Shown here one piece after another: positions 1-60,080 of a stretch of 60,080 bases of DNA. The notes below the pieces were generated by a model. That model did no database searches, was not told where the DNA came from, and saw only the letters and a program-made list of their open reading frames with translations. How positions within the stretch are numbered: the stretch's first letter is position 1; every line of letters begins with the position of its first letter. The position numbers and the translations under genes are program-made. Origin of the DNA: Cyanobacteria bacterium FACHB-63 (GTDB taxonomy: Bacteria; Cyanobacteriota; Cyanobacteriia; Leptolyngbyales; Leptolyngbyaceae); contig JACJNX010000059.1 in the NCBI GenBank assembly GCA_014695255.1, positions 1 through 60,080 on the forward strand. The letters are read 5' to 3'.

Positions 1-106
1 ATTTTCAAGGTCTCCATAATATGGTTCCCCAGAGAATTTATGTATAACTTTCTGAGGAAACCTTATAGATGAACGTATTTGAATTGCTATCGCTGCTAAA
101 CTCCTG

Positions 107-235
107 CTAAGACCTGTCGCTTTTGAGCAGCAAATTCGAGCGAGGCAGAAGCATGAACGCCAGAATCAGCCATGCCTTGATCAACATGGGCGCGATCGCG
201 GGGTCAGAGTTCATTAATAGATCACTCTCTTCCAT
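107..235 (-). CDS. candidate 42-aa single-helix membrane mini-protein
   Basis: This short reading frame starts with ATG at 235 and stops at 107. It begins MEESDLLMNSDPAIAP, followed by a hydrophobic run (WLILAFMLL) and a basic tail. It closely resembles a second mini-ORF at 996-1103, and that similarity is the main reason to list it. The shared PAIAP is encoded over a HIP1 octamer. No Shine-Dalgarno sequence is visible. I do not recognise a family. It could be a real small membrane protein or half of a non-coding repeat; low confidence. Confidence 0.3.
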   Translation of the reverse strand: MEESDLLMNSDPAIAPMLIKAWLILAFMLLPRSNLLLKSDRS

Positions 236-458
236 TGCCACTGGGAATAAGGGACGGGTTTAGAGTTCCCCGGTGAGGCGCGATCGCTGTCACGCTAGAT
301 TAAGTGTTCTTCTAGAGGGACTTTAATCTGGCACAGCCCCAAGTTTCGACTTAAGCGGTTAGAAAATAAGATCGCGCAAATTAACGGGCATCGATCGCGT
401 TCTCTAAAACCACTGCATTCGGAACCGTAGAGAATTCCTTCTTTACCGCTTTAGGCTT

Positions 459-722
459 TCACCAAAAAGTGCTCTCTACGATTACACCATCGAGATTCGC
501 GCCGTTGAGATCGGCACCGCTGAGGTCGGCGCCCCGGAGATTGGCACCGCTGAGATCAGCACCGCTGAGGTCGGTATTGAAGAGGTAGGCACCTCGGAGA
601 TTAGCCCTGCTGAGATCAGCACCACTGAGGTCGGTCGTGTTGCTCAGCTCGGGGAAGTTGCGTTGGCTCATCCACCTGTTCCAAGCTTGAATTTGTCCTC
701 GCTGCAAGAGGTGAAAAGACAC
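459..722 (-). CDS. small pentapeptide-repeat protein
   Basis: The protein is 87 aa and starts at a GTG. Residues 5-17 ([13 protein letters not shown]) match the lead-in commonly seen before cyanobacterial pentapeptide repeats, which supports the GTG over an internal ATG at 671. About ten A(D/N)LxG units follow between residues 31 and 80, predicted to form a short right-handed quadrilateral beta helix. There is no signal peptide or membrane segment, so it is probably cytosolic. The function of these short proteins is generally unknown. It lies between the two paralogous mini-ORFs and has no obvious operon partner. The DNA is internally repetitive because of the repeats. Confidence 0.75.
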
Positions 723-995
723 ATCCCCTGCAATATAAGTCGGAAGTGCGGAGCAGTCTGAGGACTTTCTTTAAGTCCTCCAGAGTAAACCAAAGAGCCT
801 TTTTTCCGCCCCATGAACCCAGACCAATCGAGCAGCGCTAGGTGATTCAATCTTATTGTTCAAGCGGGTTAATTTCGTTCGGGACTGAGAAAGAGGAACT
901 GGTTTAGGCGGCGGGGAGGGTTGCTGCAAAAAATAGCTTTGGTTCTAGATGGACAATTCAGGGTACATCAAATCCCGCTGCTCTGCCAGAAGTCC

Positions 996-1103
996 CTAAC
1001 CCCCTAGCCCAAGCATGAACACCAGAAGCAGCAAAGCTGAGATCGTCACGGGCGCGATCGCGGGTTCAAAATTCATCAGCAAATCGACTAAAGATTCTTC
1101 CAT
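996..1103 (-). CDS. candidate 35-aa single-helix membrane mini-protein (paralogue of 107-235)
   Basis: This ORF reads from ATG at 1103 to TAG at 996. It starts MEESLVDLLMNFEPAIAP and continues into one hydrophobic helix (ISALLLLVFMLGLG). It aligns with the ORF at 107-235 over the first half and the start of the helix, with two residues inserted after MEES. AAGG lies 13 nt before the ATG, too far for a convincing ribosome site. The family is not recognised. Conservation of a protein-like pattern between two copies about 870 bp apart is the only support. Confidence 0.35.
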   Translation of the reverse strand: MEESLVDLLMNFEPAIAPVTISALLLLVFMLGLGG

Positions 1104-1228
1104 TGTTCAAGCCTTGAGAGGATGGCTTTAGTGTTCTGACCACTTTTCAACTGCTGACACATCCTCTAAGCTATAAAACTGGCTCGCTAACACGTGCGCT
1201 AACTCAACGAATGCTTAGGAGAAAGGAC

Positions 1229-1594
1229 ATGAATCATTGGAAACTCATGCTGGGACTGCTCCTGACCACTGTTATGCTTCCGATGCCGATCGTGCGAGCA
1301 GAATCAACCCCGACGAATGCAACGACTGCTCCCGTTGCGACAACGGCAGCCGTTCCGTCCCTAACGCCATATGATTTAGTGTATGCTGCATACCAGGGTC
1401 GCCTCCGGGCGCAGGGCTTGCGCAGCTATGGAGCCTTTGCGGATGGATGTAACCAAGGGACTCTCACTGCAAACGATGTGGCGCAAGCGGCAATCAAGGC
1501 GAATCTACTACCACAGAGCATTTTGCAAGACCAAGGTTACATGAATGCTGTGGATGCACAGATGAAATCGTTCAAGAATAATTCAGGTAGATGA
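1229..1594 (+). CDS. secreted small protein of unknown function
   Basis: The predicted protein has 121 aa from ATG at 1229; an upstream in-frame ATG at 1211 is less likely because AGGAG at 1217-1221 is ideally placed for 1229. Residues 1-24 form a classic signal peptide (basic start, LMLGLLLTTVMLP core, Ala at the cleavage site). A Thr/Ala-rich linker follows, then a domain with the motif TPYDLVYAAYQGRLRAQG and a C-terminal helical part. I have a loose memory of similar short secreted proteins in other cyanobacteria but know no function. Its 3' end overlaps the decayed gene 1572-1908 tail to tail by 23 bp. Confidence 0.7.
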   Translation: MNHWKLMLGLLLTTVMLPMPIVRAESTPTNATTAPVATTAAVPSLTPYDLVYAAYQGRLRAQGLRSYGAFADGCNQGTLTANDVAQAAIKANLLPQSILQDQGYMNAVDAQMKSFKNNSGR

Positions 1595-1908
1595 GCACAG
1601 GAGCGATCGCCCTGAATCCAAAGTAGGCATCGACAGATGGATGGTGCAGGTTCTCTGTCATCCACGCTTGCACCTCGACCTGTTTGGAATCGGTCAATCC
1701 GGGTAGGATATCTTGCTTCAACGATTTAAGCAGGGAGAAGTTACAACCCTTCGAGAGCGCTAGGTAGGAGTCACCAAAGCGGCGCTTGAGGCGATATTAA
1801 GAGCGCGGACGGTTGTACATTCAGATCTTTAGCGAGTGACCGGACGGAGACTTGTTCAGCGGAGAGCCGGGCGAAGGACTGCTGAACCTGTTCGGGATTG
1901 AGTTTCAT
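1572..1908 (-). pseudogene. frameshifted helix-turn-helix protein gene
   Basis: Reading from ATG at 1908, the first frame gives MKLNPEQVQQSFARLSAEQ, then a helix-turn-helix-like stretch VRSLAKDLNVQPSAL, and then stops at 1771. One frame over, with no stop until 1572, the text continues sensibly as YRLKRRFGDSYLALSKG and on to a C-terminus ending APVLIYLNYS. The junction is near 1800. The 337-nt span is not a multiple of three, so one indel separates the halves. It is either a recently broken gene or a sequencing error. The joined product would be about 111 aa, perhaps DNA-binding; I do not recognise the family. Confidence 0.5.
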
Positions 1909-1987
1909 TGGGCAGGGCGAAGCACAACGTCCCTCTAAAGCTATTCTGTAGGTGTGCGATTTAGGTGACACCGCGCCCGCTCAAAGG

Positions 1988-2191
1988 TCATCTGCTGCAC
2001 TCGTTGCCGTACCGAAATTCTTCACGACCATCAGGGTAGAGGCGCACACACCACTTCCCGCCTGCCTGCCACAGTCGAAACTCATCAGACACCCGCGCGA
2101 TTACATAGTTGAGCGGGATGATACCGAGCGCGATGACGAGAATCATTTTGGGAATACGATCGCGCCGGATTCGCCATTGGGGTTTATTCAT
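1988..2191 (-). CDS. small predicted membrane protein
   Basis: This is a 67-aa ORF with a basic N-terminus (MNKPQWRIRRDR), one hydrophobic segment at about residues 14-32 (PKMILVIALGIIPLNYVIA) and a polar C-terminus containing LYPDGREEFRYGNE. The layout suggests a single-pass inner-membrane protein with the N-terminus in the cytoplasm by the positive-inside rule. There is no clear Shine-Dalgarno sequence. It lies 79 bp upstream of the frameshifted HTH gene on the same strand. Function unknown; an overlapping ORF on the other strand lacks protein-like character. Confidence 0.45.
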   Translation of the reverse strand: MNKPQWRIRRDRIPKMILVIALGIIPLNYVIARVSDEFRLWQAGGKWCVRLYPDGREEFRYGNECSR

Positions 2192-2436
2192 TACAGCTAT
2201 TTATGTGGGACAGGCTCAAGGGTTCCCAAAGTTGGGCTTGGATTGCCGCTTTGAATTGCTACGGACAATAATTAAAGACCTACGTGAAATCTCATTTGTA
2301 AGTTGTAATAGTTTTAAGCAAGATTACTCAATTCTACGCTTCTGTACCCTGGTCTATGGTACTAGTATGGATATAGAAAAAAGAGTCTAGGTTTAGCAGA
2401 ACCCAGACTCAGTAGTATGTTTGTCTTTGATTTTAT

Positions 2437-2471
2437 CCAAGGAATAGCCTATTAAGGCTATTTTTCCTTGG
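2437..2471. terminator. hairpin terminator at the end of the small membrane gene
   Basis: CCAAGGAATAGCC (2437-2449) and GGCTATTTTTCCTTGG (2456-2471) form a long stem interrupted by a T bulge, with loop TATTAA. The hairpin covers the stop codon of the leftward gene at 2458. A T-rich stretch lies within the right arm. Confidence 0.55.
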
Positions 2472-2877
2472 TATTAGTCTTAAAGTAGTACCGCACCACC
2501 AAAGTCAGCAACGCTGCTTGAGATGTAGTAACCGCTGCCAGGAACTTGGTAAGTTGATCCGCATCAACCTTCGGGTTCGGCATGACGATAGCCGATGCGA
2601 AGATAATGAAACTAGCTGCCGACGAAATGGCGAAGGTCTTAGTCAGAAATACAACAAGACCAGTTCGCGTCACCTCGCGGTGCTGCACGATCGACCAAGA
2701 GTTTTTCTGATTCTCCAACACTATCTGAGTACGAACTTCTTGAGAAAGTTCTTGAGATCCGATATAGGGCGAAGTGAGTTCTTCAAGCCGTTGGATCTGC
2801 TGTTCAGGTGTTACAGGGGAGAAAGACTCAATATCTTTATCTTTCTTAGTCGAGTTGTTGACGTGGACAGTGGTCAT
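2458..2877 (-). CDS. small two-helix membrane protein downstream of an RHH regulator
   Basis: The likely start is ATG at 2877 (139 aa); an upstream in-frame codon at 2937 would add 20 unlikely residues. Residues 1-65 are polar and charged. Two hydrophobic segments follow at roughly residues 77-98 (TFAISSAASFIIFASAIVM) and 112-130 (AAVTTSQAALLTLVVRYYF), then a short Lys-rich tail. No family is recognised. It sits 65 bp downstream of the ribbon-helix-helix gene on the same strand, so the two probably form one transcript. A DNA-binding protein followed by a small membrane protein could be a regulated stress or toxin-type cassette, but nothing in the sequence proves that. Confidence 0.65.
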   Translation of the reverse strand: MTTVHVNNSTKKDKDIESFSPVTPEQQIQRLEELTSPYIGSQELSQEVRTQIVLENQKNSWSIVQHREVTRTGLVVFLTKTFAISSAASFIIFASAIVMPNPKVDADQLTKFLAAVTTSQAALLTLVVRYYFKTNTKEK

Positions 2878-2942
2878 AGTGGTACCTAGTAGGATGAACG
2901 GTTCCTCTCCGGAGAACCAGAGACGATCCCGACCCACTGCTC

Positions 2943-3209
2943 TTACCTAAACACCACTTCACGAATTTCCCCATCAGATTTCTGAAGGAGGACTTTCGAG
3001 CCTTGCATTCTCTCCTTGTAAACGTAAGCTTCCGTAGCAATTGCTTTTCGGATTGCTTCGTTTTGAGAGATGCCTTGGTGAGAGGTAAGAACCTCCAGCA
3101 TTTCAGCAATGTCGGCAGGCAAGCTGATCGACATTCTCTTCAAGCTTGGAGTGGGTTGGGAAAGGGCTCCGGAATCGGAACCGACGATGTACGAAGTGTT
3201 TACGTTCAT
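2943..3209 (-). CDS. ribbon-helix-helix (CopG/Arc-type) DNA-binding protein
   Basis: The protein has 88 aa. After a polar N-terminus, residues 24-58 show the RHH pattern: a short beta strand (KRMSISLPADIAEML), then two helices around the turn HQGISQNEAIRKAI. Such proteins bind short repeated DNA sites as dimers, often as autorepressors or antitoxins. The C-terminal 30 residues (YKERMQGSKVLLQKSDGEIR) could form a partner-binding tail. The upstream region 3400-3509 is rich in inverted repeats and is a natural place for its operator. The downstream gene 2458-2877 is the probable partner. Confidence 0.8.
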   Translation of the reverse strand: MNVNTSYIVGSDSGALSQPTPSLKRMSISLPADIAEMLEVLTSHQGISQNEAIRKAIATEAYVYKERMQGSKVLLQKSDGEIREVVFR

Positions 3210-3399
3210 GTTTGCTTACTGCCTGTGTTAGTCTCTCTGCCTGATGGTTGTCGCGTAACATTGCTCGAAGCGTGGTTTAGAGCAAGCTAAGCGCTAGCTT
3301 CTTTGAGCGGGGTTTATGCAGATGTCACCGCTGTAAGGGTAGCTGCTTGTTAGTTTTGTTAGCATTTGTCGAATCTCCTTCCTTTGATTGATTGATTCC

Positions 3400-3452
3400 T
3401 ATCTGAGAAGAACATTCAAAGGGTAGGAAGCCTCCTATGCTCTTCTCAGATA
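3400..3452. repeat. long inverted repeat (hairpin or cruciform)
   Basis: TATCTGAGAAGA (3400-3411) is the exact reverse complement of TCTTCTCAGATA (3441-3452). The match extends inward with one mismatch to CAT/ATG, and the loop contains a second small hairpin, TAGGA-AGCC-TCCTA (3424-3437). There is no T-run. It may be a regulatory or cruciform structure, or the remnant of a mobile element. Confidence 0.6.
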
Positions 3453-3481
3453 TACACACTATACACTAAACATATAAAATA

Positions 3482-3509
3482 TGCACCAATTTGGTGAAGC
3501 ACTGGTGCA
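3482..3509. promoter_or_regulatory. clustered CACCA half-sites, candidate operator
   Basis: TGCACCA (3482-3488) pairs with TGGTGCA (3503-3509). The perfect palindrome CACCAA-T-TTGGTG occupies 3484-3496, so three half-sites are packed into 28 bp beside AT-rich DNA. RHH proteins typically bind such arrays of short half-sites, so autoregulation by the product of 2943-3209 is a reasonable inference. Nothing more direct supports it. Confidence 0.35.
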
Positions 3510-3640
3510 GAATCTCAACATACTGACTCAAGCTACCTGCCGGAGTGTGGGATGGAGGCTCTTCAGTTCGCGGATTCGAGCGACACAGTGATTACCTTCT
3601 GCCGTTGCTCGTGTTTTGAAGAGCCAGTGCACGAGCAGAT

Positions 3641-3718
3641 ATAGCTAACCTGAAGCGAGAATAACCCCGGCTGCATTAGCTTTTTAACGGGTTCTCTACT
3701 CTGGTACTTCCTGGATCA
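3641..3718. repeat. 78-bp direct repeat, copy 1 (upstream of pentapeptide gene)
   Basis: This copy aligns without gaps to 5012-5089: 64 of 78 positions match, and most differences are transitions. The best conserved blocks are AGCGAGAATAA, CTCTACTCTGGT and CTGGATCA. Each copy ends shortly before a rightward gene (65 bp before ATG 3783, 44 bp before ATG 5133). A common promoter, leader RNA or recombination site is possible. Confidence 0.8.
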
Positions 3719-3782
3719 ATGGATCTTCTCATCCAGCAATCACGTAGGTTAGATTTGCGTTGAGAAATAAAGAGTCCCGATA

Positions 3783-4973
3783 ATGAAACCGAAACGCCGC
3801 GCCGCGAAATATAGACGCTATACCCTTACAAAGGAGCAGATTATCGAGCGGGCCCGTGAGCTTTGGGAGCAAGGCGGGCAAAAAGGTACACTGGGGGACT
3901 ACATAAAAGCGGCAACCTGGATGCTAAAGCAAGAGCAATCGCTCGTATGGAAGACCAAGCAATTCTTGCGTTTTGCCTTTACCGCGAAGACACCTGTTGA
4001 AGCCCTGGAAATCGTCAAAGTGATAATCTCAGCGTTCGGTGTCCTTGCAACCCTCTTTGCAGGAGTCGGACTGTTTTTGACTTATCAGAATTCTCAGGCG
4101 GAGCGACAACTCAATACGGAGCGGATGGTAACCGATCGCTTTGCCAAAGCCGTTGAGCAGCTAGGCAGCCCGGATATCCATGTGCGACTGGGTGCCATCT
4201 ATGCTTTAGAACGCATTGCTAAGGACTCACCCAAAGACCACGGGACGGTAATGGAGGTATTAACCGCGTATATAAGGAACAAATCCCCGGTGCCAGAGGA
4301 ATGGCAGTACGCTAAGCCAGAGGAACGCAAGCCGTTACCAAAGGTGACTACAGACGTACAGTCTGCGTTAACAGTGCTCGGCAGACGAGACGTGCAGAAC
4401 GATACAACGGGTATTGGGCCGGACTTGAGTGACACTAATTTAAGCGAGGCTAGCCTTGACAACGCCAATTTCAGCAGAGCTAGCTTCAATAGAGCTAATC
4501 TCACTGGAGCCAGAATCCTTGGAGGAGACTTCCGTGGCACGTATTTTAGAAAGGCCGACCTTACCGTTGCCCGACTTGATAGCAAATTTGAAAGTGCCAA
4601 CTTCACGGAAGCCGATCTCTACGGAGCCAATCTTAGTGAGGGAGACTTTACTAAAGCAAACTTTCATAGTGTCAACTTCACCCTTGCTCGTCTTTATGAC
4701 GAGGATGGTAGCGCCAACCTCCAAGGGGCTAACCTCACTAGAGCTGACCTTTCCGGTGTTGACTTCGAAAAGGCAAAGAACATTACTCCAGAGCAAATTA
4801 AACAGGCTAAGAACTGGAACGAAGCTTACTACAGTGACGACTTCTCGAAGCAGTTAGGGATAACACCGACCGAGCGGATAGGAGTAGGAGTCCCGCCCCC
4901 TGTACAAAAATCCCCCAAACCTCAGCAGCCGAAGCGCCCAGCTACTCCTAAAAAAACACAGCCGTCTCCGTAA
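3783..4973 (+). CDS. membrane-anchored pentapeptide-repeat protein
   Basis: The protein has 396 aa. The first 60 residues are basic and helical (LTKEQIIERARELWEQGG). A transmembrane helix follows at about 77-100 (VIISAFGVLATLFAGVGLFL), then a segment known from many cyanobacterial pentapeptide proteins: DRFAKAVEQLGSPDIHVRLG and AIYALERIAKDSPKDH. Residues about 212-345 carry some 20 A(N/D)LxxA-type pentapeptides. The tail is Pro/Lys-rich and probably unstructured. By known biology the repeats form a beta helix; the cellular role of this subfamily is not established. It is preceded by copy 1 of the 78-bp repeat and followed by copy 2. Confidence 0.85.
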   Translation: MKPKRRAAKYRRYTLTKEQIIERARELWEQGGQKGTLGDYIKAATWMLKQEQSLVWKTKQFLRFAFTAKTPVEALEIVKVIISAFGVLATLFAGVGLFLTYQNSQAERQLNTERMVTDRFAKAVEQLGSPDIHVRLGAIYALERIAKDSPKDHGTVMEVLTAYIRNKSPVPEEWQYAKPEERKPLPKVTTDVQSALTVLGRRDVQNDTTGIGPDLSDTNLSEASLDNANFSRASFNRANLTGARILGGDFRGTYFRKADLTVARLDSKFESANFTEADLYGANLSEGDFTKANFHSVNFTLARLYDEDGSANLQGANLTRADLSGVDFEKAKNITPEQIKQAKNWNEAYYSDDFSKQLGITPTERIGVGVPPPVQKSPKPQQPKRPATPKKTQPSP

Positions 4974-5011
4974 AACGCTACCAATACACTCAAGCCCGCG
5001 GGCGATCAGGC

Positions 5012-5089
5012 ATAGCCAACTTGGAGCGAGAATAATCCCGGCTACGTTAGTTTTTTGACGCGCGCTCTACTCTGGTGCTGACTGGATCA
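5012..5089. repeat. 78-bp direct repeat, copy 2 (upstream of the 130-aa gene)
   Basis: This is the second copy of the repeat at 3641-3718, same length and orientation, 14 mismatches. A stem that could form in copy 1 (GAGAA..CCC with GGGTTCTC) is not preserved here, so conserved RNA structure is not supported by this pair. Confidence 0.8.
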
Positions 5090-5132
5090 CTTGAACTACA
5101 GTTGTAGTTTATTCCATTCAGGAGGCACGGCG

Positions 5133-5525
5133 ATGGATGCAGAGTTCCGGGAGTTACTCGACCAACATATCGATTTGCAAATCCAAGCAGACGCGGCACT
5201 GCGATACTACGAAACGCTCCGGGATAGCCTACTCGGGGTTGAGAATCGAATCAGCACACGATTTGAACCGCAAGAGCGAGTCGAAGGTACCGACCAGGGT
5301 TACTCGATCTACAACCTTGAAACAGAGACCAAGCGGATTTCTTACAGCGTGGCTAAGCGCGGCTCACCGAATCGACACGGGGGCATGTGGATGATCAGAC
5401 GCGATGCTAATCCGATCAATAAGAACAAAACGCTCAGCCAGCATCTCGATGAAGCGATTGAACGTTGGGAAGCAGAGCATGGGATTGAATCCAGCCCGTC
5501 GACCGAAACCGAGTCAGAGTCGTAG
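5133..5525 (+). CDS. conserved-looking protein of unknown function
   Basis: ATG at 5133 is chosen because AGGAGG (5120-5125) lies 7 nt upstream; an in-frame ATG at 5091 lacks such a site. The product has 130 aa, is acidic and soluble. It opens with a helical segment (EFRELLDQHIDLQIQADAAL), has a central beta-rich portion (GYSIYNLETETKRISYSV) and ends in a Ser/Glu-rich tail. No family is recognised and there is no signal peptide. Its upstream region shares the 78-bp repeat with the pentapeptide gene, which suggests common control. Confidence 0.65.
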   Translation: MDAEFRELLDQHIDLQIQADAALRYYETLRDSLLGVENRISTRFEPQERVEGTDQGYSIYNLETETKRISYSVAKRGSPNRHGGMWMIRRDANPINKNKTLSQHLDEAIERWEAEHGIESSPSTETESES

Positions 5526-5773
5526 TTTCAGCATGTGGGGATAAACCACAGCGCGTATTAAACTCTCTAGAGGATCGACGGGCGCAAGAACAATGAGATT
5601 TGCGTCCGATTTCTTTGTTTATTAAGTTTATTAACATTATCAACAAGACGCGAAGGGCGAATAGCGCTTCACAACTGATTCAGGTCGTAGGATCGCTAGA
5701 TATCAATTCCAACAACAGAAGCAGAGTACAACTCTATAGGGACAAAACCATGCTCGATCGCACCCTGACGCTC

Positions 5774-7678
5774 CTAGCCCGTTACGACCTCAGCCGATCG
5801 ACGCGCTTGCACTTCAAGATAAACCAGCAGGGCATTTACATCAGCTGGATTCACGCCCCCAATCCGAGAGGCTTGCCCGATCGTTAGAGGACGCACTTTA
5901 GACAGCTTTTCACGCGCCTCCTTGGAAAGCGTCTCAATCTCGTTGTAGTTGAGCGTTTCTGGAAGTTTGCGATTCTCTTGTCGGCTGATTTGTTCAATCT
6001 GATGTTGCTGGCGTTGGATATAGCCTGAATATTTGATATCAATTTCAGCGCCTTCTTTCTCAAAGTCGTTTAAGTTCGGATTTCCTAAACCATAACGATC
6101 GAGATCAACATAGTGAAATCCAGGGCGGCGCAAAAGATCGGCAAGTGTGATTGATCCTTTGATTGCTTGCTGTGTATTTTGTACGATCGCTTTCCCGGTT
6201 TCGTCATGTTCTTTGATTCGCGTTTCATGCAGGCGTTCTTTCTCTGCGGCGATGTTTTCTTGCTTTTGAGTAAACAATGCCCAGCGTCGATCGTCGATTA
6301 ATCCAATGTCGCGTCCTAACGGGGTTAAACGCTGATCCGCGTTGTCTGAACGTAGAATCAAGCGATACTCCGATCGAGAAGTCAGCATCCGATAAGGTTC
6401 ACGCAGATCCTTTGTGCAAAGATCATCGATCAAAGTTCCGATGTAGCTTTGTTCACGCGGGAAGATTACCATTTCTTGATGGTGGCAGAATCGTGCGGCA
6501 TTGATTCCAGCCACTAAGCCTTGAGTCGCCGCCTCTTCGTAACCCGTTGTGCCGTTGATTTGACCCGCACAAAATAGACCGTTGATCTTCTTGGTCATCA
6601 AGGTCGGATAGCACTGCGTTGCTGGAAGATAGTCATACTCCACCGCATAAGCAGGACGCAGCATCGCGCAGTTTTCTAAACCGGGGAGCGATCGTAGCAT
6701 TTGCAGTTGAATTTTCTCAGGCAGTCCCGTTGAAAACCCTTGAATGTATAGCTCTGGAATGTCGCGTCCTTCTGGCTCGATAAAGATTTGATGGCTCTCT
6801 TTGTCGGCAAACCGCACGATCTTATCTTCGATGCTAGGACAGTATCGAGGTCCCTTTGCATCCACCCAACCTCCATACACAGGGGATAGATGCAAATTCT
6901 CGCGGATAATCCGATGAGTTTCGGCAGTCGTGCGCGTCAAATGACAATCCATCGGTTCACGCTCGACCCAAACTTCTGGATCGAAGCTGAACCAGCGCAC
7001 TTCTGGATCGCTCGGTTGGCGTTCTAGAACGTCGAAGTTTACCGATCGTCGATCGACCCGCGCTGGTGTGCCTGTTTTTAAGCGTCCGGTTTCAAAGCCG
7101 AATCGATTCAGCGTCTCGGTTAAGCCGATCGCGGCAAATTCTCCCGCACGTCCCGCATCCATCGACTTGTTGCCGACCCAAATCTTTCCGCCAAGAAACG
7201 TTCCGGTCGTTAGCACAACTGCTCTGCACTCAAACGCCACACCAAAGTAAGTCTCAACGCCGATCACTTCATCGTTGGCGTTCAACACTAAATCCGTCGC
7301 CATGCCTTCTCGGATCGTCAGGTTTTCCTGATTCTCAACGATATTTTTCATCACGGCAGCATATTCGCGCTTGTCGGTTTGCGCTCGTAATGCCCACACC
7401 GCAGGACCTCGCGACGAATTGAGAATCCGCTTTTGCAGATACGTGCGATCGGCGATTTTGCCAATCTCGCCCCCCAAAGCATCCGCTTCATGGACAAGCT
7501 GAGATTTTGCCGGGCCGCCAACGGCCGGATTGCAAGGTTGCCAAGCGATTTTGTCGAGATTCAATGTGAGCAGCAATGTCCGACAGCCTAAGCGTGCAGT
7601 CGCAAGCGCCGCCTCACAGCCCGCATGTCCGGCTCCTACAACGACAACATCATACGCATCAAGAAACTCTACGCTCAT
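5774..7678 (-). CDS. mnmG: tRNA uridine-5-carboxymethylaminomethyl modification enzyme MnmG (GidA)
   Basis: MnmG, with MnmE, installs the carboxymethylaminomethyl group on the wobble uridine of certain tRNAs using FAD, methylene-tetrahydrofolate and glycine. The 634-aa product has the N-terminal FAD motif [10 protein letters not shown] (residues 15-24), the family signature [15 protein letters not shown] in the middle and the C-terminal helical region that contacts MnmE. The start at 7678 is preferred because GAGAG precedes it; an upstream ATG at 7702 would add eight atypical residues. It is divergent from lexA, with a shared upstream region of about 130 bp. Confidence 0.95.
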
Positions 7679-7793
7679 AACTCTCTCGGACGATCGGTGC
7701 AATCTCTATTCTAGAGGGCAAGTTGAAACTCAAGCAGGATACCGGAAATCTTAGGGAAATCTAGAATTAGACATAAAAATAAGATACCGTATA

Positions 7794-7807
7794 AGTACAA
7801 GTGTCCT
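7794..7807 (+). promoter_or_regulatory. candidate LexA box overlapping the lexA start
   Basis: AGTACAAGTGTCCT fits the published cyanobacterial LexA-binding consensus RGTACNNNDGTWCB at every defined position except one (C in place of W). It directly abuts the lexA ATG at 7808, where binding would block transcription or initiation. Autorepression of lexA is well known; the site itself is inferred from pattern only. Confidence 0.45.
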
Positions 7808-8449
7808 ATGAATATCATGGCTGACCTCTCTCCTCCTAAACAAAAGCTGTTAGATTGGCTCGAAGACTACATCGATCGCTATCATTCTGTACCGTCTTAC
7901 GATGAAATGGCAGCCGCGTTAGGCTACAAGTCAAAAGACACGATTCGCTATCATCTAACAGATTTGAGAGATGCGGGCTATGTGGCTTGGAGAGAAGGAG
8001 CCGTAAAGTCACTCGTGATTTGTAAACCCCGATCGCGTAACATTCCGATTCTGGGTGTGATTGCAGCAGGCGGACTGCTCGAAGCTTTTGCAGAGTCAGA
8101 AGTTGAAGAATATATTGATGTTTCTACCCTGCCGCATTTTGCTGGAAAACGACGGCAGCAAATGAGCCAGTATTTTGCGCTACGAGTTCGAGGAGACAGC
8201 ATGATCGGAGCGGCGATCGCAGACGGCGATGTGGTGATTCTTAGAAAAGAACCGGAGCCACACCTGATCAAAAACGGTGAGATTGTCGCAGCCCGATTTG
8301 AAACGCAAACTACTTTGAAGCATTTGTTCTGGAGCGGTGATCAAATTTTCTTGCAGCCTGCAAATCCAACCTATCCGGTGATCGAGAAACAGGCGGATGA
8401 AGTGACGATCGAAGGCGTATTTGTTGGCTTGGTACGCGGTTTAGTCTGA
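7808..8449 (+). CDS. lexA: LexA-family repressor with intact self-cleavage residues
   Basis: The protein has 213 aa. The N-terminal winged helix (residues 9-70) includes VPSYDEMAAALGYKSKDTIR. The C-terminal S24 peptidase domain has the scissile bond A87-G88 (in VIAAGGLL), catalytic Ser131 (RGDSMIGAAIADGD) and catalytic Lys171 (TTLKHL). Some cyanobacterial LexA proteins have lost the cleavage site; this one keeps all three elements, so RecA-stimulated autocleavage and a classical SOS-type response are plausible. The start could also be ATG 7817 (residue 4); neither has a good ribosome site. Confidence 0.93.
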   Translation: MNIMADLSPPKQKLLDWLEDYIDRYHSVPSYDEMAAALGYKSKDTIRYHLTDLRDAGYVAWREGAVKSLVICKPRSRNIPILGVIAAGGLLEAFAESEVEEYIDVSTLPHFAGKRRQQMSQYFALRVRGDSMIGAAIADGDVVILRKEPEPHLIKNGEIVAARFETQTTLKHLFWSGDQIFLQPANPTYPVIEKQADEVTIEGVFVGLVRGLV

Positions 8450-8539
8450 CTGGAAATCACCTTCCGTTTAGCTCCCAGGGTAGAGATTCCTCTAATTTGA
8501 AACTGAAACAATAGAACCATCTCTCTCAAAGTGAATTCT

Positions 8540-9433
8540 ATGACTTTCAGTTTCTTTGATTTAATTTGGGTGTTTTTCATTTTTTCTTCATTACAACCGC
8601 TCTGGCAACGGCGGCAAACTGAAACGAGACGGTACAACACGCTCAAAGACATTGAACGCAAGCGCAATAGCCGAGTAATCTTACTGGTGCATCGTCAAGA
8701 GTCAATTAGCTTGTTGGGAATTCCGCTCTCTCGCTACATCACGATCGAAGATTCTGAACAAATCCTGCGGGCGATTCGCCTCACGCCGCCGGATGTGCCG
8801 ATCGATTTAATTCTGCATACGCCCGGTGGGCTGGTACTTGCAACCGAACAGATCGCTCGCGCTCTGATTCGCCATCCTGCAAAAGTCACCGTGTATGTGC
8901 CGCACTATGCAATGAGCGGTGGAACGATGTTGGCGTTGGCAGCAGACGAAATTGTAATGGATGCAAACGCGGTCTTAGGTCCTGTTGATCCGCAGTTGGG
9001 CAACTTCCCCGCCGCTAGCGTTTTGAAAGTTGTAGAAGATAAGCCGATCGGAGACATCGACGATCAAACATTAATCATGGCGGACTTGTCGCGTAAAGCG
9101 ATCGCGCAAGTTCAGCGCTTTGTTCGCACCTTGCTCAACGATACAGTTCCGAATCCAAAGATTGCGCCTGAGAAGGTAGAAGCGGTGATCGATGCGCTTA
9201 CCACTGGAAGAGTTACGCATGATTATCCGATTACCGTGGAAGAGGCTTCAGAGCTTGGATTGCCGATTACGGTGGGACTCGATCGCGAAATCTACGATCT
9301 GATGGAACTGTATCCGCAACCTCAAGGCGGTCGTCCTTCGGTGCAATATATTCCGCTACCGTATGAGCGCCGTCCTTCCTTGCCAGAGCCGAAAGGAAGA
9401 CCGCTCCCAGAAGCAGCACGGCTGCGTGATTAA
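8540..9433 (+). CDS. SDH-family (ClpP/SppA-fold) serine protease, membrane-anchored
   Basis: The predicted product has 297 aa from ATG 8540; a GTG at 8531 is the alternative. An N-terminal hydrophobic segment (FFDLIWVFFIFSSLQPLW) anchors it. The rest matches the serine dehydrogenase proteinase family with a crotonase/ClpP fold: IDLILHTPGGLVLATEQIA, then PHYAMSGGTMLALAADEI, where the Ser after AM is the expected nucleophile, and MDANAVLGPVDPQLG. Such proteins resemble signal-peptide peptidase A; substrates in cyanobacteria are unknown. It is rightward after lexA with an 81-90 bp gap. Confidence 0.85.
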   Translation: MTFSFFDLIWVFFIFSSLQPLWQRRQTETRRYNTLKDIERKRNSRVILLVHRQESISLLGIPLSRYITIEDSEQILRAIRLTPPDVPIDLILHTPGGLVLATEQIARALIRHPAKVTVYVPHYAMSGGTMLALAADEIVMDANAVLGPVDPQLGNFPAASVLKVVEDKPIGDIDDQTLIMADLSRKAIAQVQRFVRTLLNDTVPNPKIAPEKVEAVIDALTTGRVTHDYPITVEEASELGLPITVGLDREIYDLMELYPQPQGGRPSVQYIPLPYERRPSLPEPKGRPLPEAARLRD

Positions 9434-9590
9434 TCGAACTTACGCTTGCTCACCTGTTCCGCCTTGGTTTGGTCAGATAATTCTTGCCGTTCCAGTTGCC
9501 GCGATCGTTGTGCAGGATCGAAAGTCAACTGCATTGGGTGGAGGCTGTGATCCAACCCGAAGATGCGTTCCTGATTCGAGCCGCAACCCC

Positions 9591-9644
9591 AGCGAAAGTC
9601 ATGTCTTTATTGCCTAAGAGCGCAGCAAGGACATGGCTTTCGCT
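9591..9644. repeat. 15-bp inverted repeat (hairpin)
   Basis: AGCGAAAGTCATGTC (9591-9605) and GACATGGCTTTCGCT (9630-9644) match at 14 of 15 positions with a 24-nt spacer. It lies 157 bp downstream of the SDH protease gene and has no T-run, so a REP-like or element remnant is more likely than a simple terminator. Confidence 0.5.
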
Positions 9645-9799
9645 TAGCGGGATAAATTAACGATCGCCACCGCCATTAGCACCCTCTCCCTACTCACCTG
9701 TATCCAACTCCTCTCCAGCGCCCGCAAACACCTCGAATTCACCACTCAACGACTCAATCAAGTTCTTCGACAACCTGCAAGACTAATACCGCAACTTAC

Positions 9800-9967
9800 T
9801 TGTCAGAACGATCCAACAAGTCTGCGGAAGGATCACACGAAGCTGCGGGAAGATCACACGAAGCTGCGGAAAGGTTAAACGATCCTGCGGAAAGGTTAAA
9901 CGATCCTGCGGAATCCTACAGCGAGTCTGCGAACAGATCACATCAACCTGCGAAAAGATCACACCCG
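9800..9967. repeat. 21-bp tandem repeat, eight units
   Basis: Units of exactly 21 bp follow one another with the core CTGCGGAAAGGTTAAACGAT; the first (9800-9820) is degenerate. Because 21 is a multiple of three, every frame gives a seven-residue repeat: on the plus strand AERLNDP, on the minus strand PQDRLTF. The plus frame 9800-10048 and minus frame 9783-9983 are both open, but neither has a ribosome site or recognisable domain. Adjacent units are more alike than distant ones, the pattern expected of local duplication. Confidence 0.8.
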
Positions 9968-10067
9968 ATCGCGCTTTACACAAACTCCATCGTTGCTCAC
10001 TTCACTTTAAAGATTGCAAAAACCGCAACGATCGTCTTTCATGCGTGACTGTAGTCGGGAATTTTGT

Positions 10068-10196
10068 CTTCAGATACCTGATTGACTGACGAAGCCCTGA
10101 AAGTCCTTTCGCTGCGTTGTGGTTCGCCCGTGAATTGCATTCACGGGCGGGGCAATGCGATGAACGAAGATTTGTCAGTCAACCAGCTTCAGATAC
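10068..10196. mobile_element. 109-bp MITE-like element with 10-bp target duplication
   Basis: The direct repeat CTTCAGATAC occurs at 10068-10077 and 10187-10196. Between them lies a 109-bp element (10078-10186) with terminal inverted repeats of 16 bp: left CTGATTGACTGACGAA, right the reverse complement of CTGGTTGACTGACAAA, 14 of 16 identical. Inside is a perfect 11-bp hairpin (10125-10135 with 10139-10149). There is no coding capacity. A 9-12 bp duplication is typical of IS4-type transposition, so mobilisation in trans by such a transposase is an inference. It ends 32 bp before the next ATG. Confidence 0.75.
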
Positions 10197-10218
10197 TCAG
10201 ATCAACAACATCCTAACT

Positions 10219-10593
10219 ATGACGACACAGAATACCAGCAACCGAATCAGACCAGAATACATAGAACAAGGAGAAGCCGTTCTTCACGGATTGCGTACCT
10301 TGATCGATTATCAGCCTTTGCGCCAAGAAGCTTCGATCGTAGGCATCGAAGAAGCCTATGCAAAGATGCAAGCCGCACAAGAGAAAGAAGCCCGACTCAA
10401 AGCAGAATCTCGCATTGCCCTCGAAGAAGCCCGCATTGCAGAATGGGAGTTTCACAACTGCATTCTTGAAGCCAAGGCAGCGGTGATTGCTCAATATGGT
10501 GCAGACAGTCCTCAACTGCAAACCGTCGGACTGAAGCGCAAATCGACGTACAAGCGCCCCACTCGCCAAGCGAAAACCGCCGAACCCGTTTAA
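10219..10593 (+). CDS. conserved small protein of unknown function
   Basis: The start at ATG 10219 (124 aa) gives the compact product beginning MTTQNTSNRIRPEY; a longer frame from 10117 would run through the MITE and is rejected. The protein is mostly helical and charged, with a coiled-coil-like middle (EKEARLKAESRIALEEARIA) and a basic C-terminus with VGLKRKSTYKRPTR. That last motif is familiar to me from hypothetical proteins of several bacteria, but no function is known. The MITE insertion lies just upstream and may supply or disturb its leader. Confidence 0.7.
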   Translation: MTTQNTSNRIRPEYIEQGEAVLHGLRTLIDYQPLRQEASIVGIEEAYAKMQAAQEKEARLKAESRIALEEARIAEWEFHNCILEAKAAVIAQYGADSPQLQTVGLKRKSTYKRPTRQAKTAEPV

Positions 10594-10675
10594 TTCTTTG
10601 ATCAGGTGCTTCGTGCGACCGCATCAGACATTGATGACGATCGCATTTTTTACCCAAACATTACTCGCTGCAAAT

Positions 10676-13384
10676 TCAAGCACTCACCTTGAACGCTTGC
10701 ACCGATTGTTCCAGCGACTTCGCAACGCTGACCGTTTCTCTGAGTGAACTGGAAACTTCAAGCGAGGAACTTGAGGTATGTTTTGCCACCTCAGCGATCG
10801 TCGTCATCAACTGCGACACCGTGTTTGAGGTACTCACCTGTGACACCGTTGCTTCCGAAATCGAATGCACAATCTGATCAATCTGTTGCGACACCTGCAT
10901 AATCTGCTCTAAGCTCTGTTTTGCCGACTCCACCGATTGAGTTCCATTCACCACCTGAGCGGTACTCTTCTCCATTGCGTCCACCATCTCGACCGCTTCT
11001 TTCTGAATCGTCGTCACCAACTGCGAAATCTCATGCGTTGCCGCAGAAGCCCGACTCGCCAACGCGCTGACTTCCTCTGCGATCGTGGCAAATCCCTGAT
11101 GTTCCTCGCTACGGCTCGCTTCAATGCCAGCATTCACCGCCAACACATTCGTCTGCGTTTCGATCTGATTGATTAACAACACAGCTTTTGAGATTTGTTG
11201 AGCCGATTCTCCCAGCCGTTTAACCTTCTTCGCCGCTTCGCTAATCGATTGCCGTAGCTCGTCCATGCTCTCAGAAGTTTGATTCACAGCGAACTTACCC
11301 GCTTGTGCCGTCAGCGCTGCTGTATGGCTCACTTCCGCGGCTTGCTTGGCGCGCTCTGCAACGGTGTGAATCGATCGTACCATCTGATCAAGACAGTTCA
11401 GCGTCACTTGAGTTTCTTCTGCTTGCTTGAGGGCATCTTCAGACAACGATCGCACCGCCCCCTCATGCTGGCTCAACGAAGCGTTCACTTCGAGAGCGCT
11501 TTGTTTGACCTGCTGCACAATGCGCTGGAGGCTTTCAACGATCGTATTAAAAAAGTCGGCAACGGTACCAATCTCTGCATCGCTCACGGTTGCCCGGATG
11601 GTTAAATCGCCGTGTGCCGCTTTTTCTGCTTGCTGCATCAGTTCGAGAAGCTGCGTTTGCAGCGATTCTCGTTGCGCTTGGCGGTCTTGTGCTAGGGCGG
11701 CTTGGGCTTGCGCTGCTTCCCGTTGAGCCGCTAAATTGACTTGCTCGATCGCGTATGCCAAATGCAGGGCAACTTGCATAAATAAACTGATCTCCGAGGG
11801 TTGCCACTGACGCGGCGCGCTGCATTGATGCGCCACCAGCAATCCGATTAAGTTGCCTTCCACCACCATCGGCGCAACAATATTCGCTTTCACCTCGAAG
11901 GGTTCTAACTGTCCCCGGTAACACGGATCAAGATCCGCTTCAGCAATGTTCGGAATCGCATGAACCCGACCTGCGCGATACTTTTCGACATAGTGTTCTG
12001 CAAAACAAGGATCAGCGATTCTCGCTCCGAGCGCTGCTGGAAACTGCATTGCCACCGACTCAGCAATCACGCTGCCTTGCCAGTTCTCATCAAAGAGATA
12101 GACGATCGCACGATCGACATTCAGCAGATAGCGAACTTCTCGAACGCCAGTTTGGACAATCTGATCAAAATCAATCGATTTGCGAATATTGAAGGCGACT
12201 TGATTAAGCTGCTGTAGCTGATCTACGTTTTTCGATTGTTCGCGCATCGAGTGTTCGATCGTCTCTGCCATGTGATCAATCACTTGACCAAATGCTGCAA
12301 TCTCGTCGCTGCCTTTGACGTTTAATCGGGTGCTGAAATCGCCGTCTGACAGCTTCTGCACCCGATTTTTCATCAGATGGATGCGACGAGTTAAAGCATT
12401 GGCAAGCAGGATGGCGATGAATCCAGAGGCGATCGCGGTTCCGCTACTCATGAGTAAAACCCACAGGCGCGAAGGTTCCGAAATCTGCTCAGCAGGAGCG
12501 CTGAGAATAATGCGCCAGTTCAGTTCTGGTAGCTGCTCGATTGGGGCGATCGGGGCTTGAGTCAGAAACAAACGGCGCTGCGTTTGGTCGTTTGTCCAGA
12601 ACTTACTTTGTAGAGTGCGTGAATCGGCAAAGCTGTTTAGGGCGCTTGAGTTTGAGTTGGAAGCGATCACAAAGCGATTAGCGCTATCTATGATGCTATA
12701 GGGTTGAGACGCTGTGGGAATCAGGTCTGCAAGGTTACGAGTCGGCAGAGTGGCTCGGACGATCGCAGTGGTTTTTCCGGTCGTACTATCTTGGATAGAC
12801 TGGCTGAAATACAACACCGTCTGGTTTTCATTTTCGATCGCAGCACTCAGGCTCACTCGATCCGCTTTGAGTGCTGCCTGAAAGTAAGACTCTTGCGCTT
12901 GGTTGGGAATGATCTGCGGCTGAGTTTGCAGAAGCGCAGTTCCGTTTGGATCGAAGATCACAATATTGCTATAAATGCCATAAGCCTGAGTTGCTCGATC
13001 GAGAGCAATGGCGCGATCTGCGGGAGACATGCTATCCCACACTTGCACATCATTCAGCATAGGAAGCGTTGCGATCGTGCTGAGTTCTGCGTGTCTCTGC
13101 TTAATGTAGTATCGGACAGCATCACTCGTCATTCTGGCGCTAAGTTGCTGAAGCTCTATTGCTTGATTGACAGTACGCTCGTTTAATCGATAGCTCACAA
13201 TACCCACTGCTAAAGTCGGCAGCATTCCCAGCGCGATCGCGATCGCAGCAACTTGATGTCTAAAGCTCAGGGGTCTAAAGCGGGATGACAGCCGACTGGA
13301 TGGCGTTGAAGATTGAGTAGACTCTTCTGCTGCATCAACTGACGCAGCAGGAACAAAGCGCTGGAGCGAATCAATTTTGAACAT
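10676..13384 (-). CDS. methyl-accepting chemotaxis protein, Cache-HAMP-GAF-MCP
   Basis: The predicted 902-aa receptor has, in order, a polar cytoplasmic start, TM1 at about 42-62 (VAAIAIALGMLPTLAVG), an extracytoplasmic Cache-like sensor to about residue 305, TM2 at about 308-332 (LWVLLMSSGTAIASGFIAIL), HAMP, a GAF domain (about 400-560) and a C-terminal MCP signalling hairpin with tip IETQTNVLAVNAGIEASR. The layout resembles the PilJ/phototaxis receptors of cyanobacteria, which steer type IV pili; that role is inferred. No che genes are adjacent. ATG 13384 is preferred over 13426; neither has a strong ribosome site. The GAF lacks an obvious bilin-binding Cys motif, but I cannot exclude one. 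Confidence 0.9.
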   Translation of the reverse strand: MFKIDSLQRFVPAASVDAAEESTQSSTPSSRLSSRFRPLSFRHQVAAIAIALGMLPTLAVGIVSYRLNERTVNQAIELQQLSARMTSDAVRYYIKQRHAELSTIATLPMLNDVQVWDSMSPADRAIALDRATQAYGIYSNIVIFDPNGTALLQTQPQIIPNQAQESYFQAALKADRVSLSAAIENENQTVLYFSQSIQDSTTGKTTAIVRATLPTRNLADLIPTASQPYSIIDSANRFVIASNSNSSALNSFADSRTLQSKFWTNDQTQRRLFLTQAPIAPIEQLPELNWRIILSAPAEQISEPSRLWVLLMSSGTAIASGFIAILLANALTRRIHLMKNRVQKLSDGDFSTRLNVKGSDEIAAFGQVIDHMAETIEHSMREQSKNVDQLQQLNQVAFNIRKSIDFDQIVQTGVREVRYLLNVDRAIVYLFDENWQGSVIAESVAMQFPAALGARIADPCFAEHYVEKYRAGRVHAIPNIAEADLDPCYRGQLEPFEVKANIVAPMVVEGNLIGLLVAHQCSAPRQWQPSEISLFMQVALHLAYAIEQVNLAAQREAAQAQAALAQDRQAQRESLQTQLLELMQQAEKAAHGDLTIRATVSDAEIGTVADFFNTIVESLQRIVQQVKQSALEVNASLSQHEGAVRSLSEDALKQAEETQVTLNCLDQMVRSIHTVAERAKQAAEVSHTAALTAQAGKFAVNQTSESMDELRQSISEAAKKVKRLGESAQQISKAVLLINQIETQTNVLAVNAGIEASRSEEHQGFATIAEEVSALASRASAATHEISQLVTTIQKEAVEMVDAMEKSTAQVVNGTQSVESAKQSLEQIMQVSQQIDQIVHSISEATVSQVSTSNTVSQLMTTIAEVAKHTSSSSLEVSSSLRETVSVAKSLEQSVQAFKVSA

Positions 13385-13781
13385 AGTACAGGCATTTCTT
13401 AGAACGAATTCAGGAACAGAATCCACGTCAGAGTTTGAAGTGACGAATTGAATTCAGTATTTCTACGGTTTTCATCCGTTAGCAGAAATTGTGTCACTAA
13501 TGCCTTACTCTGTCGAGAGTGTTTAGCGCATTTTTTTCCAACTTCACTCTATAGACAATTTAGAAAAAACCTGTTATGTGATCTCGATCGTTCGTCGCAG
13601 GATCTTGGGTTCAGTCACGTTGAAATCGCAGCATGGCGAAGCCTGCCCCAGCCCGCTCCGTGTACACACAAGTCTGAAATCTGTGTACACGATAGCTCAC
13701 AGGAGAGGATTGAAGTGAGGGCGGATCGGGGGCTTATGTTAGTTAGCCTTGTCTACTTAGCTTCACTCGAATCAAAGCATC
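13385..13781. other. 397-bp intergenic region upstream of the chemoreceptor
   Basis: The only structure I can support is the inverted repeat at 13659-13691. No ORF shows protein-like character. Promoters for the leftward chemoreceptor gene should lie here. Confidence 0.5.
13659..13691. promoter_or_regulatory. 10-bp inverted repeat made of two GTGTACAC palindromes
   Basis: CGTGTACACA (13659-13668) and TGTGTACACG (13682-13691) are exact reverse complements. Each arm itself contains the palindrome GTGTACAC; the centres are 23 bp apart, about two helical turns. This geometry suits two cooperating regulator dimers. It lies about 275 bp upstream of the chemoreceptor ATG and just beyond the 3' end of the methyltransferase gene. 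Confidence 0.45.
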
Positions 13782-14963
13782 TTATGGACTGAGTAAAATC
13801 AATTGCTGTGATTGCAGCGATCGTATCTGCTCCAACGAAAGCGAAACTTCGGAGAGAATGTCTTTCACCGATCGCGTTTGATTGCCATCGCAAGCCTTGA
13901 GAAACGCAAACTCATCCTCGGACAAGTTGATGATTTGGTAGTCGTAGTTAAACAAACAGCGACTTTCCCAACCATCCATACAAGGACTCCGCTCAGGAAT
14001 AGCATTTAACAGCGCTTCGTCAGAACTCCAGTCCGATCGCGGTAGCTCTCCTTTACTCAGAAAGAATTCATAGTGAGTGACGGACTCTGGATCGAGCAGT
14101 TCAATCAGGCGATATCGTTCTCGATCGCTCAGTTGTTCTGCCCGTTCCAATAGTTCAGGGTGATTGAACAATCGCGACGCTTCCCACTGACGCGGATTAG
14201 AAAAGCCCAAGAATTCTAAGCCCGAAGCATCAATCAACTCAAACAGCGTATGAATGTTGTAATCGACTTCTTGCGGATGCACATACATATCGGCAAAACA
14301 TTCATCTCGCGTGTTTTCCATCGACCAGCGCTCCTGCTCCCGGCGCACCAAGCGATTATTTGGAGGCAACGACGCGAACAGTTGTCGCCCGATCGCGACT
14401 CCTTCCCGATAGTTGGAGCGATCAGACTGCAACAGCGCGATCGCTTCCTGCATGAGTTGAATTTCATGTCGTCCCAATTCTGAATACACAAAGATGTGCA
14501 TCAATCCACCGGGCGCAAGTTTGGCAGAGAGAGATTGAATCCCCCGAATCGGATCGGGTAAATGATGCAGAACGCCAACGCAATTAATCAGGTCAAACTG
14601 CCCTGACAATTGATCCGCATCGTAAAGGCTGAGGTGATGGAACTCGACGCGATCGGCTCCCGATCGTTGACAGCGTTCTTGTGCAACCGACAAGGCTCCC
14701 GAACTCAGATCGATTCCAGTCACATGAGCCTGCGGATTCAAGTGAACGAGATATTCAGTCCCTACCCCTGTTCCACAGCCCGCGTCTAAAATTCGGACAT
14801 CTTGGCGAGTTGGCTTCTGTCCGGTGCAAAAACTGTAAGCAGCAAGCCAATTCCAGCGCCAGTTATATCCGGGCGGTGGCTCATCTAATAAAGGCTCTGG
14901 GGGAAAAGGATAGGTATTATAAAGCGCAGCAACCGCAGCACTAATCGTTTGAGAGTCTGACAT
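13782..14963 (-). CDS. class I SAM-dependent methyltransferase with C-terminal extension
   Basis: The 393-aa protein begins with a lead typical of a cyanobacterial methyltransferase group (AALYNTYPFPPEPL). Its Rossmann core has motif I ILDAGCGTGVGTEYL (about 58-72), the acidic residue of motif II (TGIDLSSGAL) and NCVGVLHHLPDP. After residue 210 comes an extra domain of about 180 residues ending in a possible winged-helix-like segment (DEFAFLKACDGNQTRSV). The substrate is unknown. It stands alone, transcribed away from the phasin-like gene. Confidence 0.85.
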   Translation of the reverse strand: MSDSQTISAAVAALYNTYPFPPEPLLDEPPPGYNWRWNWLAAYSFCTGQKPTRQDVRILDAGCGTGVGTEYLVHLNPQAHVTGIDLSSGALSVAQERCQRSGADRVEFHHLSLYDADQLSGQFDLINCVGVLHHLPDPIRGIQSLSAKLAPGGLMHIFVYSELGRHEIQLMQEAIALLQSDRSNYREGVAIGRQLFASLPPNNRLVRREQERWSMENTRDECFADMYVHPQEVDYNIHTLFELIDASGLEFLGFSNPRQWEASRLFNHPELLERAEQLSDRERYRLIELLDPESVTHYEFFLSKGELPRSDWSSDEALLNAIPERSPCMDGWESRCLFNYDYQIINLSEDEFAFLKACDGNQTRSVKDILSEVSLSLEQIRSLQSQQLILLSP

Positions 14964-15104
14964 AGTTAGGAAAAATCACAGCAAGCCGGTATAGATCTAG
15001 TCTCTCATCCGATGCGCCCCTGTGACGGGAAACCGTCCTGTTGCGAATCGATCGAGATTTGCCACAATGGACGAAGCGGAACCGATCAGGCTACACAAAA
15101 AATC

Positions 15105-15428
15105 ATGGATAACAATAATTGGATCACGCAGCTTCTGATGTTGGGTGTGGGAACAACTTCTCTGGTTGCCGAAAGACTCAAACAAGTGGGTGATCAGTGG
15201 GTAAAAGACGGCAAGCTAGACCCTGAGCAGGCAAAGGGTTTTGTCGATGATTTGATGGCTCAATTGAAAACGGAGCAGGGCGGATTTGAAGCTCAGATGC
15301 AGCGTCAGCTTCGCAATATGCTGATGGATCTCGGTGTACCGCGCCAAGCCGAGATGGATGAATTGCGGGGACGACTCGATCGCCTAGAACGCCAACTGCG
15401 CGATTTAGAAAATAAGCTCTGGAAATAG
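15105..15428 (+). CDS. phasin-like coiled-coil protein
   Basis: The 107-aa product starts at ATG 15105 with MDNNNWITQLLMLGVGTTSL, an amphipathic N-terminal helix, followed by VAERLKQVGDQWVKDGKLD and a long C-terminal coiled coil (LRGRLDRLERQLRDLENKLW). The pattern is that of proteins annotated as phasin family in cyanobacteria, some of which coat polyhydroxyalkanoate granules. Whether this strain makes such granules cannot be seen here. It is 37 bp upstream of the FKBP gene on the same strand, a possible transcript mate. Confidence 0.75.
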   Translation: MDNNNWITQLLMLGVGTTSLVAERLKQVGDQWVKDGKLDPEQAKGFVDDLMAQLKTEQGGFEAQMQRQLRNMLMDLGVPRQAEMDELRGRLDRLERQLRDLENKLWK

Positions 15429-15465
15429 TGTCAGAATTAGAAAGCACATTCGAGAGGACTGATCG

Positions 15466-15993
15466 ATGAGAGAGATTTTGATCAGTTTCGGCGTGATGGT
15501 GGTTTGCGTAGTGCTGCTGATTGTGGCACAAGTGACGGGTTCGCGGGACAGTGCGATCGCGGCAAACCTAACCGAAACCGAGACTGCTCCTGTTGTTCAA
15601 GTGGCTCAAGCTGCTGATCTTAAACCTATGACAACTCCTAACGCAGAGAATAAAGAAACGGTCACAACAGCTTCTGGACTGAAATACACCGAGGTTGTTG
15701 AAGGAACGGGTGCAACGCCCCAAGAAGGTCAAGTCGTGACAGTGCATTATACGGGCACGTTAACTGACGGAACGAAGTTTGATAGTTCCCGCGATCGAGG
15801 TCAGCCATTTAAGTTCAAGATTGGCGTGGGTCAAGTGATCAAGGGCTGGGATGAAGGAGTCGGCACGATGAAAGTCGGCGGACGACGAATGCTGGAGATT
15901 CCGCCAGACTTAGGTTATGGCAGTCGCGGTATTGGTCCGATTCCACCGAATGCGACGCTGCTCTTTGATGTGGAATTGCTTAAAGTTGGCTAA
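15466..15993 (+). CDS. FKBP-type peptidyl-prolyl isomerase, membrane-anchored or secreted
   Basis: The 175-aa protein has an N-terminal hydrophobic segment ([18 protein letters not shown]), a linker of about 45 residues, and an FKBP domain from about residue 68 ([20 protein letters not shown]) with the active-site features [29 protein letters not shown] and [16 protein letters not shown]. It should catalyse proline isomerisation on proteins in the periplasm or thylakoid lumen; a lumenal place would parallel plant FKBP13. A clear terminator follows at 16018. Confidence 0.92.
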
Positions 15994-16017
15994 GTCGAAA
16001 CTTAGTGATTTTTTCAG

Positions 16018-16051
16018 GCTCTCCAGGGTTAGTGCTGGAGGGCTTATTTTT
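16018..16051 (+). terminator. rho-independent terminator after the FKBP gene
   Basis: GCTCTCCAG (16018-16026) pairs with CTGGAGGGC (16035-16043), one G-U wobble, followed by TTATTTTT. Confidence 0.75.
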
Positions 16052-16106
16052 ATGGCGAAGTGCTTGATGGGACAGAGGCATCGAAGCGCTTTAATCGTTC
16101 GTCTTT

Positions 16107-16262
16107 ATATCCCTCATTTGTCACTTTGGCAGGAGCAAAAGCTGAAAACCTTGCCATACCTACGTTTTACTATTTTGTCATTTTCGAGCCGTCAAAACTG
16201 GAAACACGCGCTGTGACTATGTTCCAGAATTTGCTCCTGCCAAAGTGACAAATGAGGGATAT
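16107..16262. mobile_element. 156-bp MITE-like element with perfect 33-bp terminal inverted repeats
   Basis: The arm at 16107-16139 (ATATCCCTCATTTGTCACTT...) is the exact reverse complement of 16230-16262 over 33 bp, with 90 non-coding bp between. The ends read TA-TCCCTC and GAGGGA-TA, consistent with the TA target of IS630/Tc1-mariner elements, though the TA could belong to the arms. Perfect arms suggest a recent or still mobilisable copy. It ends 73 bp before the HLIP start codon, inside what should be that gene's promoter region. A plain long hairpin is the alternative reading. Confidence 0.7.
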
Positions 16263-16335
16263 TTGGTGATGGTCAAATCTTTTAAGAAGTGTTAACTTAT
16301 GTATCGTAATCTTTCTTTTGAAAGAGGGAATGGAC

Positions 16336-16476
16336 ATGGAGAAAAAGGCAAAGTTTGGGTTTACCAATTTCGCTGAAAGCTGGAACGGTCGCTTGGCTAT
16401 GCTTGGCTTGGCGATCGGTCTTGCGACTGAGCTAATGACCGGAAAAGGCATTTTGGCTCAGTTGGGCTTGATGTAA
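16336..16476 (+). CDS. high-light-inducible protein (HLIP, one-helix CAB-like)
   Basis: The gene encodes 46 aa from ATG 16336, chosen because GAGGG lies about 8 nt before it; ATG 16330 is possible. The protein MEKKAKFGFTNFAESWNGRL continues with a single membrane helix bearing the chlorophyll-binding motif ESWNGRLAMLGLAIGLATE, the E...N..R pattern of light-harvesting-like proteins, then TGKGILAQLGL. HLIPs bind chlorophyll and carotenoid as dimers, quench excess energy and assist photosystem II assembly in the thylakoid. They are normally strongly light-induced; here the MITE-like repeat sits close upstream. Confidence 0.93.
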   Translation: MEKKAKFGFTNFAESWNGRLAMLGLAIGLATELMTGKGILAQLGLM

Positions 16477-16501
16477 TTCTCACTGGGTTTATCGTTATGC
16501 G

Positions 16502-16529
16502 CCTGGGGTAACTTTACCCCAGGTTTTTT
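16502..16529 (+). terminator. rho-independent terminator after the HLIP gene
   Basis: CCTGGGGTA (16502-16510), loop ACTT, TACCCCAGG (16515-16523), then six T. The T-run overlaps the stop of the convergent gene at 16528. Confidence 0.88.
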
Positions 16530-18114
16530 AGCGCCTTTGCCACCAAACCACACCAGCAGTCACAAAGCCCAATAACGGCACAATTCCTAACGCTAAAAAT
16601 CCAATCAGCATGGCTTGTTCAGTAGTGAGAACAATGCGGCGATTCTTTACTTCTTTTGAACGAATGGAGAGCGGCTGGAGTTGGTCTTGGCTCAGCCAGG
16701 CGACGGAATTGAGGAAAACATCGCCATTAAGCTGCTGGTTGAAAAAGCCGTTGACGATAAAGGTGGAATTGCCGAAAATGACCATTCTTGCGGGTTTAGT
16801 AGGGGAGGCAGTCGGGCTAGGAGCAGGGGAGGCAGTCGGCGTAACGATGCGCTCCAGCGCAACACCGATCGCCAAAGGTCCCGGACGATCGCCGCCGTCT
16901 AGCTTAAGAGGTTGTTGCTTGATGTTGGATTCTGCCCAACTTTGGGGATCGGTTAGCAGAAGTGGGGTCGCTTGAATGCTGGGGGTTTGGGTAATGTCGA
17001 TCGGGCGTGCGATCGGGTAGAACGAAATGCCGTTGCCAAAGTCTTTGGTAATCGGGTGAGCGCCATATTGCGTAACGACAGCTACAGCGGGACCTGCGTT
17101 GGTTAATCGCTGATCAGGTGCGTTAATGGCAATGCGATCGTCAAGTTTGACTCCCCAAGTTCCAAGCAGGGCATCGAGTCCCGGTTTAATGTTGGGGTCG
17201 ATCGCGATGAGCAAATTTCCACCCTGATTTGAGTAATCTTGGAGGGCTTTCACTTCACCTTCTGCCAGGGCGCGAGTCGCACCAACGACGAGAACTGCAG
17301 AAGCATCGGATGGAACTTTCCCCAGTTGGGCGAGATTGAGCGGTTCGCTGGTGAAGTTCTTCTCTTCTAAAGCTTTGACTGAGTTAGAAATTGCGCCTTC
17401 TCCGTCTGTGAGTGCTTTTTCTCCATGACCTTGAAGGAAATAGGCTTTCGACCGTCGATCGCTCGTAATCTGCAAAATTCCATTCGTGACTCGATTTTCA
17501 GAAAGTCGAGCTTGCGAGGAAATGCTTTGCAGAAATTGGCGGCGCTTACTCGATTGCAGTTCGATAAACACATCGCGATTATCACCTGCATTCTTAATGC
17601 CAAACGTTTGCGCTAGACCCGGATTCGTCTGCGGATCAACGTACTCAAAGGTAAATTTCGGTGTTCTGCGCTGATAGTTTTCCAGCAAATCAACATCTTG
17701 AGGATTGCGATCGCCAGAGAACACCCAAACTTTTACGCCTTGCTGCATTTCTCGCAAAACTTGCTGAGATTCGGGCGATAACGTGAACAGCCGAGATTCG
17801 GTTAAATCAATTCGTTGTGCCGATCGCACTGCAAGTAAATTAATCAAACCGAGAATCACAAGAACCGCGATCGTACTGATCAGCGCATTAGTGCTGGCTT
17901 GCGTCGCTCGTCGTCTCCAGAAGCTCGGCTCTAACGGATCTTCAAATCTTCCAATCAGCAGCATCCACAAGCCGATCGCCACAATTCCAGCAATAATCAA
18001 TCCGGTTGGAATCGCTCCCCAAACACCAGAAACAATCCCAGCAGAGATGCCTGCAATAATCAGCATTGCACCCGGAAGAATCAGAAATTTTACGAAATTT
18101 AAGCGTCTTTTCAT
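16528..18114 (-). CDS. GldG-like ABC transporter auxiliary protein
   Basis: The 528-aa protein has two N-terminal helices (residues 10-52), a third at about 79-95 (LISTIAVLVILGLINLLAV), a large extracytoplasmic domain of the uncharacterised ABC-auxiliary type (IDLTESRLFTLSPESQQVL, KAYFLQGHGEKALTDGEG, GGNLLIAIDP) and a C-terminal helix near 500-520 (AMLIGFLALGIVPLLGFV). In Bacteroidetes GldG works with GldA and GldF; in cyanobacteria the cargo is unknown. It begins 4 bp after the permease stop, so the three genes 19887-16528 form one operon. Confidence 0.88.
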   Translation of the reverse strand: MKRRLNFVKFLILPGAMLIIAGISAGIVSGVWGAIPTGLIIAGIVAIGLWMLLIGRFEDPLEPSFWRRRATQASTNALISTIAVLVILGLINLLAVRSAQRIDLTESRLFTLSPESQQVLREMQQGVKVWVFSGDRNPQDVDLLENYQRRTPKFTFEYVDPQTNPGLAQTFGIKNAGDNRDVFIELQSSKRRQFLQSISSQARLSENRVTNGILQITSDRRSKAYFLQGHGEKALTDGEGAISNSVKALEEKNFTSEPLNLAQLGKVPSDASAVLVVGATRALAEGEVKALQDYSNQGGNLLIAIDPNIKPGLDALLGTWGVKLDDRIAINAPDQRLTNAGPAVAVVTQYGAHPITKDFGNGISFYPIARPIDITQTPSIQATPLLLTDPQSWAESNIKQQPLKLDGGDRPGPLAIGVALERIVTPTASPAPSPTASPTKPARMVIFGNSTFIVNGFFNQQLNGDVFLNSVAWLSQDQLQPLSIRSKEVKNRRIVLTTEQAMLIGFLALGIVPLLGFVTAGVVWWQRR

Positions 18115-18118
18115 AACA

Positions 18119-18919
18119 CTAGGAACGCTGGAAACGGAAGGTATCGATCGATTGAGCCGTCAGAAAAATTCCAAGAAAAATGTAGCTTGCAAACACGACA
18201 AGACTACTGGTATCAACAATGCCTTGGATCAGGTTTGTATAGTGTTTTAGCAACGATAAATGTCCGATCGCTTCTCCAACCGCACCTCCAAAATTTTTTG
18301 CCACTAAATCCACAACCCACAACGCCATCACTAACGCAAACGTGAAAATTGCGGCAACGATCGTACTATCCGTTAGAGATGACATAAACATTCCTAACGA
18401 CAAGACTGCTCCAGCCAGTAGAAGCAACCCAACATGACCCAGCAATAGAACATTAATTTGAATCGGTGGATTAATAGTTGAGAGCGCGATCGCCTCATAT
18501 AGTAGTAACGGTAATGACATCGTAAAGAAAAACGTCATCACACCCAGTAATTTCCCCACTGCAACCGCCCAATTGGTTAAGGGTGATGTTGCCAGCAATT
18601 CTAAGGTGCCGCGCTTGCGTTCTTCTGCGTATAGCCCCATCGATAGAACGGGTAATACAAACAGTGATAGCGAACCAATCACACCTAAGATTGTGCGGAT
18701 GAATTCATAGGGAATGTCGATCGGAGCCGTTCTAATTCCTGCGGCGGCGGCTTGATCGTACTGGGCTGCTTGCTGAATCACTCCATCGAGCGTTACTGTA
18801 AACAGAAAGCCAGAAATCAGCCAGAACACGGCTGCGATCGTATACGCTAAGGGCGACGTGAAGTAGCTGAGCAATTCTCGCCGATAGATCGCCAAAGTGT
18901 TGAATAGAACTGTCTTCAT
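18119..18919 (-). CDS. ABC-2 type permease, GldF-like
   Basis: The 266-aa protein has six predicted helices: about 18-42, 70-92, 110-136, 145-166, 171-200 and 235-255. It contains the typical cytoplasmic loop GLYAEERKRGTLELLATSPL after TM2, a hallmark of ABC-2 permeases of this branch. It pairs with the ATPase encoded immediately upstream, whose stop overlaps its start by 4 bp, and with the GldG-like protein downstream. Export is likely; the substrate is unknown. Confidence 0.9.
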   Translation of the reverse strand: MKTVLFNTLAIYRRELLSYFTSPLAYTIAAVFWLISGFLFTVTLDGVIQQAAQYDQAAAAGIRTAPIDIPYEFIRTILGVIGSLSLFVLPVLSMGLYAEERKRGTLELLATSPLTNWAVAVGKLLGVMTFFFTMSLPLLLYEAIALSTINPPIQINVLLLGHVGLLLLAGAVLSLGMFMSSLTDSTIVAAIFTFALVMALWVVDLVAKNFGGAVGEAIGHLSLLKHYTNLIQGIVDTSSLVVFASYIFLGIFLTAQSIDTFRFQRS

Positions 18920-19887
18920 GCTTCTGGCTCTCCCTCAATCGAGTCTTCTACAGATTTCTCTTCGGTCGTTAGCTCTAAAAACACATCTTCTAAGCTGGCC
19001 TGCATTCGCCGCATTTCATACAATCCAACTCCGTTTCGCACCAACACACTCGCAATCTCCCGTCCCGGTTCTGTATTGGATTGCGATATTACACGAATGC
19101 GATAACGTTGATCTGAACCTGAAAGTTGCTCGATCGATTGCACGTCTTGAATCAAGTTTAAGCACTGCTCGATCGCGTTCCAATTGCCCTCAACATCTAA
19201 CTCGTAGCCCGAACCGCGATTCAGTTGCGCCATTAACTGATCCGGCGTATTGGTTGCGACGACTTGACCGCGATTAATAATCGTGACGCGATCGCAGGTC
19301 ATACTCACTTCCGGCAGAATGTGCGTTGAGAGAATAACGGTGTGATCGCCCGCGAGTTGCTTGATCAAATTCCGCACTTCGATAATCTGGCGTGGATCAA
19401 GTCCGACCGTGGGTTCGTCGAGAATAATCACAGGGGGATCGTGTACGATCGCTTGAGCAATTCCGACCCGTTGCCGATACCCTTTAGACAGCTTACGAAT
19501 CAGCGTTTTGCGCTTGTCTATTAATCCGGTTTTTTCCAATGCAGTTTGAATTCGAGTCGAACGATCGCCCGCACTCACGCCCTTAATCTGCGCGACAAAA
19601 TTGAGAAATCCCTGAACCGTCATCTCAGGATAAAGCGGTGGCGTTTCAGGCAAATATCCGATCTTCTGCCGTACCGCCATCAAATTCTCATGCACCTCAA
19701 ACCCTGCAACTTTTGCCGTTCCTCGGCTCGCTGGCAGATAGCCCGACAGAATTCGCATTGTTGTGGTTTTTCCAGCACCGTTAGGACCTAAAAAACCGAG
19801 GATTTCACCCGCTTCGACCGAAAAAGTTACATCCTCGATCGCGGCTGTTGAACCATAAACTTTGCTGAGATGCTCAACTTCGATCAT
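18916..19887 (-). CDS. ABC transporter ATP-binding protein, GldA-like
   Basis: The start is set at ATG 19887 (MIEVEHLSKVYG), with AGG six bases upstream; the longer frame to 20022 is ruled out by its unlike composition. The 323-aa product has Walker A GPNGAGKTT (about 37-45), signature LSKGYRQRVGIAQA, Walker B VIILDEPTVGLD and the switch His (ILSTHIL). A C-terminal domain of about 100 residues follows, common in Gld/Nod-type exporters. It powers the permease encoded next. Confidence 0.93.
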   Translation of the reverse strand: MIEVEHLSKVYGSTAAIEDVTFSVEAGEILGFLGPNGAGKTTTMRILSGYLPASRGTAKVAGFEVHENLMAVRQKIGYLPETPPLYPEMTVQGFLNFVAQIKGVSAGDRSTRIQTALEKTGLIDKRKTLIRKLSKGYRQRVGIAQAIVHDPPVIILDEPTVGLDPRQIIEVRNLIKQLAGDHTVILSTHILPEVSMTCDRVTIINRGQVVATNTPDQLMAQLNRGSGYELDVEGNWNAIEQCLNLIQDVQSIEQLSGSDQRYRIRVISQSNTEPGREIASVLVRNGVGLYEMRRMQASLEDVFLELTTEEKSVEDSIEGEPEA

Positions 19888-20018
19888 AAACCTGAGAGAA
19901 CTAGGGTCGCAGTCTCGTAGAGTAGCAAAGTTTTGTCGCGACTGCCTGCATTTTGACGCAAACCGATACGATTTGCTCCCAGTCTTTTCAGTGCTCGCGC
20001 TCCTTCCTAAACTTCTTC

Positions 20019-20918
20019 TCAAACTCTGGCAAATCGCCGCACTGCTAACACACTACCCACAAACCCAACCATTGCGCCAAACGTCAACAGAATCAACGGC
20101 AGCGCGATCGCCTCGATCGGTCTAACTGCCCCGGTCGTCAAAAACTGCACAAACTCCGCTTGCCCGCTCAATTGATGCCGGATAAATTTCTCGATTGCCT
20201 GAATCAGCATAAAAGCGATCGCCGATCCTGCAATTCCAAACACCACCCCCTGAGTCAGAAACGGCAAATAAATCCAGCTTCGAGTTGCGCCGACAAGCTG
20301 CATCACTTCAATCTCTTTACGACGCGCCAGCACAATCAATCGAATCGTCGTATTAATCACCGCGATCGCCGTTGCCGTCAGCAACCCAATAATGGCGGTA
20401 CTCATCGAGTTAAATCCCCGACTCAGTTGAGCCATTCTCTGAACCGCCTCGCTCACATACTGAACCTCTTCAACCCCGCGAATGTTCTTTAATTTCTCCG
20501 CCAAAGCCGGAACCGCCTCAGACGATCGCGCCTTCACCCGTAGCTCATCCACCAGCGGATTGCCTTGAAGCTGTTGCGTCGCATCTTTTAAGTTTGACAA
20601 GCCCAATTCTTGCACCAAACGACTCCAAGCTTGCTCTTTAGAAACATCCTGCACCGAAGCCACTTCTGGCAGTTTTTCCACCACCGATCGCAGCACATCC
20701 GCCGACACCCCAGTTTCCAAATAAGCCGAAACCTCAAGCTGGCTGCCAAACTGAGTCAGCAAGCTCTCCAACTGCCAAGAAGCCTGTAAACTCATCCCAA
20801 ACAAAAACAGCAGCACCGTCACCATACTCACCGCTGCCCAATTCATCCAGCCGCCGCGCCGTAAGCCTAGCCATGTCTCACGCCACAAATAATCAAACTT
20901 GGTAAAGAACCGAAGCAT
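20019..20918 (-). CDS. ftsX: FtsX-like cell-division permease
   Basis: The start at 20918 follows a strong GGGAGGAAGAGG ribosome site; product 299 aa. Four predicted helices are spaced as in FtsX: TM1 about 25-48, then an extracellular domain of about 110 residues (LEVSAYLETGVSADVLRSV), then TM2-TM4 with RRKEIEVMQLVGATRSWI between TM2 and TM3. FtsX with FtsE controls peptidoglycan hydrolases at division. No ftsE is adjacent: the ATPase 131 bp downstream is GldA-like, so ftsE is probably elsewhere. Confidence 0.9.
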   Translation of the reverse strand: MLRFFTKFDYLWRETWLGLRRGGWMNWAAVSMVTVLLFLFGMSLQASWQLESLLTQFGSQLEVSAYLETGVSADVLRSVVEKLPEVASVQDVSKEQAWSRLVQELGLSNLKDATQQLQGNPLVDELRVKARSSEAVPALAEKLKNIRGVEEVQYVSEAVQRMAQLSRGFNSMSTAIIGLLTATAIAVINTTIRLIVLARRKEIEVMQLVGATRSWIYLPFLTQGVVFGIAGSAIAFMLIQAIEKFIRHQLSGQAEFVQFLTTGAVRPIEAIALPLILLTFGAMVGFVGSVLAVRRFARV

Positions 20919-21082
20919 CCTCTTCCTCCCACAAAACAATCCTCACAGTGCGACCCCCCTTGTAACATTCAGAATCAAAACCAGCATCCGGATTACCCAC
21001 TGAATTCGCCACGCATTCGCTAAAATAGAACCAACACGGAATCACTCCGACCTTTGAATCTCAGTTTTAGGTGACACATCCC

Positions 21083-21646
21083 ATGCCCTCCTCAGTTTTG
21101 GTCGAGAAGAAAAAATTAGACAATCCCCCGTTACAGATGCACCATATGGGCGATCGCGTGCTGCGTCAGCCTGCAAAACGAGTGGCGAAGGTGGATGATG
21201 AAGTGCGCGAAATCGTCCGGCAAATGCTGCAAACCATGTACAGCGAAGACGGTATTGGGCTTGCCGCTCCCCAAGTCGGCATTCACAAGCAAATCATCGT
21301 CGTAGACCTTGAGCCAGAGAAACCCGAAGTTCCGCCGTTAGTGCTGATTAATCCCGTCATTAAAAAATCAGGCGCGACAACCTGTAGCGGTCAAGAAGGC
21401 TGTCTCAGCATTCCCGGTGTGTATCTCGATGTCGAGCGCCCAGAGGAAATCGAAGTTTCTTTCAAAGACGAAACCGGGCGGATGAGAACCTTGGCGGCTG
21501 ATGGATTACTGTCTCGCTGCATTCAACACGAAATCGATCATCTGAACGGCGTTTTGTTTGTCGATCGTGTCGAAAATAAGCTTGCTCTGACCCAAGAACT
21601 GAAAAAACGCGGCTTCTCATCAAATGATGTCCGTCCCGTCGGATAA
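21083..21646 (+). CDS. def: peptide deformylase
   Basis: The enzyme removes the formyl group from new protein N-termini with a bound metal. The 187-aa product shows all three family motifs: GIGLAAPQ (57-64), EGCLSIPG with the Cys ligand (105-112) and QHEIDHLNG with two His ligands and the catalytic Glu (148-156). ATG 21083 is used; an in-frame GTG at 21071 would add four residues. It stands alone, with a terminator at 21659. Confidence 0.95.
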   Translation: MPSSVLVEKKKLDNPPLQMHHMGDRVLRQPAKRVAKVDDEVREIVRQMLQTMYSEDGIGLAAPQVGIHKQIIVVDLEPEKPEVPPLVLINPVIKKSGATTCSGQEGCLSIPGVYLDVERPEEIEVSFKDETGRMRTLAADGLLSRCIQHEIDHLNGVLFVDRVENKLALTQELKKRGFSSNDVRPVG

Positions 21647-21658
21647 TAAAGACTAAAC

Positions 21659-21686
21659 AAACCGTCAGCAACCCCTGACGGTTTTT
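21659..21686 (+). terminator. rho-independent terminator after def
   Basis: AAACCGTCAG, loop CAACCC, CTGACGGTTTTT: a 10-bp stem (including A-T pairs) and T-run. Confidence 0.85.
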
Positions 21687-21706
21687 CAGTCTTAGAGGCA
21701 AGAATT

Positions 21707-21910
21707 ATGATAATGACACCGAAAAGCGGTTTATTTCTGGGCGTGTCCTGTGTTGCCGCGATCGCCGCAGTCGGCTGCGTGTTTGAACTCACATCCGGAA
21801 ATCCTGAATACGGAACTGTAGTAACTGGAGCGATTTTGGCAATTAGCGCACCGTTGACGATCGTCAGCTTTATTGCCGCAGTCGCCGATGCCAGAGCCAA
21901 TAATCAATAA
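21707..21910 (+). CDS. small two-helix membrane protein
   Basis: The 67-aa ORF has AGAGG eight bases before ATG 21707. Two hydrophobic segments cover about 8-27 (GLFLGVSCVAAIAAVGCVF) and 38-60 (VVTGAILAISAPLTIVSFIA), linked by a short polar loop, then a polar tail (DARANNQ). The family is not recognised. It is rightward, 60 bp past def but separated by the terminator, so likely has its own promoter. Confidence 0.6.
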   Translation: MIMTPKSGLFLGVSCVAAIAAVGCVFELTSGNPEYGTVVTGAILAISAPLTIVSFIAAVADARANNQ

Positions 21911-22061
21911 AACGATAAAAACTCTAGAATCTCCCGATTGCTCAGACCCAAACGCGATCGGAATGCTGAAGCCCTCTCTTGAATAGCGTGCTGGAAATTA
22001 TCATCGTTTCCCTGGTTTTACTGTATGGTTCTAGCGAACGTTCACTGCTTGAACTCCTTCC

Positions 22062-23399
22062 ATGACGGGCGACATTAGCGCGATCGCTTGCCTGCGGCAA
22101 CTGTCGATCAGCGATCCTGCGAATCCCAACTTACTGGTACATTCCCTACCGATCGACGAAGTAATCACGATCGGGCGTGATCTTCGCTGTCAAATCGTCG
22201 TCGATCCCCTGCGGTTTGCCTCGGTTTCACGTCGTCATGCTGAAGTGCGACCCAGTGACCCGAACACCGGAGACCGCCCGACCTGGTGGATTTGTGACCT
22301 CAATAGTTCTAACGGCACTTATTTAAACGGACAGCAATTGCGAGGATGTCAGCTTTTGCAGTCGGGCGATCGCGTGTCTTTAGGTAATGATGGACCTGAA
22401 TATATTTTTGAGTATTTGGTAGAGTTCAATCGCGAGGTTGCAGTTGCGACGCAGCGAGAAGCAACCTCTTCCACACCCGATGCTGTAACTCTGACCCAAC
22501 TCTTCCCGATCGTTTCCACCGGACGAGAACTAACTCGCAAAGCCTTCCTAGTTCCAAGTGTGGTGACGATCGTCTTTGTCGTGGGTCTATTCGTTGCGGT
22601 CGGACAGCCTTTATTATTTAACCGTTTATTAGCAGGCTACATTGCCCTAGTCGGATTTTATTTTGTCTACCGACTGTGCGGAAAGCGCAAACCCTGGTGG
22701 GTAATGGCTCTCTCGGCAATGGGAACCTATTTCTTGCTCCGTAGCCCCGTCTTACCGCTATTTGTCGCACTGTTTCGAGAAGTGCTACCCGGACAAGTTC
22801 CAACCCCCGGAGAACCGATCAATCCGCTGACGTTATTCATTCGGATGTTCTTTGGCGCGGGACTCATGGAAGAACTGCTCAAAGCACTGCCGTTAGGGGC
22901 GTTGTTTCTGATTGGGCACGTTCTGCCAGCCCCGTGGAACGATCGAGTCGGCATCCGGGAACCCCTTGACGGCATCCTCCTGGGAGCAGCATCCGCCGTT
23001 GGCTTTACCTTGGTAGAAACTTTGGGGCAATACGTTCCCGACATGATTCAAACGACATCGCTGCAACTTGGCACCGGATGGGATCAATTGCGTGGCTTGC
23101 AAGTGCTGATCCCGCGATTATTGGGCGCAATTGCAGGGCACATGGCGTATAGCGGTTACTTTGGATACTTCATCGGGCTGGCAGTCCTAAAATCGCGTCA
23201 AAGCTGGCTCATTCTGTTGATCGGCTATTTAACCGCGTCTGGACTCCACGCGCTTTGGAACGTTATGGGAAGCGTCAGCGAAATTCTTTTGGCATTAGTG
23301 GGAATGGTGTCTTACGCTTTTCTTGCTGCCGCAATCCTTAAAGCCCGAAGTTTATCACCCACACGATCGCAGAACTTCGCCACTCGCCTAAAATCCTAG
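22062..23399 (+). CDS. FHA domain fused to a PrsW-family intramembrane protease
   Basis: The 445-aa protein has an N-terminal FHA domain (about 28-118) with the phosphothreonine-binding signatures ITIGRDLRCQIV, SRRHAEV and LNSSNGTYLNG. About eight helices follow from residue 168. They carry the PrsW motifs: GLMEELLKALPLG (EExxK), FTLVETLGQY (conserved Glu), GHMAYSGYFGY and ASGLHALWN (conserved His). PrsW enzymes cut membrane proteins such as anti-sigma factors. The fusion suggests recruitment to phosphorylated substrates; the target is unknown. The next gene encodes a secreted protein on the same strand. Confidence 0.88.
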   Translation: MTGDISAIACLRQLSISDPANPNLLVHSLPIDEVITIGRDLRCQIVVDPLRFASVSRRHAEVRPSDPNTGDRPTWWICDLNSSNGTYLNGQQLRGCQLLQSGDRVSLGNDGPEYIFEYLVEFNREVAVATQREATSSTPDAVTLTQLFPIVSTGRELTRKAFLVPSVVTIVFVVGLFVAVGQPLLFNRLLAGYIALVGFYFVYRLCGKRKPWWVMALSAMGTYFLLRSPVLPLFVALFREVLPGQVPTPGEPINPLTLFIRMFFGAGLMEELLKALPLGALFLIGHVLPAPWNDRVGIREPLDGILLGAASAVGFTLVETLGQYVPDMIQTTSLQLGTGWDQLRGLQVLIPRLLGAIAGHMAYSGYFGYFIGLAVLKSRQSWLILLIGYLTASGLHALWNVMGSVSEILLALVGMVSYAFLAAAILKARSLSPTRSQNFATRLKS

Positions 23400-23509
23400 C
23401 GCGACAAAAAACTCTATCCTGCGACATACAGCGAACTTGCCTGACTTGGACTTAAGTAAGAAGTTGTTTACAAGTTTGAGCATTACGCTCAGATCAGCAG
23501 GTATATCTA

Positions 23510-24583
23510 ATGCCTGCATCACCATTAAACTCAAACGATAATCATTCGACTATGACTTTGAATCCACGACTTGGCGCAAGTGCGCCAAAAGCAGCGCTAA
23601 AACTCTTTTTACCGCTGTCACTTATTTCGATCGCGCTCGTTGCAGGCGAACTCAAAGCGAATGCACAAGAACCAAGCACAGTTAAAGCTGCTACCCGTTC
23701 CGTTGCTTCAAATGGTGCAGCATCATTGGGTCAACCTGCGATCGGCATCAATCAGCTTCCTGTAAGCCAGGGATTTGCGGCTGATGCTCGCTTTACGGTT
23801 GCACAAACGACACCTTCTACGCCAAGCGAAATTGCTCCGGGTCGATCAGTTCCGGGAAACACCCCTGCGGGCAATCCAACAAACCCCGCAGATACAACAC
23901 CGAGCAATACCACTCCGAGCACGACACAAGATGCAACACCCGTTGCACCTGCCACCACGCCTTCTGGTACGACCACAACACCAGGCACGACTACGCCTGA
24001 AACAACGCCTTCAGGCACGACCACCACGCCTTCTGGTACGACCACAACACCAGGCACGACCACGCCCGAAACCACTCCGGGCACGACCACCACGCCTGAC
24101 ACCACAACACCTGGAACAACACCTGGAACAACGCCAACTACCGAGTTTGCGCCTGGGCGTGCAACCCGTTCTGGTTCTAGCTACTTCGGAGTCGGCGGTA
24201 ACATTGGAATTGGCGATGGTGACATTGCTCTAGGTGAGGGTAGCTTTGCGTTATTAAGCAAGATTGGCTTAACGCGGAATATATCGGTTCGTCCATCTGT
24301 GTTATTTGCTGACGATGTGGCGATTCTTCTGCCTATCACTTATGACTTTAGCTTCGGTGAAAGTGTGACAGGTGACTTAGGATTTACAGCGGCTCCCTTT
24401 TTGGGAGTTGGTGCAGCCATTTCGACGGGTCGCGGCGGTGATGTCGGTCTGCTGCTGACGGGTGGAATTGATGTGCCAATTTCGTCGCAATTTACGGCAA
24501 CGGCTTCGGTGAATGCTTCTGTGACGGGTCAAGCCGCAGTAGGCGTTCTTCTGGGAATTGGCTATAACTTTGCAGGGTTCTAG
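23510..24583 (+). CDS. secreted outer-membrane-like protein with Thr/Pro-rich linker
   Basis: The 357-aa protein has a long signal sequence (hydrophobic core LKLFLPLSLISIALVAGEL near 31-48, cleavage after ANA). A low-complexity linker at about 115-215 is built from TTTPGTTTPETTPSG-like repeats. The C-terminal 140 residues alternate short amphipathic strands (YFGVGGNIGIGDGDIALG ... AAVGVLLGIGYNFAGF) and end in Phe, as outer-membrane beta barrels do. An 8-strand barrel with a periplasmic linker is my inference. It follows the FHA-PrsW gene by 110 bp. An in-frame ATG at 23552 is an alternative start. Confidence 0.75.
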   Translation: MPASPLNSNDNHSTMTLNPRLGASAPKAALKLFLPLSLISIALVAGELKANAQEPSTVKAATRSVASNGAASLGQPAIGINQLPVSQGFAADARFTVAQTTPSTPSEIAPGRSVPGNTPAGNPTNPADTTPSNTTPSTTQDATPVAPATTPSGTTTTPGTTTPETTPSGTTTTPSGTTTTPGTTTPETTPGTTTTPDTTTPGTTPGTTPTTEFAPGRATRSGSSYFGVGGNIGIGDGDIALGEGSFALLSKIGLTRNISVRPSVLFADDVAILLPITYDFSFGESVTGDLGFTAAPFLGVGAAISTGRGGDVGLLLTGGIDVPISSQFTATASVNASVTGQAAVGVLLGIGYNFAGF

Positions 24584-24603
24584 TCGCAACGGCTAATGCT
24601 TGA

Positions 24604-24647
24604 TCGCTCTCTAGATTTTCCCTAAAATTTAGAGAGCGAATTTTTTT
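24604..24647 (+). terminator. rho-independent terminator after the outer-membrane-like gene
   Basis: TCGCTCTCTAGATTTT pairs with AAAATTTAGAGAGCGA around loop CCCT (16 bp, one wobble), followed by seven T. It separates the convergent genes ending at 24583 and 24650. Confidence 0.9.
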
Positions 24648-24649
24648 AT

Positions 24650-25978
24650 TTAAAGCGTGAATTCAGCAAATTCGTCATCTGGTGCGGGTTGTGTTGCTCT
24701 GCCTGTGGCAGATTGATATTGCTGAGTATTAATTAGTTCGTTGAATTTGAAATGCGGATTTTGCTGGATCAAATTCAATGCGGTCATAAAATCGCGAATA
24801 ATTTCGCCTGGAGTGAGCCGCGTTTCGGTTCCGACTTTGCCGCTCCGTACTGCTGCAATAAATCGAGAAATTTCATCCGAAGTGAACTGCTTATTCAGCT
24901 CATAGTGAGTAAAAAAGACGATCGCAATTCGCTGCAATAACGCTTGAAGTTCAGAATCATTCAGCGGGTCAAGATGAATCACTGGAGCGCTAGTGTCGAT
25001 CGCATCCGATTGCACCACGCGACTCTGAGCCGTTCGACGCTGCCAAGCGGGATCGCTATACAATCCGCGTCTCGGATCTTCTAAAAATTGCGGTGTTCCA
25101 CCGATCAAGGTTCCTAAATGGCTGACCTTACCTTGCATCACATCATTGAACATTGCCAGCAGTTTGTCGTAATTGTTTTGACGAGCGATCGCAGTTGGAA
25201 TCTTCGATAAATGCACCACTTCATCGAGAATCACGATCAAGCCTTTGTAATCAATATCTGCCGCAAATCGAGCGATTAATTTAACGTAGTCATACCAGGA
25301 GTCGTCATCAATAATTACTCGAACTCCTAATGCCGCTTTTGCTTCGGTCTTGGTTGAAAACTCTCCTCGTAGCCAACGCAGTGCCGATTCTTTTTTGGTA
25401 TCATCACTCGATCGATAGCCCATCCAATACGCAATAATCACCGTCGCGAAATCAAACCCATTCACCAAATCCGCAACATCCTGAGTCACCAATCGAATTC
25501 GCGCTTCGACCTGCTGATCAAACCCTTCTTCATTCGGCTTCATTCCCGTTTCTTGTGCCACTTGTGCTTGAATTGCTGCAATCCAACGTTCCAGAATAAT
25601 CGTCAATGCACCGCCTTCAGGGCGGCTTTTGGTTGCCAAATTTCGCATCAGTTCGCGATAAGTTGCGACTCCTGCCCCTTGGCTTCCCGCTAAGCGTCGA
25701 TCGGGTGTAATATCCGCATCTGCGACTACAAATCCGCTTTCCATCGCCAAATTGCGAATCAGTTGCAGCGTAAAACTTTTCCCGGCTCCATACCGCCCAA
25801 TCACAAACCGAAACGCCGCGCCACCATTTGCGATATGCTCAAAATCTTGTCGAATTGCAGCAATTTCCTTTTCGCGTCCAACTGCGATCTGCTCTAAACC
25901 GACTCGCGGCACAACCCCTGCACTTAGAGCATTAACTAAGGCAGTTGAAACACGCTTTGTAAGTTTAGGCTGAGACAT
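24650..25978 (-). CDS. orphan BrxD/DUF2791-like P-loop ATPase
   Basis: The 442-aa protein has Walker A GRYGAGKS (61-68) and Walker B LIVILDE (247-253). It shows family-characteristic stretches I associate with the BrxC/BrxD ATP-binding proteins of BREX-like systems: RRLAGSQGAGVATYRELMRN, ALRWLRGEFSTKTEAKAALG and DDDSWYDYVKLIARF. In other genomes this family occurs in BREX loci or beside TerB-domain proteins and helicases. Here the neighbours are an outer-membrane-like protein and a methyltransferase of a metabolite type, with no pglX, pglZ or helicase. Its role outside such loci is unknown. It ends near a strong terminator. Confidence 0.8.
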   Translation of the reverse strand: MSQPKLTKRVSTALVNALSAGVVPRVGLEQIAVGREKEIAAIRQDFEHIANGGAAFRFVIGRYGAGKSFTLQLIRNLAMESGFVVADADITPDRRLAGSQGAGVATYRELMRNLATKSRPEGGALTIILERWIAAIQAQVAQETGMKPNEEGFDQQVEARIRLVTQDVADLVNGFDFATVIIAYWMGYRSSDDTKKESALRWLRGEFSTKTEAKAALGVRVIIDDDSWYDYVKLIARFAADIDYKGLIVILDEVVHLSKIPTAIARQNNYDKLLAMFNDVMQGKVSHLGTLIGGTPQFLEDPRRGLYSDPAWQRRTAQSRVVQSDAIDTSAPVIHLDPLNDSELQALLQRIAIVFFTHYELNKQFTSDEISRFIAAVRSGKVGTETRLTPGEIIRDFMTALNLIQQNPHFKFNELINTQQYQSATGRATQPAPDDEFAEFTL

Positions 25979-26042
25979 AAGACTAGGATAGGAATTCAGA
26001 GTCTTAGAGTAGCACTAAAGCCTACGATCGGTGAATTGCGGA

Positions 26043-26792
26043 TCAGAACAACTTACTCGCTGCAAATCTCAATCTGACGTAATCTGCAAACCACTGTCCC
26101 GAATCGTCGCATAAGTCCGGCTGCAACCGGGCGATCACTTCATTCAAAAAGCCCTCACGTTCGGAGGGTGAGATCGCTTGTGTAAACGGATCAGCAAAAG
26201 TTGCAAGCCATCCCCGAATCCCAGTCGGAAGCGGAGTCGGGCGGGGAATCAGAGCGATTCTGTTCACGATAAATCCCTGTGCCTCTAATCGGAATTGATA
26301 GTCTTTGACCATGGGAAAGTACCAGGGATTGATTTGGTCTGGATCAATTCCGCGCTGTTGCAATGCAGCGTGTAGAGCGGTGACGATCGTGACGACATTG
26401 CGATCGCCGCCAAACTCGGCGACAAATCTTCCTCCTGGTTTCAATGCTTGCCATACTCCCTGAATCACTCGATCTGGTTGCTTCATCCAGTGCAAGGCAG
26501 CGTTACTAAATACCGCATCAAACTCACCGATAAAATTAAGCTGGTGAGCATCGATAAGATGAGCCTCTAATCCTAGCGATCGTGCTGCATCAACAAAGTC
26601 TGCACTAGCGTCTACACCAACGACCTCACAGCCCAACTCTTGCAGCTTCAGCGTTAAAGCCCCATCACCACATCCCAAATCTAGAATTCTTTCTCCTGCT
26701 TTCGGGTCTAGCCATTCCACAACAGGCATTCCTAGATCAGAAACAAAACGAGCGTTCTCGGCATATCTCTCAGAATTCCAAATTTGATTCAT
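26043..26792 (-). CDS. class I SAM-dependent methyltransferase (trans-aconitate methyltransferase-like)
   Basis: The 249-aa protein carries motif I ILDLGCGDGALTLKL (about 35-49), motif II VVGVDASADFVDAA, and the post-motif FSNAALHWMKQPDRVI followed by LKPGGRFVAEFGG. The AALHW and LKPGGRF features match the trans-aconitate methyltransferase group, but the substrate cannot be assigned. Its start is 33 bp... from the DUF29 gene on the same strand (stop 26825), so it may be co-transcribed with the downstream-listed genes 26825-28798. Confidence 0.85.
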   Translation of the reverse strand: MNQIWNSERYAENARFVSDLGMPVVEWLDPKAGERILDLGCGDGALTLKLQELGCEVVGVDASADFVDAARSLGLEAHLIDAHQLNFIGEFDAVFSNAALHWMKQPDRVIQGVWQALKPGGRFVAEFGGDRNVVTIVTALHAALQQRGIDPDQINPWYFPMVKDYQFRLEAQGFIVNRIALIPRPTPLPTGIRGWLATFADPFTQAISPSEREGFLNEVIARLQPDLCDDSGQWFADYVRLRFAASKLF

Positions 26793-26824
26793 TACACCTC
26801 AGATAAATCTCTTGATTGCTACAT

Positions 26825-27271
26825 TCAATCAGGCAAAAAGTCATCATCGAGAATTGATGCAACATCGTAAGGGCAATCAGTCGGAAACGTCTCTAAGGGT
26901 AAACCTGTCTCGGCTTTCGCCTGTTTTGTTGCCGCGGAGTATGATTCAGCAACAATATTTTCCAGATAAGGCTCAAGACTGGGAGAGGTTTGGAGCGCTT
27001 TTCTAATTCGTCGTCGGTGTTCCAAAAGACTTGCTTCCCAACTTCCGCTGCGTTTTCCTGGCTGATACTGCCATTTGAGCAAATGGAGCAACACAATTAC
27101 TAAATTACTTTCCAATCGGTGTCGCTCACTTCGTCCCATGTCCTCAATCTCATCAATTAAATTATCCCAATCAATAGTGTCATAGTCGCGATCGCGCAAC
27201 CGATGAACCGTTGTCTCAATCCATCGCAGATAATCTGTCTCGTAAAGCAGTCGTTGTGTTGCCTGAGTCAT
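26825..27271 (-). CDS. DUF29 family protein
   Basis: The 148-aa protein shows the DUF29 pattern very common in cyanobacteria: LLYETDYLRWIETTVHRLRD, IDWDNLIDEIEDMGRSER, then LESNLVIVLLHLLKWQYQP and SLEPYLENIVAESYSAA. The function of the family is unknown; members often appear in several copies and next to mobile or toxin-type genes. Here it begins 3 bp after the stop of the Ycf46 gene and is surely on the same transcript. Confidence 0.88.
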   Translation of the reverse strand: MTQATQRLLYETDYLRWIETTVHRLRDRDYDTIDWDNLIDEIEDMGRSERHRLESNLVIVLLHLLKWQYQPGKRSGSWEASLLEHRRRIRKALQTSPSLEPYLENIVAESYSAATKQAKAETGLPLETFPTDCPYDVASILDDDFLPD

Positions 27272-27274
27272 GAG

Positions 27275-28798
27275 TTACTCCGGTTGTTGAAGTTGGCGCT
27301 GAATTCGATCGCTTAACTGACTATGTTTTGAAGCAAGCCGCGCTTTTCCGGCTGCTGCCCAATCTTGCAGGAAATCAATCTGCTCTTTGGCAGTTCGAGC
27401 CAGCGGCACAATCTGACTCGCCGCTTCGAGAATGTCATCAGTCATAAAGTCGCGATTTTGACTAAAGCCAATGTGCATCGCTTCGATCAAGGTTTGCTCG
27501 ATTTCGGCTCCTGAAAAATCAGGGGTTTCGTATGCTAATCGATCGAGATCATATTGCTTCAAATTGTGTGGACGCAGGCGAGAAAGATGCACGGAAAAGA
27601 TCGATCGACGTTCTTCCTGGGTCGGCAGTCCTACAAAGAAAATTTCATCAAATCGCCCTTTTCTCAGCATTTCTGGCGGGAGCGCTTGAATGTTGTTGGC
27701 AGTTGCAACCACAAACACTGGCGATTTCTTCTCTGCCATCCAGGTAATAAAGGTTCCGAACACTCGACTGGTCGTACCTGAATCGCTGCGACCATCCACA
27801 CCAGAGAACGCTTTATCAATTTCATCGATCCACAGCACACAAGGCGCAAGCGCTTCGGCAAGCTGAATCATTTGGCGTGTCCGCGATTCTGATTCTCCGA
27901 CCAAGCCGCCGAACAATCGCCCCACATCCAAACGCAGTAACGGTAAATGCCAATGATGCGCGATCGCTTTTGCCGTCAATGATTTACCCGTCCCCTGAAT
28001 TCCAACCAGCATCAAGCCTTTCGGGTGCGGCAGACCGTATTGACGGGCACGATCGCTAAACGATCCTCCCCGTCTCAGCAGCCAATCTTTTAAGTTATCG
28101 AGTCCGCCGATATCCGAAATATCTTCTTTAGCCGGATAGAAATCTAGAATCTGAGTTTGGCGGATGGTTTGGCGCTTTTCTTCAAGGATCAGTTCAACAT
28201 CGTCGGGGCGAAGTTCACCGTGAAGCGCAAAAGCCCTCGCGAGAACGCGACGAATTCGCTCGATCGACAATCCTTGGCACGATCGCACCAATTCATCGAG
28301 TGTTTTACTATCAAGTCGCTGACCTGTCGCACTAAGAAGTCGTTCAATTTCAGTCTTAATCTCTGTTGCGCCTGGAAGCGGAAACTCTAGCACTGTCAGC
28401 ACTTCACTCAAATCATCAGGAATCGAAATCTGAGACGATAGCAGCACTAAATTCTTAGGCTGAGATTTGAGCAATCGGGCTAAATTTCGTAGCTTTCGCG
28501 AAATCGAGATGTCGTCTAGAAATCGATGAAAGTCCCGCAGAATGAAAATTGCGGGCGCACTCATCGGTAGTTTTTCAACGAATTCAAGCGCCTGAAGCGG
28601 ATTCCGCTTGCCAAATCCGGCATCGTTCGGATTGCCTTGATAACCATCAACAAAATCCCAGATATAGACAGCACGATCGCCCTGTGCTTTAGCAGATTGG
28701 GCGATCGCAGCTTCGACTCGTTCTTCTTCGCGAGTCGGAATGTAGATAATCGGATACCGCGCCCGGATTAGTAAGTTGAATTCGTCGCTAAAACTCAT
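27275..28798 (-). CDS. Ycf46-like AAA ATPase
   Basis: The 507-aa protein has an N-terminal degenerate ATPase half (residues 1-200, FNLLIRARYPIIYIPTREEE) and a C-terminal AAA domain with Walker A GIQGTGKS (266-273), Walker B VLWIDEID (321-328), sensor ATANN and the arginine-finger region RKGRFDEIFFV. This is the Ycf46 family of algal plastids and cyanobacteria; the Synechocystis homologue has been linked to regulation of CO2 uptake. It heads a transcript with DUF29 and possibly the methyltransferase. Confidence 0.9.
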   Translation of the reverse strand: MSFSDEFNLLIRARYPIIYIPTREEERVEAAIAQSAKAQGDRAVYIWDFVDGYQGNPNDAGFGKRNPLQALEFVEKLPMSAPAIFILRDFHRFLDDISISRKLRNLARLLKSQPKNLVLLSSQISIPDDLSEVLTVLEFPLPGATEIKTEIERLLSATGQRLDSKTLDELVRSCQGLSIERIRRVLARAFALHGELRPDDVELILEEKRQTIRQTQILDFYPAKEDISDIGGLDNLKDWLLRRGGSFSDRARQYGLPHPKGLMLVGIQGTGKSLTAKAIAHHWHLPLLRLDVGRLFGGLVGESESRTRQMIQLAEALAPCVLWIDEIDKAFSGVDGRSDSGTTSRVFGTFITWMAEKKSPVFVVATANNIQALPPEMLRKGRFDEIFFVGLPTQEERRSIFSVHLSRLRPHNLKQYDLDRLAYETPDFSGAEIEQTLIEAMHIGFSQNRDFMTDDILEAASQIVPLARTAKEQIDFLQDWAAAGKARLASKHSQLSDRIQRQLQQPE

Positions 28799-28870
28799 AA
28801 ATAACTGCTTTTAAAGTACGGTCTTCTTTCTACCGTACCAGAAGCTATAGCAATCCTAAATCAGTTGTGA

Positions 28871-28920
28871 AGTGGGGTGTGGGGTGTTGCTTCCGTTTTT
28901 CCTACTCCCTACTCCCCACT
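28871..28920. repeat. G-rich/C-rich imperfect inverted repeat
   Basis: AGTGGGGTGTGGGGTGT (28871-28887) pairs with ACTCCCTACTCCCCACT (28904-28920) with three mismatches. Such GGGAGT-type intergenic repeats are widespread in filamentous cyanobacteria. It lies between the Ycf46 and yceD genes and could also terminate transcription from yceD. Confidence 0.55.
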
Positions 28921-28952
28921 CTTTCTAGCGTTCACGACTCAAACCAAATCAC

Positions 28953-29453
28953 TTAGTTGAGGTGTCCTTTCAAAGCTTGCAAGGCTGCCCAGCGCTGATC
29001 AATTCCAGGATTTTTGATATCGTCTGCAACTTCGATCCCTTGACAGTCTTGCTCACAAAGTTGACGTTGGGGAATTTCAAGCGAAAACTGCTCGTATAGC
29101 CAAGTTGCCGGATCAAAATAGCCGTTTGGTGGTAGCGTCTCCACTAAATCATCCATTGAGAGATCGCGATCGAGCGGCAATTCCTCTAGTTGGTCAGCCG
29201 TCTCATCGAGCCAAATCATCTCGCTCGGCTCGATCGCTAATCGATGATTAAACTGCTGCAAACAGCGATGACAGGTTAACGTGATGATCGTTTCTGCTTT
29301 GGCGGACACTTCGAGAAAATTGCCTTGATGCGTAATTTTGATCCAGCCTTGAACCGGAGTCAGAGTTTTCAGATCTTCGAGGAGCGTCTTAAACTCGATC
29401 GTCTTGGTGTGGTCAGGGCAGTGAATCAGGCGGGGAATATGAATAGCTTCCAT
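28953..29453 (-). CDS. yceD: YceD/DUF177 family protein
   Basis: The 166-aa product from ATG 29453 (a TTG at 29483 is weaker) has the family layout: an N-terminal beta domain (MEAIHIPRLIHCPDHTKTIE), a CHRC motif (TLTCHRCLQQFNHRL), an acidic stretch with LPLDRDLSMDDLVETLPP and a C-terminal C...C pair (QRQLCEQDCQGI). YceD proteins affect 23S rRNA accumulation in bacteria and chloroplasts. It is the last gene of the rpmH-rnpA-PH-yidC-jag cluster. Confidence 0.88.
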   Translation of the reverse strand: MEAIHIPRLIHCPDHTKTIEFKTLLEDLKTLTPVQGWIKITHQGNFLEVSAKAETIITLTCHRCLQQFNHRLAIEPSEMIWLDETADQLEELPLDRDLSMDDLVETLPPNGYFDPATWLYEQFSLEIPQRQLCEQDCQGIEVADDIKNPGIDQRWAALQALKGHLN

Positions 29454-29563
29454 ACGGCTTAGTGCTGAAGGGAACGATCGCAATTGAGCGATTCACATGG
29501 AAAAAGCGGAAAACTTGCTTGTACAAATCTCCCGCTTCCTTAGTCTAACGAATTTTGTCCGAA

Positions 29564-30067
29564 CTATGCTTCATCTGAGCCGGAGCCAGCAAGACGAACC
29601 ACCAATCGCCGATCGGGTTCTTGACCCCGACTGTAAGTTTCAATGTCTTCGCTGCTTTGAAGAATCGAATGTACCTGACGGCGTTCGGCTGAAGAAAGCG
29701 ATTTGATTTCGTACTCTTCACCCGTTTCTCGCACTCGATTGGCAGCAGATTCGGCGATCGCAGTCAGTTCCTTCAGTCGTCGATCGCGATAACCATCGAT
29801 CTCGATCGTGTAAGCAATCTGCTCTTCTTGACCGATATTCAGAATCGAACTTGCCAAATACTGAATCGAATCAAGAACTGCGCCATTGCTACCGAGTAGT
29901 GCTTCGACTTGAGCAGGCTGGAGGGAAGTATGGTCGATCGTCAACCAGCAACTTTTCTCAGCAAAGGTATTTCGCACTTCCGGGGTTACGGTTGCGGGAA
30001 AAGCAGCCAGCTTGAGAAAAGTTTCGAGCCACTGCTGTCCGCGTTGCTGCAATTGAGTTTCAGCCAT
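29564..30067 (-). CDS. Jag/KhpB-like RNA-binding protein (KH-R3H)
   Basis: The 167-aa product has a KH-like middle (QPAQVEALLGSNGAVLDSIQ) and a C-terminal R3H domain (RRLKELTAIAESAANRVRET, SSAERRQVHSIL with the Arg-x3-His signature). KhpB binds many RNAs and in firmicutes influences cell division and elongation. It has no N-terminal Jag domain. It starts 9 bp after the yidC stop, an arrangement conserved widely in bacteria. Confidence 0.9.
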   Translation of the reverse strand: MAETQLQQRGQQWLETFLKLAAFPATVTPEVRNTFAEKSCWLTIDHTSLQPAQVEALLGSNGAVLDSIQYLASSILNIGQEEQIAYTIEIDGYRDRRLKELTAIAESAANRVRETGEEYEIKSLSSAERRQVHSILQSSEDIETYSRGQEPDRRLVVRLAGSGSDEA

Positions 30068-30076
30068 ACGTCCCCA

Positions 30077-31228
30077 CTATGCCTTCTTCTTACGACCAGG
30101 TTCAAATGGGAGCGGATCATCACCATCCGACTTTGCCCCACCGCTAGCTTTCGCAGTTGCCCCAGCTTCCGCTTCGACTAACTTCTGAAGATTTTCAGGT
30201 AACGGTTCACGCGACAGAAGGAAGGTTTGAGCCGTCTGGAAAATGTTCGCGATTACCATATACATCAGCACACCCGCAGGCAAGGGGAAGAACAAGAACA
30301 TTCCAGAGAAGATCACAGGCGTAACTTTGTTGATCGTGTCTTGCTGAGGATTGCCTGTCGAACCTTGTCCCGAAATCAACTGGCTGATGTAAAGGCTGAG
30401 TCCAAAGAAAACCACCATGCCGATGATGTCCCAATGGAAAGTGCCATCCGGATCAACTGCGCCGACCCGCCCAAGCTGATCGATAAACAAGAAGCCTTTG
30501 TCCGCAGCCAATCCAGGAATAAATGCCTGAACCGTTGCGTCTCCCGGCTGAAGCGCTTCGATCGTGCCGTCTTCATTGATCTTGATGCGCTCCGCGCCAG
30601 TCGTAGCTTTCAGTCTCGGCGTTAGGCTGCCACTATATTGCGCTTCTAGCTCCGTAAATGGCTTGCCGTCCAAGGTTTGAAATTCAATCTTGGTTTTCTC
30701 ACCGACAGCCAACTTCGTACCACTCGGCGCGATCGCGCTAATTTTCGCGTGAATGCCATCTGCCACGTAAATGTTTTGTGGCGGAGTGACAAACGCCTGC
30801 GGTGCAACTTGCTCAACTTGAGCTTGAGGCGCAATCTGAAAGTTCACCGTGTAAGGCACATCCGAAAAGGGTGAGCCTCTAAGCGTCGCAAACAGCGCAA
30901 ACAAAATCGGCATCTGCAAGACGACCGGGAAGCATCCCGCTAACGGATTGCCAAACTCCTTGTAGATCGCGCTCATTTCTTCCTGCTGTTTTGCAGGATC
31001 GCTTTTATATCGTTCCTGAATTTCTTTAACGCGCTTCTGCATCACAGGTTGAGTCACCTTCATGCGGCGCATACTGCGAATTGAACCTGCGCTAAGCGGA
31101 TAGAGGGCAAAGCGAATGACTAGAGTCAACGCTACGATCGCCAACCCATAGCTCGGTACGATCCCGTAGAAAAAATCCAGGATCGGCAGCATCACATTAT
31201 TGGATAAGAAGCCTACACCAAAGTCCAT
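30077..31228 (-). CDS. yidC: membrane protein insertase YidC/Oxa1/Alb3
   Basis: The 383-aa insertase places proteins in the plasma and thylakoid membranes. It has an N-terminal helix, the conserved core [20 protein letters not shown] with the functional Arg, the cytoplasmic coiled hairpin ([20 protein letters not shown]), [20 protein letters not shown], and later helices up to [20 protein letters not shown]. Between helices lies an insert of about 120 residues (about 130-255) with an Ig-like BIG2 flavour ([20 protein letters not shown]). The C-terminus is Lys-rich, suited to ribosome contact. Confidence 0.95.
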
Positions 31229-31323
31229 TCGCTTTACGTCTACCTAATAGGGTCTAAAGTGATCAAGGCATTCTGATCAGAATCAAAAATGCCAAATCCA
31301 GTGTAGCGCTCAGGACGGCAACT

Positions 31324-31722
31324 TTAAGGTTGACTTCCGAGACTGCCACTAACTTTTTTGGCTCTGTCTGAAAGCCGCTCGTTGATAAAGTCATACACTT
31401 CCCGGAACTTGGGAATCGCTCGTAATTCGATGCGGCTTCCGTCGCGGAGAGTTAACACCATATCGCCATAGGCTCCAATCCCACGCGGGACAGTGACGAC
31501 TTTCGTGATTTCCGAATAGATGACATCTGCCCGGTCGCGTCCTTGCCAACCGCCCACGACACTAATGCGACGATTAGTAATGCGATAGCGCAGCCAAAGC
31601 GCTCGGACGATCGAACCGACCGTGAGAGGCAAGCAAATCACGGTAAAACCTAGAAGAACGTTGATAATCAAGTCCCCAATGTGCGGCCCACCTTCATAGA
31701 AGACTTCTTCTTTAATTGCCAT
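31324..31722 (-). CDS. PH-domain membrane protein
   Basis: The 132-aa protein has one or two N-terminal helices (LIINVLLGFTVICLPLTVGS) and a bacterial PH-like domain (RYRITNRRISVVGGWQGRDR ... YGDMVLTLRDGSRIEL). It is a regular member of this cluster between rnpA and yidC in cyanobacteria. Function unknown; a role at the membrane beside YidC is suggested only by position. Its start overlaps the end of rnpA by 11 bp, so the two are translationally coupled. Confidence 0.85.
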   Translation of the reverse strand: MAIKEEVFYEGGPHIGDLIINVLLGFTVICLPLTVGSIVRALWLRYRITNRRISVVGGWQGRDRADVIYSEITKVVTVPRGIGAYGDMVLTLRDGSRIELRAIPKFREVYDFINERLSDRAKKVSGSLGSQP

Positions 31723-32059
31723 TCAGCACCTCAGCTTTAACCAATAGCTGCTCTAATTCTTGCAGATATTGAGAATAATCACACTCGGTCGCTTCGATTC
31801 GCACTCCGATGACGATCGCATATCCCGGTTTCGTTCGAGGGAGAAAACTTCGCAAAATTGATCGTACCTGGCGTTTAATCCGATTCCGAACGACTGCGCG
31901 TTTGCTCACCTTTTTACTAATCGAGATCCCAATACGGGTCGGTTGCTCAGGGCATTTCAGCGCTCTTAAGGTGAAACAACGTGAACCGCGACGAAATCCT
32001 CGCTGATAAACGGCATCAAAATCTCGTCGATGTTTCAGGCGATTTTCTTGAGGCAGCAA
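31712..32059 (-). CDS. rnpA: ribonuclease P protein component
   Basis: RnpA is the protein cofactor of the tRNA 5'-processing ribozyme. From a TTG at 32059 the product has 115 aa starting LLPQENRLKHRRDFDAVYQR, which matches the family N-terminus; the frame upstream of it is the rpmH gene read in another frame. The signature SKKVSKRAVVRNRIKRQVRS is intact. The start lies 8 bp after the rpmH stop, as in most bacteria. Confidence 0.93.
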   Translation of the reverse strand: MLPQENRLKHRRDFDAVYQRGFRRGSRCFTLRALKCPEQPTRIGISISKKVSKRAVVRNRIKRQVRSILRSFLPRTKPGYAIVIGVRIEATECDYSQYLQELEQLLVKAEVLNGN

Positions 32060-32067
32060 AGCCGGGA

Positions 32068-32214
32068 TCAGGAACTTGAAACAGAGAGGCGCAACCGTCC
32101 TTTTCTGCGACGTGCTTGAATCACTTTTTGTCCATTTTTCGTCCGCATCCGGGCGCGAAATCCTGATACCCGTCTCCGTTTGCGGCTTGTTCCGCCTAAA
32201 GTGCGCTTTGTCAT
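32068..32214 (-). CDS. rpmH: 50S ribosomal protein L34
   Basis: This 48-aa protein, hidden beneath the longer frame of rnpA, reads [19 protein letters not shown], then [20 protein letters not shown] and ends RLSVSSS. It is extremely basic and matches L34 throughout. TGGAG precedes the ATG at about 10 nt. It heads the rpmH-rnpA-PH-yidC-jag-yceD cluster; no dnaA or origin is visible next to it. Confidence 0.96.
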
Positions 32215-32303
32215 AGGTGTGGCTCCAGTAAATTAATCCCAAGCAAAAAAAATAAGTAGACCGTGGGAAAAGTCACAGTCTACTAGCGTATCACGATTTT
32301 CGA

Positions 32304-32837
32304 TTACTGAATCGTCACAATCCAGGTGCCGATGTCACGCAGTAAGGGGACATCTCCAGGCGACAGAACGCGACAGTTGAAGTAGAACATACCGCCATTA
32401 TTGGGATTGCGGACGTTTGAGAAAATCATTTCAATGTTAGAACCCGCCGGAACCGGTTCTTGGGGGAAAATTTCGATCACGTAGTTGTCTTTTTCCCACT
32501 TCACTTCTTGAATCGCAACTTTTTTGTCGTTGACCAACAGTTCGACTTCTTTTGGGTCGAATGTGCCTTTGAAGTAGTCGGGATAATCGATCGAGAACTG
32601 AGCGATCGCGACTTTTACTTTGTCACGCGGAACCCGGAAGCGATAGCGATCCCAGGAGCCTGTGTTGCCGCCAAAGTCGAGTCGATAGTTAAGTTGTTTG
32701 CCTGCGCCAACGCCACTGAAGAGCGTCAGACCCGGTAGACCTTGAGCGATCGCACCCAAGGGCACACTTGCGAGGAGGCTACCCGCGATCGCAAGGGCTG
32801 AAACGGCGCGACGCATTGAACTTCTTTTCAGTAGCAT
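32304..32837 (-). CDS. secreted DUF2808 protein
   Basis: The 177-aa protein has a signal peptide (MLLKRSSMRRAVSALAIAGS, cleavage after AIAQ or nearby) and the DUF2808 domain typical of cyanobacteria: LNYRLDFGGNTGSWDRYRFR, FSIDYPDYFKGTFDPKEVEL and IEIFPQEPVPAGSNIEMIFS. The function is unknown. An in-frame ATG at 32816 is an alternative start. It is separate from the rpmH transcript and faces the same way. Confidence 0.88.
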   Translation of the reverse strand: MLLKRSSMRRAVSALAIAGSLLASVPLGAIAQGLPGLTLFSGVGAGKQLNYRLDFGGNTGSWDRYRFRVPRDKVKVAIAQFSIDYPDYFKGTFDPKEVELLVNDKKVAIQEVKWEKDNYVIEIFPQEPVPAGSNIEMIFSNVRNPNNGGMFYFNCRVLSPGDVPLLRDIGTWIVTIQ

Positions 32838-32942
32838 AAAGAAAAAGATGAGTAAGGGTTAGTGAATTAATACTGAGAGTAGCAGGAACCTGCGTTGGGG
32901 GATACGGTGCAGGGACGCGATCGGCGATCGTTTTGTTCCTGA

Positions 32943-33194
32943 TTAACAAATTTGATCCGGGTCAATTCCTAACTCATGCAGTTTAGGTTAGATTTCCAGC
33001 CACATAGACATTACTGCGCCCACCAATTCCATCAGGGCGAAAAATCCAGCGAATCAGGCGAACGAGAAGATCAAATCAATTTGATCGCGATGGAGATCAC
33101 TTTCCAAGGGATGCTCATCACTCCATAAGTCGGGCGGTGGTAAAGAGAGGGTGTCGTCAGCTAGAAGTGCTGCTTCTGGAGTTGCTTGAGTCAT
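32943..33194 (-). pseudogene. decayed Uma2-family (DUF820) endonuclease-like gene
   Basis: From ATG 33194 an open frame of 46 codons gives LPPPDLWSDEHPLESDL, the typical start of cyanobacterial Uma2 proteins, then stops at 33054. One frame over the text continues with RWIFRPDGIGGR and SNVYVAGNLT, the next conserved block. After another stop and shift comes KLHELGIDPDQIC, the usual C-terminal tail of the family, ending at 32943. Only about 84 codons remain of a family that usually has around 200 or more, so most of the middle is deleted. Uma2 genes are often numerous in cyanobacteria and linked to mobile DNA. Confidence 0.75.
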
Positions 33195-33482
33195 GGCAGG
33201 AAAGTCCGTACCGAATCGATTCAATTCTAACAGAGCACTTGTTCTGCAAAGAATTTGCAGGAATGTTAAACAGATTGAACTTAGATTTCAATTTATAAAA
33301 ACTGTTGATTCTTGTGGCATTTCTTAACTAAATCTTTGAGAAACTAAACTTGAGAAAACCCCTGTTTCATCAGCATTTTTTGAATCTATAATTTCTGAAA
33401 ATCTGTCTGTTTGATTACTTTTTGAAACACAAAGGATTTATTGTCTTGTGTTTTCGAGTATGACTGAATAAAAGCCTAGAAC

Positions 33483-33502
33483 TGTAATGAATCGCTGTTA
33501 CA
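33483..33502. promoter_or_regulatory. candidate operator upstream of pntA
   Basis: TGTAA (33483-33487) and TTACA (33498-33502) are inverted arms 10 bp apart, ending 23 bp before the pntA ATG. The spacing does not fit the NtcA consensus GTA-N8-TAC. It would lie within or next to the promoter or leader. Support is pattern only. Confidence 0.25.
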
Positions 33503-33525
33503 AAACGCCATAATGAGGAGACAGC

Positions 33526-35130
33526 ATGACGATCGCGATCGACAAGGAATCAGAGGCGGGACAACCTGAACAGTCTCCCGCTATTTATAGAAAAATTGGG
33601 ATTCCAAAAGAAATTTATGCTGGAGAATGCCGGGTTGCTGCAACACCGGATACTGTAAAGATTTTACAGAAATATGGTTTTGAGATATTGATTGAATCTG
33701 GAGCCGGAGAAGCCGCTAATTTTTCAGATGAAGCCTATTTACAAGCGGGATGTCGAATCGTTGTCGATACTGAAACGCTCTGGTCTTATGCCGATTTGAT
33801 TCTAAAAGTTCGACCCCCTATCTGGAATTCGCACCTTAACAAACATGAAGCAGATTTGTTACATGAAGGCGCGACACTGATTAGTTTTATTTGGGCAGCA
33901 CAGAACCCAGAATTAGTCGAACATCTAGCGAATCGTAAGGCGACTGTATTGGCAATGGATGCAGTTCCGCGAATTAGTCGCGCTCAGAAATTAGATGCAC
34001 TGAGTTCGATGGCAAATATTGCTGGATATCGAGCCGTAATCGAGGCAGCACATCAATTTGGGCGATTTTTTACAGGACAAATCACCGCAGCGGGCAAGGT
34101 TCCTCCTGCGAAAGTGCTGGTAATTGGAGCTGGAGTTGCAGGATTGGCGGCAGTGGGAACCGCACGATCGCTCGGTGCCATTGTTCGCGCATTTGATACT
34201 CGCCCGGCGGTAAAAGAGCAGGTGCAAAGCTTGGGAGCCGAGTTCCTGGAGTTAGAGTTTGAGGAGGACGGTACGGGGCAGGGTGGCTATGCAAAAACCA
34301 TGAGTCCTGAGTTTATCAAAGCCGAGATGGAACTCTTTGCTGCTCAGGCGGAAGAAGTCGATATCATCATTACGACGGCATTGATTCCAGGCAAGAAAGC
34401 TCCAACTTTAATCACTAAAGCAATGGTTGAGAGCATGAAACAAGGTTCTGTCATTGTCGATCTAGCAGCAGAGCAAGGCGGCAACTGTGAGGTGACACAC
34501 CCTGGAGAAATTGCTCAACATCACGGTGTAACTATCATTGGTCTAACGGATTTACCCAGTCGAATGGCAGCGCAGGCAAGCCAGCTTTATGGCAAAAATC
34601 TCTGCCATCTGCTCGATGATATGGGTAGAAATGATCACTACCACATTGATCTAGAAGATGAAGTGATTCGAGGGGCATTGGTGCTGCATCAGGGCGAAAC
34701 GGTTGTACCCCTACCGAAGGTTGTCACACCTGCACCACAGAAACCTGAAACGCCCATCGCTGAAGTTGCGACTGTTCGACAGAGATCGATTCCCTCTTGG
34801 GTGTGGACAATGCTTTTAGGAGTGGGATTGTTGGGACTTGGAATGATCGCGCCTTCCACATTTCTCAGTCACTTCACCGTGTTTGTCTTAGCTTGCTTTG
34901 TCGGATGGCAGGTGATTTGGAATGTGAAACCTGCATTGCATACTCCTTTGATGAGTGTGACGAATGCGATTAGCGGCATCATTATTCTGGGTGGAATGCT
35001 GCAAATTTCGGGAACACCAACTTCTGCCACCACAATTTTAGGCGCGATCGCAGTTCTGATCGGCACGATTAACATTGCTGGAGGCTTTTTAGTGACTCAG
35101 CGAATGCTTAAGATGTTTCAAAAACAATAG
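33526..35130 (+). CDS. pntA: NAD(P) transhydrogenase subunit alpha (full-length, dI plus membrane part)
   Basis: The 534-aa protein combines the NAD(H)-binding domain ([59 protein letters not shown]) with a linker and four C-terminal helices (about 425-530; [20 protein letters not shown]). Many bacteria split this into two polypeptides; here it is one. With PntB it couples hydride transfer from NADH to NADP+ to proton movement. GAGGAG is placed before ATG 33526. The first 22 residues extend beyond the usual start. Confidence 0.95.
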
Positions 35131-35139
35131 AGGTGTGCA

Positions 35140-36528
35140 ATGTTTGACAGTCTTTCTAATGTGGCTTACATTGCCGCCAGTGCATTGTTTATTTTAAGCT
35201 TGAGCGGACTTTCTAATCAGGAAACCGCAACCAAGGGGAATTGGTATGGAATTGCAGGAATGTCGATCGCATTTCTCGCAACTGTGCTTCGCAGTGATGT
35301 CACCGGATACGGAGTTCTGGCAACCGTCATTCTACCCGGTGCAATCATTGGTGCAATATTGGCGAGCCGAGTTGCCATGACCGAGATGCCTGAGCTAGTT
35401 GCAATGCTGCATAGCTTTGTTGGAATGGCTGCGGTACTGGTGGGAATTGCTAACCATCTACAACCGCAAACTTTAATTGGAGCAGAAGCAACCATTCATC
35501 AAGCTGAAATTTTTATCGGTGCGTTTATTGGGGCGGTAACATTTACGGGATCGATCGTGGCGTTTGGAAAGCTGCGAGGATTAATCAGCAGTAAGTCGCT
35601 ATTGCTTCCAGGACGGCATCTATTAAACATTGGATTGTTAGGGGCTTGTGTAGCATTAGGAGCACAGTTCTTAGCGCATCAATCAACCACAGCACTGTTA
35701 ATCATGTGTGTACTGGCGGGTGTTCTGGGTGTGCATCTAGTTATGGCGATCGGTGGTGCAGATATGCCCGTTGTGATTTCCATGTTGAATAGCTACTCTG
35801 GCTGGGCTGCGGCTGCGGCTGGATTTATGCTGTCGAATGATCTGTTGATCATCACAGGTGCACTAGTCGGAAGTAGTGGCGCGATTCTAAGCTACATCAT
35901 GTGTAAGGCGATGAATCGATCGTTTATCAGTGTCATCTTAGGTGGATTTGGAACAGGCAATAGTTCTAACGCTAGAGAGATCACCGGAGAAGCTAAATCG
36001 ATTTCAATTGAGGAAACCGTTGAGCAATTAGAAAATGCTAACAGTGTCATCATTGTTCCAGGCTACGGTATGGCGGTAGCGCAAGCACAGCACCCGATCT
36101 CTGAGATTACAAAAATCTTGCGAAGTCGCGGTATTAATGTTCGGTTCGGCATTCATCCCGTCGCCGGAAGGCTTCCAGGACATATGAATGTGTTACTCGC
36201 TGAAGCGAAAGTACCTTATGACATTGTTCTAGAAATGGAGGAGATCAATGATGATTTTGCTGAAACGGATGTCGTGCTAGTAATTGGTGCGAATGATACC
36301 GTCAACCCTAGCGCAGTGGAAGATCCAAGCTGCTCGATCGCAGGAATGCCCGTTCTAGAGGTATGGAAGGCGAAGACGACGATCGTGCTGAAGCGCAGTC
36401 TTGGAAGTGGATATGCAGGCGTGGAAAATCCACTGTTTTACAAGGAAAACACCCATATGCTTTTTGGCGATGCGAAGAAAAACACGGATGCGATTCTGAA
36501 TCAACTTAACGCATTGGTTGTCGCCTAA
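35140..36528 (+). CDS. pntB: NAD(P) transhydrogenase subunit beta
   Basis: The 462-aa subunit has about nine helices in its first 265 residues and a soluble NADP(H)-binding domain at the C-terminus: [53 protein letters not shown] and the lid [16 protein letters not shown]. It begins 9 bp after pntA. The terminator-like hairpin at 36597 ends the pair. Confidence 0.95.
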
Positions 36529-36596
36529 ACCCCGTTGCATCTCGCAACCGTAGAAGCTTAGCGCTTTTACGTCTTTTCAAGGTCAAACGTCATGGT

Positions 36597-36635
36597 AATC
36601 GCCTCATTGGAGTTATTCAGTGGGCGATTTTTTAT
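36597..36635 (+). terminator. probable terminator after pntB
   Basis: AATCGCC (36597-36603) and GGCGATT (36623-36629) form the stem base, with further imperfect pairing (CATTG with CAGTG) inside, followed by TTTTATTT. Confidence 0.55.
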
Positions 36636-36690
36636 TTCAGAGGGTTTGTAACGCGATCGCTATCCTCTCTGAACTACGATCGCACTCAAA

Positions 36691-37989
36691 CTACTTGGAC
36701 TCTGGATTGACGATCGAACCCATGAACAAAATCTCCCCGGTTCGATTGTCCCGAATTGCACAGAAGAAGGGTCGATCGACAATTATCTTAAACGGCTCTT
36801 GTTCGATCGGAAGCGAAGTTGGAACAATTCCAATCGAAGTCACTGCGGCTGCCTCAGTTCCTTCCTCGTTCACTTCAACAAACGTCTTATGTTTGACTTG
36901 ATCAATTTTAGTAGTGGCTTTACTTAAACCAGAGAAATCCGCAGCATCATCAAACGCAATCCCCATACCGATCGCTGACAGTGCCGTTTTCAGTTCGACC
37001 TCATAATCCATCTTGAAGCGGGGCAGTTGAATTTCTCCGTCACGGCTACTAAATTGCCTCATCCAAGTCTGCCAATTCTGAGCCGTTAAAGTCTTCTGAA
37101 ACTCAGCTAAATTCGACTTGGGCAGAAACACATACATGCTTAGCCGTCGATCGCCGTAAGGTAAGCTAATCGCCTGAAATTGATTCGTTTCAGCATAGCG
37201 ATACTTGCCTTGCCGCTTCATCAAAGGCACTTGTTTTTTTGAGCCATTCGTTAGCGAAAAGGGTCGGGTTTGGGTATTGTTTTTATCAAATTCATCTGTC
37301 CATTGACCTTTGAAGTAAATCGCATTGATCAGAAACATCACATCGTCTGGATTAATGCGATCGATAATCTTCGGAATTTTGCCGCGTGTACTTTCCTCCA
37401 CCCAGCTATTAATCTCATCAGGCGCACTAGGCTGATTGAAATTTAAGGACTTAACCTTCGCATCATAAAATTTTGCATTTCTCTCTAAGAAACCTGGATT
37501 AAACGCAACTCCTTGTTTTGCCCAAAGCGAATTTGCGATCGACAGTTGAACTTTTGGATCAGCTTTTTCAAGAGTCGCTCTCAAATCACTGTGCGCTTGG
37601 TTAACTTGTTCAAGCGTCATACCCTGAAACTCTAGCGCTTTCGCCATTGCTGCCTTCGTTTCACCGTTAGCACCGTTGTACGCCATCGAAAGCGCGATCG
37701 CCACACTTGAAGGCGAGACAAACACATTCTTGTTGCGGTCTTGCTTCAGAACCTCAGAAAACAACTTAAACCCAAACTTTGTATTGGCTTCCACAATTTT
37801 CGGATTAACGGCTTGAACGGGTTTAGATCGCTCTGCTACACGGGTACGTGCTCGTGTAGCCGGACTAATTTCTAGTTTAGGATTTTGTGAACTTGCAGAA
37901 CTAGAACAAGAAATCGCGCTAATCGCAATCAGGGTAACGATCAGTGCAACTCCAACTTTAAGATATTTCGCGCGTTGAACGATGACCAT
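36691..37989 (-). CDS. serpin-family protease inhibitor, exported
   Basis: ATG 37989 is chosen because GAGAGGAG lies just upstream; the frame to 38112 would add 41 unlike residues. The 432-aa protein has an export signal with a weak lipobox (core VGVALIVTLIAIS, Cys28). The serpin fold follows from about 62: FKLFSEVLKQDRNKNVFVSP, SIANSLWAKQG, LINAIYFKGQW. The reactive loop has the hinge VNEEGTEAAAVTS, Gly/Thr/Ala-rich as in inhibitory serpins, then IGIVPTSLP; by counting from the hinge, P1 is near the Thr-Ser of PTS. The loop closes with DRPFFCAIRDNRTGEILFMG. A subtilase gene lies directly upstream on the same strand. Confidence 0.92.
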   Translation of the reverse strand: MVIVQRAKYLKVGVALIVTLIAISAISCSSSASSQNPKLEISPATRARTRVAERSKPVQAVNPKIVEANTKFGFKLFSEVLKQDRNKNVFVSPSSVAIALSMAYNGANGETKAAMAKALEFQGMTLEQVNQAHSDLRATLEKADPKVQLSIANSLWAKQGVAFNPGFLERNAKFYDAKVKSLNFNQPSAPDEINSWVEESTRGKIPKIIDRINPDDVMFLINAIYFKGQWTDEFDKNNTQTRPFSLTNGSKKQVPLMKRQGKYRYAETNQFQAISLPYGDRRLSMYVFLPKSNLAEFQKTLTAQNWQTWMRQFSSRDGEIQLPRFKMDYEVELKTALSAIGMGIAFDDAADFSGLSKATTKIDQVKHKTFVEVNEEGTEAAAVTSIGIVPTSLPIEQEPFKIIVDRPFFCAIRDNRTGEILFMGSIVNPESK

Positions 37990-38007
37990 ACTCCTCTCCA
38001 AGAAAAT

Positions 38008-38035
38008 TTGGAATTGATCGATCGACCAATTCCAA
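38008..38035. promoter_or_regulatory. 28-bp near-palindrome upstream of the serpin gene
   Basis: TTGGAATTGATCGATCGACCAATTCCAA is self-complementary except for one pair of positions. It lies 19-46 bp before the serpin ATG, where a dimeric repressor would block the promoter or ribosome access. A related CAATTCC half-site recurs at 38104-38110. Confidence 0.5.
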
Positions 38036-38042
38036 TAGACCT

Positions 38043-38070
38043 CAATTGTGTAGCGCCAATTGTGTAGCGC
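38043..38070. repeat. 14-bp tandem duplication in the serpin upstream region
   Basis: CAATTGTGTAGCGC occurs twice without a gap (38043-38056, 38057-38070). A diverged third copy, CAATTGCGTAGAGCGC, is near 38113. The gap between serpin and subtilase genes is 144 bp, so half of it is repeat or palindrome. Confidence 0.7.
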
Positions 38071-38133
38071 CTCGATGAATTCGCTATCTATGGCTACATT
38101 AATCAATTCCACAATTGCGTAGAGCGCGCGTTA

Positions 38134-39732
38134 CTATTTTTGAGACGGAGCCGTCCACCATGCCAGCGCATACGATTGTACTGGCTGATTCACTTGCTGA
38201 CGGAAAACGACCCGAATTTTATAACGTCCGGTTGCTGGCACCGGGTAAAAAATATGCTGGACACTATCAATGTCGCTGATTGATGACCAGATGCTTTTGC
38301 CAATGTCATTATCTTCCGCCCGCATCAGGTAAAGATCCAGCTTATTCAGTCCCCGATCGCGAAAGCTCTCCCCAATCTCAAATTCCCCGTTGCGATTGCG
38401 ATCGTTTAATTCAACCAATCGATTCCAGGCTAAGGTTGCAGAAACATAGCTTCCTTGCAGCAAAGGCTTCTCGATCAGATAGTCTTGTACTGATTTTTTT
38501 TCGATTTTGCCGTAATTCCAGCCGATCGCCGGGACTGCTCGATTTGGTGTCCATTGTCCGGTACTAAACTGCTGATACGCGCGAAACGCATTCAGTTGTC
38601 CCGCGCCCATCTGAATGTTTAAGGGAATTTTGCGGTCTTTGTACGCATCAGAATCCACCCAGGTTTTATTGTCTTTCTCTAAAATCGTGCGCGTCATTCC
38701 AAGCGATCGCCCATCCCCTTTATCTTTAATCTTGTCAGCAGAATTCATCAGCACTGCTTTCATCACTTCATGCCGACGGGCATCGGTTGTCCAGGGTAAC
38801 TTACACCCCCCTTTACAACCCGCTCGGAGTTGCCGATCGCCAAATTCCTGCAACAACGCCACGGTTGCGGTCACATGAGGAGCTGCGAAACTTGAGCCAA
38901 CGGCGGTCGTTTGTTTACCCCTGAGATTTGCGACGTTAATCTTACTTCCCGGAGCCGTGAGCGAGAGCGATCGACGACCTCCTAAGCTCGTCTCAATGCC
39001 ATCGTTGCGCTTAAAAATGCGCGGATAGGTATCTCCAATATTTGAGAAATCAATCTTTGCATACTCCGCTCCGACTCGCCGCGTGAACGAAACGGTCATG
39101 CCGTTATAGCTATCAGTTGGAATTGGAATGCCGCCTTTTCCTTGATTCCCTGCCACGATGAACAAAGAATTATGCTTCATTGATAACCAATCAATACATT
39201 GGGTTAGAAGTGCATTTCCGTCTAATCGAGCATTCGGGCGTGGATCTTGCTGCAATGCTTCCCCAAAGCTGAAATTAATCGCCCTCACATCTCCCCCATT
39301 TTGCAAAGTGACCTGCTGGGCTGAAAGACATTCCTCAGATTGTCCGCTGCGCTGTGGAGTGGCTGCGGCAGAAGAATAAAGCCGAGCCTCTGGCGCAACT
39401 CCTCGCACCGCTTTACTATCCCCAATCATCACACTCGCAACCTGAGCCGCGTGAGTATCCAAATTTGTATTCGTTTTTGCGGGCTGATTGCGGAAAAACA
39501 CCCGCGTTAAGTCGATCGTCTGGTTCGTTGTACTGGCTTTATCCACACCAAATCGAGGAGGTCGTCCGATTTCCACTTGCCCGATCGCAATCTTTTTTCC
39601 AGTGAGATTGTAGGGAGCTTGCTGAAGTCGGAGTGCATCAATGCCAGAGGCACCGATCGAGCTTTCCGCTATCGGCATCGCTTGTGCGGCGACCGCAATC
39701 CACATTCCACCAAATCCCACCAGCCACTTCAT
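38134..39732 (-). CDS. secreted S8 (subtilisin-like) protease with Glu in place of the usual Asp
   Basis: The 532-aa protein has a signal peptide (1-18, ending AQA) and a subtilase domain. Catalytic His94 lies in LDTHAAQVASVM, oxyanion Asn196 in FIVAGNQGKGG and catalytic Ser281 in AVGSSFAAPHV. Where subtilases have Asp-x-Gly, this protein has Glu54 (IAIGQVEIGRP). The C-terminal 140 residues form a beta-rich domain (SYVSATLAWNRLVELNDRNR; YKIRVVFRQQV) resembling pre-peptidase or P-domain-like modules. It probably acts in the periplasm or outside. The serpin gene downstream suggests an enzyme-inhibitor pair, although serpins inhibiting this particular enzyme is an inference. Confidence 0.85.
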   Translation of the reverse strand: MKWLVGFGGMWIAVAAQAMPIAESSIGASGIDALRLQQAPYNLTGKKIAIGQVEIGRPPRFGVDKASTTNQTIDLTRVFFRNQPAKTNTNLDTHAAQVASVMIGDSKAVRGVAPEARLYSSAAATPQRSGQSEECLSAQQVTLQNGGDVRAINFSFGEALQQDPRPNARLDGNALLTQCIDWLSMKHNSLFIVAGNQGKGGIPIPTDSYNGMTVSFTRRVGAEYAKIDFSNIGDTYPRIFKRNDGIETSLGGRRSLSLTAPGSKINVANLRGKQTTAVGSSFAAPHVTATVALLQEFGDRQLRAGCKGGCKLPWTTDARRHEVMKAVLMNSADKIKDKGDGRSLGMTRTILEKDNKTWVDSDAYKDRKIPLNIQMGAGQLNAFRAYQQFSTGQWTPNRAVPAIGWNYGKIEKKSVQDYLIEKPLLQGSYVSATLAWNRLVELNDRNRNGEFEIGESFRDRGLNKLDLYLMRAEDNDIGKSIWSSISDIDSVQHIFYPVPATGRYKIRVVFRQQVNQPVQSYALAWWTAPSQK

Positions 39733-39859
39733 CTTTACACTCCGTTTTTGAGTATTTATTCCTAAAATTTGTGCAAACCCTGACCAAAATCTGAGAGAAA
39801 GCCTTCACAATTTGTTAAACTGATCACAAAATCATGCTCTCCAAGGAGAACACACCGTC

Positions 39860-40555
39860 ATGTCCAATAAACCGATCGTCATTGCACCTTCGATTCTCTC
39901 TGCTGATTTTAGTCGGTTAGGCGACGAAATTCGTGCGGTGGATGCCGCCGGAGCCGACTGGATTCACGTTGATGTGATGGATGGTCGGTTTGTGCCGAAC
40001 ATTACGATCGGCCCCCTGATCGTTGAAGCAATCCGCCCTGTGACCCAGAAGCCGCTGGATGTTCACTTGATGATTGTAGAGCCAGAGAAGTACGTCGGTG
40101 ATTTTGCCAAAGCTGGAGCGGATCACATCTACGTTCACGCGGAACACAATGCCTCGCCGCACCTGCATCGCACTCTGGGACAGATCAAAGAGTACGGCAA
40201 AAAAGCAGGAGTTGTACTCAATCCAGGTAGCCCCTTGGAACTGATCGATTATGTTCTAGAACTCTGCGATCTAGTTCTGATTATGAGCGTTAACCCTGGA
40301 TTTGGTGGACAAAGCTTTATTCCCGGTGTGTTGCCGAAAATTCGTAAGCTGCGCCAAATGTGCGATGAGCGCGGACTCGATCCCTGGATCGAAGTCGATG
40401 GTGGCTTGAAAGCGAACAACACCTGGCAAGTCATCGAAGCTGGTGCAAACGCGATCGTCGCGGGTTCTGCGGTGTTTAATGCCCCCGATTATGCAGCGGC
40501 GATCGAAGGCATTCGCAACAGCAAGCGCCCCGCACCGGAACTCGCAACCGTTTAA
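39860..40555 (+). CDS. rpe: ribulose-phosphate 3-epimerase
   Basis: The enzyme interconverts ribulose 5-phosphate and xylulose 5-phosphate in the Calvin cycle and pentose phosphate pathway. The 231-aa TIM barrel has [16 protein letters not shown], the metal ligands in [15 protein letters not shown] and [19 protein letters not shown] and [10 protein letters not shown]. It is monocistronic, with AAGGAG 13 nt before the ATG and a strong terminator. Confidence 0.96.
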
Positions 40556-40576
40556 TTGATTCAATTCCGATTAAGC

Positions 40577-40612
40577 CAAAAAAGCCGATCGCAGTAGTGC
40601 GATCGGCTTTTT
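40577..40612. terminator. bidirectional terminator between rpe and the two-component operon
   Basis: GCCGATCGCA, loop GTAG, TGCGATCGGC: a perfect 10-bp stem flanked by seven A on the left and five T on the right, so it can serve both convergent transcripts. Confidence 0.92.
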
Positions 40613-40628
40613 GCATTCCATCCCTTGA

Positions 40629-41354
40629 TCAAACTGAGTCTTCGCTCATAATCCGAGCTAAATTACAGTTTCGCAGCAGTTCAGCGCTCTCTGGAATCAG
40701 ATGCTCCTGAAGCTGATATACCGCTTGCAGCACCGCCAACTCCCGTCCGTAGTCACGCTCCACGATGTCGATCGCTGATTCCTGTCCAGTTTGCCCTAAC
40801 CTCAATAAATGCAGCGCCATATTGATATTAGAAAGCGGATTGCGAAGCTCCTGGTAGAAATGGTTCAGCAAACCATCGCGGGTTCCAGAAACTTGTGGCG
40901 CAGTTTCAGGCAGAGAAACTGGCTGACTTTTCGCTTTTTCTGGTTTGGCTGGCTCAACCTGGCGCGAATAGCTCTCCGCTAACGCCTCATATTTTGCCAA
41001 GCGACCAGCCACTGCCCCTAGCAAATCCGTCGCCGTGCAGGGCTTAGTCAGATAGTCGTCCGCACCGAGTTCCATCCCTTGACGCTGGTCAGTTTTGGCG
41101 CTGCGAGCAGAGAGAAAAATAAACGGAATTCCAGCCGTATCGGGCGAGGTGCGGAGTTGAGTCAGCACAGAGAAGCCATCACAGTCGGGCATCGTCACGT
41201 CGCACAAGATCAAATCTGGATGATGATCGTGTGCCAGTTGCACCCCAACCTGACCATTCTCGCTGCCAATTCCCCGAAATCCCTCAGCTTCCAGTAAATC
41301 TAAAATCGACTCTCGAACGGTTTGTTCGTCTTCAATCACGAGGATCGTTTTCAT
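40629..41354 (-). CDS. response regulator with degenerate histidine-kinase dimerisation helix
   Basis: The 241-aa protein has a REC domain (1-120) with the acidic pair (VIEDEQ), phospho-acceptor Asp in LILCDVTMPDCDG and Lys in YLTKPC. After a linker comes a segment like a HisKA helix, but the position of the phospho-His is occupied by Gln (FYQELRNPLSNINMAL), and no ATPase domain follows. It may bind a partner kinase as a dimerisation or adaptor module. It overlaps the preceding kinase gene by 23 bp and ends the operon. Confidence 0.85.
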   Translation of the reverse strand: MKTILVIEDEQTVRESILDLLEAEGFRGIGSENGQVGVQLAHDHHPDLILCDVTMPDCDGFSVLTQLRTSPDTAGIPFIFLSARSAKTDQRQGMELGADDYLTKPCTATDLLGAVAGRLAKYEALAESYSRQVEPAKPEKAKSQPVSLPETAPQVSGTRDGLLNHFYQELRNPLSNINMALHLLRLGQTGQESAIDIVERDYGRELAVLQAVYQLQEHLIPESAELLRNCNLARIMSEDSV

Positions 41355-42462
41355 ACGTGGACTGTCTATCTATCGGTAGCGTGACTGTCACTAGAGTTCC
41401 CTGATTTTCCTCGCTCTCAACGGTAATCGTGCCGCCGTGCAGATCGACGCATTGTTTCACGATCGACAAGCCTAAGCCTGTTCCTGGAATTGATTTTGCA
41501 TTGCTGGCGCGATGGAAGGACTGAAATAAATCCGTTTGCTCCGATTTTGGAATTCCAATGCCATGATCGCGAATCTGAAACACAGCGCTACGATCGCTTA
41601 GCTCTAAGTTGAAGTCGATCGACTCACCGCTAGGGGAGTATTTCACTGCATTCGATAATAAATTGGTCAAAATGTGACGCAGTAACCGCTCATCAAGGCG
41701 GGAATAACTCCCATTCGTCTCATTGTAAGAAAAAGCGATCGAGCTTTTGCGCTTGTCGGTGAGGTGAAATTCGTCAACAAGCTCTTTACAAAATCGAATC
41801 AGATCTAACGACTGCGGTATAAACTGTAGCTTTCCTGCCTCGGTTTCTCCGATCGTTAACACATCAGTTAAAAGCTGGTGCATTCGTTTAACAGAATCTT
41901 GAATGCGTTCGAGATACGTTTCCTTTTTTTGCTCAGTAATCTGAGTTCCGTAGCGTTGCAGCAGTTCCGTTGAAAACAAAATTGTATTCAATGGATTGCG
42001 AAATTCGTGCGATACAACTGACACAAATCTCGATTTTAATTCGCTAATTTCTTTCTCTTTCTTCAGCGCAGATTGAATCATTTTCTCTGCTTTGTGTCGC
42101 GACAGAGCAATCTCAACCGCTGTGACTAATTCCCGGTCTTCAAAGGGCTTTAGAATATAGCCGAAGGGCTGGACATCTTTAGCTCGCGCTAAGGTTGGTT
42201 CATCGGCATGAGCCGTCAGAAAAACGACAGGCAACTGCCAATTTGTACGGATTTGTTCTGCTGTCTCGACTCCATCCATTTCACCCGATAAGCGAATGTC
42301 CATTAATACCAAGTCGGGTTGCAGGTGAGCAATATCACTCAGCGCTTCCTCTGCGGTTGTTGCGATCGAAACGACTTGATATCCGGAATTCTGTAAACTT
42401 GTTTGGATATCCAAAGCGATAATACTTTCATCCTCAACGATGAGTATTTTGGCAGTAGACAT
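41332..42462 (-). CDS. response regulator-histidine kinase (REC-HisKA-HATPase)
   Basis: The 376-aa cytosolic protein has REC (1-120; LVLMDIRLSGEMDG, FGYILKPF), a coiled linker, HisKA (VVSHEFRNPLNTI with the phospho-His) and an HATPase domain with N box LLSNAVKYSP, G1 IRDHGIGIPKSE and G2 GTGLGLSIVKQ. It probably receives a phosphoryl group and passes it on. It lies 25 bp after the multi-PAS kinase gene and overlaps the REC gene that follows. Confidence 0.92.
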   Translation of the reverse strand: MSTAKILIVEDESIIALDIQTSLQNSGYQVVSIATTAEEALSDIAHLQPDLVLMDIRLSGEMDGVETAEQIRTNWQLPVVFLTAHADEPTLARAKDVQPFGYILKPFEDRELVTAVEIALSRHKAEKMIQSALKKEKEISELKSRFVSVVSHEFRNPLNTILFSTELLQRYGTQITEQKKETYLERIQDSVKRMHQLLTDVLTIGETEAGKLQFIPQSLDLIRFCKELVDEFHLTDKRKSSIAFSYNETNGSYSRLDERLLRHILTNLLSNAVKYSPSGESIDFNLELSDRSAVFQIRDHGIGIPKSEQTDLFQSFHRASNAKSIPGTGLGLSIVKQCVDLHGGTITVESEENQGTLVTVTLPIDRQSTYENDPRD

Positions 42463-42487
42463 AATTCAGCCCTGAATTGAATCTTGA

Positions 42488-45472
42488 TTAAACCTTGAGC
42501 TTTTGTTCTGTAAAAGAGATTATAAATTGAACCCCTGATTCAAGATTAAGGGTGATCTCCCCTCGCAATTGGCGAATCAACATGCAGACAAGCTGCAATC
42601 CCAGAGATTTGGTTTGGCGAAAATTGAGGTTCGGCGGAAAGCCGTGCCCATTATCTTGCACTATCAGTTGATAGCGGGTAAATTCACGTAAATCGTTGTA
42701 AAAATTTTCTTCAGCATGAAGCTGAACTGAAATAGTTCCTGTTTCTCCGGCGGGAAAAGCGTACTTAAGCGAGTTGGAAATAAGTTCATTAATAATTAGT
42801 CCGCAAGGGATCGCGGTATCGATACTTAACCGCACATCTTCAACATCAAGATGAAGCTGAATCGATCGAGCATTCGCTGAATAAGAGCGAAATAAAGCAT
42901 TCGTTAAACCATGAATATACTCTGAAAAATGAGTTTTCGCGAGATCCTCAGACTGGTAAAGCTTCTCGTGAATTAGCGCCATTGCACTCACTCGATTTTG
43001 ACTTTCTTTAAACACTTCAATGATTTGCTGGTCCTGAATATGTCCTGCTTGTAATTTGAGCAAACTAGAGACGACCTGGAGATTATTTTTGACGCGATGA
43101 TGAATCTCTTTCAGCATTACTTCTTTTTCTTGTAGCGATGCCCGAATTTGATTTTCTGCCCACTTACGTTCACTAATATCAACAACAGAACCGATCACCT
43201 CGATCGATTGATCGCTCAGCCATTTCATGCTGTCTCGCAGCCATCGGTAAGAGCCATCCTGATGTAGAAATCGATATTCGCAGGTAATTTCTCCGGCTTG
43301 TGGCAAATCACGCAAATGCTCTAGCACGAACGATCGATCTTCTGGGTGAATGTGATCGATCCAAAACTGCGGATCTTTGAGGTATTGCCAAACTTCATAT
43401 CCGAGTTGTTGAGTGATATTTTCACTGACAAATGTACAGGCGCGATGGCGATCAGGTTGACAAGTATAAATCACCGCAGGACTGGAAGAAAGCAGATATT
43501 TTAACCGAGCTTGAGTGGCGATTAAGGCTTTTTCTGAGTATTTGCGATCGGTAATATCGCGCTGTACGGCAACAAAATGGGTGACTTTTCCTTGCAAATT
43601 TGCGATCGGCACTACATTCAAATCCGCCCAATATTCGGAGCCATCTATGCGGTAATTCATCAGTTCAAATCGAATGGATCTGCCTTGGCTGAGTGCAGTT
43701 TTGATTCTTTTGAGCAGAGCATCACTGATTTTTTCACCTTTTCTTTCCCCTTGGCTGAGAATGGTGGCCGTTTCTCCGATGACTTCTTCAGCCGTATATC
43801 CTGTCATTCGCTCGAAGGCAGCGTTGACATATGTGATTTTCGGAGTTTCTAGATCTGCGTCGGTAATAATTACGGCATCATTCCCATTGACAACTACAGA
43901 TTCAAATAATTTCAGGCGTTCTTCTGCGGCTTGGCGTTCTTCTTGTGCCCGGACTTTTTGCAGCACGATCGAGAGATAATCGCCGAGTTCTTGAAGAATT
44001 TCAACTTCAGAGGAAGTCCAAGGCTTAGCATACGGAGCATTCAGCGCCAAAATACCGATTTCATGGGTGGAATGTTGGACGACCACCATCGCGATCGCAC
44101 GGGTTCTACGGCTCAGCATGTCGGCTGACATTGTTGCGAATGCGGGGTCAGACAGGATATCTTCCACAATCGCAGGTTCGCGTCGCTGCATCATCTCAAA
44201 ATAAAAGGGAGTCAGGTGGAATCTCTCCACTTCTCCTTGCATAGACGGCATCATTGGCGGTTGAACCGAGTAAATGACCTTGAATCGACGATTTTCGATT
44301 ATGCTATAAAGCACCCGCAAATCTGGAAACTGTTGAGCAGTTTGATCGATCGTCAGTTTGATTAATTCGTTGACTGATAATCCAGCCGCAACGCCTTGCG
44401 AAATTTGATTCAAAATTTGCAGGCAGCGTTGCTTTTCGCGCAGATTTTGCTCGATTAATCGTCGTTGTGAAACTTCTTTTTGCAGCTTTGCGTTGGCGGC
44501 TCTAAGTTCTACGGTTCGCAATTCGACGCGAATTTCCAGGTCTTGTTTGGTCTGCTGGAGTTCGATTTCAGCTTGGCGCTGGGCAGTGACATCAGTGGCA
44601 ACGCCGATCAGCCCAATCACTTCACCTTCTGTACTGCGAATCGGAGTGGCACGATTGTCATAAAACGCGCCGTCGAACTCCAAAACCGATCGATGTTCCT
44701 CACCCTGAAGAACACGATCGAAGTCTCGAATCACCTGCGGATGGTCGCGGTAAAATTCATAAATCGATTGCCCAACCAACCCCCCTGGCTGTACTCCAAA
44801 CGTTTCAAGCCCTTTACCTTCGCATAAAGTATAGACTCCGTTTTTATCGAGCGCGTAAAGAATTGTGGGAGTGTTAATGACAACGGTGCGTAACAGCTTT
44901 TCGCTGGCGACTAGGCTTTTCTGGGTGTGACTTTGCTCAGTAATGTCGCGCATGCTAATTACCCGACCCCAGAGTGTATTGTTGAACCGTAACGGCTTTG
45001 AAAATCGCTCTAGAACTCGCCCGTCTTTCAGATAAAGCAGAGCATGTCCCTCGATCGTGGGCTGTTCGGTTTCGAGTTGTATCTGCTGACGGAATGGATT
45101 TGGATCAACCAGCAGTTGAGCTATCTGCTCTATTAGGCGAATGTCTTCGCTCAGCACAGATGCTTCAATGTTCCACTGTTGGCGAAAGGTTTGATTGATG
45201 CTGAGGATTTTGCCCTGCGAATCGATTGCTAGAATTCCATCTGCGGCAGATTCGATCGTCATCTCTAGCAGCATTTTGGCGTTTTCTGCTTGCTGGCGAG
45301 CGGTGCGTTCCTGATAGAGTTCTTGCTGGAGGGCAGAAACCGTCGTTTTTAGATCTGCGAGGGCAGACTGAAGTTGTAAGTGGGTAGATGCTTCAGGATC
45401 AGAATCGCACTGACACCGACTGAGAAGCGCTTGAAGTTGAGCAATTCTGGGCAGTGCGTCATTCTCGTACAT
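42488..45472 (-). CDS. multi-PAS/GAF sensor histidine kinase, HisKA_2 type
   Basis: The 994-aa soluble sensor has an N-terminal coiled coil, PAS domains at about 70-180 and 185-300, a coiled-coil spacer, a GAF domain at about 350-505, PAS at about 520-640 and PAS at about 650-775. The transmitter is HisKA_2 (LKEIHHRVKNNLQVVSSL) with HATPase (NELISNSLKYAFPAGE; QDNGHGFP). No membrane segment is present. The signal cannot be told from sequence. It is the first gene of the three-gene operon 45472-40629. Confidence 0.92.
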   Translation of the reverse strand: MYENDALPRIAQLQALLSRCQCDSDPEASTHLQLQSALADLKTTVSALQQELYQERTARQQAENAKMLLEMTIESAADGILAIDSQGKILSINQTFRQQWNIEASVLSEDIRLIEQIAQLLVDPNPFRQQIQLETEQPTIEGHALLYLKDGRVLERFSKPLRFNNTLWGRVISMRDITEQSHTQKSLVASEKLLRTVVINTPTILYALDKNGVYTLCEGKGLETFGVQPGGLVGQSIYEFYRDHPQVIRDFDRVLQGEEHRSVLEFDGAFYDNRATPIRSTEGEVIGLIGVATDVTAQRQAEIELQQTKQDLEIRVELRTVELRAANAKLQKEVSQRRLIEQNLREKQRCLQILNQISQGVAAGLSVNELIKLTIDQTAQQFPDLRVLYSIIENRRFKVIYSVQPPMMPSMQGEVERFHLTPFYFEMMQRREPAIVEDILSDPAFATMSADMLSRRTRAIAMVVVQHSTHEIGILALNAPYAKPWTSSEVEILQELGDYLSIVLQKVRAQEERQAAEERLKLFESVVVNGNDAVIITDADLETPKITYVNAAFERMTGYTAEEVIGETATILSQGERKGEKISDALLKRIKTALSQGRSIRFELMNYRIDGSEYWADLNVVPIANLQGKVTHFVAVQRDITDRKYSEKALIATQARLKYLLSSSPAVIYTCQPDRHRACTFVSENITQQLGYEVWQYLKDPQFWIDHIHPEDRSFVLEHLRDLPQAGEITCEYRFLHQDGSYRWLRDSMKWLSDQSIEVIGSVVDISERKWAENQIRASLQEKEVMLKEIHHRVKNNLQVVSSLLKLQAGHIQDQQIIEVFKESQNRVSAMALIHEKLYQSEDLAKTHFSEYIHGLTNALFRSYSANARSIQLHLDVEDVRLSIDTAIPCGLIINELISNSLKYAFPAGETGTISVQLHAEENFYNDLREFTRYQLIVQDNGHGFPPNLNFRQTKSLGLQLVCMLIRQLRGEITLNLESGVQFIISFTEQKLKV

Positions 45473-45671
45473 TGATCGTCATTAAGAGTAGGAAAACCGA
45501 ATGATTGGGATTGTGACCTAGGGTTTACGGTTCTCGTATATTCCCTTTCGTCCCGAATATAAGCGTATTATTCCCTAGGTGATAGGATCTGAATCGAAAT
45601 CTTTCATAAGGCTTCCGCAATTCTTCATCCGCTTTGATTCGCTTATTTTGCTCTTTTCCCTACATTCTCGG

Positions 45672-46967
45672 ATGCAAACTGTTCTTCAAACGCTCTCAAC
45701 CACGATCGCACCCGCAGAAATACGGACGTGGGATGCTCTATCTGATTTTCAACAAGCGCAGCTAACCCGATCGATTCGTCATCCTGATCGAATCGTGTGG
45801 GTGACTCCGACTTCGATCGAGGAATTAAGCACGATCGTTGCCTGTGCTCATCGCAATCAATGGCGCATTCTTCCTTGTGGTCATGCGAGTAAGTTGCACT
45901 GGGGCGGCATGATTGATGCGGTAACACTGGTGGTGAGTACGGAAAAGCTCGATCGCTTGGTTGAACATGCTGAAGGAGATTTAACCGTGACGGCTGAAGC
46001 GGGAATTTCCTTTGCCAAGCTGCAATCGATCGTCGGCGAAGTGGGGCAATTCTGCGCGATCGACCCAACAGGGCGCAATCGGGCAACGTTGGGCGGGGTG
46101 ATTGCAACGGCGGATACTGGATCGCTGCGGCATCGCTACAACAGTGTGCGGGATATGCTGCTCGGTGTGACGTTTGTGCGCTGTGATGGTGAGATCGTCA
46201 AAGCGGGCGGACGAGTGGTGAAAAACGTTGCGGGCTACGATTTGATGAAGCTGCTCACTGGATCGTATGGAACGCTAGGGATTTTGGTGCAGGCAACAGT
46301 GCGGGTATATCCGATTCCGCCTGTTTCTCGATCAATGATTCTCAGTGGCGATCCAGTTGCGTTAGAGAAAGCGACACAAACCTTATTAAGTTCAGCATTA
46401 ACGCCTGTGAGTATAGATTTGCTGTCGAATGCAATCACTACAGCGTTAGGATTCGCGAATGCTCCAAGTTTGTTAGTCCGATTCCAGAGCATTGCGGAAA
46501 GCGTTGATCAACAAATTGAACGATTTACTGAAGTTGGAAAAACGCTGAATTTAAGCGTTTCTGAACCCGCAGACTCGGATCTGTGGCAGCAGTTGACAGA
46601 ACAAATCAATTTATCTGCCCAAAGTGACCAGATCATTTGCAAAATAGGAGTAAAGCCGTCTGAAGCAGTGTCAGTTCTGAATCAGATTTCTGCACTTTTA
46701 CCGACTGCGGAAGTATTGATTCACGCTGGGAGCGGCATCGGGCGATTGAGCGTCAAAGAGGCGCGATCGACGCAACTTTTAGAAGCACGATCGATCTGTG
46801 AAACCACAGGCGGATATCTTTCTGTGCTGCAAGCCTCGATCGAATTCAAACAACAGCTTGAAGTGTGGGGCTATTCTGGCAATGCGCTCGACTGGATGAA
46901 GCGTATTAAAGCGCAATTTGATCCTCAAACTCTGTTTAGTCCTCACCGTTTTGTAGGCGGAATTTAA
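45672..46967 (+). CDS. glcE: glycolate dehydrogenase subunit GlcE
   Basis: The start at ATG 45672 gives 431 aa (the frame from 45579 adds unlikely residues). It is an FAD-binding oxidoreductase of the GlcD/GlcE type: VWVTPTSIEELSTIVACAHR, LPCGHASKLHWGG, TAEAGISFAKLQSIVGE, GRNRATLGGVIATADTG and KAGGRVVKNVAGYDLMKLL. GlcE works with GlcD and GlcF to oxidise photorespiratory glycolate to glyoxylate. The glcD gene is not in the window. Only 3 bp separate it from glcF. Confidence 0.92.
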   Translation: MQTVLQTLSTTIAPAEIRTWDALSDFQQAQLTRSIRHPDRIVWVTPTSIEELSTIVACAHRNQWRILPCGHASKLHWGGMIDAVTLVVSTEKLDRLVEHAEGDLTVTAEAGISFAKLQSIVGEVGQFCAIDPTGRNRATLGGVIATADTGSLRHRYNSVRDMLLGVTFVRCDGEIVKAGGRVVKNVAGYDLMKLLTGSYGTLGILVQATVRVYPIPPVSRSMILSGDPVALEKATQTLLSSALTPVSIDLLSNAITTALGFANAPSLLVRFQSIAESVDQQIERFTEVGKTLNLSVSEPADSDLWQQLTEQINLSAQSDQIICKIGVKPSEAVSVLNQISALLPTAEVLIHAGSGIGRLSVKEARSTQLLEARSICETTGGYLSVLQASIEFKQQLEVWGYSGNALDWMKRIKAQFDPQTLFSPHRFVGGI

Positions 46968-46970
46968 AAA

Positions 46971-48314
46971 ATGCAAACCTCTGATCCTGTCACAAATCCC
47001 GGTTTTGATGCCCAAAATCCCCCCGATCCAAAGCTGATCGATTCTTGTGTCCATTGCGGTTTCTGTTTATCGACCTGTCCGAGTTATCGCGTCATCGGTA
47101 AAGAAATGGATTCGCCGCGAGGACGGATTTACCTGATGGACGGCATTAATGAAGGTGAAATTCCGCTCAATGCCACGACAGTGCAGCATTTTGATTCTTG
47201 CTTAGGGTGTCTTGCCTGTGTCACGACTTGTCCCTCTGGAGTGCAGTACGACAAGTTAATTGCTGCAACCCGTCCACAAATTGAACGCAAAGAGCCGCGA
47301 TCGATCCCTCAAAAGCTCTTACGCCAGTTTATTTTCTCGGTGTTTCCTTATCCGAATCGGATGCGGGCATTGTTGCGACCGTTGGGACTGTATCAGAAGT
47401 CGGGATTGCAGAAAGTAGTGCGATCGATGGGATTTTTGAGTGCGATCGCGCCGCAATTATCTGCAATGGAAGCAATCTTACCAGAGATTCCTGCTAAAGC
47501 CTTTACTGATTCCATTCCGGCGCTGATTCCTGCCCAAGGTGAAAAGCGGTATCGAGTGGGGATGCTTCTGGGTTGTGTGCAGCGTTTGTTTAATCCAGAC
47601 GTGAATGATGCAACGGTTCGAGTCCTAACGGCGAACGGTTGTGAAGTCGTTGTACCACAGGTTCAAGGTTGCTGTGGGGCATTGTCGCATCACCAGGGAC
47701 AAGAAGAGGAAGCAAAACAATTTGCGCGGCGAATGATTGATACGTTTGCCGATACCGGAGTCGATGCAATCTTGGTCAATGCTTCCGGGTGTGGTCATAC
47801 GATGAAAGAATACGGTCATCTATTGCAGGATGATCCGAACTATTGCACTAAAGCAGAAGCCTTTGTTCGCAAGGTAAAAGATGTGCAAGAGTTTCTGGCT
47901 GAAGTTGGGCTAACTGCACCGTTGTCCCCGTTGCAAGATCAACCTTTAACGCTGGTTTATCAAGATGCGTGTCATATGCTGCATGGTCAGAAAATCAGTG
48001 TTCAACCGCGTCAATTGTTGCGGAAAATTCCAGGAGTCCAATTACGTGAACCTGTAGATGCAGCATTATGCTGTGGCAGTGCGGGAATTTATAACATTCT
48101 TCAGCCAGAAGTGGCGAATGAGTTAGGGCAGCAGAAAGTGGAGAACTTAACCAATACCGGAGCAGAGATCATTGCCTCTGCGAACATTGGTTGCTATGTG
48201 CAAATTTCTCGACACCTGAAGCTGCAAGATAAATCCATTCCAGTGTTGCACCCGATGCAATTGTTGGATTATTCGATTCGCGGGATTCGGTTGAAGGATC
48301 TACAAACTCTTTAA
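46971..48314 (+). CDS. glcF: glycolate dehydrogenase iron-sulfur subunit GlcF
   Basis: The 447-aa protein has two 4Fe-4S binding motifs, SCVHCGFCLSTCPSYR and SCLGCLACVTTCPSGV, and two C-terminal CCG domains (VQGCCGALSHHQGQ, AALCCGSAGIYNILQPE) that bind further iron-sulfur centres or act in electron transfer. It passes electrons from glycolate to a membrane acceptor. It is co-transcribed with glcE. Confidence 0.95.
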   Translation: MQTSDPVTNPGFDAQNPPDPKLIDSCVHCGFCLSTCPSYRVIGKEMDSPRGRIYLMDGINEGEIPLNATTVQHFDSCLGCLACVTTCPSGVQYDKLIAATRPQIERKEPRSIPQKLLRQFIFSVFPYPNRMRALLRPLGLYQKSGLQKVVRSMGFLSAIAPQLSAMEAILPEIPAKAFTDSIPALIPAQGEKRYRVGMLLGCVQRLFNPDVNDATVRVLTANGCEVVVPQVQGCCGALSHHQGQEEEAKQFARRMIDTFADTGVDAILVNASGCGHTMKEYGHLLQDDPNYCTKAEAFVRKVKDVQEFLAEVGLTAPLSPLQDQPLTLVYQDACHMLHGQKISVQPRQLLRKIPGVQLREPVDAALCCGSAGIYNILQPEVANELGQQKVENLTNTGAEIIASANIGCYVQISRHLKLQDKSIPVLHPMQLLDYSIRGIRLKDLQTL

Positions 48315-48715
48315 TAGCTTGTTGTAATTGCTAGGTGAGCCAATCCAGAACCCTACGATCGTCTCTGGATCTTTCATTACTTCTATAGACTGACAACCGA
48401 TTCTTGCTCTCATCGAGCCGATCGGTTGAGTCATACTGAGCTGCTTGAACTCTAGGCCTTGAACTCTAGGCCTTGAACTCTAAGCCTTGAACTCTGAACC
48501 TTGATTTCACAGACTGCTTAGAGTCTTATCAGAGTCTTAATTTTTTACATTTAGGCCTGCTTAGGGCGGATTTGGCTTACCGCAGTTAAAGCCAATCGTC
48601 TCTGCCTAAATAGTGAACTTTTCTGAAGCATTTGTCAGAATCAGTCCCAAGACATACTTACAATAAGTCTCGAATTCTTTTTGTTCTCTTCAGAATCATT
48701 AGGAAAAATTAAGAT
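48315..48715. other. 401-bp intergenic region upstream of psaL
   Basis: It holds the 14-bp tandem repeat at 48445-48500 and otherwise AT-rich DNA, including the region where psaL promoter elements should lie. I looked for psaI, which often accompanies psaL, and did not find it here. Confidence 0.5.
48445..48500. repeat. 14-bp tandem repeat, four units, upstream of psaL
   Basis: TTGAACTCTAGGCC is repeated twice exactly (48445-48472), followed by TTGAACTCTAAGCC and TTGAACTCTGAACC. Fourteen is twice seven, in line with short tandem repeats common in filamentous cyanobacteria. It ends 215 bp before psaL. Confidence 0.8.
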
Positions 48716-49183
48716 ATGGCTGACGAGCTTATCAAACCCTATAACGGCGATCCGTTTGCCGGACACCTCTCGACCCCTATCAGTGATTCTGCCTTCACCC
48801 GCGCCTTCATTGGCAACCTACCCGCTTACCGCAAAGGGCTTTCTCCCTTGCTGCGCGGACTGGAAATCGGAATGGCACATGGTTACTTCTTGGTTGGTCC
48901 TTGGACATTGCTCGGACCGTTGCGGGATTCACAAGAAGCCGCGATCGGTGGACTCATCTCCGCTGTCGCACTCATCTTGATTGCAACCGCTTGTCTTTCG
49001 ATCTACGGTTTAGCAACCTTCCAAGGAGAAAAACCCTCCTCGGATTCGCTGCAAACCTCCGAAGGTTGGAGCCAATTTACAGGCGGATTCTTCGTTGGTG
49101 CAACCGGTGGCGCATTCGTCGCTTACCTGCTGATCGCCAACTTCTCGATCGTAGACAAGATCTTTACAGGCGCATTCAACTGA
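48716..49183 (+). CDS. psaL: photosystem I reaction centre subunit XI (PsaL)
   Basis: PsaL holds photosystem I monomers together as trimers or tetramers. The 155-aa protein has the conserved N-terminus [10 protein letters not shown]-like segment ([20 protein letters not shown]), [20 protein letters not shown], a first helix with [20 protein letters not shown], and two more helices ([20 protein letters not shown] and [19 protein letters not shown]). The C-terminal extension after the last helix is short. A terminator follows at 49213. Confidence 0.96.
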
Positions 49184-49212
49184 ATCCGGTTGAACTGAAA
49201 TTTCTTGCCAAC

Positions 49213-49241
49213 AGGCTCGATCGTCATATCGAGCCTTTTTT
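49213..49241 (+). terminator. rho-independent terminator after psaL
   Basis: AGGCTCGAT, loop CGTCAT, ATCGAGCCT, then a T-run to 49241. Confidence 0.88.
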
Positions 49242-49329
49242 ATATTTTTGCGGCGAACTCAGCACAAACGGATAAAATCGCCAAAAGTGGGTTGACATGA
49301 AGTACCCTATTAACTGCAAAACGTGGTAA

Positions 49330-51333
49330 ATGCCCTCCCGACCTATGCCCGAACCACAAACCTGGGAATTTTTGATACAGCTAGACGGCGATCGAGCTTG
49401 GCTTCCGTTGGACACTTCCGAAATTCTGGAAGGTCGGTATCGCATTGCCGCAAAATCAGGCTATAAAAACGCGCCCGTCGAAGTTCGCATTCAATATGAC
49501 GCGATCGACGAAGTTCCACCCAAGCGCCGCTCTCAAACCCGAACCTATCAAACCAATCCAAGCGGCTTAATGGCGGTGATTCCCTTCACGCATCTCCAGT
49601 CTGGGATTTGGGAGTTTCACTGTTCACCCCAAGAAGGCAGTCCGCAGTCGCTGCGGTTTCGGGTGTTGTCACTTGAGTCGGACACGATAGATGATTGGAG
49701 TCCAGTTTGGGATATTGAAGAGTTTGAAGCGATCGGGGTTGAGCCAGTAGAAGCAAAGGCAATCGAAGCCGATCGTCCGTTGGTTGAGGAAGCGTTAAAA
49801 GCAGAACCAGAGCGCGTCTCAGTCGAGGAGATTTTGCAGCAGGCAGAGCAGGAATCGACCACGATCGCAGACGAAATCTTGACCGAATACGGCTTAATCG
49901 CAGAAACACCGTATCCAGATTACAGTTTGCCAGAGACAGTCGTTGCAGCAGCACCACTGGTTGCGATCGATCTCGCTCAAAATACTTATATTGCTCGTTG
50001 GGGCGATTCTTTGAGCATTACTGGACAAATTACTTCGGCTCAAACGACGCATTTCGATGCAGAATTGCGGATTTGCCTACGCGATCCCCAAACTTCTGAA
50101 CTATTGTTAGAAACTTGCAGAACGTTGGATCAAGCCGCGTTACCGTTTGAATTGTCTTATCAGGTCACGCTACCTGCTGGACTTGAGACGCAGCTAGTGT
50201 TGGGAGAGATTACGCTACACGATCCCAAAGTTGAGGGACATCCGATCGTTGCAACCGAATTCTTTACGCTGCTAGCAGAGCTTGATCAGCTACTTGAAGC
50301 GATGTATCAGGCGAAGGAAGGCGATCGGGCAATGGCGGAAGATATGTTAGATTTGCCTGCTCCTCAGTCTGCGGTGCAGCCACCGCTCAATCTTGCTTTT
50401 CTCGACTTTGTTGCGGCTCCAAAAGATCCTGAAGCGGTGAACTTCACGCCAAAAGAAACGCAAGCACTTCCGCCGCAACTGCATCCACCGAGTCCGTACC
50501 GCCGCAAATCGCTGAATCTACCCAACTTCGGCATTCAGCCCGATGGAGCCATTCCTGAATACGCTCCCCCAGAAGCGACTCAGCTAGAAATTCCACTATC
50601 TGAGATTTCTGTGTCTGAGATTTCAGTATCTGAGATTTCAGTATCTGAGATTCCTGCGTCCGAGGTTTCTGAACTGACTGAACCGCTAATCGAAACCCCC
50701 GAAGAACCTACCGAAGAAGCTTTGCTCGATCGGCTTACCCCGGTTGAAGAACCCGAAGCAAGCGAACTCAAGGTTCAAGCCGACGATCGAGAGATCACTC
50801 CCTTAGAAGCGCCTGAACTTCAGGCTGAACCATCGAGCAGCGAAGTGGTAGTCGATGACGAGCCGATCTTGCCGTTCGCTGAATTAATCGTGTCGCGTCG
50901 TCAAAATAAGGGACAGTCCGATCGCGCTCAAAATCCTTTACTGCTGCCGGAGCATGAATCTGTTCCTGATCCGATCGTGACGATCGCAGAAGATGAACTA
51001 ACCGGAGGCAAAACGACGACAGTTCGGATCAAGCTGCCGGACATTGTGCCGAAAATCTACGTCAAACTGTGGGTGAGCGATCGACAAAGCCGCTCTATGA
51101 TTGAGCCGTCGCGCTGGATCATCGACTTTAAACCGGATGGACACGGGAATTTAGAAGCAACAACCGAGGTAAAAGTCCCATTTGAGAGCGTAGAGATTCA
51201 GATCGAGGCGATCGCGATAGAAGTGATGACCAATCGTGAAAGCCATAAAGTGACCGTCGATCGACGAGTCACTCCGGAAGAACTTCCTGACTTATGGATT
51301 GATCCACTTGATGATTCGATTGTTTCGTACTGA
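49330..51333 (+). CDS. large cyanobacterial protein of unknown function
   Basis: The 667-aa acidic protein has no signal peptide. Residues 6-115 form a beta-rich domain (WEFLIQLDGDRAWLPLDTSE; SGIWEFHCSPQEGSPQSLRF). Another beta domain at about 215-320 starts IARWGDSLSITGQITSAQ. A disordered, Glu/Pro-rich part follows, with four to five repeats of SEISV at about 417-440. The C-terminal domain (about 555-660) has TVRIKLPDIVPKIYVKLWVS and resembles Ig-like beta sandwiches. I know no function. A start at ATG 49345 is also possible. Its end overlaps the GNAT gene by 23 bp. Confidence 0.8.
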   Translation: MPSRPMPEPQTWEFLIQLDGDRAWLPLDTSEILEGRYRIAAKSGYKNAPVEVRIQYDAIDEVPPKRRSQTRTYQTNPSGLMAVIPFTHLQSGIWEFHCSPQEGSPQSLRFRVLSLESDTIDDWSPVWDIEEFEAIGVEPVEAKAIEADRPLVEEALKAEPERVSVEEILQQAEQESTTIADEILTEYGLIAETPYPDYSLPETVVAAAPLVAIDLAQNTYIARWGDSLSITGQITSAQTTHFDAELRICLRDPQTSELLLETCRTLDQAALPFELSYQVTLPAGLETQLVLGEITLHDPKVEGHPIVATEFFTLLAELDQLLEAMYQAKEGDRAMAEDMLDLPAPQSAVQPPLNLAFLDFVAAPKDPEAVNFTPKETQALPPQLHPPSPYRRKSLNLPNFGIQPDGAIPEYAPPEATQLEIPLSEISVSEISVSEISVSEIPASEVSELTEPLIETPEEPTEEALLDRLTPVEEPEASELKVQADDREITPLEAPELQAEPSSSEVVVDDEPILPFAELIVSRRQNKGQSDRAQNPLLLPEHESVPDPIVTIAEDELTGGKTTTVRIKLPDIVPKIYVKLWVSDRQSRSMIEPSRWIIDFKPDGHGNLEATTEVKVPFESVEIQIEAIAIEVMTNRESHKVTVDRRVTPEELPDLWIDPLDDSIVSY

Positions 51334-51787
51334 AGATGCTGAACAAATCGCTCAGCTATTTCACGATACGGTTCGTGAGGTGAATGTGCGCGATTATTCG
51401 ATCGCTCAAGTACAAGCCTGGTCGCCGGATGATCTACATTTTCGAGATTGGGTGGCAGTGTGTTCTAGTCGCTTTACTTATGTTGCAGAGGAAGCAGGGC
51501 TGATTCTGGGGTTTGGTGAACTAGAAGCCAATGGGCACATTGATTGTTTTTACTGCCACAAAGACTATCAGCGACAAGGGATTGGACGGGCAATTTACCA
51601 AGCCATCGAAGCAAAAGCCAGAGAATTAGAACTCGATCGCCTCTTTACCGAAGCGAGCATCACTGCAAAACCGTTTTTTCAGAAGGTGGGCTTTACTATG
51701 ATTGCAGAGCAACAGGTTCTTCGTCAGGGTGAAACCTTTACAAACTATCGTATGGAGAAAAAGCTGAAAGTTGAGCGATCGACCTAA
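51311..51787 (+). CDS. GNAT-family N-acetyltransferase
   Basis: The 158-aa protein from ATG 51311 (a TTG at 51299 is weaker) begins IRLFRTEDAEQIAQLFHDTV. It contains the acetyl-CoA binding motif YQRQGIGRAIYQAIEAKA (R/Q-x-x-G-x-G/A) and the late motif TAKPFFQKVGFTMI. It is like YafP-type acetyltransferases; the substrate is unknown. The overlap with the preceding gene suggests coupled translation. Confidence 0.88.
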   Translation: MIRLFRTEDAEQIAQLFHDTVREVNVRDYSIAQVQAWSPDDLHFRDWVAVCSSRFTYVAEEAGLILGFGELEANGHIDCFYCHKDYQRQGIGRAIYQAIEAKARELELDRLFTEASITAKPFFQKVGFTMIAEQQVLRQGETFTNYRMEKKLKVERST

Positions 51788-51891
51788 GCTGTAGATCTTT
51801 TTAGCAAATTCGCTCATCTTACGATTACACTCAATATACGAGTGCTGGTGTACTTTCGTGCATCCGTACTGTGCGTTCTGCAATTGCCGCG

Positions 51892-54800
51892 ATGATTCCG
51901 CAACGTCTCACACTCCGACACTTCTTAAGCTACCAGGAAGCGACGCTCGACTTCCGGGGGCTTCATACTGCCTGTGTGTGCGGCGCAAATGGAGCAGGAA
52001 AGTCTTCGCTGTTAGAAGCAATTTCTTGGGCGCTTTGGGGAGAGAGTCGGGCAGCTTCTGAAGATGATGTGATTCACATGGGCGCGAAGGAAGCTCAGGT
52101 TGAATTTATCTTTCAGATGCACCAGCAGACTTATCGAGTGCTGAGAACCCGCCAACGGGGACAAGGCGGTAGCCTAGAGTTTCAGGTTATGCAGGGCGGT
52201 GGATTTAAATCACTCACCGCGAAAGGCATTCGATCGACCCAGCAGTTAATCCTGACGCATCTCCGACTCGATTACGAAACCTTTGTCAATTCTGCTTATC
52301 TGCGTCAAGGTCGGGCAGATGAGTTTATGCTGAAGCGTCCGGCTGAACGCAAGCAAATCCTAGCGGATCTCCTCAAGCTGCATCAGTACGATGAACTTTC
52401 TGAGCAAGCAAAAGATAAATCGCGTCAGTTCAAAGCTCAAGTCGATTTACTAGAACGGCATTTAGAAAGCATTCGGGAGCAGCTACAACAGCGAGAGGCG
52501 ATCGCACAAGAGCGCTCCGAACTCGAAGCTGTGTTAGAACAAATGCAGTTACAACAATCCACAAATCATCATCAACTGCAACAGTTTCAAGCCGTTCAAC
52601 ACCAACGGCAAACTTGGCAACAGCAATTAAGCTGGCAACAACAGCAACAGCGCAACCTGAATCAAGACTGTCAGCGATTGCAAAAAGAACGATCGCAAAC
52701 CGATCAACAACGCCAAACTCTAGAGTACCTTTTGCAGCAAGAAAGCACTATTATTGCTGGCTATCAACAATGGCAAGCTCTCCAAGCCCAAGAAGAGCTA
52801 TTCTCTGCAAAGTTCCAATCTCATCAGGTTGCCCAATCTCAACGTCAACACTACGAGCAGCAGCACTCTGAAAAACTGCAAGAGCTACAAAATCAACTCC
52901 AGAAAGTTCAAGCCCAAGAAATTGCTTTGCAAGAACAATTGCAAGAAGTTCAAAAGGCATTGAGCAAGGAAGCAGAGATTGAATCTGCGATCGAGCAACT
53001 CAACCTAGCGCGTCAAGACCTGCAACGGCTCGATCGTCTCCAGCTTCAAGCCTCACCCCTACTTCAACGTAAACAACAACTGCAACAGAAGCTTGATCGT
53101 TCTTTCACTCGTCTTTCTGCCCGATTGGAGGAACTCCGAACTTCTGCACATCAACTACAAACCCAACAACAACGACAACCAACTCTACAAAAAGCGGCAG
53201 TCGAAGTTACCGTCAAAATCGAAGAACTGGAAAAGCTCAGAGCCTATCAAGATCAAGTCCGCGAGAAAGGCTTAGAGCGCCGCAGCTTCATGGAGCAACT
53301 TCAGGCGCATCAACGCAACTATGAAGCTCAGCTAGCTGAAATTGATCACAAAATTCGGATGCTAGAACAAGAGCGAGCAGCAACGGTTACAACCACCGAG
53401 GAATTTTCGGGCACAACTTTAGTGCAAGTCAAGCATCAAGAATTTCCGCCTTGTCCCTTGTGCGATCGACCTTTAGATGAACATCATTGGCGCTTAGTTC
53501 TAGAGAAACAACAACTACAAAAAGAAGAAATTCTGACTGAAATCTGGGTGATTCGAGAACAGTTAACCGTATCAGAACGGGAAATTCAGGTACTTCGCGA
53601 CGAATACACCAGCATTGAGCAACAGTTAGCTCAATACGGAGATGCTTTACAACGTCGCGGACAACTGCAAGAACAATTACAAAACACCGCAGAAGTTCAA
53701 GGTCAACTATCGCAAATTACTAACGACGCACTCAAGCTAGAAGCACAACTCAAAACCAGAGCTTTTGAGCCAGAACTCCACGAAGAACTGAACATTCTCG
53801 ATCGCAGTCTACAACAACTCAACTATGACGAGCGCGATCACGCACTAGCACGAGGAAGTGTCGATCGCTGGCGTTGGGCAGAAATTCGCCAAGCTGAAGT
53901 CAAACAAGCAAAACGCAGACAAGCGAACATCTCGCAGCGTCAACCTTCAGTTAGAATGCAGATCGAACAATTAGAACAACAACGTAATAGTTCGATCGCA
54001 AGTCTGGAACAAGGTTTACAACAGTACGATCGCCAACTTCAAGACATTGGATACAACTTAGACCAACACAACGCGATACGATCGGCATTGCGTCAATCAC
54101 AAGCTTGGCAACTCCGCTATCAAGAACTCAGACAAGCTCAACAGAACTATCCTCAAGTTCAACATCGCCTCTACGAACTAACACACACATTGCAAGCGCG
54201 ATTCAACGATCTGCAAACGATCACACACAACTGTCAAGAACTGATTCACGCCCTAGAACAAACTCCCGATCTCACCGCGCACATTCAAACCCTTGAACAG
54301 CAAATCCAGCAGCAGCGCACTCAACTCGATGAACATCTAGCCAAGCTCGGACGACTGCAACAACAACAACAACAGCAAGAACTCCTCAGCCAGCAATTTG
54401 AAGCGGTCAATACCCAACTCAAAACCGCTCGTCAACAATGCCGTATCTATCAAGAACTTGCCCAAGCCTTCGGGAAAAACGGCATTCAAGCATTGATGAT
54501 CGAGAACATCCTGCCACAGCTTGAAGCCACAACGAATCAAATCTTGTCGCGCCTCAGCGCCAATCAGCTTCATGTTCAATTTGTCACCCAGCGCAACCGC
54601 AAAACCAAAACCGCGAAAGCAATGGAAACACTGGACATTCTAATCGCAGATGCTTACGGGACTCGACCCTATGAAACTTATTCTGGTGGAGAAGCATTCC
54701 GGGTGAACTTTGCCATTCGATTAGCGTTAGCGCGATTGTTAGCCCAGCGATCGGGCACTGCCCTACAAATGCTCGTTGTCGATGAAGGCTTCGGCACTCA

Positions 54801-54966
54801 AGATCAAGAAGGGTGCGATCGCCTGATTGCCGCAATTAATGCGATCGCGCCAGAATTCGCTTGCATCCTCACCATTACGCATATGCCGCACTTTAGAGAA
54901 GCCTTCCAAGCGCGAATCGAAGTCACCAAAACCCAAAACGGCTCAGCCCTAACACTGTGCCTATAG
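51892..54966 (+). CDS. sbcC: exonuclease subunit SbcC (Rad50-like)
   Basis: The 1024-aa SMC-type ATPase has Walker [13 protein letters not shown] (about 33-44), long Gln-rich coiled coils on each side of a zinc hook [13 protein letters not shown] near residue 520, signature [20 protein letters not shown] and Walker [18 protein letters not shown]. With SbcD it opens hairpins and trims DNA ends; sbcD is not in this window. ATG 51892 is preferred to GTG 51871. Gln codons are unusually dense in the coils, so shadow ORFs abound there. Confidence 0.93.
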
Positions 54967-55022
54967 ATCAAAACGGCTCAGACTCCTGTAGAATAGGGGG
55001 GTTGTTTAAATCCGCCGCTCCT

Positions 55023-55196
55023 ATGGCAGTTCCTAAGAAGAAAACCTCCAACGCCAAGCGCGACCAGCGTAAAGCGACTTGGAAACGCAAAGCCAATCTG
55101 CAAGCCCAACGTGCTCTGTCTCTCGGCAAATCGATTCTCACCGGACGGGCAAAAGGGTTCGTCTACCCGACTGAAGAAGAAAGCGAAGAAGAATAA
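55023..55196 (+). CDS. rpmF: 50S ribosomal protein L32
   Basis: The 57-aa product [20 protein letters not shown] continues with [20 protein letters not shown] and an acidic tail. It lacks the Cys motifs of zinc-type L32. The start at 55023 is dictated by the invariant MAVPKKK; the frame from 54957 is an extension. It lies 56 bp after sbcC and is followed by a hairpin terminator. Confidence 0.95.
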
Positions 55197-55200
55197 GTAA

Positions 55201-55239
55201 AATGCGTGATTCCGTCTAATTGAAGAGTCACGCATTTTT
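55201..55239 (+). terminator. rho-independent terminator after rpmF
   Basis: AATGCGTGA (55201-55209) pairs with TCACGCATT (55228-55236), then T-run to 55239. The loop is long (18 nt). Confidence 0.75.
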
Positions 55240-55288
55240 CTGGCTCTGCTATATTTTCAGAGTCACGTCTCTCTCAAGAGCTACGATT

Positions 55289-55888
55289 ATGCTAGGCAAA
55301 TATTTCAAAAAGCCAGAACCGCAACAGGGCGATCGCGTTCCCCCCGGTCAGAGATTAGCAACAGGATTTCCCGTTCTGACCTACGGCGACACTCCACACA
55401 TCGATCGTTCTAGCTGGCAATTCCGCGTCTGGGGACTGGCTCAGGAAAAGATTTTTTCCTGGGATGATTTCATGGCGCTGCCACAAAGCGAATTTACCGC
55501 CGATTTCCACTGTGTTACCACTTGGTCAAAGCTTGACGTGCAGTGGGTCGGCGTGAAAGTGACTGACTTTATGAACGCGATCGAAGTCGATCCGAAAGCC
55601 GTACATATCATGGAACATTGCTACGGCGGTTATACAACAAATATCTCAATAGAAGATTTCGTCCGTGAAGAAAACTTTTTTGCTCATACGCTATTTGGTG
55701 AGCCGTTACCAGTCGATCACGGTGGACCCTTGCGCTTAGTCGTTCCCCACCTGTACGCCTGGAAAAGCGCAAAATGGATTAATGGTTTAGAGTTTCTGTC
55801 AAAAGAAGACTTAGGATTTTGGGAGCGCAACGGCTATCATCACCGAGGTGACCCCTGGAAAGAAGAACGCTACAGTGGAAGGTTTTAA
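55289..55888 (+). CDS. sulfite-oxidase-like molybdopterin oxidoreductase
   Basis: The 199-aa protein from ATG 55289 matches the oxidoreductase molybdopterin-binding domain: PHIDRSSWQFRVWGLAQEK, FHCVTTWSKLDVQWVGVKV, where the Cys is the expected molybdenum ligand, and GGPLRLVVPHLYAWKSAKWI. It is a single-domain form without heme or dimerisation domain and without a Tat signal, so it is probably cytosolic. The substrate is unknown. The frame upstream to 55220 covers the rpmF terminator and is rejected. Confidence 0.9.
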   Translation: MLGKYFKKPEPQQGDRVPPGQRLATGFPVLTYGDTPHIDRSSWQFRVWGLAQEKIFSWDDFMALPQSEFTADFHCVTTWSKLDVQWVGVKVTDFMNAIEVDPKAVHIMEHCYGGYTTNISIEDFVREENFFAHTLFGEPLPVDHGGPLRLVVPHLYAWKSAKWINGLEFLSKEDLGFWERNGYHHRGDPWKEERYSGRF

Positions 55889-55893
55889 ATAAG

Positions 55894-55921
55894 AGCCGAG
55901 GCATTACACCTCGGCTTTTTT
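55894..55921. terminator. terminator between convergent genes
   Basis: AGCCGAGG, loop CATTACA, CCTCGGCT, then six T. It serves the rightward oxidoreductase gene. Confidence 0.85.
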
Positions 55922-55924
55922 GGT

Positions 55925-57034
55925 CTAATGAGTCGGTAGATAAACCGTAAAGGTACTTCCCTTCCCAAGCTCTGTTGAGACGTTGATTCTGCCGTTGTGC
56001 GCCTCAACAATTCGACGAGTGAGATGCAATCCCAGACCGCTACCCGATCGCTTGTGCTTGCCCGGAACAAAGCTTTCAAACAGGTTCTCTCGATCGCTCT
56101 CCGAAATTCCAGGACCTGTATCCTGCACTTCGAGCTTCACCGCAGGCACTAACCCTGTGTCTACCCTCGTCAAACGCACAGAAACAGAACCTTCGTCAGT
56201 AAATTTGATGGCATTGCCAACCAAATTTGTCATCACTCGGTAAAGTTCCAGACGATCGCCTTTCGCATTGAAGTTATCATTCTCATTGAACTCTAGCTTC
56301 AACGTTAAATGCTTATCGATCGCAAGCGGTGAGAGTTCCTTAACCACTTCTTGCGCCAGTTCCGCTAAGTCAACAGGCGAAAATACTAGCGTCTTCCGTC
56401 CTGCCTCGTAACGATAGACTTCCAGCAACGTGTTCACCATTGTCAGCAGATTCGCATTACTCCGAATCATAGTCGAGATTGCATCTTGAACATCGCCAGA
56501 CAGGTCACCCAACGCCCCTTGAGACATTAGATTCAACATGCGATCGGCAGCCACTAACGGCGTTCTCAAGTCATGCGTCAATCGTGAAACAAAGTCCTCT
56601 CGCTGACGCGCAATCTGGTCGCGCTCATCGACACTATGTTTCAAGCGAAGCAGCGCTCGAACTCTTGCTAACAATTCATCAAAATGCACAGGCTTACGGA
56701 TGAAATCATCCGCGCCAGTGTCTAAACCCTGCGCCACACTCGGCTGATCGTAAGCCGTTGTCAGCAAAATCGGCATAAAGGGCAGCGAGGGATTCGCTCG
56801 AATCCGGCGCGTGACTTCATACCCATCCATACCCGGCATCATCACATCTAGCAGCACCAAATCAGGCGGAGACTGCTCGATCAGGCGTAAGGCTTCTTTG
56901 CCACTATCCGCAAGTTCAACCTGATAACCTTCATCCTGCAGAATGGCTTGAATCAGCAGACAGTTATCAGGCGTGTCGTCCACCACAAGGATGCGATCAA
57001 CGGTGCGGGATCGATTGAAAGGGGAGTGATTCAT
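55925..57034 (-). CDS. response regulator-histidine kinase (REC-HisKA-HATPase)
   Basis: The 369-aa protein from ATG 57034 (AGGTGG six bases upstream) has REC with LVLLDVMMPGMDGYE and FIRKPVHFDEL, a short coil, HisKA with phospho-His in RLTHDLRTPLVAADRM, and an HATPase domain with LVGNAIKFTDEG, DTGPGISESD and GSGLGLHLTRRIV. It has the same architecture as the protein encoded at 41332-42462 but belongs to a different operon. It lies 68 bp after the GAF gene. Confidence 0.92.
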   Translation of the reverse strand: MNHSPFNRSRTVDRILVVDDTPDNCLLIQAILQDEGYQVELADSGKEALRLIEQSPPDLVLLDVMMPGMDGYEVTRRIRANPSLPFMPILLTTAYDQPSVAQGLDTGADDFIRKPVHFDELLARVRALLRLKHSVDERDQIARQREDFVSRLTHDLRTPLVAADRMLNLMSQGALGDLSGDVQDAISTMIRSNANLLTMVNTLLEVYRYEAGRKTLVFSPVDLAELAQEVVKELSPLAIDKHLTLKLEFNENDNFNAKGDRLELYRVMTNLVGNAIKFTDEGSVSVRLTRVDTGLVPAVKLEVQDTGPGISESDRENLFESFVPGKHKRSGSGLGLHLTRRIVEAHNGRINVSTELGKGSTFTVYLPTH

Positions 57035-57102
57035 GCAATCCACCTATGAAAGGCAAAGTCAGTCAGTATTCTGAATAAACACGACTTACGTCACACTCTA
57101 CC

Positions 57103-57630
57103 TCATTCTTCTGATGGATTTTTTCTGTGCAGTTCAACGTACCGCACGACGATCGGAGTTATCTTTTCGACAATCTCGCCAAACGTTGCTCGTTCCTCGT
57201 CTGTCCAATGGCGCGGCTCAGCCATCAAACAAGGCTGCAAAACGCCCCAAAGCTGATGATCATGACAAAGATGCCCATGAATCAGCGCCCGATGTCCGAA
57301 ATTCTCGCGCTCGAACTGTGAATTTAAGACTTCAGAGCTTGCCGTCGTCACATCTTCCACGAAGATCGAAGGTTTAGTGGCAAGTGCAGCCGCAAACATC
57401 GGATCTTCATCAGCAAGCGATTCAGGCTCAGGTTTCCAGTCCTCATCGTAGACTGTAGGAATTTCTGAGTTGCGCGTCCAGCAGAAGGGAACTCGACCTA
57501 GACGAGTTTGGGGATCACGCAGATAAACAAAACACCGATCGGTGTTCAAATACTGCCCGATCGCCTCCATCAATGCTGGAAGTGCGTCAGCGGAGTTTGT
57601 TTGCAGTAGTTCAGCTATCTCAAGCGGCAT
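57103..57630 (-). CDS. GAF-domain protein
   Basis: The 175-aa protein is essentially one GAF domain: PALMEAIGQYLNTDRCFVYL, FVEDVTTASSEVLNSQFERE, HRALIHGHLCHDHQLWGVLQ. It includes a Cys-His (LCHD) that resembles but does not prove a bilin attachment site. It probably senses a small ligand or light and acts with the kinase encoded downstream. Its start overlaps the end of the DUF3891 gene by 11 bp. Confidence 0.87.
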   Translation of the reverse strand: MPLEIAELLQTNSADALPALMEAIGQYLNTDRCFVYLRDPQTRLGRVPFCWTRNSEIPTVYDEDWKPEPESLADEDPMFAAALATKPSIFVEDVTTASSEVLNSQFERENFGHRALIHGHLCHDHQLWGVLQPCLMAEPRHWTDEERATFGEIVEKITPIVVRYVELHRKNPSEE

Positions 57631-58360
57631 CTTTCACAAGCGTCCATTCAATCAGCTTACGCGGCGCATTTTTAAGAGCTTCGGTCAGTTCTGCATTACT
57701 GTCAAACTTGACCTGTGACAAAACGGTTGTTTCAACATTGACCGTAAATTTGTCATCTTGGAAGCACCAAGGAATTACCGTAACTAAACCGTTTTCAAGC
57801 TGTTTAATGTCATACTCCTGACCATCATGCGCTTTACTGATTTCGAGGCGGCGCTCGTCGGCTGGAAGCTCCTGCTGGCAAAGGATCAAAGAGCAACGAT
57901 CACACCATTGCAAAAAGTCATAAGCTTGCGTTGCTTCTTCTTCGGAAATGCCTAAGTTCTCGCGCCAAACTTTCTGCTTTTCAATCTGCTCATCTAGAAA
58001 CTTGTCAGCTTCAGGGGAGGTGCCACGCTTCGCTGAGTTCAACCGCAGCAGGTGCATTGAAACAAGCAAAGCCACCCAACGACCCCGATATAGCGATCCT
58101 TCGATGTGTTTTCTGAGACTATGATAATCAGTTTCTTGATCTGTGTCTTGAGTAAAGTCTTTAGGCGCACCCGCTTTATTAAGGTTATTTTCTTCCCATT
58201 CGCGCTCTAAGTCATCATGATGTGAGATAGCAGCGATCGTTTCATACAATCGGGGTGGAGCATCTTTTCTGCACCATTGTCCACCAATCTGAGCTGCAAG
58301 CAGAGCATGAGCACGATGATAGATAATTTGCCAACCGTTTTGGGTTGCATTAACGATCAT
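57620..58360 (-). CDS. DUF3891 family protein
   Basis: The 246-aa protein begins MIVNATQNGWQIIYHRAHAL and contains AISHHDDLEREWEEN, with His-Asp residues that may bind metal in a helical, HD-like bundle, followed by WVALLVSMHLLRLNS and LQWCDRCSLILCQQELPADE. Function unknown. It heads the probable operon DUF3891-GAF-kinase, so a sensory role is possible by association. Confidence 0.85.
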   Translation of the reverse strand: MIVNATQNGWQIIYHRAHALLAAQIGGQWCRKDAPPRLYETIAAISHHDDLEREWEENNLNKAGAPKDFTQDTDQETDYHSLRKHIEGSLYRGRWVALLVSMHLLRLNSAKRGTSPEADKFLDEQIEKQKVWRENLGISEEEATQAYDFLQWCDRCSLILCQQELPADERRLEISKAHDGQEYDIKQLENGLVTVIPWCFQDDKFTVNVETTVLSQVKFDSNAELTEALKNAPRKLIEWTLVKDAA

Positions 58361-58526
58361 TACAGTTATATGTATATAACAACATGATAAATAGTAGTGG
58401 ACTGCACAGTTTGGACGAATCTATCTGACGATCGAATATTCGACATTGACATTCTCAGTTGAATAATAGACTTCATCGGAAATAAAGTAAGCTAAACAGC
58501 AAGGATGCACTTGTGGAGGCACGAGG

Positions 58527-58928
58527 ATGTTGAGCTATCAAAGCCTGCGAAATAAGCCGCGTATGCTTCAAAGCTTGACCGGAATGAGTCCGAGCGAGTT
58601 CGAGAAATTGCTGCCGTCGTTTGAGCAAGCCTGGCAAGCCTATGTGGTCAAACATCGTATTGAAGAGAAGTCACGCCACCGTCGCTACGGGGGTGGACGA
58701 CCTAGGCAACTGAAAGCAGATTGCGACAGGCTGCTGTTTATCTTGGTGTAGTTCCGGTTGTATCCGACGTAAGAGGTACAAGGGGATCTGTTTGGCATTG
58801 GACAACCGCAGGCGAACGAGTGGATACATAAGCTCAGTGGAGTGCTGAATCAAGCGTTGGGCTATGAAAAACAGTTGCCAGAACGCGATGTCCAGAAGTT
58901 AGAAGCAATTCTGACTGTCCTGCCCTCG
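58527..58928 (+). pseudogene. IS5-like transposase, N-terminal half, with two nonsense codons
   Basis: The frame from ATG 58527 reads MLSYQSLRNKPRMLQSLTGM ... RRYGGGRPRQLKADCDRL, an HTH_Tnp_4-like DNA-binding region. It continues in the same frame through a TAG and a TAA (58749 and 58770) to GIGQPQANEWIHKLSGVLNQ and LEAILTVLPS at 58928. There the IS1-like element begins. The other half is at 59689. Removing the insertion joins LPS to PEFVIEGTD in frame. Confidence 0.8.
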
Positions 58929-59696
58929 AATTCGGGCATTGCATAATAGAGAGATGAATTAATAGAAAAAGACAATGCAATGTCCCGACTGTCAATCCAC
59001 GCATATTCGGAAGAATGGCAAGAGAAAAGGCAAGCAAAATCATATCTGTGTGAACTGTGGACGACAGTTCATTGACAACTACGCTCCACCCCAAGGCTAT
59101 TCGGAGGAAGTCAAACGCGAATGCTTGAAGATGTACGTTAATGGCATGGGATTTCGAGCCATCGAACGGGTCAAAGGCGTGCATCACACGACCGTCATCT
59201 ACTGGGTCAAACAAGTCGGGTTGCTGCTGCCCGATGCCTATGCACCTGACACCGTCCCCGAAGTCGGAGAACTCGACGAACTCGAAACCTTTGTCGGCTC
59301 GAAAAAACCAAAATCTGGTTGTGGACAGCCGTCAATCACTTCGCGCCCGGAATCTGAGGATGGGTGATTGGCGACCCCAGTGCAAAGACATTTGCACCCT
59401 TATGGAGGCTCGTGATGCTGTGGAACTGTTACTTCTATGTCAGCGATGGCAATCGCGTCTATCCACTGTTTATCCCCGATGCGGATCACATTGTCAGCAA
59501 AACTTATGTGATTCGAGTCGAAGGAGAAAACACCCGCTTGAGACATTACCTCGCTTGACTGCGGCGCAAGACGCTTTGCTATTCCAAGTCGATAGAAATG
59601 TTGCCGCATTCAGTCCGGCTGCTGATTCACTATCTCAAATTTTGGGATGTGCCGGTTCCAGGATCATTCATCTTCTCATTCAGCAACGCCCGAATT
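58929..59696 (+). mobile_element. IS1-like insertion sequence inside the IS5-like gene (about 768 bp)
   Basis: AATTCGGGCATTGC (58929-58942) is the inverse, with one mismatch, of GCAACGCCCGAATT (59683-59696). Between them is an IS1-type transposase gene. The right repeat overlaps CCCGAATT of the host gene, so the exact edges and the target duplication cannot be fixed; the true right edge may be at 59688. Confidence 0.7.
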
Positions 59697-59705
59697 TGTG
59701 ATTGA
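58975..59705 (+). pseudogene. IS1-family transposase, broken
   Basis: InsA part (58975-59300): MQCPDCQSTHIRKNGKRKGK with a zinc finger (C-x2-C ... ICVNCGRQF) and the HTH GMGFRAIERVKGVHHTTVIY. At AAAAAAC (59302-59308) the reading frame must move by -1 to continue as KTKIWLWTAVNHFAPGI, then VIGDPSAKTFAPLW and YFYVSDGNRVYPLFIPD. This resembles the programmed shift site of IS1. Two in-frame TGA codons in the InsB part (after APGI and after RHYLA) show the copy is dead. Confidence 0.8.
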
Positions 59706-60021
59706 GGGCACAGACCGTCCAATCAATCGTCCGAAAGACAAGCAGGGGCGAAAAAAGTACTATGGTGGCAAACGGAAAGCTCACGCGGTGAAGAACAATG
59801 TGATTGCTGAGCGTCGAGGCAAAGTGAAGTACCGCAGCCAGACGTATGAAGGCAAGAAGCATGATAAAGCCATTGCTGATAAAGAGAACTATCAATTTCC
59901 AGAGGGGAGTCGCTTGTGGCAGGATACAGGCTTCCAAGGATTCGCACCCGTGGGCGTAATCGCCCCTTTATTGTGCGACGATTACCTTGACCAGGTGAGA
60001 GGAGAAGACTTGACTGGATAG
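59689..60021 (+). pseudogene. IS5-like transposase, C-terminal half (DDE domain), truncated
   Basis: PEFVIEGTDRPINRPKDKQ starts the DDE_Tnp_4-type catalytic domain (the D of GTD is the first catalytic residue), followed by KKYYGGKRKAHAVKNNVI and FPEGSRLWQDTGFQGFAP with the second Asp. After FAP the usual sequence is lost, suggesting a frameshift or deletion, and the frame stops at 60021. The last 60 bp of the window show nothing else I can identify. Confidence 0.75.
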
Positions 60022-60080
60022 CGATCTGCATCGCGTGAGATGAGGTGAGGAGAGCGCACCCCCAAAAGTTAGGGAATCCG

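Follow-up and report, generated by a model that had tools for sequence, protein, structure and literature searches.

Conserved gene order of an atypical S8 subtilase and a serpin in cyanobacteria suggests a protease-inhibitor pair

A subtilase gene and a serpin gene lie next to each other in the genome of Cyanobacteria bacterium FACHB-63. We analyzed a stretch of 60,080 nucleotides from this organism (contig JACJNX010000059.1, positions 1 to 60,080), called the window here, in which an initial annotation had described an S8 protease gene followed on the same strand by a serpin gene. Coordinates and strand were as described: the minus strand carries both genes, with S8 first and the serpin downstream. 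A gene for ribulose-phosphate 3-epimerase (rpe) diverges from the S8 gene. The locus is arranged as follows.

38134..39732, minus strand: S8 subtilase, 532 amino acids (profile match, AlphaFold2 model, Foldseek)
37990..38133, no strand: intergenic gap between S8 and serpin, 144 bp
36691..37989, minus strand: serpin, 432 amino acids, start ATG 37989 (PF00079, genus alignment)
39860..40555, plus strand: rpe, divergent from S8 (PF00834)

In the list of open reading frames the serpin starts at GTG 38112. Because ATG 37989, which sits behind GGAGAGGAG, was aligned in all seven genus members compared, we took it as the start, from which the lengths of serpin and gap given above follow. The serpin's other neighbor in the window is pntAB. 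Only a single serpin was found in the whole genome (7.2 Mb), together with nine S8 genes (10 match rows, two of them in one frame), eight of which are additional to the paired one.

The S8 protein matched PF00082 at 69.7 bits (cut-off 21.8) over profile positions 45-286 of 288. The match starts only at position 45 because the first catalytic motif is unusual, reading A[IL]GQ[VL]EIGRP and not the VIDTG type in all 29 relatives that cover this part of an initial alignment of 30. An AlphaFold2 model of the protein (pLDDT 77.7, pTM 0.86) had its best Foldseek match to the alkaline protease KP-43 (PDB 1wmd, E 6.3e-19), which differs from it by having only 15% identity and a classical Asp-His-Ser triad. 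Catalytic positions were compared in 114 S8 sequences, a set of sequences differing as extracted that includes the window's own.

Residues about 1-18 of the S8 protein, minus strand: signal-peptide-like N-terminus, predicted from sequence only, then the catalytic domain and a C-terminal beta-rich domain
39571..39573, minus strand: E54, at the position expected for the catalytic Asp in S8, Glu in 114/114
39541..39543, minus strand: D64, rival candidate for the catalytic acid, invariant in 114/114
39451..39453, minus strand: H94, catalytic His in the motif D-x-H-A, 114/114
39145..39147, minus strand: N196, oxyanion-hole Asn (AGNQG), 114/114
38890..38892, minus strand: S281, catalytic Ser (G[ST]S[FL]), 114/114

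Residues around the His, Ser, and Asn were invariant or nearly so. A classical Asp-His-Ser enzyme carries its Asp in a VIDTG-type strand motif, and here that position held Glu in every sequence. In a MAFFT alignment with seven further S8 proteins from the same genome, E54 fell without a gap on their catalytic Asp, and hhalign in global mode left a gap, not E54, at the Asp position. In the model, strand 49-55 has E54 near its end, which is also where the Asp-bearing strand of subtilisin carries its Asp. The stretches that follow E54 were modeled with low confidence, and the invariant D64, ten residues further on, lies within one of them. Based on the MAFFT alignment and the position near the end of the model strand, E54 is likely the catalytic acid, with D64 as an alternative, and the protein is probably a subtilase of the Glu-His-Ser type.

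The uniform replacement of Asp by Glu and the low model confidence after E54 could also point to a processing or binding protein that is not active as a general protease, in which case the serpin would regulate something else or be a substrate itself. We consider this improbable, as near-invariance of the His, Ser, Asn, and their surroundings would be unexpected for a dead enzyme, and a Glu-His-Ser subset of subtilases was reportedly proposed by Siezen et al. in 2007. No second Pfam match that would represent an I9 propeptide was found in the S8 protein at E 0.001, and about 30 residues separate the presumed signal peptide from the first strand. Among 146 sampled genomes of the phylum, only those of Cyanobacteriia gave matches of at least 600 bits, and the best match in the other classes reached 32.2 bits over a short stretch. 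By these matches the subfamily, which has Glu at the position expected for the catalytic Asp, is restricted to Cyanobacteriia.

The serpin matched PF00079 over its full length (415.9 bits, positions 1-370 of 370). Its best PDB chain was 5ncs_A (2e-76), labeled 'Serpin', which we take to be miropin, as its sister entries 5nct and 5ncw are so named. Two features bear on its function.

36808..36867, minus strand: reactive-site loop P17-P3' (EEGTEAAAVTSIGIVPT followed by SLP), P1 assigned by alignment
37906..37908, minus strand: lipobox Cys28 (AISC), from sequence

Both an inhibitory-type hinge and export of the two proteins had been proposed in the initial annotation, and both proposals stand, the second as a prediction resting on the signal-peptide-like start of S8 and the lipobox of the serpin. 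The loop has the full hinge EEGTEAAAV (P9 = Val) and the length of an inhibitory serpin, aligning without gaps to 5ncs_A through P3' with Thr-Ser at P1-P1' in both, which in the serpin of the window are Thr391 and Ser392. The hinge residues P17 E, P15 G, P14 T, P12 A, and P10 A were present in all 51 rows of serpins adjacent to S8, among which one gene (G051) is counted twice (L041, L045). Three rows, namely a fragment of the window gene (L010), a sequence cut by a contig end (L016), and a broken frame (L023), were dropped from the loop, tree, and lipobox counts. P4 was Ile, Met, or Val in 51/51, and P1 was Thr in 37, Leu in 9, Ser and Val in 2 each, and Met in 1, never a basic residue.

For comparison, serpin rows were available from 20 of the 21 genomes with a serpin and no S8 (G114 was left out). 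P1 Thr was equally common in these (16/20 versus 37/51 adjacent), which favors a role of the serpin as a general guard, directed at proteases from the environment or at other proteases of the cell, its position next to S8 being old synteny with no dedicated partnership. A basic residue at P2 or P1 was found in 2/51 adjacent rows, 8/39 rows from elsewhere in S8 genomes, and 13/20 S8-less rows. The low number of basic residues beside S8 fits a subtilisin-like target, as judged from the loops. A loop specificity tied to the presence of S8 is suggested by these counts, but it was rejected as the rows are not phylogenetically independent: only three to five independent pairs exist on well-supported branches, and no test was significant. 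A lipobox was detected in 41/51 adjacent rows, 17/39 elsewhere in S8 genomes, and 2/20 S8-less rows, by a heuristic that overlooked at least two rows recognized by eye (L164 and L172) and in groups that are phylogenetically unequal.

The gap between the genes contains a near-palindrome and a tandem duplication, both located where the initial annotation had placed them.

38008..38035, minus strand: 28-bp near-palindrome (13/14 complementary), able to form a 12-pair hairpin with the loop GATC in a transcript
38043..38070, no strand: exact 14-bp tandem duplication, lineage-specific

In 2000 simulated 144-bp sequences (first-order Markov), such a palindrome arose once and an exact 14-bp tandem never. 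A third copy of the 14-mer (86%) lies at 38112-38125. In the whole genome the palindrome (at most three mismatches) and the exact 14-mer occur at this locus only. A second 28-bp near-palindrome of different sequence is found in the window at 40582. The initial annotation took these repeats as a control region of the pair, which does not extend to the pair in general: the palindrome is a genus-level element, and among seven genus members the duplication was found only in the window genome and, in degenerate form, in its nearest relative G170. With this confinement and a single genome site for the 14-mer, the duplication was rejected as a conserved element.

The arms of the palindrome are complementary in all seven genus members (12/12 or 10/10 pairs). 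Relative to the window's clade, G197/G265 differ at both bases of two pairs and at one base of others, with no pair broken. Three genomes (G115, G211, and G282) have one bulged base in the hairpin, and G265 has a spacing of about 93 nt between its arms, with seven T after them. When the gap was folded as RNA, z was -2.3. Because the arms were chosen by hand for each sequence and both double changes fall on one branch, the covariation is modest evidence that the palindrome represents a genus-level RNA hairpin whose pairing is kept while its sequence changes. A near-perfect 28-bp palindrome could instead be an operator for a DNA-binding regulator. Its single genome site speaks against this and led us to reject a dispersed operator or repeat, and the drifting sequence with pairing kept, the bulges, and the widely spaced arms would hardly be tolerable in an operator, which makes this explanation very improbable.

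The hairpin lies clear of the ribosome site, ending 18 nt ahead of the serpin's ATG, and would most likely terminate transcription in a leaky manner or protect a 3' end. No sigma-70-like promoter was detected in the gap, and positions 36400-39900 have one such site, upstream of rpe, versus 4.1 in shuffled sequences. The same region has eight terminator-like sites, the palindrome among them, versus 4.0 (sd 2.3), a difference that is not decisive. No known RNA family was found in 36000-41000 at the gathering threshold. Other families have other sequences in the gap, and neither the sequence nor the position of their strongest hairpins agrees, with no common element seen.

In order to determine how widely the two genes occur together, we surveyed matches for S8 and serpin in 388 genomes of the class Cyanobacteriia. 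S8 was matched in 242 genomes, with weak matches counted in three of them (G161, G306, and G368), and a serpin in 144, so that serpins, regarded as uncommon in bacteria in the initial annotation, are not rare in this class. Both were found in 123 genomes (87 from the first listing, plus 32 of 52 and 4 of 5 looked up individually), S8 only in 119, serpin only in 21, and neither in 125. The odds ratio for co-occurrence, uncorrected for phylogeny, is about 6.2. Absence of the pair from other genomes had been named beforehand as speaking against it. The two genes instead lie within 2 kb of each other in at least 34 genomes from eight families (f1, f13, f24, f25, f27, f28, f32, and f38), always on the same strand with the serpin downstream, which is the conserved adjacency and order across lineages expected of a cognate pair. 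These include G177 and G313, the latter with a serpin broken into two frames. Pair counts are lower bounds, as extra serpin copies were incompletely listed, and distances run from match end to match end, not between gene ends. No pair within 2 kb was seen among the matches listed for 89 of the 123 genomes with both genes, some of which have short contigs. In G066 the genes are 7.1 kb apart, with the serpin upstream on the other strand, and both are absent from G251, which belongs to the same genus as the window.

A similar arrangement was evident in the best 80 of 424 named loci, which partly overlap with the 388 genomes. The serpin was downstream on the same strand in 38 of these, within 1.1 kb in 37 and at 2.2 kb in one (L139), and upstream on the other strand in L090. 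The remaining 41 have no serpin, and five of them have less than 1.5 kb visible. Divergent rpe was present beside S8 in 73 of the best 80, and six of the seven loci lacking it begin within 500 bp of a contig end. In none of the best 80 was pntAB found, within flanks of at most 5 kb and often shorter.

Because gene order around S8 is conserved anyway, as rpe illustrates, adjacency of the serpin may be passive. That only part of the loci with rpe have a serpin is in keeping with the general guard described above, as are the 21 serpin-only and 119 S8-only genomes, which also count against an exclusive pairing, and family f1, in which three of the four S8-less genomes kept the serpin. The eight other S8 genes in the window genome likewise count against a dedicated pair. 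On the other side, order and strand are invariant among the close pairs even though pntAB is not retained, and the odds ratio shows an association of the two genes. We therefore regard a general guard as a possible, though not a probable, explanation.

The history of the locus was followed in a serpin tree of 110 rows, which broadly tracks the organism groups. Adjacency changes nine times on this tree, at least five of these being forced by well-supported branches, and the simplest reading, which is not proof, is an old adjacency that was lost or broken several times. A mirror-tree analysis of 37 loci gave correlations of 0.94 for S8 and serpin, 0.67 for S8 and rpe, and 0.65 for serpin and rpe (partial 0.90). 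We do not take this as proof, since rpe is slow and makes a poor control.

Gene order lends strong support to a protease-inhibitor reading whose function we infer from sequence, and we judge the chance that S8 and serpin are a dedicated protease-inhibitor pair to be about even. The initial suggestion of a self-protection or regulated-proteolysis module is in part upheld by the conserved adjacency, but its enzyme is not a textbook S8 protease. As a dedicated pair, the locus would be old and mainly vertically inherited in cyanobacteria, and would encode an exported subtilase of probable Glu-His-Ser type without an I9 inhibitor prodomain, followed by an exported inhibitory serpin, lipid-anchored in the window genome, which may be co-transcribed with it. 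The enzyme would cut the loop presented by the serpin (Ile/Met/Val at P4, mostly Thr or Leu at P1 and Ser at P1') and thereby be trapped covalently, which would limit proteolysis at the cell surface or in the periplasm. The hairpin and the T-rich stretch after it, which this genus has between the genes, would probably work as a leaky terminator or transcript-end protector, and so set the level of inhibitor relative to enzyme. A more tentative and rather doubtful extension is that the serpin replaces a prodomain, with a membrane-anchored serpin restraining a Glu-His-Ser subtilase that lacks one, in a system derived from an early ancestor.

The ingredients of this locus are of known kinds. The Glu-His-Ser subset that Siezen et al. 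are said to have proposed would share the Glu for catalytic Asp in an S8 fold, and pairing with a serpin is additional here. The loop is like that of miropin from Tannerella forsythia (PDB 5nct and sisters) in its length through P3' and its Thr-Ser at P1-P1', although miropin comes from a host-associated bacterium. According to the available parts of a review (PMC6718151), miropin inhibits subtilisin, as does an exported serpin of Clostridium thermocellum that was proposed to control the organism's own subtilisin-like protease; unlike in the window, two of the three C. thermocellum serpins are cellulosomal, and no neighboring protease gene is mentioned for them there. Pnserpin also inhibits subtilisin-like proteases, as stated in the accessible text of its description (PMC5297747). 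The same review, as far as its available text goes, places cyanobacterial serpins only in rare families (PMC6718151), which contrasts with the 144 of 388 Cyanobacteriia genomes found here.

The literature searched, which covered few subscription papers, did not describe an S8-serpin pair from cyanobacteria. Many serpins of prokaryotes have elusive targets, as noted in the accessible portion of the chloropin paper (PMC10090351), and a fixed gene order with a clade-specific protease names a candidate natural target. If this is true, serpins would be dedicated regulators of a cell's own protease in free-living bacteria and not only shields against host or environment, and the pair would offer an initial clue to what this family of cyanobacterial subtilases, with its altered catalytic acid, does in the cell.

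The closest likeness is to the sponge-symbiont thaumarchaeon Ca. N. ianthellae, in which, according to the available sections of the report (PMC6790972), genes for S08A endopeptidases and serpins are co-located, predicted extracellular serpins frequently adjoin S8 genes as in the window, and the authors suggest that the serpins regulate the organism's own proteases. That archaeon has 15 genes for serpins and 11 for S8 enzymes (PMC6790972). Here one serpin and one clade-specific S8 occur in a fixed order beside rpe in several cyanobacterial families, and what is new is the single fixed order, the wide conservation in cyanobacteria, and a Glu-type enzyme specific to the clade.

The S8 subtilase gene and the gene for ribulose-phosphate 3-epimerase (rpe), which belongs to the Calvin cycle, were divergently arranged in 73 of the 80 loci compared (L071-L150, the best 80 of 424 named loci). 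The two genes may have a promoter region in common in this conserved neighbourhood. On a contig titled Tatlockia (L132), rpe (95%) and S8 (62%) genes, both cyanobacterial-type, were found together, and this contig is probably mis-binned.

39733-40555, S8-rpe divergent region, from locus comparison
40582-40609, second 28-bp near-palindrome, 13/14 complementary
502-635, tandem repeat array
9822-9964, tandem repeat array
23952-24132, tandem repeat array
48444-48504, tandem repeat array
50590-50671, tandem repeat array

The second near-palindrome lies where rpe and a response-regulator-like gene converge, and is perhaps a terminator. Unit size across these five tandem repeat arrays ranged from 12 to 69 bp, and some of the arrays are probably coding.

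The S8-adjoining serpin of genome G313 (L023/L075) was broken across two frames, indicating a pseudogene or an assembly error. The S8 matches of G023 (contig C56) and G052 (contig C1) each contained a single in-frame stop. Away from S8, serpin genes occurred as tandem pairs at three loci (L182, L183, and L184) in families f23 and f40, with unlike loops.
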